Virus record (IMG/VR): IMGVR_UViG_3300025128_000327
Location: 1 to 24,164 of that record
From: a virus
Length of the DNA: 24,164 nt
Reading direction: 5' to 3' (one strand)
A model generated the notes under the pieces. The model saw only the letters and a program-made list of their open reading frames with translations. It was not told where the DNA came from and did not search any database. Position numbers and translations under genes: made by a program. Below are positions 1 through 24,164 of the stretch, piece by piece; the stretch's first letter is position 1, and the number at the start of each line of letters is the position of its first letter.

Positions 1-342
1 GCAAAAGCAGAAATACAGAAAAAATCAGGCGGGGCTGGATCTACGGGCTCTGATCTTGAGAACTTTTTACATCTTGAGAAATTAAAACAAGCTGAGATTG
101 AGCTTAAAGATATGTTGATTTATCAAGGACGAGCAAATCTATACACTGATTTTTTGAGGTTCCAAGCAGAGGCCAAGCGCAATCGTGATGAGGCGTTGGA
201 AGCACAGAAGAAAGCAAGGGTGGCAAGACAAAAGAAAAACGCTGATATCGTTAAGTCTGTGGTCATTGTATTTATGTGTTTGTTGGGATTGGGTGCGGTC
301 GGTGGTTTTGTATATTGGCTCTCTACTCTGAGGGCAGTATGA
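1..342 (+). CDS. 5'-truncated coiled-coil protein with C-terminal membrane anchor
   Basis: The frame is open from base 1 to the TGA at 340-342, so the gene begins before the window; 113 residues are visible. An internal ATG at 112 exists, but the codons before it continue the same charged helical pattern, so it is unlikely to be the true start. The visible part is Lys/Glu/Ala-rich and probably a coiled coil. A single hydrophobic segment (VIVFMCLLGLGAVGGFVYWL, visible residues about 88-107) and a very short tail follow. That layout suggests a tail-anchored protein with its helix in the cytoplasm. No family is recognised. It precedes a run of small membrane proteins ending in a holin, so a role in lysis or envelope interaction is possible but inferred. 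The next gene starts inside its stop codon (ATGA). Confidence 0.75.
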   Translation, partial: AKAEIQKKSGGAGSTGSDLENFLHLEKLKQAEIELKDMLIYQGRANLYTDFLRFQAEAKRNRDEALEAQKKARVARQKKNADIVKSVVIVFMCLLGLGAVGGFVYWLSTLRAV

Positions 343-659
343 GTGAATTGAAAAAATATGACACAAATGAAAACGGCATTATCGATCCGCATGAGCTTGC
401 TGTTCTTGAGTTGGAAGATCGAAGGCTTAAAATTGCTGATGATAATTCGCAAAGGGATGCAATCAGAAAAATGGCGTGGTTTGCGCTGGCTGGTCTATTG
501 TTGTATCCCAGTGGTATTTTTATATGTAGCTTTGTTGGACTTGATAAAGCGGCTGAACTCATTGCTGACATCGCGGGGACGTATTTTATAGCCGTGTCTG
601 CGTTAGTGGCATCGTTCTTTGGTGCATCGGCGTATCAAGCGAAGAAGGAAGCTAGGTGA
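339..659 (+). CDS. Small two-TM membrane protein with an N-terminal EF-hand loop
   Basis: 106 residues from the ATG at 339, which overlaps the previous stop as ATGA; an in-frame start further upstream (276) would lie wholly inside the previous gene and is rejected. Residues 8-19 (DTNENGIIDPHE) fit the 12-position EF-hand calcium loop at every key site: D1, N3, N5, G6, I8, D9 and E12. A charged helix follows, then two hydrophobic segments at about 45-67 and 78-99 and a basic C-terminus (KKEAR). EF-hands usually work in pairs; only one is seen here, so it would need to dimerise or bind weakly. Its place among small membrane genes just before the holin suggests a lysis or membrane role. Calcium-responsive behaviour is inference from the loop alone. 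Confidence 0.8.
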   Translation: MSELKKYDTNENGIIDPHELAVLELEDRRLKIADDNSQRDAIRKMAWFALAGLLLYPSGIFICSFVGLDKAAELIADIAGTYFIAVSALVASFFGASAYQAKKEAR

Positions 660-866
660 GTGATCTATGTTTTTGCGCTGATAGTTATGACTGCTGAAGG
701 AAAAGTCATACCTGATAAGAAGGCATATTTTTATTCAATTAATCGATGCAACTATTTTGCAGAACGAGTCAGTCGTACACGGTATAACTACTGGACAAAG
801 CGTAAAGTACAGGCGTATTGCATACCAGAGTGGGTCAATCCAAAGAATACGAAGATACTGAAATGA
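660..866 (+). CDS. Small protein with hydrophobic N-terminus and two Cys (paralogue 1)
   Basis: 68 residues from a GTG start placed directly after the upstream stop (TGA 657-659). The first dozen residues (MIYVFALIVMTAEG) are hydrophobic, like a short membrane anchor or signal segment. The rest is polar and aromatic, with Cys30 and Cys54. It is similar in plan and motifs to the next gene product: hydrophobic start, an EG pair, a Cys followed by an AER/ERAE stretch, then a Cys-Ile-Pro near the C-terminus. This looks like a tandem duplication. The two Cys could form a disulphide if the body is periplasmic, but topology is inferred. No known family is recognised. Confidence 0.7.
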   Translation: MIYVFALIVMTAEGKVIPDKKAYFYSINRCNYFAERVSRTRYNYWTKRKVQAYCIPEWVNPKNTKILK

Positions 867-1048
867 CATGGATTTTGATGCTCATAACAATAGAAGGAAG
901 TATGTTCTATATGAGCATAGTTGATGCGTTTCCGACTGCTAATTCGTGTATGCAAGAACGTGCAGAAGGAGTGATTAGGTTGGGCAAACCAATCATCAAT
1001 TATCAGTTAATTTGCATCCCGACAGATCAGTTAGGAGAAAACACATGA
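863..1048 (+). CDS. Small protein with hydrophobic N-terminus and two Cys (paralogue 2)
   Basis: 61 residues from the ATG at 863, which overlaps the previous stop (ATGA). An in-frame start at 818 would lie deep inside the upstream gene and is less likely. It begins with a hydrophobic stretch (MTWILMLITIEGS) and has Cys29 and Cys51, the second in a Cys-Ile-Pro motif also present in the preceding protein. The Cys-to-Cys spacing is 22 residues here and 24 in the upstream copy. Its stop overlaps the holin ATG, so the two are probably translationally coupled. Function is unknown; a helper or regulator of the holin, or a spanin-like envelope component, is speculation based on position only. Confidence 0.7.
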   Translation: MTWILMLITIEGSMFYMSIVDAFPTANSCMQERAEGVIRLGKPIINYQLICIPTDQLGENT

Positions 1049-1419
1049 TTTTAGGCGTATTAGGAAAAATATTAGGGAGCGAGACAGTCATCAAGAAAGG
1101 TATGGATTTGATTGATGACATGCACACTTCTGAAACTGAGTCGATTGAAGCGAAGACACAAGCCAAGGTAGCTTTGATGAACTCGTATGCTCCGTTTAAA
1201 GTGGCTCAGCGATATCTTGCGCTGATGTTCGGTTTGACTTATGTATCTTGTTTTATCATAGTTCTTGCCATGACACTAACTGGGAAAGGAGACCCGTCTT
1301 CTGTATCCCAGGTCATGGAGCAGTTTCAAATTAATTATGCGATGCTTTTAATTTTAGGTTTTTATTTTGGTGGAGGCGCAATAGAGTCCTTCACCTCTGG
1401 AAGAAAAAAAGGTAAATAA
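1045..1419 (+). CDS. Holin, GTA 3TM-holin-like
   Basis: 124 residues from the ATG at 1045 (ATGA overlap with the previous stop). The protein starts with an amphipathic region (ILGKILGSETVIKKGMDLID), continues with a charged helix at about 26-50, then has strong hydrophobic segments at about 57-78 and 97-112, and ends in a basic tail (GRKKGK). The order, the length and the closing hydrophobic-Gly-Gly-hydrophobic-Glu pattern (FYFGGGAIESF) match what I know of the 3TM holins used for gene-transfer-agent and phage release. Holins form lesions in the inner membrane that time host lysis. No endolysin is adjacent, so the partner lies outside the window or elsewhere in the genome. Assignment is by pattern, not by alignment. 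Confidence 0.75.
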   Translation: MILGVLGKILGSETVIKKGMDLIDDMHTSETESIEAKTQAKVALMNSYAPFKVAQRYLALMFGLTYVSCFIIVLAMTLTGKGDPSSVSQVMEQFQINYAMLLILGFYFGGGAIESFTSGRKKGK

Positions 1420-1423
1420 GGAG
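1418..1423 (+). promoter_or_regulatory. Ribosome binding site for a TTG start
   Basis: AAGGAG sits five bases before the TTG at 1429. No ATG or GTG in the same frame lies near it, so this strong Shine-Dalgarno is the main argument for a TTG start for the 66-residue protein. Confidence 0.7.
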
Positions 1424-1428
1424 ATTAT

Positions 1429-1629
1429 TTGACTACAGACATTGATATTGTACAATTTGTGTTCAAGACGGTTAATGAACGTAAAATACAAGTTCTAAAC
1501 ATTCTTGAAAATAATGGCATTCAATCTATGGAACAATATGCCACTTTGATGGGTGAGTTAAACTCACTGAATTATGTAAAACAGGAACTCTCGAACCTGC
1601 TAGAAAAACAGGAGCGCCTAGATGACTAG
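1429..1629 (+). CDS. Small helical protein, unknown function
   Basis: 66 residues from a TTG start supported by an AAGGAG five bases upstream. The protein appears all-helical and polar (for example YVKQELSNLLEKQERL at the C-terminal end) with no membrane segment and no Cys. Small helical proteins of this kind are common near head genes in marine phages, but I recognise no named family. Its last codons overlap the ATG of the GroES-like gene (ATGACTAG), so the two are probably translationally coupled and the protein is likely made with the head-assembly set. Confidence 0.65.
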   Translation: MTTDIDIVQFVFKTVNERKIQVLNILENNGIQSMEQYATLMGELNSLNYVKQELSNLLEKQERLDD

Positions 1630-2050
1630 CGATACAGCAAGCATTTCTCATGTATATGAAGATCCGACCTACCGATATAACTCGGTTTTAAACCCGGACT
1701 TAATAGATAAACCTCTCTTAGACCGTATGCCACAACCAACAGGCTGGCGATTATTGGTTCTCCCATATCGTGGTAAAGACACGACTCGTGGTGGAATTGC
1801 ACTTCCAAATCAAGTTTTAGAGGACGGTCAAATACAGACTGTAGTTGGATATGTGCTTAAAGTCGGTCCTCTTGCATATCAAGATGAACAAAAATTTCCC
1901 GAAGATCCCTGGTGTAAAGAAGGGGATTGGGTAATTTTTGCAAGATACGCAGGATCTCGATTTAAAATAGATGGTGGGGAGGTAAGAATCTTAAACGATG
2001 ATGAAATCCTGGCAACTATTTTAGATCCAGAAGATATTGTTAGTCTATGA
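1622..2050 (+). CDS. GroES-like co-chaperonin (Cpn10 fold)
   Basis: 142 residues. After an N-terminal extension of about 38 residues comes a GroES-like barrel: PTGWRLLVLPYRG at 39-51, a mobile-loop-like region GGIALPNQVLEDG at 57-69, the GDWVIFARYAG strand region at 101-111, and the typical closing strand RILNDDEILATI at 122-133. GroES caps the GroEL folding chamber; the mobile loop contacts GroEL. No GroEL is present here, so the protein would work with host GroEL, as T4 gp31 does for its capsid protein. It lies upstream of the scaffold and capsid genes, which supports a role in folding the capsid protein. The N-terminal extension and the roughly ten-residue tail after the last strand are unusual compared with host GroES of about 97 residues. 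Confidence 0.85.
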   Translation: MTSDTASISHVYEDPTYRYNSVLNPDLIDKPLLDRMPQPTGWRLLVLPYRGKDTTRGGIALPNQVLEDGQIQTVVGYVLKVGPLAYQDEQKFPEDPWCKEGDWVIFARYAGSRFKIDGGEVRILNDDEILATILDPEDIVSL

Positions 2051-2057
2051 GGTTGTT

Positions 2058-2924
2058 ATGAACGAAGAAAACGAAAATTTAGAACTAGATTTAAGTGATG
2101 CAGAAGAAACTGAGGTCACTATTGAACAAGAAACAGATACGGTAGAAGGTGTTACACAAGATTCAGATTCAGATGAATACAAAGAACATGAAACCGGCGT
2201 ACAAAAAAGAATTGATAAACTTACGAGAAAAATGCGTGAGGCAGAAAGACGCGAACAAGCTGCAATTGAGTACGCCCAAAATGTTCAAAATGAATCTAAT
2301 CAATTAAAAGCACAAGTCCAAAACCTGGATACAGGTTATTTAAATGAGTATGGTGCTCGGGTAACAAAGGAGCAGGAGTCCGCAGAACAAGATCTTCGTC
2401 GGGCTGTAGATTTAGGGGACTCTGAAGCTGTTGTAAATGCTCAAAAAACATTAATGGACATTGCTATACAGAACGATCGATATCAAACTGCGCTAGCAAG
2501 AAAACAAGAACAGCAGCAGTATGCTCAACAACAAGCTCAAGTTCAGCAGCAGCAACCGCAGCAACCGCAGCAACCGCAGCAACCAGACCCTAAAGCAACA
2601 GAATGGGCAGAAAAAAATACTTGGTTTGGCAAAGACGACGCTATGACTTTTGCTACTTTGGGATTACATCGAACACTTGTTGAGAAAGAAGGGTTTGACC
2701 CGAAATCAGATGATTACTACAATGAAATGGATAATAGGTTACGCGTAGCGTTTCCTCACAAGTTTAACGAGACCGGTAGAAGACCATCCCAGACGGTTGC
2801 CGGAGTATCTCGCACAGCAGGATCTGGGCGAACAAGTAAGGTCCGACTCTCCCGGTCCCAGGTTGCAATAGCCAAAAAATTAGGGGTGCCGCTGGAAGAA
2901 TACGCAAAATACGTTAAGGAGTAA
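2058..2924 (+). CDS. Capsid scaffolding protein
   Basis: 288 residues from the ATG at 2058; an in-frame TTG at 2037 lies inside the previous gene and has no support. The N-terminus is very acidic (about residues 1-45). A long coiled coil follows at about 48-155, then a Gln/Pro-rich linker at about 151-177 and a conserved basic C-terminal helical end (LSRSQVAIAKKLGVPLEEYA at 264-283). Acidic and coiled-coil N-terminus, flexible linker and a basic C-terminal helix are hallmarks of phage scaffolds, which bind coat protein through the C-terminus and leave the head before DNA packaging. Its place two genes before the capsid gene agrees. The linker is encoded by a 9-bp tandem repeat, so its length could vary between relatives. 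Confidence 0.8.
   Translation: MNEENENLELDLSDAEETEVTIEQETDTVEGVTQDSDSDEYKEHETGVQKRIDKLTRKMREAERREQAAIEYAQNVQNESNQLKAQVQNLDTGYLNEYGARVTKEQESAEQDLRRAVDLGDSEAVVNAQKTLMDIAIQNDRYQTALARKQEQQQYAQQQAQVQQQQPQQPQQPQQPDPKATEWAEKNTWFGKDDAMTFATLGLHRTLVEKEGFDPKSDDYYNEMDNRLRVAFPHKFNETGRRPSQTVAGVSRTAGSGRTSKVRLSRSQVAIAKKLGVPLEEYAKYVKE
2550..2585 (+). repeat. 9-bp tandem repeat encoding Gln-Gln-Pro
   Basis: Four copies of CAGCAACCG (the last ends in A), preceded by further CAG codons. They encode a Gln-Gln-Pro linker inside the scaffold protein and are in frame, so copy-number change would only alter linker length. Confidence 0.9.
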
Positions 2925-2927
2925 GTT

Positions 2928-3410
2928 ATGACCGAGCAGACAAAAATGAGCGGTCAAAACCGCACCTCACGCAATAACCAGACCCGAGAAAAAACGGCTA
3001 CCCGTCGTCCTTGGGCACCACCATCCGTATTGGATGCTCCCGAAGCACCGGAAGGGTTTAAACATCGGTGGATTCGTGCAGAAGCACGCGGGTTTGATGA
3101 TACTAAAAATATCTCGGCCCGAATGAGAGAAGGATGGGAATTGGTTCGTAAAGACGAATACCCGGATTTTGAAAGCCCTGTTGTAGACAGTGGTAAGTAT
3201 GAAGGCGTGTTTGGAGTCGGTGGACTTCTACTTGCGCGGATACCCATAGAGACAGTTTCTGAACGTAATGCTTATTATGCGAGTCAGTCAAAAGATCAAA
3301 TGGATGCTGTAGATATGGATATGATGCGTGAAAACTCGCACTCAACGATGAGGATTACTAATCCTGATCGACAATCGCGTGTAACTTTCGGCGGCACCAA
3401 AAAAGGATAG
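2928..3410 (+). CDS. Head-module protein, unknown function
   Basis: 160 residues from the ATG at 2928, with AAGGAG at 2916-2921. The first 30 residues are polar and basic, then a Trp-Ala-Pro-Pro segment, a central globular-looking region (GFKHRWIRAEARGFDDT at 43-59; GWELVRKDEYPDF at 69-81) and a C-terminus with a Met/Asp-rich helix ending in a Gly-rich, basic tail. It sits between the scaffold and the structural/capsid genes, so a head-assembly or minor virion role is likely. I remember similar proteins at this spot in marine phages, always without an assigned function. No catalytic motif is visible. Confidence 0.7.
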   Translation: MTEQTKMSGQNRTSRNNQTREKTATRRPWAPPSVLDAPEAPEGFKHRWIRAEARGFDDTKNISARMREGWELVRKDEYPDFESPVVDSGKYEGVFGVGGLLLARIPIETVSERNAYYASQSKDQMDAVDMDMMRENSHSTMRITNPDRQSRVTFGGTKKG

Positions 3411-3441
3411 CCGCTGTTATTAGGAAATATAGGAGTAAATT

Positions 3442-4074
3442 ATGGCTAATAACCTGACAGGTGGCTTTGGTTTGCGTCCAATTGGTAAAACTGGCGGAAA
3501 CGTAAATAATAACGCAACCACTCAATATGAGATTGCCAGCAACTACACAACAGCCATTTATAATGGTGGAATAGTGGTTCCAGCTTCAACTGGAACAATT
3601 ATTATTTCTGACCAGGCTATCGCACCGTTAGGTGTGCTGGGAGGAGTTGAGTATGTTGACTCTACTACCAAAAAGACGACTTTTTTAAACTATTGGCCGG
3701 GTTCTAATAGCGTGAGCGTGGATACTAATTTTCCAGTAAAAGCGTTTGTGTATGATGATCCAATGCAACTGTATGTTGTTGCAGCAGACGGAACAAACAC
3801 TGATCGTGCCACTGCTTTAGCGGATGTATTCGCTAATTGCGACATGGCTAGTGTTAATAACGGTAGCACGGACACAGGAAAATCAAGCGATATGCTAGAT
3901 ATCAGTACAGCGGCAACAACGAATACACTTGATGTACGAATTGTTGGGTTGTTTGAAGATGAAGCTAACGAAGATTATTCTGCTGTAGGGCACCAATACA
4001 TTATTCGTTTGAACGGTCATTTCAACACGGGTACAACCATTGCGGTTGGCACCTATGCTACAACCGGTATCTAA
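3442..4074 (+). CDS. Putative head decoration or minor capsid protein
   Basis: 210 residues with AGGAG 8-12 bases before the ATG. The protein is rich in Thr, Ser, Asn and Gly with short beta-type strands and contains almost no helix-forming stretches. It starts MANNLTGGFGLRPI and has a later segment FPVKAFVYDDPMQLYVVAAD. It lies directly before the major capsid gene with a 12-base gap, the usual place of small decoration or head-stabilising proteins. No named family is certain. The call rests on composition and position; it could equally be another virion protein. Confidence 0.6.
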   Translation: MANNLTGGFGLRPIGKTGGNVNNNATTQYEIASNYTTAIYNGGIVVPASTGTIIISDQAIAPLGVLGGVEYVDSTTKKTTFLNYWPGSNSVSVDTNFPVKAFVYDDPMQLYVVAADGTNTDRATALADVFANCDMASVNNGSTDTGKSSDMLDISTAATTNTLDVRIVGLFEDEANEDYSAVGHQYIIRLNGHFNTGTTIAVGTYATTGI

Positions 4075-4086
4075 GGGGGATATATC

Positions 4087-4995
4087 ATGGCAATTTCTCG
4101 CGCACAATTAGCGAAAGAGTTGGAGCCTGGTCTCAACGCCCTCTTCGGGCTTGAATACGACCGGTACGATAATGAGCATGCAGAAATATTTGAAACAGAA
4201 ACTTCAGATCGAGCATTTGAAGAAGAAGTTATGCTTGCTGGTTTTGGTACGGCTCCGGTAAAACAAGAAGGCGGAACAGTTTCGTTTGATGATGCACAGG
4301 AAACATTTACTGCGCGTTACACACACGAAACAATTGCTTTGGCGTTTTCAATTACAGAAGAGGCTGTTGAAGACAATCTTTATGATCGTCTGGCTTCTCG
4401 GTACACAAAAGCATTGGCTCGTTCAATGTCGCAAACAAAGCAAATTAAGGCTGCGTCAATATTAAACAATGCGTTTAGTACATCTTCACCAATTGGTGAT
4501 GGTGCGGCACTTTGTTCTACAGCCCACCCATCGTTAAACGGTAACTTACGAAATATTTTGTCGGTTGCTTCAGACTTAAATGAAACATCGTTAGAACAAA
4601 TGATGATTGATATTGCTGGTCTGACAGATGAGCGTGGACTGAAGATTGCGGTTCGAGGCATGAAGCTAATTATTCCGAAAGAACTACAATTTATTGCAGA
4701 GCGAGTAATCAACTCAAATCTGCGAGTAGGGACTGCGGATAATGATCTGAACGCTATGAAGTCGATGGGCATGCTTCCTGAAGGAGCAGTTGTAAATCAC
4801 TTCTTAACCGATCCGGATGCATTCTTTGTTAAAACGGATGCACCAAACGGGTTTAAGATGTTCCAACGTGCTGCCATAAAAACAGCAATGGAAGGTGATT
4901 TTGACACCGGCAACATGCGGTTTAAAGCTCGTGAACGTTATTCGTTTGGAGTTTCAGATTGGCGTTCTGTTTTTGGCACGCCTGGTGCTGCTTAA
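4087..4995 (+). CDS. Major capsid protein, Mu gpT-like
   Basis: 302 residues, nearly the same length as Mu gpT (305). Features that match: an N-terminal region (LAKELEPGLNALFGLEYDRY), a beta segment with a Thr-Ala-Arg-Tyr-Thr-His run (about 76-81), helix ITEEAVEDNLYDRLASRYTK at 89-108, the GDGAALCSTAHP loop at about 139-150, then a long C-terminal domain ending GVSDWRSVFGTPGAA. This is the HK97-type fold typical of gpT-family coats, which form the head shell. It follows the scaffold gene by two genes and is followed by a strong terminator, consistent with the most expressed gene of the phage. No protease gene is seen nearby and no delta-domain is obvious, so coat processing cannot be inferred. 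Confidence 0.85.
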   Translation: MAISRAQLAKELEPGLNALFGLEYDRYDNEHAEIFETETSDRAFEEEVMLAGFGTAPVKQEGGTVSFDDAQETFTARYTHETIALAFSITEEAVEDNLYDRLASRYTKALARSMSQTKQIKAASILNNAFSTSSPIGDGAALCSTAHPSLNGNLRNILSVASDLNETSLEQMMIDIAGLTDERGLKIAVRGMKLIIPKELQFIAERVINSNLRVGTADNDLNAMKSMGMLPEGAVVNHFLTDPDAFFVKTDAPNGFKMFQRAAIKTAMEGDFDTGNMRFKARERYSFGVSDWRSVFGTPGAA

Positions 4996-5003
4996 AAAGA
5001 TTT

Positions 5004-5027
5004 GGGGTCGAAAGGCCCCTTTCTTTT
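5004..5027 (+). terminator. Rho-independent terminator after the capsid gene
   Basis: Stem GGGGTC (5004-5009) pairs with GGCCCC (5014-5019) around a GAAA tetraloop and is followed by TTTCTTTT (5020-5027). The T-U/G and C-G pairs close next to the loop. It lies 8 bases after the capsid stop and should end most transcripts from the head operon. Confidence 0.85.
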
Positions 5028-5043
5028 AATTTTAAAATTAAAA
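5024..5043. repeat. 20-bp perfect AT-only palindrome
   Basis: TTTTAATTTTAAAATTAAAA reads the same on both strands and lies directly after the terminator T-tract, sharing its last four T. It could be a second terminator-like element, a protein-binding site or part of an AT-rich upstream promoter element. Its role is not decidable from the sequence alone. Confidence 0.8.
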
Positions 5044-5066
5044 CACTTCTGACGATTACATATTGT
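5038..5066 (+). promoter_or_regulatory. Possible weak promoter for the gene at 5097
   Basis: TTAAAA (5038-5043) and TATTGT (5061-5066) are 17 bases apart, each with 4 of 6 matches to the sigma-70 boxes. The AT-rich palindrome would act as an upstream element. It lies after a terminator and before a new gene, where reinitiation would be useful. Such matches occur by chance in AT-rich DNA, and a phage polymerase could use a different signal. Confidence 0.25.
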
Positions 5067-5071
5067 AATCG
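5053..5071. promoter_or_regulatory. Inverted repeat, possible operator or 5' hairpin
   Basis: CGATTACA and TGTAATCG are complementary eight-base arms around TAT. It lies about 15 bases before the Shine-Dalgarno of the next gene and overlaps the candidate -10. It could be a repressor operator or form a hairpin at the 5' end of the following mRNA. Phage late genes rarely carry such isolated operators, so the role is open. Confidence 0.5.
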
Positions 5072-5096
5072 ACACTAGCCCAGACAGGAGATCGAC

Positions 5097-6080
5097 ATGG
5101 CTAACTCAACATTTAACGGACCCGTTCGTTCCGAGGGTGGTTTTAAACAAATCACTAAAAATGCTTCCACTGGAGCAGTAACAGAAAACTATTCTGTAAG
5201 TTCCACTGGTCAAATAACGGCGGCAGCTTCCACAACTATCTTTCAATACAATTACATTACTTGCCCACCTCCAATGACAACTATGCTTGCTAATAGTGCT
5301 GTTGGAGTTTTAGCAGACGGTGATAAGTTTGGGATGATCTTTATGGGGCCACAAGGCCAGATGTACCCAGCGGCTTGTGTAGCAGTAGGTGCGTTTACAG
5401 CAGCGGGAACAGCACCCATGTTAGACGGGACAGTACCTGCAACTGATACAGCGACGACTCATGCTGGTTTAAACCTGTGTATGGATGGTGAAACTGCGGA
5501 CAACGTAGGATTGCAGATGATTTGTGGCGGCAACGCTCAAGGAACGGGACCGCATACATTTACTGTAGGGACTCATTCTGGCTCTATTGATGCGACTTTC
5601 CAAGCGGCTGACTATACAGACTTTGACTGTATCGTTGTCGGATTCAGAAAGACAGAAGAGTTTGCTACTGCGTTCAACGCGGCTATTGCGGCGGCTTCTG
5701 CTGGAGACTTGGTGTATACCGATATTGTAGCGTTTGGTGCTCAAGGTGACACCAATATAGAGATTCAGACAGATCTGAATAACTCTGGTACATCAACTTC
5801 TACAGATTGCGGTGCTTCTGTGCCTGTGGACACTCAGAACCTAAGACTGAAAGTAAACCTTTCATCAGCAGGTGTGGTGACATATGAGTTAGTTGTCAAT
5901 GCAATAGCAGGTGCGGGTACTCTTGCCGCACCAGCAACAACAGCGGCATTCACTTTTGATGACGGTGATGTGCTCGTGCCATATTTAGCAATTCTTAAAA
6001 ATGGAACAGCGGTGGATGAAATCTTCTTAAAAGACATTACGGTTACTCGCACACCGGGTACTTCTTTTGAAAGACTGTAA
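5097..6080 (+). CDS. Virion structural protein between two terminators
   Basis: 327 residues from the ATG at 5097 with AGGAG at 5086-5090. The protein is rich in Ala, Thr, Gly and Val with few charged residues, typical of beta-rich virion proteins. The N-terminus (MANSTFNGPVRSEGGFKQI) resembles proteins I remember from marine phage genomes without function. Two inner segments have high Thr/Ala repeat character. It follows the major capsid gene and is framed by two GAAA-tetraloop terminators, so its level is probably set separately from the head and tail operons. It may be an abundant head or head-fibre protein. No domain family is certain. Confidence 0.65.
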   Translation: MANSTFNGPVRSEGGFKQITKNASTGAVTENYSVSSTGQITAAASTTIFQYNYITCPPPMTTMLANSAVGVLADGDKFGMIFMGPQGQMYPAACVAVGAFTAAGTAPMLDGTVPATDTATTHAGLNLCMDGETADNVGLQMICGGNAQGTGPHTFTVGTHSGSIDATFQAADYTDFDCIVVGFRKTEEFATAFNAAIAAASAGDLVYTDIVAFGAQGDTNIEIQTDLNNSGTSTSTDCGASVPVDTQNLRLKVNLSSAGVVTYELVVNAIAGAGTLAAPATTAAFTFDDGDVLVPYLAILKNGTAVDEIFLKDITVTRTPGTSFERL

Positions 6081-6087
6081 TCTATAG

Positions 6088-6108
6088 AGAGGGGGAAACC
6101 CCTCTTTT
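6088..6108 (+). terminator. Rho-independent terminator
   Basis: AGAGGGG (6088-6094) pairs with CCCCTCT (6099-6105) around GAAA and is followed by Ts (6105-6108). It lies directly after the gene ending at 6080. The next Shine-Dalgarno (6115-6120) is only seven bases further on, leaving no room for a promoter, so downstream genes must be fed by read-through. Confidence 0.85.
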
Positions 6109-6126
6109 ATAAATAAGGAGATTAAA

Positions 6127-6729
6127 ATGGCGGGTTCAGATGTTAAAGCCAAGCTAATTAGTGACGAAAATGCGTCTGATGATGATCGTATTGTTACAGC
6201 CGCACGACCAAACACAACAGCTACTCTAGCGAATACTACTTTTTTAGGTGGTGGTGCTAGAAATATAATTGTTACCACAACTGGTACAGGGGATAACGAA
6301 AAAACCACTACTATTACGGGTACAGATGTTTTTGGCGATACAATCAGTGAAGTCATTACTTCTACAGGTAGTGCAGAAGCAGTGGCTGGTGAAAAATTAT
6401 TTTTAACAGTATCTTCGGTAGTGTGTTCTGCACAATATGCTGCAAATATAAAAGTGGGATCAGGAACTCTTTGTGCAGAAGCAATAACCAGTTCGGCACG
6501 TTTACGTTTAAAAGGGTTTTCTATTGTATCTGGCGGAACAGCAGGCGTAATTGAATATTTTAATGGTACTCCCGAGAGTGGAACATCCATTTTTAAATCA
6601 AGAACAATCGGCACGGATAACACGACTTTAGATCGAACAATTCCTGAAGAGGGAATATTGTTTGATAACGGTATGTCCGTAAAGTACACCGTAGGAACCA
6701 TAGATATGATGACGTTTTTTCACGCATAA
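6127..6729 (+). CDS. Virion structural protein, unknown family
   Basis: 200 residues from the ATG at 6127, with AAGGAG at 6115-6120. The sequence is rich in Thr, Ser, Gly and Val, with a TTTGTGDNEKTTTITGTDVFGD segment split by charged turns (about residues 50-70), and looks beta-rich. Two Cys (about residues 99 and 116) lie in the central part. No membrane segment or catalytic motif is visible. It lies between the terminator and the basic-protein block, and its own stop is just two bases before the next start. Virion location is inferred from position and composition. Confidence 0.6.
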   Translation: MAGSDVKAKLISDENASDDDRIVTAARPNTTATLANTTFLGGGARNIIVTTTGTGDNEKTTTITGTDVFGDTISEVITSTGSAEAVAGEKLFLTVSSVVCSAQYAANIKVGSGTLCAEAITSSARLRLKGFSIVSGGTAGVIEYFNGTPESGTSIFKSRTIGTDNTTLDRTIPEEGILFDNGMSVKYTVGTIDMMTFFHA

Positions 6730-6731
6730 CG

Positions 6732-7016
6732 ATGGCTAAAGCAAAAGGCAAAATGCCTGCTCGGAACAAGAAAAATTTTAGGCCGACAAGTAAGGGTGCA
6801 GGCATGACTGCTGCCGGAGTAGCAGCTTATCGTCGTAAAAATCCTGGAAGTAAACTGCAAACAGCAGTCACAAAAAAGAAGAATCTTACTGAAAAAGAAA
6901 AAGCACGACGTAAATCGTTTTGTGCTCGTTCTGCTGGTCAAATGAAAAAATTTCCAAAAGCTGCTAAAGATCCCAATAGCAGGTTGCGTCAAGCCAGAAA
7001 AAGATGGAGATGTTGA
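6732..7016 (+). CDS. Small basic protein, DUF6321-like
   Basis: 94 residues, about a third Lys plus Arg and almost no acidic residues. Visible parts are a basic N-terminus, the segment GAGMTAAGVAAYRRKNPGSK (22-41) followed by LQTAVTKKK, the SFCAR motif at 62-66 and a C-terminal arginine-rich helix ending in WRC. The AGMTAAG..AYR..NPGSKLQTAVT and SFCAR pair match a small phage family that I recall as DUF6321; the number is from memory and uncertain. Such proteins are thought to be virion-associated; binding to nucleic acid is an inference from charge. It opens the block of basic genes running to 9027. Confidence 0.7.
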   Translation: MAKAKGKMPARNKKNFRPTSKGAGMTAAGVAAYRRKNPGSKLQTAVTKKKNLTEKEKARRKSFCARSAGQMKKFPKAAKDPNSRLRQARKRWRC

Positions 7017-7017
7017 C

Positions 7018-7200
7018 GTGAAAGCAGAGGATGTTTTAAACAAATTAGAACAACATGAGGCAGAATGCACTTTACGGTATCAAAGAATTGAAGAGCGTCT
7101 TGATGATCACAAAGCCGGACTTCAACGATTAGATATGCGTTTATGGGGGCTGGCCGGTTTAATTGTAGCAGTAGCTATAGCAGAACATTTATTAACATGA
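7018..7200 (+). CDS. Coiled-coil plus C-terminal TM protein, XhlA-like plan
   Basis: 60 residues from a GTG placed one base after the previous stop. The first part is a charged helix (HEAECTLRYQRIEERLDDHK at 13-32), and the end is a single hydrophobic segment (LWGLAGLIVAVAIAEHLL at 42-59). The plan (N-terminal coiled coil, C-terminal membrane anchor, about 60-90 residues) resembles the haemolysin XhlA family that works with phage holins. It is not basic like its neighbours. A membrane-lysis or virion-to-membrane role is inferred. If real, this is a second holin-type gene in the window, far from the first. The next gene overlaps its stop (ATGA). Confidence 0.65.
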   Translation: MKAEDVLNKLEQHEAECTLRYQRIEERLDDHKAGLQRLDMRLWGLAGLIVAVAIAEHLLT

Positions 7201-7358
7201 CGATAAGCAGAGGAAGTATATCTAAACAAGTTTCAAAACCACCTCAAAAAAAGAAGTGGAGCGCGAAACGTAAAAAAAAGATTGATTGCTCTAATCCAAA
7301 AGGCTTTTCTCAAAAAGCTCATTGTGCAGGGAGAAAGAAACGTGGCAAGTCGAGTTAG
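7197..7358 (+). CDS. Small basic Cys-containing protein with NPKGFS motif
   Basis: 53 residues from the ATG at 7197, overlapping the previous stop; an in-frame start at 7143 would sit within the upstream gene and is rejected. It is strongly basic (KKKWSAKRKKK at about 17-27), then carries IDCSNPKGFSQKAHCAGRKK (28-47). I recall the Cys-x-Asn-Pro-Lys-Gly-Phe-Ser ... His-Cys-x-Gly-Arg pattern recurring in many phage small proteins. Two Cys and one His could bind a metal if paired across copies, but this is a guess. Function is unknown; the charge points to nucleic acid or virion interior. Confidence 0.7.
   Translation: MTISRGSISKQVSKPPQKKKWSAKRKKKIDCSNPKGFSQKAHCAGRKKRGKSS
7328..7333 (+). promoter_or_regulatory. 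Ribosome binding site deciding a GTG start
   Basis: AGGGAG lies eight bases before the GTG at 7342, supporting that start over an in-frame ATG at 7282 (which lacks a site) and over the later ATG at 7378. Confidence 0.55.
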
Positions 7359-7566
7359 ATTAGGCACTGTTGTTAAGATGAAAAGTGGCGGTGCAGTTAA
7401 AAAGAAAACAAAAAGTGGCGGTAAGATTTGTCCAGAAGGTAAAGCCTGGGCTAAACGAACCTTTGATACCTATCCTAGTGCGTATGCAAATCTTGCCGCA
7501 TCAAAATATTGTAAAGACCCTAACTATGCTAAGAAATCCAAAGGCGGCAAAAGGAAGGGAAGATGA
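7342..7566 (+). CDS. Small basic protein with ICPEGKAWAKRTF motif
   Basis: 74 residues from the GTG at 7342, overlapping the previous gene by 17 bases; a start at 7378 is possible. After a Lys/Gly-rich first half it carries ICPEGKAWAKRTFDTYPSAY (29-48), continuing ANLAASKYCKDPNYAK, and ends in a basic Gly/Lys tail. The conserved CP.G.AWAK..FD.YPSAYAN.AASK motif is familiar to me from phage small proteins of unknown function. The pair of Cys flanking the helix might bind a metal or form a disulphide. It overlaps the following ATG by four bases (ATGATG). Confidence 0.7.
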   Translation: MASRVRLGTVVKMKSGGAVKKKTKSGGKICPEGKAWAKRTFDTYPSAYANLAASKYCKDPNYAKKSKGGKRKGR

Positions 7567-7703
7567 TGCGAACTCCAGTTAAAAAAAAGATTAATAAAGT
7601 AGCAGGAGCTTTAAACAAGGCTTCAAAAAAACATGCAGCACAAGCAAAAGTTTTAAAGAGTTTGGCTAATGGCAAAAAAAGAACCAGCAAAAGGAACCGG
7701 TAA
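7563..7703 (+). CDS. 46-residue Lys/Ala-rich protein
   Basis: A short gene with ATG at 7563 (overlapping the previous stop TGA) and TAA at 7701. The protein, starting MMRTPVKKKINKVAGALNKA, has about a third basic residues and a helical middle (KKHAAQAKVLKSLANGKK), then ends TSKRNR. I recall similar short KHAxQAKVLKSL proteins from marine phage genomes. Its 3' end overlaps the start of the next gene by 35 bases in another frame, so either the two are both translated with the downstream start inside this gene, or the tail is tolerated overlap. Function unknown. Confidence 0.6.
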   Translation: MMRTPVKKKINKVAGALNKASKKHAAQAKVLKSLANGKKRTSKRNR

Positions 7704-7956
7704 GAAACCGAAGGGGTCCAGTCGTCGTTTGTATACGGATGAAAATCCCAAAGATACGGTTCCAATTGCATTTGCCACAGTAAAAGATGCCCGAGACACC
7801 GTGCGTAGAGTTAAAAAAGTTGATAAACCATATGCTAGAAAGATACAAATCTTAACCGTTTTAGAACAAAGAGCTAAAGTTGCTGGTAAAAAAGAACAGG
7901 CAAAGATAGCTAAACAAGGTAAAGAGGCTATAAGAAAACAACATGGCAAGGCTTAA
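7669..7956 (+). CDS. Small basic protein with YTDENPKDTV motif
   Basis: 95 residues from the ATG at 7669, which lies inside the end of the previous gene in another frame, with no clear Shine-Dalgarno, so coupled translation is likely. It starts with a Lys/Gly/Pro-rich basic segment, then the motif RRLYTDENPKDTVPIAFATV (19-38), and continues as a charged helical region rich in Lys, Arg, Ala and Gln. The TDENPKDTV segment is familiar to me from phage small basic proteins without assigned function. It overlaps the SET gene by 14 bases. Confidence 0.7.
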   Translation: MAKKEPAKGTGKKPKGSSRRLYTDENPKDTVPIAFATVKDARDTVRRVKKVDKPYARKIQILTVLEQRAKVAGKKEQAKIAKQGKEAIRKQHGKA

Positions 7957-8263
7957 ATATGACAGATTTTATTACAACCCGTTGCCAGATGAAGTCACTC
8001 TTGATAACAGCGATATAGACGGTATAGGCGTTTTTGCTACACAAGATATAGAAGAGGCAATCGATCTTGGAAGCACACATATTAAAGTGCCCATGATTGC
8101 TGGGTACATAAGAACTCCACTGGGTGGTTTTATAAACCATTCAGAGGAGCCCAACTGTTATTTAGCGTTGTCTCAAGATTGGGACGATTACAGAGTGTAT
8201 AATTTAATTACGCTTTCTGAAGTTAAAGAAGGCGAAGAGCTAACGCTCGATTACGATATGTAA
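7943..8263 (+). CDS. SET-domain protein lysine methyltransferase
   Basis: 106 residues from the ATG at 7943. The SET fold is seen in order: DIDGIGVFATQDIEEA (24-39, the N-terminal SET signature), GYIRTPLGGFINHSEEPNCY (54-73) with the AdoMet-binding NHS..PNC box (65-72), and GEELTLDYDM at 97-106 with the conserved Tyr104 of the ELTxDY motif. The protein ends directly after that motif, so there is no post-SET zinc segment; the domain is close to the minimal size, near the roughly 119 residues of the algal-virus vSET. SET enzymes move a methyl group from AdoMet to lysine side chains. The neighbours on both sides are lysine-rich, which suggests they could be substrates, but that is inference. It starts inside the previous gene (14-base overlap). 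Confidence 0.85.
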   Translation: MARLKYDRFYYNPLPDEVTLDNSDIDGIGVFATQDIEEAIDLGSTHIKVPMIAGYIRTPLGGFINHSEEPNCYLALSQDWDDYRVYNLITLSEVKEGEELTLDYDM

Positions 8264-8274
8264 TTGGAGAAGTT

Positions 8275-8610
8275 ATGGGACAGCTTAAAGAATGGCTAAA
8301 ACAAGATTGGGTTCGTATCGGTAAAGATGGATCTATAAAAGGTCCTTGCGGAACATCTAAAGATAAGAAAAATCCAGATCGCTGTTTACCAAGATCAAAA
8401 GCTAATAGTTTGAGTAAGTCTGAGAGAGCCGCTACTGCTAGAAAGAAAAAAAGAGAAGGGGCTAAAGGCAAAACAGTTGTTGCAAATACGAAACAAGCTA
8501 AAGTTCGTACTGCTGCAAAAGGTGGTGAAATTCGTAAGAATCACCGGGGGTGTGGCGCGGTTATGTCTGGTCGTCGTAAAAAAACGTTATATGTCAAACC
8601 GCGTTCTTAA
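8275..8610 (+). CDS. Basic Cys-containing protein, apparently two fused small families
   Basis: 111 residues with GGAGAAG ahead of the ATG. The first half (LKEWLKQDWVRIGKDGSIKG at 4-23, PCGTSK..KNPDRCLP, SKSERAATARKKK) matches a small phage family I recall by its WV.I...(G/A)PCG...CVP pattern. The second half carries GGEIRKNHRGCGAVMSGRRK (83-102), a separate motif (NHRGCG..M..RRK) that I know as a C-terminal element in other phage proteins. The combination looks like a fusion. Five Cys/His in total could bind a metal. Strongly basic; a nucleic-acid role is inferred. It follows the SET gene by 11 bases. Confidence 0.7.
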   Translation: MGQLKEWLKQDWVRIGKDGSIKGPCGTSKDKKNPDRCLPRSKANSLSKSERAATARKKKREGAKGKTVVANTKQAKVRTAAKGGEIRKNHRGCGAVMSGRRKKTLYVKPRS

Positions 8611-8625
8611 ATAGGAGGATTAAAT

Positions 8626-9027
8626 ATGAGTAGAGTTAATTTAGGTGCTGCAGGTTTTAGTAGACCGGCTAAGAAAAAAGCTAAAGGCATGGCTATGGGT
8701 GGAGCTATGAAAAAAGCTAAAGGCATGGCTATGGGTGGAGCTATGAAAAAAGCTAAAGGCATGGCTAAAGGCGGAGCTATGAAAAAAGCCAAAGGTGGAG
8801 CAATCCGTCGCGGCGACGATAAAATGGTCGCTAAAATGAAAGGCGGTGGTGCTGCAATGCCCATGAAGATGGTTGGCGGTAAAAAAGTCCCTGCGTTTGC
8901 TGCGGACGGGAAAGGGTCTAACGATCTTATGAAGAAAGCCAAAGGTGGCACTGTTCGTAAAATGATGGGTGGTGGCATGGCTATGAAAAAAGCTAAAGGT
9001 ATGAAGCGCGGCGGCAAAGTTCGCTAG
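8626..9027 (+). CDS. Histone-tail-like Lys/Met/Gly repeat protein
   Basis: 133 residues, over a quarter Lys plus Arg (30 Lys, 7 Arg) with only four acidic residues. Residues 17-52 are three copies of a 12-residue unit (KKAKGMAMGGAM), and related KKAKG units recur at about 53-58, 102-107 and 119-124, ending RGGKVR. The composition resembles the Lys/Ala repeats of histone H1 tails and bacterial histone-like proteins, here with Met and Gly instead. It begins with AGGAGG-type ribosome binding signal (about 8613). A DNA-binding or condensing role inside the virion, or RNA binding, is plausible but unproven. With many Lys it is a candidate substrate for the SET enzyme two genes upstream. It ends one base before the next start. 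Confidence 0.75.
   Translation: MSRVNLGAAGFSRPAKKKAKGMAMGGAMKKAKGMAMGGAMKKAKGMAKGGAMKKAKGGAIRRGDDKMVAKMKGGGAAMPMKMVGGKKVPAFAADGKGSNDLMKKAKGGTVRKMMGGGMAMKKAKGMKRGGKVR
8674..8781 (+). repeat. 36-bp tandem repeat, three copies
   Basis: Units at 8674-8709, 8710-8745 and 8746-8781. The first two are identical and the third differs at a few positions. A part unit follows from 8782. Each unit is 12 codons, so the reading frame is kept. No spacer is present. Confidence 0.9.
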
Positions 9028-9708
9028 ATGGCAAATTTAATAAGCAACATCCCGTATTTTAAATGCTGGGTGCGGAAGGAGTTTACCTGTAATCACGACC
9101 GATATCATGGAGAGTTTCTTCATGCGTTAGCTATTGCAGTAAACACTATTCCCGATAGATCGTTAAGTTTTCAAGTTGTTTTTACTGGGATAACAGATTC
9201 TGATGAAGATGACGAAATTAATGTTCACGGCGGAGCCATGTGGGCTCGAATGCCTATTCAAGCATTAGTTGCCGATATTGAGCTAGAAGAGTGGCCGGAA
9301 CGTATGGATGACCATTTGTGTCAGCCTTGGGACTGCGAGTCTCGTGAACATGAAGTTGTTGTTTTTGATCGAGTTAGTTCAAGCCCCTGGATTGCAAAGG
9401 TCAATCACGAATTTTATGAAGCGCGGTATATGATGAGTATAGACTACACCGGAAATACAATTGCAGATTCTCCAGATCAGCACAAACAGAGTCATCTTTT
9501 GTATCTGACAGAAGGCCCCTGGTCTGGAAACATCATTGCTTTGCCAAATAATCGTGCAAGAGCTACGTCTCCGGCTTTGTGGAATACCGGCGAGGGGGCA
9601 CCAGATTTTCGTCCTAGTCAGTATATTCATTCTGCTGAAGGGCATAGCTCATATACTGATCCTAATATTACATTTGATAATCTATACTCGCAGGGTATTG
9701 AGGAATAA
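9028..9708 (+). CDS. Conserved virion-module protein, unknown function
   Basis: 226 residues, starting on the base after the previous stop. The protein is rich in Trp, His and acidic residues. Visible segments are IPYFKCWVRKEFTCNHDRYH (8-27) with Cys13 and Cys21, VHGGAMWARMPIQALVADIE (66-85), CQPWDC (98-103), and PNNRARATSPALWNTGEGAP (173-192). Four Cys and several His could form a zinc site. I have the impression of close relatives in marine phages, but with no assigned function. Its position between the basic block and the connector genes suggests a virion protein. I find no hydrolase or nuclease motif. Confidence 0.7.
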   Translation: MANLISNIPYFKCWVRKEFTCNHDRYHGEFLHALAIAVNTIPDRSLSFQVVFTGITDSDEDDEINVHGGAMWARMPIQALVADIELEEWPERMDDHLCQPWDCESREHEVVVFDRVSSSPWIAKVNHEFYEARYMMSIDYTGNTIADSPDQHKQSHLLYLTEGPWSGNIIALPNNRARATSPALWNTGEGAPDFRPSQYIHSAEGHSSYTDPNITFDNLYSQGIEE

Positions 9709-9710
9709 TT

Positions 9711-10388
9711 ATGGCTACTTCCGGATCACGAGATTTTGAACTAGATGTTGCAGACATTATAGAAGAGGCGTATGAACGATGCGGTTTAGAGCTACGCACG
9801 GGATATGATGCTAAAACAGCAAGAAGATCTTTGAATATTATGTTTTCAGAATGGGCTAACCGTGGAGTTAATCTTTGGACGGTTAAACAAGCTACGTTTA
9901 CACTAACAAGCGGAACCGCTACATACACATCCTCTAACGGTTTAGCTTCCCCTATTAATGACATACTTGAAATGGTTGTTAGTCGATCGGGTACAGACTT
10001 TCAGATAAATCGTATGAGTCGGGGAGAATATTTAAATATTCCTAACAAAACTACCACAGGCCGTCCTTCTCAATTTTATTTTAACAGACAACTAAGTCCT
10101 GAAATTATTCTTTGGCCTACGCCTGAAAATAGCACGGACCAATTAGTTTACTATTATGTAACTAGAATAGAAGATGCGGATGCGTTGACTAATGATACGG
10201 ATGTACCTTTTCGTTTTATTCCTTGCATGGTTTCCGGGTTAGCGTATTACTTATCAATTAAACGAGCTCCGGAAAGAGTTCAACTATTAAAAAACGTGTA
10301 TGAGGAAGAGTTCCAACGTGCTGCGGATGAAGATGAAGATCGGGTCTCTTTAAAGCTACAGCCGGACATACAGTATATAAGGATGTAG
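9711..10388 (+). CDS. Head-tail adaptor, P22 gp4-type
   Basis: 225 residues from the ATG at 9711. Residues 12-50 form the conserved helical start (EAYERCGLELRTGYDAKTAR, then SLNIMFSEWANRGVNLWTVK), followed by a beta part and a Leu-rich helix near the C-terminus (CMVSGLAYYLSIKRAPERVQ), with an EEEFQRAADEDEDRVSL tail. This order of helical N-terminus, SEWANRGVNLW and RPSQFYFNR/LWP segments matches the connector or tail-accessory proteins that sit below the portal in short-tailed phages (P22 gp4-like). It closes the head channel and gives the tail a docking ring. Two more adaptor-like genes follow. Recognition is by pattern. Confidence 0.7.
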   Translation: MATSGSRDFELDVADIIEEAYERCGLELRTGYDAKTARRSLNIMFSEWANRGVNLWTVKQATFTLTSGTATYTSSNGLASPINDILEMVVSRSGTDFQINRMSRGEYLNIPNKTTTGRPSQFYFNRQLSPEIILWPTPENSTDQLVYYYVTRIEDADALTNDTDVPFRFIPCMVSGLAYYLSIKRAPERVQLLKNVYEEEFQRAADEDEDRVSLKLQPDIQYIRM

Positions 10389-10389
10389 C

Positions 10390-10689
10390 ATGGGTAAGTT
10401 TGCATACGGTAAAAAGGCTTATGGAATATCAGATCGTTCTGGGTTTCGTTATCGTTTGCGGGATATGAAAAAAGAATGGAATGGCGCTCTTGTGGGACCG
10501 GATGAATATGAATCTAAACATCCCCAGTTAGAGTCTCCTAGAATTATTTCTGATCCACAAGCATTGCGGGAACCTCGACCAGATAATACAGAAGTAATGA
10601 ATGTTTTCTTATTTACCGATACAGTTGGAATACCTACAACTCGATTAATATCTTTTGGTCAGGTGGGTGAGGTTACGGTGACAACATGA
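10390..10689 (+). CDS. Neck-module protein, unknown function
   Basis: 99 residues from the ATG at 10390, one base after the previous stop. It starts with a basic Gly/Tyr/Lys segment (MGKFAYGKKAYGISDRSGFR) and a helix (RLRDMKKEWNGALVGPDEYE), then a Pro/charged segment, then a strand-like end. I recall close relatives in marine phages next to connector genes. A role as a small neck or closure protein is likely from the setting. The next gene overlaps its stop (ATGA). Confidence 0.65.
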   Translation: MGKFAYGKKAYGISDRSGFRYRLRDMKKEWNGALVGPDEYESKHPQLESPRIISDPQALREPRPDNTEVMNVFLFTDTVGIPTTRLISFGQVGEVTVTT

Positions 10690-11336
10690 GCTTTACACTT
10701 GCAACATTGAAAACAGCAATACAAGATTACACTGAAAACACAGAGACAACGTTTGTCACAAATTTACCTTTGTTTATCAGAGCAGCCGAAGAACGTATTT
10801 TTAAAAATGTTCAACTGTCTCTTTTTCGTAAAAATGTAACCGCTAATTTTAATTCGTCAGATCAGTTTTTAGCAATACCGAGTGATTTCTTAGCACCTTT
10901 TTCTTTGTCTTTTACAGACAGTAGTAGTAACAAAAACTTTTTAGATTTTAAAGACGTTAATTTTTTACAAGAATTTACGCCAAACTCAACTACAACAGGT
11001 AATCCTAGATACTACGCAGTATTTGATATTAATAATTTTATTATTGCACCGACCCCTGCTAGTGCCCTTGCTGTTGAGTTACATTATTACTATCGACCGA
11101 GCAGTTTAACCGCAGGGACAGACTCAGGTACGACTTGGCTTTCTGAAAATGCAGAGCTTGCTTTATTATACGCCTCTCTTTACGAAGCCTATACTTTTAT
11201 GAAAGGCGAGGCAGATGTATTACAAAATTACAATAATCGGTTTATTGAATCAATTACAGCCTTAAAAGGATTGGGTGAGGCTAAAGAAGTCACACAAGAA
11301 TATCGAGCAGGTAAGATAGTGAGACCTAAACAATGA
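10686..11336 (+). CDS. Phage adaptor-like protein
   Basis: 216 residues from the ATG at 10686. The start is helical (LATLKTAIQDYTENTETTFV, then LPLFIRAAEERIFKNVQLSL), followed by a beta part with FLAIPSDFLAPFSLSF and a PRYYAVFD segment, and a C-terminal helix (LLYASLYEAYTFMKGEADVL). This N-terminal RAAEERI..L and IPSDFL pattern is typical of adaptor or tail-tubular proteins of short-tailed phages. It probably forms a ring between connector and tail. The call rests on pattern and on the position after the gp4-like gene. The next ATG overlaps its TGA. Confidence 0.65.
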   Translation: MSFTLATLKTAIQDYTENTETTFVTNLPLFIRAAEERIFKNVQLSLFRKNVTANFNSSDQFLAIPSDFLAPFSLSFTDSSSNKNFLDFKDVNFLQEFTPNSTTTGNPRYYAVFDINNFIIAPTPASALAVELHYYYRPSSLTAGTDSGTTWLSENAELALLYASLYEAYTFMKGEADVLQNYNNRFIESITALKGLGEAKEVTQEYRAGKIVRPKQ

Positions 11337-11629
11337 TGAACGGAATGAGTATGGACTTTGGACCAGCATTTCAGGTTGAGATACAAACAACTGACAACAG
11401 AGGTCAGACTCCCGAAGAAGTGACGGCTCGATGTGTTAATAAAATTATCAGCATTTCTGATAATGCTACGCCAGAAGTAAGAGAACAAGCTCATGCTTTT
11501 CGCGCAAATCTTGAAAAGATTATTGTTTTATATATGAAACAAGCAATTAGATCGGATCGAACGACTGTGTATAATGCGATTAAAGATTCAGGCCATGACA
11601 AGTTGGCTGAATACATAAGGAGATTGTAA
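11333..11629 (+). CDS. Small helical neck-module protein
   Basis: 98 residues, with the ATG overlapping the previous stop. The core QVEIQTTDNRGQTPEEVTAR (14-33), continuing CVNKIISISDNA, and the end DRTTVYNAIKDSGHDKLAEY (75-94) appear helical and charged. I recall this protein as strongly conserved at this position in marine phages, but without known function. There is no membrane segment. It ends one base into the next start codon. Confidence 0.65.
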   Translation: MMNGMSMDFGPAFQVEIQTTDNRGQTPEEVTARCVNKIISISDNATPEVREQAHAFRANLEKIIVLYMKQAIRSDRTTVYNAIKDSGHDKLAEYIRRL

Positions 11630-12066
11630 TGGCCTTTAGTGGAAACTTTTTATGTAGTTCCTTCAAACAAGAGTTGTTGGAGGGAAAGCATAACTTTTTA
11701 GCGAGTGGTGGTAATACCTTTAATATTGCACTGTATGACAACAGTGCCAGTTTTACCGCTGCTACGACAGCGTATACAACCAGTAATGAAATAAGCGGAA
11801 CAAATTACTCTGCAAAGGGACAGGCTTTAAACCCTGTTAATCCTACTTTAAGTGGTACAACTGCTCTTGTAGATTTTGCCGATGAGGTTTTTTCTAACGT
11901 AACAGTTTCATCTGTGCGTGGCGGGTTGATATTTAACGATAGTGCAAGTGGTGATCCAACGGTAGCTGTCTTAGATTTTGGTGCTGACAAAGCAGCAAGT
12001 TCTGGGGATTTTACAATTGTGTTTCCAACAGCGGATGCGAGTAACGCGATAATTAGGATCGCGTAA
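11629..12066 (+). CDS. Small virion structural protein
   Basis: 145 residues. It starts MAFSGNFLCSSFKQELLEGK, then the central part is rich in Ser, Thr, Ala and Asn with beta-type segments (TFNIALYDNSASFTAAT; VSSVRGGLIFNDSASGDPTV) and no charged helices. It lies between adaptor and tail fibre genes, so it is probably a tail or capsid decoration protein. No family is recognised. A one-base overlap (TAATG) joins it to the next gene. Confidence 0.6.
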   Translation: MAFSGNFLCSSFKQELLEGKHNFLASGGNTFNIALYDNSASFTAATTAYTTSNEISGTNYSAKGQALNPVNPTLSGTTALVDFADEVFSNVTVSSVRGGLIFNDSASGDPTVAVLDFGADKAASSGDFTIVFPTADASNAIIRIA

Positions 12067-12518
12067 TGACCAGCGTCGTTGTCTCGCTCGGACTAGGGTG
12101 GAACTCGTCCACCACCGGCTGGGGCGAAGGCGGCTGGGGCAATGATGTAGCGATTGCAACAAATGCCACGGCATCTGTTGGATCGGTTACTACAACAGGT
12201 GATGCAACCATCACCACAACAGGATTGGGGGCGACAGCTAGTTTAGGTGTCACCTTTGAAACACAAAACGGTGTTTCTGGTACAGCAACTCTGGGTAGTT
12301 TCTTTACCACAAATACCATAGTCGGGATGACATCATCGTTGGGCACAAGCAGTGTGACGGGCGATGCAAACATCACAGTAACGGGGTTGGCAGCAACAGG
12401 TGTAATCTCTTCTCGTGGTGTTTTAATATGGGGACAAATAATACCTGCGCCAGGGACAACGTATGCTGCGATAACTCCCTCACCAGGGACAACGTATACA
12501 GAGATTGTAGTAAGGTGA
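12066..12518 (+). CDS. Repeat-containing tail protein
   Basis: 150 residues, almost without charged residues and composed of repeats: GDATITTTGLGATASLG (about 44-60) and GDANITVTGLAATG (about 99-112), and a closing PAPGTTYAAITPSPGTTYTE (128-147). A Gly/Trp segment (GWGEGGWGN, 18-26) lies near the start and resembles the GWGAGTWGRGTW segment of the hub-like protein at 16959. Beta-type low-complexity proteins like this are usual in tail or fibre modules. The exact function is unknown. Confidence 0.6.
   Translation: MTSVVVSLGLGWNSSTTGWGEGGWGNDVAIATNATASVGSVTTTGDATITTTGLGATASLGVTFETQNGVSGTATLGSFFTTNTIVGMTSSLGTSSVTGDANITVTGLAATGVISSRGVLIWGQIIPAPGTTYAAITPSPGTTYTEIVVR
12450..12497 (+). repeat. 15-bp direct repeat, 33-bp period
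   Basis: CCAGGGACAACGTAT occurs at 12450-12464 and 12483-12497, making the PAPGTTY/PSPGTTY duplication at the C-terminal end of the tail protein. Confidence 0.9.
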
Positions 12519-12523
12519 TTTAA

Positions 12524-14005
12524 ATGGCAAGTACATACGTTAATGACCTCCGATTGGAGGAAATAGCAACCGGAGAGGCTTCCGGTACTTGGGGAACCAA
12601 AACCAATACGAGCCTAGAGTTGATTGGAGAAGCATTGGGATTTGGCACAGAAGCCATCACCACCAATGCTGACACGCATACCAGTACGATAGCAGACGGT
12701 GCGACCGATCCAGTTCGTGCTATGTTCGTTAAATATACTGGAACGCTCGATTCAACGTGTACGATTACTATTGCTCCCAACACAATTAATAGATTTCATA
12801 TTATTGAGAACGCAACTAGTGGATCTCAAAGCATCATAATTAAGCAGGGGTCTGGAGCAGAGGTAACTATTCCAACAGGTCAGACATCTGCTGTGTACCT
12901 AGACGGTGCGGGTAGCGGTGCGGCTGTCGTTGATGCATTTACCGATCTAAGTCTTGCAGGAACATTTAATGCGGCAGGAGACATCATCTCTGCTGGCACA
13001 ATACAGGCAACGGGTGACACAGCGGCAGGAGATGGAGCCGCTATGGGCTTCACTTCCACAGAAGGCTTGATTCTGACAGGTCAAGGGTCAACTAACGATG
13101 TCACCATTAAGAATGACGCAGATGCTGACGTATTAGAAATACCAACAGGCACAACGAATGTTACTGTCGCTGGAGATATTACAGCGGCTGGAACTCTTTT
13201 AGCCACTGGCGATACAGCGGCAGGAGATGCAGCCGCAATCGGATTTGCTTCAGCAGACGGTATTATTGTTACCGGACAAGGTTCTACCAACGATGTCAGT
13301 ATTAAGAATGATGCTGATACAACAGTCATAGCAATTCCAACAGGAACAGATGATGTTGAGTTTACAGATAACGTCACTTTAAAATCTGATTCATCAGTCT
13401 TGGCCTTTGGTGCAGACGGTGATGTCACTTTGACTCATGCCGCAGACACAAGTCTGACTTGTAACCTGATGATGGCGGCAACAACTTTTGAGCCTAGTGC
13501 AGATACAGCCGCAGGTGATAACGCAGCAATTGGTTTTACATCTACCGAAGGGATTGTTATTACCGGACAGGGTTCGACTAATGATGTGACCATCAAGAAC
13601 GACGCTGACGCGGATGTTATTGAGATACCCACAGGTACAACCAATGTCACAGTTGCAGGTGGTTTGACAGTTGGTGCTGTGGCGACAGCCAAGACAGACA
13701 CAGATACATCGAATACAGGTAGTGTCACATTAGACTTTTCTGCCAACCAAAATTTTGTATTAACACTGACAGGTAACGTTACATTGGCTAACCCGTCCAC
13801 AGAAACGGTTGGTCAAAGTGGCTTCATCGTGTGCATACAAGACGGCACGGGCGGTAGAACACTAAGTTTAGGAACAGATTATGAGACAGCCGCTGGTGGA
13901 GGGATTACTCTGTCCAGTGCCGCAAGTGCTACAGACATTATACCTTATGTTGTAGCGGCTTCTAACCGCATCCTTTTGGGTGCTCCACAATTGGCATTTA
14001 GTTAA
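12524..14005 (+). CDS. Tail fibre protein with three long internal repeats
   Basis: 493 residues. The N-terminal part (1-140; MASTYVNDLRLEEIATGEAS, continuing GTWGTKTN) resembles the virion-binding start of phage fibres. It is followed by three repeats with GDTAAGD, GQGSTNDV and KNDAD plus IPTGT landmarks at residues about 162-216, 227-278 and 326-379. The end (about 390-493) is a beta-rich Thr/Asn-rich domain with a hydrophobic C-terminus. Repeat fibres let length and binding properties vary. The protein is probably trimeric, as phage fibres usually are, and sits at the tail with the next, larger fibre. It starts six bases after the previous stop and overlaps the next ATG by one base. Confidence 0.75.
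   Translation: MASTYVNDLRLEEIATGEASGTWGTKTNTSLELIGEALGFGTEAITTNADTHTSTIADGATDPVRAMFVKYTGTLDSTCTITIAPNTINRFHIIENATSGSQSIIIKQGSGAEVTIPTGQTSAVYLDGAGSGAAVVDAFTDLSLAGTFNAAGDIISAGTIQATGDTAAGDGAAMGFTSTEGLILTGQGSTNDVTIKNDADADVLEIPTGTTNVTVAGDITAAGTLLATGDTAAGDAAAIGFASADGIIVTGQGSTNDVSIKNDADTTVIAIPTGTDDVEFTDNVTLKSDSSVLAFGADGDVTLTHAADTSLTCNLMMAATTFEPSADTAAGDNAAIGFTSTEGIVITGQGSTNDVTIKNDADADVIEIPTGTTNVTVAGGLTVGAVATAKTDTDTSNTGSVTLDFSANQNFVLTLTGNVTLANPSTETVGQSGFIVCIQDGTGGRTLSLGTDYETAAGGGITLSSAASATDIIPYVVAASNRILLGAPQLAFS
13007..13660 (+). repeat. Three dispersed copies of a fibre repeat
   Basis: Copies at about 13007-13171, 13202-13357 and 13499-13660. They share the codons for GDTAAGD, GQGSTNDV, KNDAD and IPTGT. 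The spacing is not regular: an extra segment of about 140 bases lies between the second and third copies. Confidence 0.8.
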
Positions 14006-16392
14006 TGTCTGGCCCATTTGGTTCATCGCAATGGATATACGCCTCTGGCGGTTTTTATGGATTTGAAATAGAAAATTCTTTACGTCTGAACGACGATGAT
14101 TCAGCTTTTTTATCCTTTACTCCATCGAGTGCAGGAAACCGCAGAACCTTTACATTCTCCTGCTGGGTCAAAAGAGGCAATCTGAGTAGCGGAGAAATGT
14201 ACATTTTTAGTGCTGGTCACACCGACTTCAATAATTTTGGTGGTTTGGAATTTCTCGGCAATGAAATACTTCTACAAAATTATAATAGTGGTACGCAGGT
14301 AGTTGCGAGAACAGGAGATGCATTATTCCGTGATGTCGGAAGCTGGTATAATATTGTCTGGCAGTTCGACTCCACTCAATCAACTGCCGCTGATAGAACA
14401 AAGCTTTATGTCAATGGAACACAAATAACGGCTTTTGATGGCTCGGATTCAGATTTAACTCTGAACTATGAAGGCCAGTTCAATGATGCTAGACAGCATA
14501 CTATTGGTTGCCGTCAGGCCGCTAGTCAAAGCGCATTTTTTGACGGCTATATTACAGAAATAAACTTCATAGACGGCACTGCACTAACTCCATCTTCATT
14601 CGGGGAGACTAAAGAAAATATCTGGATACCAAAAGACACATCAGGTCTTACATTTGGAACAAATGGATTCAGGTTGCAGTTTAAGAATAGTTCAGTAGGC
14701 TCTGCCAGTTCATCTACGGTAGGTGCAGACACTTCCGGTAATGACAATCATTTTGCATCTACGAATGTAGCGACTACCGACAATATGGTAGATGCACCGA
14801 CGGACAACTTCTGTGTGATGAATCCAATCGGACACTCGGATGGAGCGACACCGGGAACGTTATCAGAGGGCAATCTGGTTGTTGATACAGGCAATGCCAA
14901 GACGATTACCTATGGAACTTTTGCCATACCGACCAGCGGAAAATATTATTTTGAAGTAACGGCAGGGACTACTAATTCTACTCAATTAGGATTAGCCGTT
15001 AGGAGAGATGGAAGCACGTTTAGAAGTTTTGCTTATCGAGCTAATGGAGACAGTGTTACAAACACAACGGTTTCTGCAAGTGCTCCATTCGCTAGTTTCA
15101 CAAGCGGAGATGTTATAGGAGTGGCAGTAGATTCAGACACGCCAGACGTTGAGTTTTTTAAGAATGGGTCATCGCAAGGCTCTATTAACATTGACTTTTC
15201 GTTAGACAGTGGTGACTTGTTCCCATTTGTCACAGATACAAATGCATCTGCTAGCTGTGTTGTGACTTTTAATTTTGGTGCGACAGCATTTGCACAAACA
15301 GTTCCTAGCGGTTTTGATACAAAACTTTCAACAGCTAACCTTGCTTCACCCGCAGTTGGTGATCCAGAGGAATCTGAAAATCCCACAGAGTATTTTAGCA
15401 TCAAAACCTACACAGGAAACGGATCAACCCAAAGCATTACAGGAGTTGGACTGCAGAGCGATTGGACGTGGATTAAGAATCGTTCAGCCGCAGATGCTCA
15501 TGCTTTAACAGATAGCGTTAGGGGAGTCACCAAAGAGTTACAATCAAATGCTACTTCTGCTGAATCTACCAATGCGGATGGATTGACAGCATTTGGAGCG
15601 GATGGATTCAGCCTTGGTGATGACGACATCTATAACACTAACACTGAATCTTATGTTTCATGGAATTGGAAAGCTGGAACAAGTTTTTCAAATAGCGCAG
15701 GGTCAAATGATGCAACAATCGATTCAACGGGAAGCACTAGTTCAGAAGCTGGATTCAGCATCGTTACATATACCGGAAACGGATCTAGTGGTGGTGCAAC
15801 TATTTTTCATAATCTAGGGACAGTCCCAGAATGGATATTAATTAAACGCAGAGATGGTGCGGCTGATTGGATTAATTATCACGTTAGTTTGGGGAACACT
15901 CACGCAATCAGGTTTGGAACAGGGGCTTCAGAGGATGTTGAGTCATTTTTCAAAGACACCACACCCACATCAACTGTATTCAGGTGTGGAGGTGCGGGCG
16001 AAGTAAACGGAAGTTCAAACACATATGTGGCGTATTGTTTTGCACCAAAATCTGGATACAGTAAATTTGGGAGTTACGTCGGAAATGGAGATGCGGATGG
16101 CACCTTCATTTTCTTGAATTTTCGTGCGTCGTGGATTTTGATCAAACGAACTGATTCTGCTGATGATTGGATGATCGTGGACACTGCAAGAGCGGATGTT
16201 GTTGATCGCAATCCAGTAGATAATATTTTAGAATCAAATACCAGCGACGCAGAAGAAAGCGGTCTGCCGTGCGATTTCAACAGCAATGGCATAAAAATCC
16301 GAACAACTGATGCGGCATTCAATGCAGATGGCGGTAACTATATCTACATGGCATTTGCTGATCAGCCATTTAAGTTTGCAAATTCTAGGTGA
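14005..16392 (+). CDS. Receptor-binding tail fibre with LamG- and SPRY-like domains
   Basis: 795 residues from the ATG at 14005 (overlapping the previous TAA). Residues about 25-200 form a concanavalin/LamG-like lectin domain (FTFSCWVKRG, GSWYNIVWQF, KLYVNGTQI, HTIGCR, FFDGYITEINFIDGTALTPS). Residues about 300-430 fit a SPRY-like domain (GKYYFEVTAG; GVAVDSDTPDVEFFKNGSSQ). From about 464 to the end, a repeated module appears three times: a TGNG or VGNG turn, then WTWIKNR, EWILIKRRDG or SWILIKRTD; it closes with NYIYMAFADQPFKFANSR. LamG and SPRY folds bind sugars or proteins, so the gene is the best candidate for host recognition. It follows a first fibre and precedes an assembly-helper candidate. 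Domain names come from pattern recognition. Confidence 0.75.
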   Translation: MSGPFGSSQWIYASGGFYGFEIENSLRLNDDDSAFLSFTPSSAGNRRTFTFSCWVKRGNLSSGEMYIFSAGHTDFNNFGGLEFLGNEILLQNYNSGTQVVARTGDALFRDVGSWYNIVWQFDSTQSTAADRTKLYVNGTQITAFDGSDSDLTLNYEGQFNDARQHTIGCRQAASQSAFFDGYITEINFIDGTALTPSSFGETKENIWIPKDTSGLTFGTNGFRLQFKNSSVGSASSSTVGADTSGNDNHFASTNVATTDNMVDAPTDNFCVMNPIGHSDGATPGTLSEGNLVVDTGNAKTITYGTFAIPTSGKYYFEVTAGTTNSTQLGLAVRRDGSTFRSFAYRANGDSVTNTTVSASAPFASFTSGDVIGVAVDSDTPDVEFFKNGSSQGSINIDFSLDSGDLFPFVTDTNASASCVVTFNFGATAFAQTVPSGFDTKLSTANLASPAVGDPEESENPTEYFSIKTYTGNGSTQSITGVGLQSDWTWIKNRSAADAHALTDSVRGVTKELQSNATSAESTNADGLTAFGADGFSLGDDDIYNTNTESYVSWNWKAGTSFSNSAGSNDATIDSTGSTSSEAGFSIVTYTGNGSSGGATIFHNLGTVPEWILIKRRDGAADWINYHVSLGNTHAIRFGTGASEDVESFFKDTTPTSTVFRCGGAGEVNGSSNTYVAYCFAPKSGYSKFGSYVGNGDADGTFIFLNFRASWILIKRTDSADDWMIVDTARADVVDRNPVDNILESNTSDAEESGLPCDFNSNGIKIRTTDAAFNADGGNYIYMAFADQPFKFANSR

Positions 16393-16398
16393 TAAAAA

Positions 16399-16959
16399 AT
16401 GTGGAAGTTAGGCGAGAAAGTTATAAGAGAAGGTAAGGCTTGGGTTGATGGAAACAGTGTCACACATCCTCAAACTTGGGCTAGATGGACAGACGAAGAG
16501 AAAAAAGCTGTTGGATTAACTTTTGTAGCCGATCCGAAAACTTGGGACAATCGATTCTATTGGGGGTGGGATGCGAAAGAAGAAAACCTCATCGAGCGAT
16601 CTCTTGACGACCAAAACAAAGTTGACTCCGATGGCAAAGCCATTCTCGACACAGATGGAAAACAAGTCGTCATCCTTGGACTTAAAAGCCTTGCGATCAA
16701 AAGAACAAAAGAGGAAGCGAGAAATCTCTTATCGTCATTTGACTGGTATGTTACGAGAAAGGCAGAAGCGGGAACAGCGATACCAGATACCGTTGGAAAT
16801 TACAGAACGGCTGTCCGCAATAAATGCAAAACTATCGAAGATGCGATAACAGCGTGTGATACGCATGCTAAATTTATAGCTCTGTATGATGTTCCTGTTG
16901 ATGGCAAAGGTGTGCCAACAGGTAATGCACCTATTGCCGATTGGCCTGATGAAATCTGA
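16399..16959 (+). CDS. Putative tail fibre assembly or associated protein
   Basis: 186 residues from the ATG at 16399, seven bases after the fibre stop and without a clear Shine-Dalgarno. The C-terminal segment (SSFDWYVTRKAEAGTAIPDT at 112-131, then YRTAVRNKCKTIEDAI) resembles the end of the tail-fibre-assembly proteins coded after fibres in many phages. The N-terminal half is rich in Trp and Lys (GKAWVDGNSVTHPQTWARWT) and shows an Asp/Gly/Lys spacer region (VDSDGKAILDTDGKQV). A chaperone or accessory role for the fibre is inferred from order plus this motif. One-base overlap (TGATG) with the next gene. Confidence 0.6.
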   Translation: MWKLGEKVIREGKAWVDGNSVTHPQTWARWTDEEKKAVGLTFVADPKTWDNRFYWGWDAKEENLIERSLDDQNKVDSDGKAILDTDGKQVVILGLKSLAIKRTKEEARNLLSSFDWYVTRKAEAGTAIPDTVGNYRTAVRNKCKTIEDAITACDTHAKFIALYDVPVDGKGVPTGNAPIADWPDEI

Positions 16960-18884
16960 TGCCTTTAACTAAGCTTGCTTTTCGACCAGGGATCCAAAAA
17001 GAGATTACCTCCTATTCTAATGAGGGCGGTTGGAACGACTGCGATAAAGTTAGGTTTCGTGCAGGATTCGCTGAAAAGATAGGTGGCTGGCAGAAGTTTG
17101 CAATCAACACTTATCTTGGGACAGCCAGAGCGTTGCATCCCTTTGTTGCTTTGGATAAAAGTCGTTATCTAGGGGTAGGTACAAATAAAAAATACTACAT
17201 CCATGAAGGTGGTGCTTTTTACGACATCACACCTGTTCGTCTAACTACCTCTGCTGGTGATGCTACCTTTGATGCTACAAATGGATCTTCTACTATTACG
17301 GTGACTGAAAACGGACATGGTGCAATTGCTGGCGACTTTGTAACTTTCTCTGGTGCAGCAACATTGGGTGGTGTAATTACTGCTAATGTTCTAAACCAAG
17401 AGTATGAAGTTGTTACAGTTACTGACGACAACACTTATACGATTACAGCTAGAGCCGCTGCTACTACCATTTCATCAATCACTGTAGATGGAGCACTTAG
17501 CTTTACACCTCTAGCCGCCAACAGTTCTGACAGCGGTTCAGGCGGTAGCTCTACTGTTGCTAAGTATCAAATCAATGCAGGTCTTGATACATCTGTAACT
17601 GGCAATGGCTGGGGTGCGGGAACCTGGGGCCGTGGCACATGGGACAGTGATGCTGATTTATCCGTCACTTCTGCAATTTTACGCATTTGGACACACGATA
17701 ATTTCGGTGAAGATTTAATCATTAATGTGCGTGACGGTGATATTTTTTACTGGGATACCAGCGTCGGGCTCGACACTCGCTCCGTCAAACTATCTACTCG
17801 GACAAATGCCGATGCCGGTACACCAACCATAGCAAAACAAGTGATTGTTTCTGACGTAGACCGTCATGTGATTGCCTTTGGTTGCGATGCTGTTGGTTCA
17901 ATAGGAACACAAGACCCACTATTGATACGTTTCAGCAGTCAAGAAGATCCAACAACTTGGATACCGTCAGCTACTAATACAGCCGGTGATCTACGTCTAG
18001 GTTCTGGTTCTGAAATTATTACAGCGGTAGAAACCAGACAACAGATACTGGTGATTACCGACGTGTCTGTTCACAGTATGCAGTTCCTTGGACCACCGTT
18101 CACCTTCGGTGTACAGATGATCTCTGAAAATATTACCATTCGTGGACCGCAAGCCGCAGTTGCTGTAGATGACACCGTGTTTTGGATGGGTGTACAAGAG
18201 TTCTATGTATATAGCGGATCAGTGAAAAAGTTGCCTTGTTCTGTGAAAGATCATGTGTTTAGCGATTTTAATACCGGGCAGGCAGAAAAAGTTATTGCAG
18301 GAGTCAACTCTAGTTTCGGTGAAATCTGGTGGTTTTATCCTTCTGCAAGTTCTACTGAGAATGATAAGTACGTTATTTACAACTACGAGCAACAAATCTG
18401 GTATATCGGCAGTTTGGCTCGTACTGCTTGGCTTGATCGCGGTATTAATGATTTCCCCCTAGCGGCAAATACGGACAACTTGTTGTACAACCATGAATTT
18501 GGTTTTGATGACGGCAGCACCAATGGAGCGATATCCGCGCACATTGAATCAAGTCAGATGGATATACAGGATGGTGACGGGTTCCTGTTTATACGACGGA
18601 TATTGCCGGATCTTACCTTCCGGTCATCTACCGGAGCCGGTAGCGATAACCCAGCGGCTAACTTTATACTGAAAGCGCGTAATTTTCCGGGCACTAATTA
18701 CGGTAATTCAGAAACAGCGGGTGTGACACAAACTTCAACCAGCCCGATAGAACAATTCACCGACCAAGTGCATGTGCGATTGCGTGGACGATCGTTTGCT
18801 TTACGGGTAGAAAGCACGGCAGAAGGTGTTGGGTGGCGATTGGGTAGTCCGCGTGTTGATATTAGACCGGACGGCAGACGATGA
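16959..18884 (+). CDS. Tail hub or nozzle protein, P22 gp10-like plan
   Basis: 641 residues. The start (LAFRPGIQKEITSYSNEGGW at 6-25, then DKVRFRAGFAEKIGGWQKF) is a familiar opening of tail-hub-type proteins. A Ser/Thr-rich inserted beta segment (about 95-200) and a Gly/Trp-rich turn (GNGWGAGTWGRGTWDSD at 215-231) follow. After that comes a long beta-rich part with repeated strands (VQEFYVYSGSV; YNYEQQIWYIGSLARTAW), as expected for a beta-propeller. The end is basic (VDIRPDGRR). P22 gp10 forms the tail hub between adaptor and needle; here the resemblance is one of size, plan and position, not identity. The next gene overlaps its stop (ATGA). Confidence 0.6.
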   Translation: MPLTKLAFRPGIQKEITSYSNEGGWNDCDKVRFRAGFAEKIGGWQKFAINTYLGTARALHPFVALDKSRYLGVGTNKKYYIHEGGAFYDITPVRLTTSAGDATFDATNGSSTITVTENGHGAIAGDFVTFSGAATLGGVITANVLNQEYEVVTVTDDNTYTITARAAATTISSITVDGALSFTPLAANSSDSGSGGSSTVAKYQINAGLDTSVTGNGWGAGTWGRGTWDSDADLSVTSAILRIWTHDNFGEDLIINVRDGDIFYWDTSVGLDTRSVKLSTRTNADAGTPTIAKQVIVSDVDRHVIAFGCDAVGSIGTQDPLLIRFSSQEDPTTWIPSATNTAGDLRLGSGSEIITAVETRQQILVITDVSVHSMQFLGPPFTFGVQMISENITIRGPQAAVAVDDTVFWMGVQEFYVYSGSVKKLPCSVKDHVFSDFNTGQAEKVIAGVNSSFGEIWWFYPSASSTENDKYVIYNYEQQIWYIGSLARTAWLDRGINDFPLAANTDNLLYNHEFGFDDGSTNGAISAHIESSQMDIQDGDGFLFIRRILPDLTFRSSTGAGSDNPAANFILKARNFPGTNYGNSETAGVTQTSTSPIEQFTDQVHVRLRGRSFALRVESTAEGVGWRLGSPRVDIRPDGRR

Positions 18885-19174
18885 GCCGCCGACTAGCTAG
18901 ACCGTTTTTCCCTGTACCACCACAGGATTATGACCGTAGCTACTTTACAGAGGTAATTAGAGCGTTTTCTGTGTTTTTGCAACAAGTGCAGAATCCAGGC
19001 GATGCACGGCACACGGAACTAACGTTGACAAATATACAGACGCACGATCAAGGATTAGAGGTTGGTGCTTTGTTTAATGTAGATGGGTTTGTTAAGATAA
19101 CGCAAAGTAATACTCCGCACGTTGCTGGCAACAGTGCAACTGGCGCTATCGGAACAGTAAGTATAACGACTTAG
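18881..19174 (+). CDS. Small tail-module protein
   Basis: 97 residues from the ATG at 18881. The start is basic and Pro-rich (MSRRLARPFFPVPPQDYDRS), continues with a helix (FTEVIRAFSVFLQQVQNPGD), and ends with a beta-type segment (FVKITQSNTPHVAGNSATGA). I recall small proteins of this pattern next to the hub gene in many marine phages. Its function is unknown, and it is probably a minor virion component. The next start follows after a nine-base gap. Confidence 0.65.
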   Translation: MSRRLARPFFPVPPQDYDRSYFTEVIRAFSVFLQQVQNPGDARHTELTLTNIQTHDQGLEVGALFNVDGFVKITQSNTPHVAGNSATGAIGTVSITT

Positions 19175-19183
19175 GAAAATAAG

Positions 19184-21352
19184 ATGGCCTCAAGCGCAGC
19201 AGATATGCAACAAATGTTAGGTATGGGAGCCCCCGCCCCAATGGCACCAATGGCACCCATGCCTCCAACAGCTTCTGGAATTGCTATGTTACCAGAGGCA
19301 ACGCCTCCACAAGACATGGACATGGACATGGACATGGACATGGACATGGACATGCCTTTACCCGAGGGTGGTATTGCAAGCACCATATCCACTCTTAAAG
19401 ATATGGGAAGGCAGGGCGATAGTCTTATTGCACACCTGACTCCCGGAGAGATTGTCGTACCTAGAGACATTTTAGAACAAAATCCAGAAGTTCAAGAATT
19501 AATTTTTGCAGAAATGCGGTTAGCCGGTATTGAAGATCCACAACAATACATTGTTGGTTCTGGAGCAAACTCAATTAATCCAGACTCTGGACTACCTGAA
19601 TTTTTTATTAAACAACTGTCCAGAACTATACGTCGTGGAGTACGAAATGTCGGACGAGCTTTAAAAAGAGCCGCTCCTGTTGTTTTACCATTAGCTTTAG
19701 GTGCAATTAATCCGTTTGGTTTAGGCGCTATAGCTTCTGGAGCTTTGGCTTCTGGAGTCGGATCTCTGTTACAAGGCGGTAAAATTAAAGATGCGTTTAA
19801 ATCTGCTTTAGTTGGTGGAGCACTAGGTGGTGTAGGTCAAGGACTATCACAAGGTTTCCAGACAGCACGACAAGGCGGATCGTTTACAACAGGTTTTGGA
19901 AAGGGTTTAAGTCAGGCGGGAACAGATTTTACAGGAATGTTTAACCAAGCTGCCGCTGCTCCTTCTCGAGTTAGTGAAATGGTGGCAGATCAAGCGTTTC
20001 CGGTAGATATGCCCCAAAATATAGGGGTCCGCTCAAGTCCCGATCAGTTCCTTCCTGAACTTCCGACATCCGCTAATTCTGTAGAAATATTTAATCAGTT
20101 GCCTGGGCCAACATACGATCAGTTTGGTAACGTTATATCTACTAGACCACCCTCTGTTCCAAATGTTTCGGGCACTGCGGCTATGGAAAACATTAATATA
20201 CGACCAAGTTTTCTTCCAGAACAGGCACAAGCTAGTGCATTTCCCTCCCCTGCACCTCAGTTAGCATCTGAATCTAAAGTATTAGGGGGGCCCTCTAACG
20301 TAGGAAGAAGAGTAACCGAAATGAGACAACTACCTCAAGGGTATCGAGAAACCTTGTCTTTTAGAGAGCCTTCTTTCCTTCCTGAACGGGCCATAGCGGA
20401 TGCGCTTCCTGTTCGAACAGATGTTTTAGGTGGCGCAGCAGGGGAAAACGTTGGAGCACTCGCTACTCAAAGAACTTCTCCTTTAACAGCAGCAGATTTT
20501 AGAGAGCCTTCTTTCCTTCCTGAACTTGCCCCTGTCGGAACACGGGCCCCTGTTCGAGCAGATGTTTTAGGTAGCGCAGCAGGGGAAAACATTAATATAA
20601 CCCCCTTTCAAAGAACTTCTACTTTAACAGCGGAAGATTTCTTACCTTCAACTACACCTGCCCCAACTATAACTACACCTCCTGCATCAGAACCCTCTTT
20701 GTTAGATCGCGCACAAGACTATATGTTTAGAGGCGGTAAAACTCGTGAAGCTATTAATTTAGCTAAAGATAAGGCGGAACAGGCTTATCTTGCTAGAGCC
20801 GCTAGAACGGGGATTACCCCAACAGAAGCGGGTTTAGCGGCCGCTAGATCGGCTGCAGGTCCGAATATCCTTCAACGGTTTGGACCTAGCGTTGCTGCTG
20901 GTACAGGTATCGCGGCATTAGGTGGGTTTTTTGAAACCCCCGAGCCGGATGATCCCAGAGACTTTTATGAAGGAGCACCTAGTTTTACTGACATGAGCCC
21001 AGAGGAGCAGGCTCGATTTAGGGTAGCTAATTTAACCAGTGGACCAGCATTCTCAAGACCCTTCTTGGTACAGCAAGCTCCGGCTCCAATAGCTTCACAA
21101 TTAGCTTTTAGACCATTTTTTCAACCGGTTCAGTACGCCGCAAAAGGCGGTGAAATGAAAACATTTCCAAGAAAAAACGGCATGATAAACGGCCCAGGGA
21201 CCGGTACATCTGATGATGTACCGGCAATGTTGTCTGACGGTGAATTTGTTATGACAGCAAAAGCCGTGCGTGGTGCAGGGAACGGTAATCGAGATGCAGG
21301 GATTAAGACAATGTATAACTTAATGTCTGCTTTTGAAATGGGGACCGCATAG
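19184..21352 (+). CDS. Large internal virion protein candidate with two GE-V motifs
   Basis: 722 residues. The start is Met/Pro/Ala-rich, followed by a seven-fold Asp-Met run. A conserved segment GDSLIAHLTPGEIVVPRDIL lies at 78-97. Then come GSGANSINPDSGLPEFFIKQ (126-145), a basic linker and a hydrophobic Gly/Ala segment at about 163-197 (APVVLPLALGAINPFGLGAI). The middle is Pro-rich with a near-duplicate segment, then a short helical part, and at the end a second related segment, GPGTGTSDDVPAMLSDGEFV (670-689). The hydrophobic stretch could insert in a membrane, so a pore-forming ejection protein is a reasonable reading. The family is known to me only as recurrent in marine phages without function. 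It overlaps the next start by one base. Confidence 0.65.
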   Translation: MASSAADMQQMLGMGAPAPMAPMAPMPPTASGIAMLPEATPPQDMDMDMDMDMDMDMPLPEGGIASTISTLKDMGRQGDSLIAHLTPGEIVVPRDILEQNPEVQELIFAEMRLAGIEDPQQYIVGSGANSINPDSGLPEFFIKQLSRTIRRGVRNVGRALKRAAPVVLPLALGAINPFGLGAIASGALASGVGSLLQGGKIKDAFKSALVGGALGGVGQGLSQGFQTARQGGSFTTGFGKGLSQAGTDFTGMFNQAAAAPSRVSEMVADQAFPVDMPQNIGVRSSPDQFLPELPTSANSVEIFNQLPGPTYDQFGNVISTRPPSVPNVSGTAAMENINIRPSFLPEQAQASAFPSPAPQLASESKVLGGPSNVGRRVTEMRQLPQGYRETLSFREPSFLPERAIADALPVRTDVLGGAAGENVGALATQRTSPLTAADFREPSFLPELAPVGTRAPVRADVLGSAAGENINITPFQRTSTLTAEDFLPSTTPAPTITTPPASEPSLLDRAQDYMFRGGKTREAINLAKDKAEQAYLARAARTGITPTEAGLAAARSAAGPNILQRFGPSVAAGTGIAALGGFFETPEPDDPRDFYEGAPSFTDMSPEEQARFRVANLTSGPAFSRPFLVQQAPAPIASQLAFRPFFQPVQYAAKGGEMKTFPRKNGMINGPGTGTSDDVPAMLSDGEFVMTAKAVRGAGNGNRDAGIKTMYNLMSAFEMGTA
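19313..19354 (+). repeat. Seven GACATG hexanucleotide repeats
   Basis: Seven direct copies encode seven Asp-Met pairs. Perfect hexamers in a coding region suggest slippage-prone DNA; changes keep the frame. Confidence 0.95.
20359..20640 (+). repeat. Duplicated segment of about 140 bp
   Basis: TTTTAGAGAGCCTTCTTTCC and its continuation occur at 20359 and 20497, and a block beginning GTTCGA(A/G)CAGATGTTTTAGG is found at 20411 and 20552. The period is 138-141 bases. The two copies encode FREPSFLPE and VLG(G/S)AAGEN blocks in the internal-protein candidate. Confidence 0.8.
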
Positions 21353-22368
21353 TGGCAGAAACTACAACCCAGATAGTTCGTGAAGATCCGGCGATTGAGG
21401 CGTATCGAGTTGGTCTACTCGAATCTGCAAAACAATTAGCCGATCAACCCGTTAGTCTCCCACAGTATCAGGTACAAGGACTAACCGATCTTCAACAACA
21501 AGCCCTTGCTAGAGGTGAACAGGGTATTGGTTCGTTTATACCTTTTATAGAAACAGGTTTTGGAACGTTAGGAACAGGACAACAGACTGTCTCGGGTGCT
21601 TTACCTCAGTTAACCACTGCAACACAAACTGCTCAAATGGCTCAACCGGGTATTACAGCCGCTGCACAACAATTTGCAAGTCCGACAGCATTTCAACAGT
21701 TTATGGACCCGTTCACAGAACAAGTTATTCGCACAGCAGAGGCAGATATACAACGTCAAGGTGACATCGAACGTAATCGTTTAGCCGGGCAAGCTGTAGG
21801 AGCGGGTGCATTTGGAGGAACACGGGCCGCGATCCAGGAACAAGAGTTACAAAGAAATTTAGCGGATCAAATGGCACGGACCGGATCTCAACTTCGATCG
21901 CAAGGATTTCAACAAGCAGTTGATGCCGCCCGTCAATCTGCATTAGGCCAGTTACAAGCGGCTCAAGCTCAACAAGGTTTAGGGCTAGGTATCGGTTCTT
22001 TAGCTGGACAGCAGGCTCAGTTTGGTCAACAACTAGGTCAGTTAGGTCTCCAACAAGCAAGTCTTGGTGAATTACAATCTCAACTCGGACGTGCGGACCT
22101 AGATACATTAAGTCAGTTAGGCGGGTTGCAACAACAAAATCTTCAATCCGCTTTGGATGCAGAACGACAATCTGAACTACAACGTAGCTTTGAACCATTT
22201 CAGAGATTGTCGTTTTTGTCAGATATCTACGGTAAAACCCCGTCGTCGCAACAAACTATTTCTGTTGGTACTTCACCGGCTGTATCACCGTTTCAACAGG
22301 TTGCTGGATTGGGTATTGCAGGATTATCTGCTACCGCCGGAGCAAATAAGGCAGGGTTATTTGGATGA
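21352..22368 (+). CDS. Gln/Ala/Leu-rich virion protein, ejection-protein candidate
   Basis: 338 residues from a GTG overlapping the previous stop by one base (TAGTG). The most distinctive section is FMDPFTEQVIRTAEADIQRQ (117-136), continuing to NRLAGQAVGAGAFGGTRAAI (142-161), followed by a Gln/Leu/Gly-rich helical part to about residue 275 (QQAQFGQQLGQLGLQQASLG) and ERQSELQRSFEPFQRLSFLS (271-290). It ends with a short Gly/Ala-rich segment. This section pattern recurs in phages I remember as virion-internal or unknown proteins. Low-complexity, Gln-rich helical proteins between hub and ejectosome genes fit DNA-transfer proteins of podoviruses. Function is inferred. Confidence 0.6.
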   Translation: MAETTTQIVREDPAIEAYRVGLLESAKQLADQPVSLPQYQVQGLTDLQQQALARGEQGIGSFIPFIETGFGTLGTGQQTVSGALPQLTTATQTAQMAQPGITAAAQQFASPTAFQQFMDPFTEQVIRTAEADIQRQGDIERNRLAGQAVGAGAFGGTRAAIQEQELQRNLADQMARTGSQLRSQGFQQAVDAARQSALGQLQAAQAQQGLGLGIGSLAGQQAQFGQQLGQLGLQQASLGELQSQLGRADLDTLSQLGGLQQQNLQSALDAERQSELQRSFEPFQRLSFLSDIYGKTPSSQQTISVGTSPAVSPFQQVAGLGIAGLSATAGANKAGLFG

Positions 22369-24164
22369 TGAAACCAGACGTATTACAACGGCCTATGTTT
22401 GCTACAAACGACCCGATGGGGACAGTCGTCGAACAGGGTGCAAAAGAAGGGGCTGGATTAGCTTCTCTTATAAACACCGCCCAACAGAGCGCGGCCCAAG
22501 AATCAACGAATGTTGGAGCCCAACTGGCACAAAATACAATGGCTGGTTTGGATCAGGCTGAAGATTTTAAAGGGATGATTGACTCTTTACGCGGTAATGA
22601 GGTCCCAATTCAAGAACGCTATCAAGAACTAGCCAACTTTGTTGGACCTGAAGATGCACAACAAACACCTGAGTCTGTATTAGCTATGGTGCAACCTACC
22701 ATTATGATGACTCAAGAGGGGGCTGCAGGCTCAGGGATTGCTGAATTAATTCAAGATATAACGGGTTCTGTTGAAATGGAAATGGAATCTGGTGAGCCTA
22801 CTCCAATGGGAGAAGGTATTGGTTCTATGTTAAGGGCCGGACAACCCGTACAAGGTTTTGCTGCCGGAGGTGAGGTTCAATATTTAAGTAATGGTGGCCC
22901 TCCAACCGTAGTAGGTCGAAGGGTTAATATTTTTCCAGGCACACCAAATTATAGTGCTAGTTTAGCCAGTGCTGTAGGGGCAGCAAATCCTTTAACTAAT
23001 GTATCTTCTTATTTAGCTCCTGTAGACCCAGGACTCAATGTCGTTCCACAGTATAAGACAGGTACGGCAGTTATACCCTCACTTGAACCCTCTACTATTA
23101 CACAAGGTGAGTCAAAACCAAGAGGGGCGGATGGTCCGCTTTCAGTAAGAAAAGTTGATGTTGGTCCCGCACCTAAAAGTGAGTTAATGGACCAGTTTAA
23201 AGAGCGAAAAGAAGTGTATCAAGAGGCTTTGGGCGTAGATCCTGAAGAAAGAAAAAGAGAATCACAATCCAGAATTTTGTTTGATATAGCAAACAGGGCT
23301 TTAGCTTTTGGATCTGGGGTAGATCCCCGCACCGGGCAGAATATGGCTAATCGACCAATGGGAGCACAACTATCTGCCGCGTTACAGGGTGCTCCTGAAG
23401 TAGTTAGTGAAGAATTATTAAGACAACGCACAGAAAAACGAGCTTTAGATGCCGCTGCGTTAGCATCTGCAGAACGAGCGGAAGATGCACGAATTCAAGC
23501 TGCTAGAGAAGAAAGAAAAACAGACATAGCGGATGCTCGATCGGTGGCGAGTCAATTTGATGCTTTTGACTTTCAACGAGGAGAAAACGAAAGTGCACGA
23601 GATCATCTAGCACGGCTCCAAGCCCAGAAGTTACAAACGGACGCTGCTTTACAAGACAACCGTCAGAGAGCCGAGTTAGAAAAATTAGGTGTATTAGACG
23701 GGTTTAACCGAAGACTAGCAGTGTTAAATGATGAAATACAAAAAACCCAAATAATGGTAACCCACGACAACGCTTTAAACTTTTTAGGAGCCCAAACAGA
23801 GGATAGAAAAGAAGTAGCCCGACTAGAGGGTAGGATTGCCAGCAATCTATCCAGACAAGATTTTTTTCAAGATAAGCAAAGAATAAATACCACGGCTATA
23901 GCTAACATAAGAACAAATATGGTCCAAAACGCTTCTAGATCTGCAGAAGCGGCACTTGATCGTGCTCTTCAGATAACAATGCAAGATAAGAACATAGATG
24001 CTAATGAGGCGTTGCAAGAAGCACGATTAGAGTCGCAAGAAGAGTTAACTGAACTGCGTGCTGATTTATCACAAGATCAACAGGACGATCAACAAGCGTT
24101 TCTGTTAGACATGGAGAAGCGCAGAGAGGGAATGCGAGAGTTAGAGCTTCAAATCCGGAAAGCC
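22365..24164 (+). CDS. 3'-truncated long helical virion protein
   Basis: The frame is open from the ATG at 22365 (overlapping the previous stop as ATGA) to the right edge, giving 600 residues with no stop, so the gene continues beyond the window. It starts MMKPDVLQRPMFATNDPMGT. Residues 84-115 carry ERYQELANFVGPEDAQQTPE, followed by SVLAMVQPTIMM, a segment I remember in marine phage internal proteins; GQPVQGFAAGGEVQYLSNGG at 159-178 resembles the Gly-Gly-Glu elements of the protein two genes upstream. From about residue 275 the chain is a charged Glu/Arg/Ala/Gln-rich helix or coiled coil to the edge. It is probably a long internal or ejection protein. Confidence 0.7.
   Translation, partial: MMKPDVLQRPMFATNDPMGTVVEQGAKEGAGLASLINTAQQSAAQESTNVGAQLAQNTMAGLDQAEDFKGMIDSLRGNEVPIQERYQELANFVGPEDAQQTPESVLAMVQPTIMMTQEGAAGSGIAELIQDITGSVEMEMESGEPTPMGEGIGSMLRAGQPVQGFAAGGEVQYLSNGGPPTVVGRRVNIFPGTPNYSASLASAVGAANPLTNVSSYLAPVDPGLNVVPQYKTGTAVIPSLEPSTITQGESKPRGADGPLSVRKVDVGPAPKSELMDQFKERKEVYQEALGVDPEERKRESQSRILFDIANRALAFGSGVDPRTGQNMANRPMGAQLSAALQGAPEVVSEELLRQRTEKRALDAAALASAERAEDARIQAAREERKTDIADARSVASQFDAFDFQRGENESARDHLARLQAQKLQTDAALQDNRQRAELEKLGVLDGFNRRLAVLNDEIQKTQIMVTHDNALNFLGAQTEDRKEVARLEGRIASNLSRQDFFQDKQRINTTAIANIRTNMVQNASRSAEAALDRALQITMQDKNIDANEALQEARLESQEELTELRADLSQDQQDDQQAFLLDMEKRREGMRELELQIRKA

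Follow-up and report, generated by a model that had tools for sequence, protein, structure and literature searches.

A conserved EF-type loop at the N-terminus of a predicted two-helix membrane protein in marine phages: a candidate holin-type lysis protein

The stretch of DNA analysed here, called the window, is the entire virus record IMGVR_UViG_3300025128_000327 (24,164 bases), and it is a fragment, because open frames run off both its ends. Near its start, a plus-strand open reading frame at 339-659 (ATG at 339, stop at 657-659) encodes a protein of 106 amino acids, here the EF protein, with an N-terminal EF-type loop and two predicted transmembrane (TM) segments. The loop is the 12-residue calcium-type sequence DTNENGIIDPHE (residues 8-19; 360-395), recognised by pattern match and by conservation. 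Hydropathy places hydrophobic segments at residues 48-66 (480-536) and 78-96 (570-626). The first, predicted TM1, lies in an AlphaFold2 helix that joins it to the exit helix of the loop; the second, predicted TM2 from hydropathy, AlphaFold2 and charge counts, is followed by a basic C-terminus. An earlier note had described a canonical calcium loop at residues 8-19 followed by two TM segments, and patterns, hydropathy and the structural model all agree with that description.

The ATG of the EF gene overlaps the stop of the gene upstream (339-342), and the genes downstream run to 1419 with overlaps or zero gap, so that the block to 1419 reads as one operon, with all its genes on the plus strand. 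It opens with the C-terminal part of a charged coil-TM protein with one C-terminal TM segment (1-342; hydropathy; phrog_32327, E=3.4e-4). After the EF gene come two cassette members with hydrophobic N-termini by hydropathy, a 68-residue protein with a GTG start (660-866) and a 61-residue protein (863-1048) for which a PHROG search returned no match. The last gene encodes a 124-residue membrane protein in the holin slot (1045-1419), a candidate holin by position and TM content. After the cassette lies a plus-strand gene for a GroES-like co-chaperonin (1622-2050; Cpn10, 6.5e-12). The two tandem small proteins each carry two cysteines, the second in a CIP motif, and look like distant paralogues; proteins of 61-68 residues resembling them recur in related cassettes. 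The coil-TM protein is a frequent upstream partner of the EF gene in the window's clade, and the corresponding neighbour in the freshwater phage DC31 matches phrog_32327 at 1.3e-10. Roseobacter phage CRP-345 has a coil-TM-like protein far from its EF gene. In two relatives (L018 and L020) a lysozyme gene that the window lacks separates the holin-slot gene from a 66-residue gene preceding the GroES gene, and reference endolysins and spanins used as queries detected no relatives in the 24 kb of the window.

Relatives of the EF protein are abundant in viral metagenomes. Scanning IMG/VR with four family members as queries, one scan each, returned 439, at least 591, 52 and at least 594 relatives, in sets that may overlap, and a further 19 loci lie in bacterial or archaeal assembly contigs, nearly all titled as a MAG or bin. 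Phage records yielded relatives in 10 of 50,697: Roseobacter phages CRP-345, CRP-207 and CRP-810, four Melnitz-type methylophages, two records of Pelagibacter phage HTVC008M, and the freshwater Limnohabitans phage DC31. The earlier note's view that such proteins are uncommon thus holds for isolates but not for viral metagenomes. The CRP-345 and CRP-207 records are from seawater, and the hosts of all these phages except Limnohabitans belong to marine groups. Beyond the loop, PHROG, Pfam and NCBIfam matches to the family are marginal. A full-text literature search, whose coverage takes in few subscription journals, returned no title on an EF-hand holin or on this protein family, the titles given for EF-hands together with phage holins being mainly about endolysins or phage genomes, and the accessible portions of PMC5889276, PMC11288001, PMC9004378 and PMC9038755 do not mention an EF-loop protein. 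The TP-84 authors report having sought an EF-hand signature in structural proteins and found none (PMC5889276).

Residues 8-19 satisfy the strict pattern D-x-[DNS]-x-[DNS]-G-x-[ILV]-x3-[DE] and also a 12-residue EF pattern of the PROSITE kind, and they are the sole match to either pattern among the six-frame stretches of at least 50 residues in the window. The strict pattern arises in only 58 of 200,000 shuffles of the 106-residue protein, and it occurs once apart from the relatives in 413,673 residues of six-frame sequence from the first-scan loci. Conservation of the loop in homologues had been set beforehand as a test, and every scorable relative keeps it. The first set retained it in 56/56 distinct relatives with a start codon (start present in 81 of 85 loci). 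A profile search of 316 loci then gave a match in each, of which 309 span the loop region and 222 are distinct; 220 of these 222 keep the loop, and the two that do not are L043, with a broken reading frame, and a protein with an undetermined residue at loop position 1.

The pattern of variation within the loop is equally restricted. Positions 1, 6 and 12 are invariant across 225 aligned sequences. Among distinct relatives, N and D are the sole residues at positions 3 and 5, position 8 is restricted to V, I or L, position 9 is D, S or T with a single G, and position 12 is Glu in all 220 keepers. Glu at this position of an EF loop favours calcium over magnesium. The loop codons vary synonymously (GAT/GAC, GGN, GAA/GAG; 257 distinct DNA rows), and mean weighted column entropy in the 225 sequences is 0.54 bits at the six key loop positions versus 1.75 bits over the rest of residues 1-40. 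Together, the conservation, the synonymous codons and the low entropy point to purifying selection on a metal loop, and the strictly conserved ligand pattern suggests that the loop binds calcium.

Comparison with known EF-hands supports this reading in part. The loop shares the length, the ligands at positions 1, 3, 5, 9 and 12, Gly6 and the hydrophobic position 8 of EF-hand loops (PF00036, PF13202, PF13405; calmodulin). Searched against the PDB, the family profile finds calmodulin-type EF-hands with E from 1.6e-5, and the best 60 of 338 rows are all named calmodulins or other calcium-binding proteins. The Pfam EF-hand models score the window protein at 13.6-14.7 bits, under their curated cut-offs of 25-25.9 (EF-hand_1, 13.6 against 25.4), which is what a chance resemblance without metal binding would have in its favour. 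Against chance stand the invariance of the ligand positions and the behaviour of EF-hand_1 across the family alignment, where it matches 28 of 29 members at E up to 0.1 (best 4.2e-4). Moreover, a query made of the TM part alone finds no loop-less relative among the 50,697 phage records, only the same nine records as the whole protein; the loop is present in all five of the nine that were checked (L081-L085), the set leaving out three Melnitz records and the second HTVC008M record. The corresponding HTVC008M query returns the same nine records but adds little, because at most 62% of it is covered. With the near-complete conservation and the rarity among shuffles also counted, a chance loop is rejected as scarcely credible.

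AlphaFold2 models indicate how the loop is joined to the membrane domain. The window protein (mean pLDDT 83.8, pTM 0.48, 47-row alignment) is modelled with a one-turn helix at residues 4-7, an unbroken helix at 17-65 that includes TM1, and a third helix at 69-105. In an HTVC008M-like relative, L110 (mean pLDDT 78.8, 26 rows), the entering helix is absent and the exit helix, 24-71, again continues into TM1. As modelled, the motif is of the 'F-hand' form rather than a full EF-hand helix-loop-helix. Unlike ordinary EF-hands, the phage protein has one loop per chain, as do the aligned relatives, an entering helix that the two models reduce to one turn or omit, and a predicted junction to a membrane hairpin; a single loop without a full entering helix may bind only weakly. 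With no break between exit helix and TM1 in the model, metal binding could act mechanically on the membrane domain. At E up to 0.001, a Foldseek search of BFVD returned a single match, the unnamed A0A516M8G9 (84 residues, 48% identity), and the remaining matches look like the noise expected of a helical hairpin. In one relative (L005, 5874-6263), a small protein encoded a few genes downstream of the EF protein has a further EF-like loop, DLTGDGKVTQAD, at its start, so loops of this calcium type, one at a time, may be a recurrent feature of marine phage proteins.

Charge counts favour a hairpin with both ends in the cytosol. Over 225 sequences, in stretches of unequal length, mean K+R is 5.1 before TM1, 0.7 in the hairpin and 2.8 after TM2; it is higher before TM1 than in the hairpin in 225/225 sequences and higher after TM2 than in the hairpin in 216/225. 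The stretch before TM1 is acidic too (mean D+E 4.7). With both ends predicted inside, the loop would read cytosolic calcium. The earlier note had raised sensing of calcium in the marine surroundings, and this is disfavoured, because the K+R counts put the loop in the cytosol and the freshwater Limnohabitans phage keeps it. The same two observations weigh against a related explanation, in which the loop is a constitutive structural calcium staple that senses nothing, as it might be if the N-terminus faced calcium-rich seawater or periplasm, although the unequal lengths of the stretches compared qualify the charge argument. A single loop with an exit helix does resemble structural calcium loops such as those of dockerins, and the named hosts are marine apart from Limnohabitans; we nevertheless consider a staple unlikely. 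The dockerin or DxDxDG 'F-hand' loops share the EF-type loop with an exit helix only, and they differ in belonging to an enzyme-docking duplicate, where the phage protein is membrane-bound and single-copy.

Genomic context was scored on the same strand within 3 kb, at loci flanked on each side by at least 2 kb. Of the four viral scans, three contributed their best 80 loci each and the CRP-810 scan all 52, a selection in which close relatives are over-represented, so dereplicated counts are given alongside. Lysis labels came from HMMs grown from reference neighbours; Pfam was used to check the references for lysozyme, M15, GH108, GH19 and GTA-holin, of which the GH19 one fell below its cut-off, and two other holin-slot kinds, whose tested members had no Pfam match, were counted as holin by position only. 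Four loci (L021, L056, L058 and L104) were omitted from the first neighbour table, their EF gene having been missed by the gene caller. On this basis an endolysin lies nearby in 23/35 window-scan loci (among the best 80), 32/32 CRP-810-scan loci, 3/6 phage records and 1/8 genome loci, and in 0/39 HTVC008M-scan and 2/49 CRP-207-scan loci (each among the best 80). Counting an endolysin, spanin or holin-slot gene gives 28/35, 32/32, 3/6, 1/8, 0/39 and 7/49 for the same sets, with the same best-80 limits. Dereplication at 80% identity leaves an endolysin nearby in 12 of 44 lineages and any lysis-type gene in 17 of 44.

Mapped on a tree built from 54 dereplicated proteins, the wider 'lysis' label requires at least seven changes (bootstrap 6-8) against 17.7 in shuffles; seven of the lysis labels (L276, L286, L310, L284, L289, L322 and L081) were set by hand, and short-flank rows were kept if their label was positive, which favours positive labels. 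The window's clade has support 95/87 and carries the wider label in 16/16 rows. Six of these rows, the window's own included, are labelled solely through a positional holin-slot gene, and a stricter recount without the positional kinds finds an endolysin within 3 kb in 10 of 16 rows, or 14 of 16 once members at 80% identity are counted. The link to lysis in the earlier note is supported for the window's clade and not for the T4-like relatives, which have few lysis genes nearby (any such gene in 0/39 HTVC008M-scan and 7/49 CRP-207-scan loci). The neighbouring endolysins differ in kind (phage lysozyme PF00959, peptidase M15 PF13539, GH108, and a GH19-like kind below cut-off), so the enzyme changes between cassettes that all retain the EF protein. 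DC31 forms a long branch.

Individual cassettes show how closely the EF gene may be packed with lysis genes. In CRP-345 it is followed by a u-spanin-like lipoprotein with a C-terminal TM segment (phrog_1804, E=1.7e-4) and then an endolysin. None of the 81 CDS names of this phage contains 'holin', and besides the EF protein only two of the 81 have two hydrophobic segments: the spanin-like lipoprotein and gp02, a protein of 56 residues encoded some 49 kb away from the EF gene in the coordinates of the linear record. Also far from the EF gene, and about 4 kb from gp02, lies a second gene named as a 'cell wall hydrolase', gp15, so gp02 and gp15 could form a second lysis pair. The order in DC31 is coil-TM protein, EF protein, Rz-like protein (phrog_2466, 3.9e-7) and L-alanyl-D-glutamate peptidase. 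Neither phage has a holin annotation near the EF gene, and such cassettes, with no clear second holin, give the strongest hint that the EF protein is the holin. In L276 the EF gene is immediately preceded by an overlapping Rz/Rz1-like pair (PHROGs 739 and 812). L284 and L289 share the upstream order endolysin (phrog_181 at 1e-72 in L289), two-TM protein (phrog_1544), Rz-like spanin, TM protein and EF protein; phrog_1544 is also weakly matched by 5 of 29 EF-family members. The 'putative lysozyme' label in CRP-207 (L084, 3292-3873) proved unsupported, the protein having a hydrophobic N-terminus and weak matches to families other than lysozyme.

The holin-slot neighbour gives a more guarded picture. 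The 124-residue window protein matches phrog_9646, of unknown function, at 3.4e-26 and the holin family phrog_3427 at only E=0.021; Pfam searches found no holin family and NCBIfam gave no match. Most neighbour lists in the window's clade include another membrane protein in this slot, and one kind is GTA_holin_3TM (L057, E=9.4e-24; L004, phrog_3427 at 1.4e-28). A common origin of the three slot kinds was considered and rejected: profile comparison with hhalign links the window kind neither to the GTA kind (probability 0.3 of 100) nor to the third (0.6), and the third has a weak partial match to the GTA kind (probability 40, E=3e-4). The earlier note had placed the EF protein next to a holin; a membrane protein does occupy the slot by position and hydropathy, and its match to a holin family is not convincing. 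Calling it a holin is a positional argument, because the window's kind is not detectably related to GTA_holin_3TM. Pfam, PHROG and NCBIfam searches likewise gave no convincing match of the EF protein itself to a named holin family, the best being Phage_holin_3_6 (E=0.24 for the window's EF protein; best 0.023, in 2 of 29 members).

The T4-like relatives place the gene elsewhere. In HTVC008M and Melnitz it lies between a 'baseplate hub assembly' gene, presumably of the T4 gp51 type, and a long gene annotated in HTVC008M as putative tail tape measure. A 'baseplate hub' cluster gene occurs within 1.5 kb upstream in 64/72 HTVC008M-scan loci and 22/66 CRP-207-scan loci (each among the best 80). This supports the chief rival, a membrane protein of virion assembly or DNA ejection that carries the same loop, for instance an inner-membrane protein of baseplate hub assembly, with lysis adjacency in small phages reflecting late-gene clustering; the coil-TM proteins, frequent neighbours in several contexts, fit it as well. 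We regard it as rather improbable, given that an endolysin is near in 14 of the 16 lineages of the window's clade (in the row or in members at 80% identity), that the EF gene is packed against spanin or endolysin genes in DC31, CRP-345 and L276, and that the hairpin of two helices indicated by hydropathy and the model is like that of small holins. In the linear HTVC008M record the annotated endolysins lie about 125 kb away from the EF gene, and none of the 198 features is named a holin. For Melnitz, the authors propose a curli pore as pinholin analogue (PMC9004378). The EF protein is an alternative candidate holin in both phages, where its location fits tail assembly just as well. A role in superinfection exclusion or another form of host takeover is a further explanation: small two-TM exclusion proteins exist (T4 Imm), and 16 of the 54 tree lineages have neither lysis nor T4-tail context. 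The close packing with late lysis or tail genes wherever the context can be named makes this explanation very improbable.

Taken together, these observations lead us to propose that the EF protein is a holin-type membrane protein of the lysis module, acting as the holin, a close partner or a regulator, with a cytosolic calcium loop, a reading to which we give a probability of about 45%. A role in lysis of some kind is slightly favoured, and if it has one, calcium as the trigger is a prediction that we hold tentatively. In the proposed mechanism, the two TM helices would form a hairpin with both ends in the cytosol, and the N-terminal loop would bind calcium, with single loops pairing between protomers. 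Free cytosolic calcium would be low in the living host, so that the loop would stay mostly empty while the protein accumulates. If the inner membrane leaked, or calcium export failed late in infection, calcium would enter and fill the loops, and the filled loops would stabilise the exit helix and the packing of neighbouring protomers. An all-or-none collapse would follow, after which endolysin and spanin could act.

The proposed protein can be set beside known lysis systems. Like class II holins or pinholins, of which phage 21 S is an example, it has about 100 residues and two TM segments, both ends are predicted inside, and its gene is packed with endolysin and spanin genes in several phages. 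Unlike them, it has no detectable family match, carries a predicted cytosolic metal loop, and often shares its cassette with a further membrane protein that occupies the holin slot. Calcium is also linked to phage lysis in calcium-dependent CHAP endolysins such as LysGH15, where the metal sits on the enzyme rather than, as predicted here, on a membrane protein.

What sets off a holin is an old and still open question in the study of phage lysis. Where one helix connects a strictly conserved calcium loop to a holin-like hairpin, as modelled here, the idea of calcium as a trigger becomes directly testable. If the protein were a calcium-gated holin, a breach of the inner membrane would be self-amplifying, and there would be a candidate holin for T4-like pelagiphages, among them HTVC008M, in whose record no holin is named. 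The same candidate would stand for Melnitz beside the curli-pore proposal of its authors (PMC9004378). It is a more doubtful prediction that a family of calcium-gated holins serves as a lysis clock in abundant marine phages, firing on the entry of calcium into the cytosol. Overall, the finding suggests that calcium may help control how or when such marine phages open their hosts.
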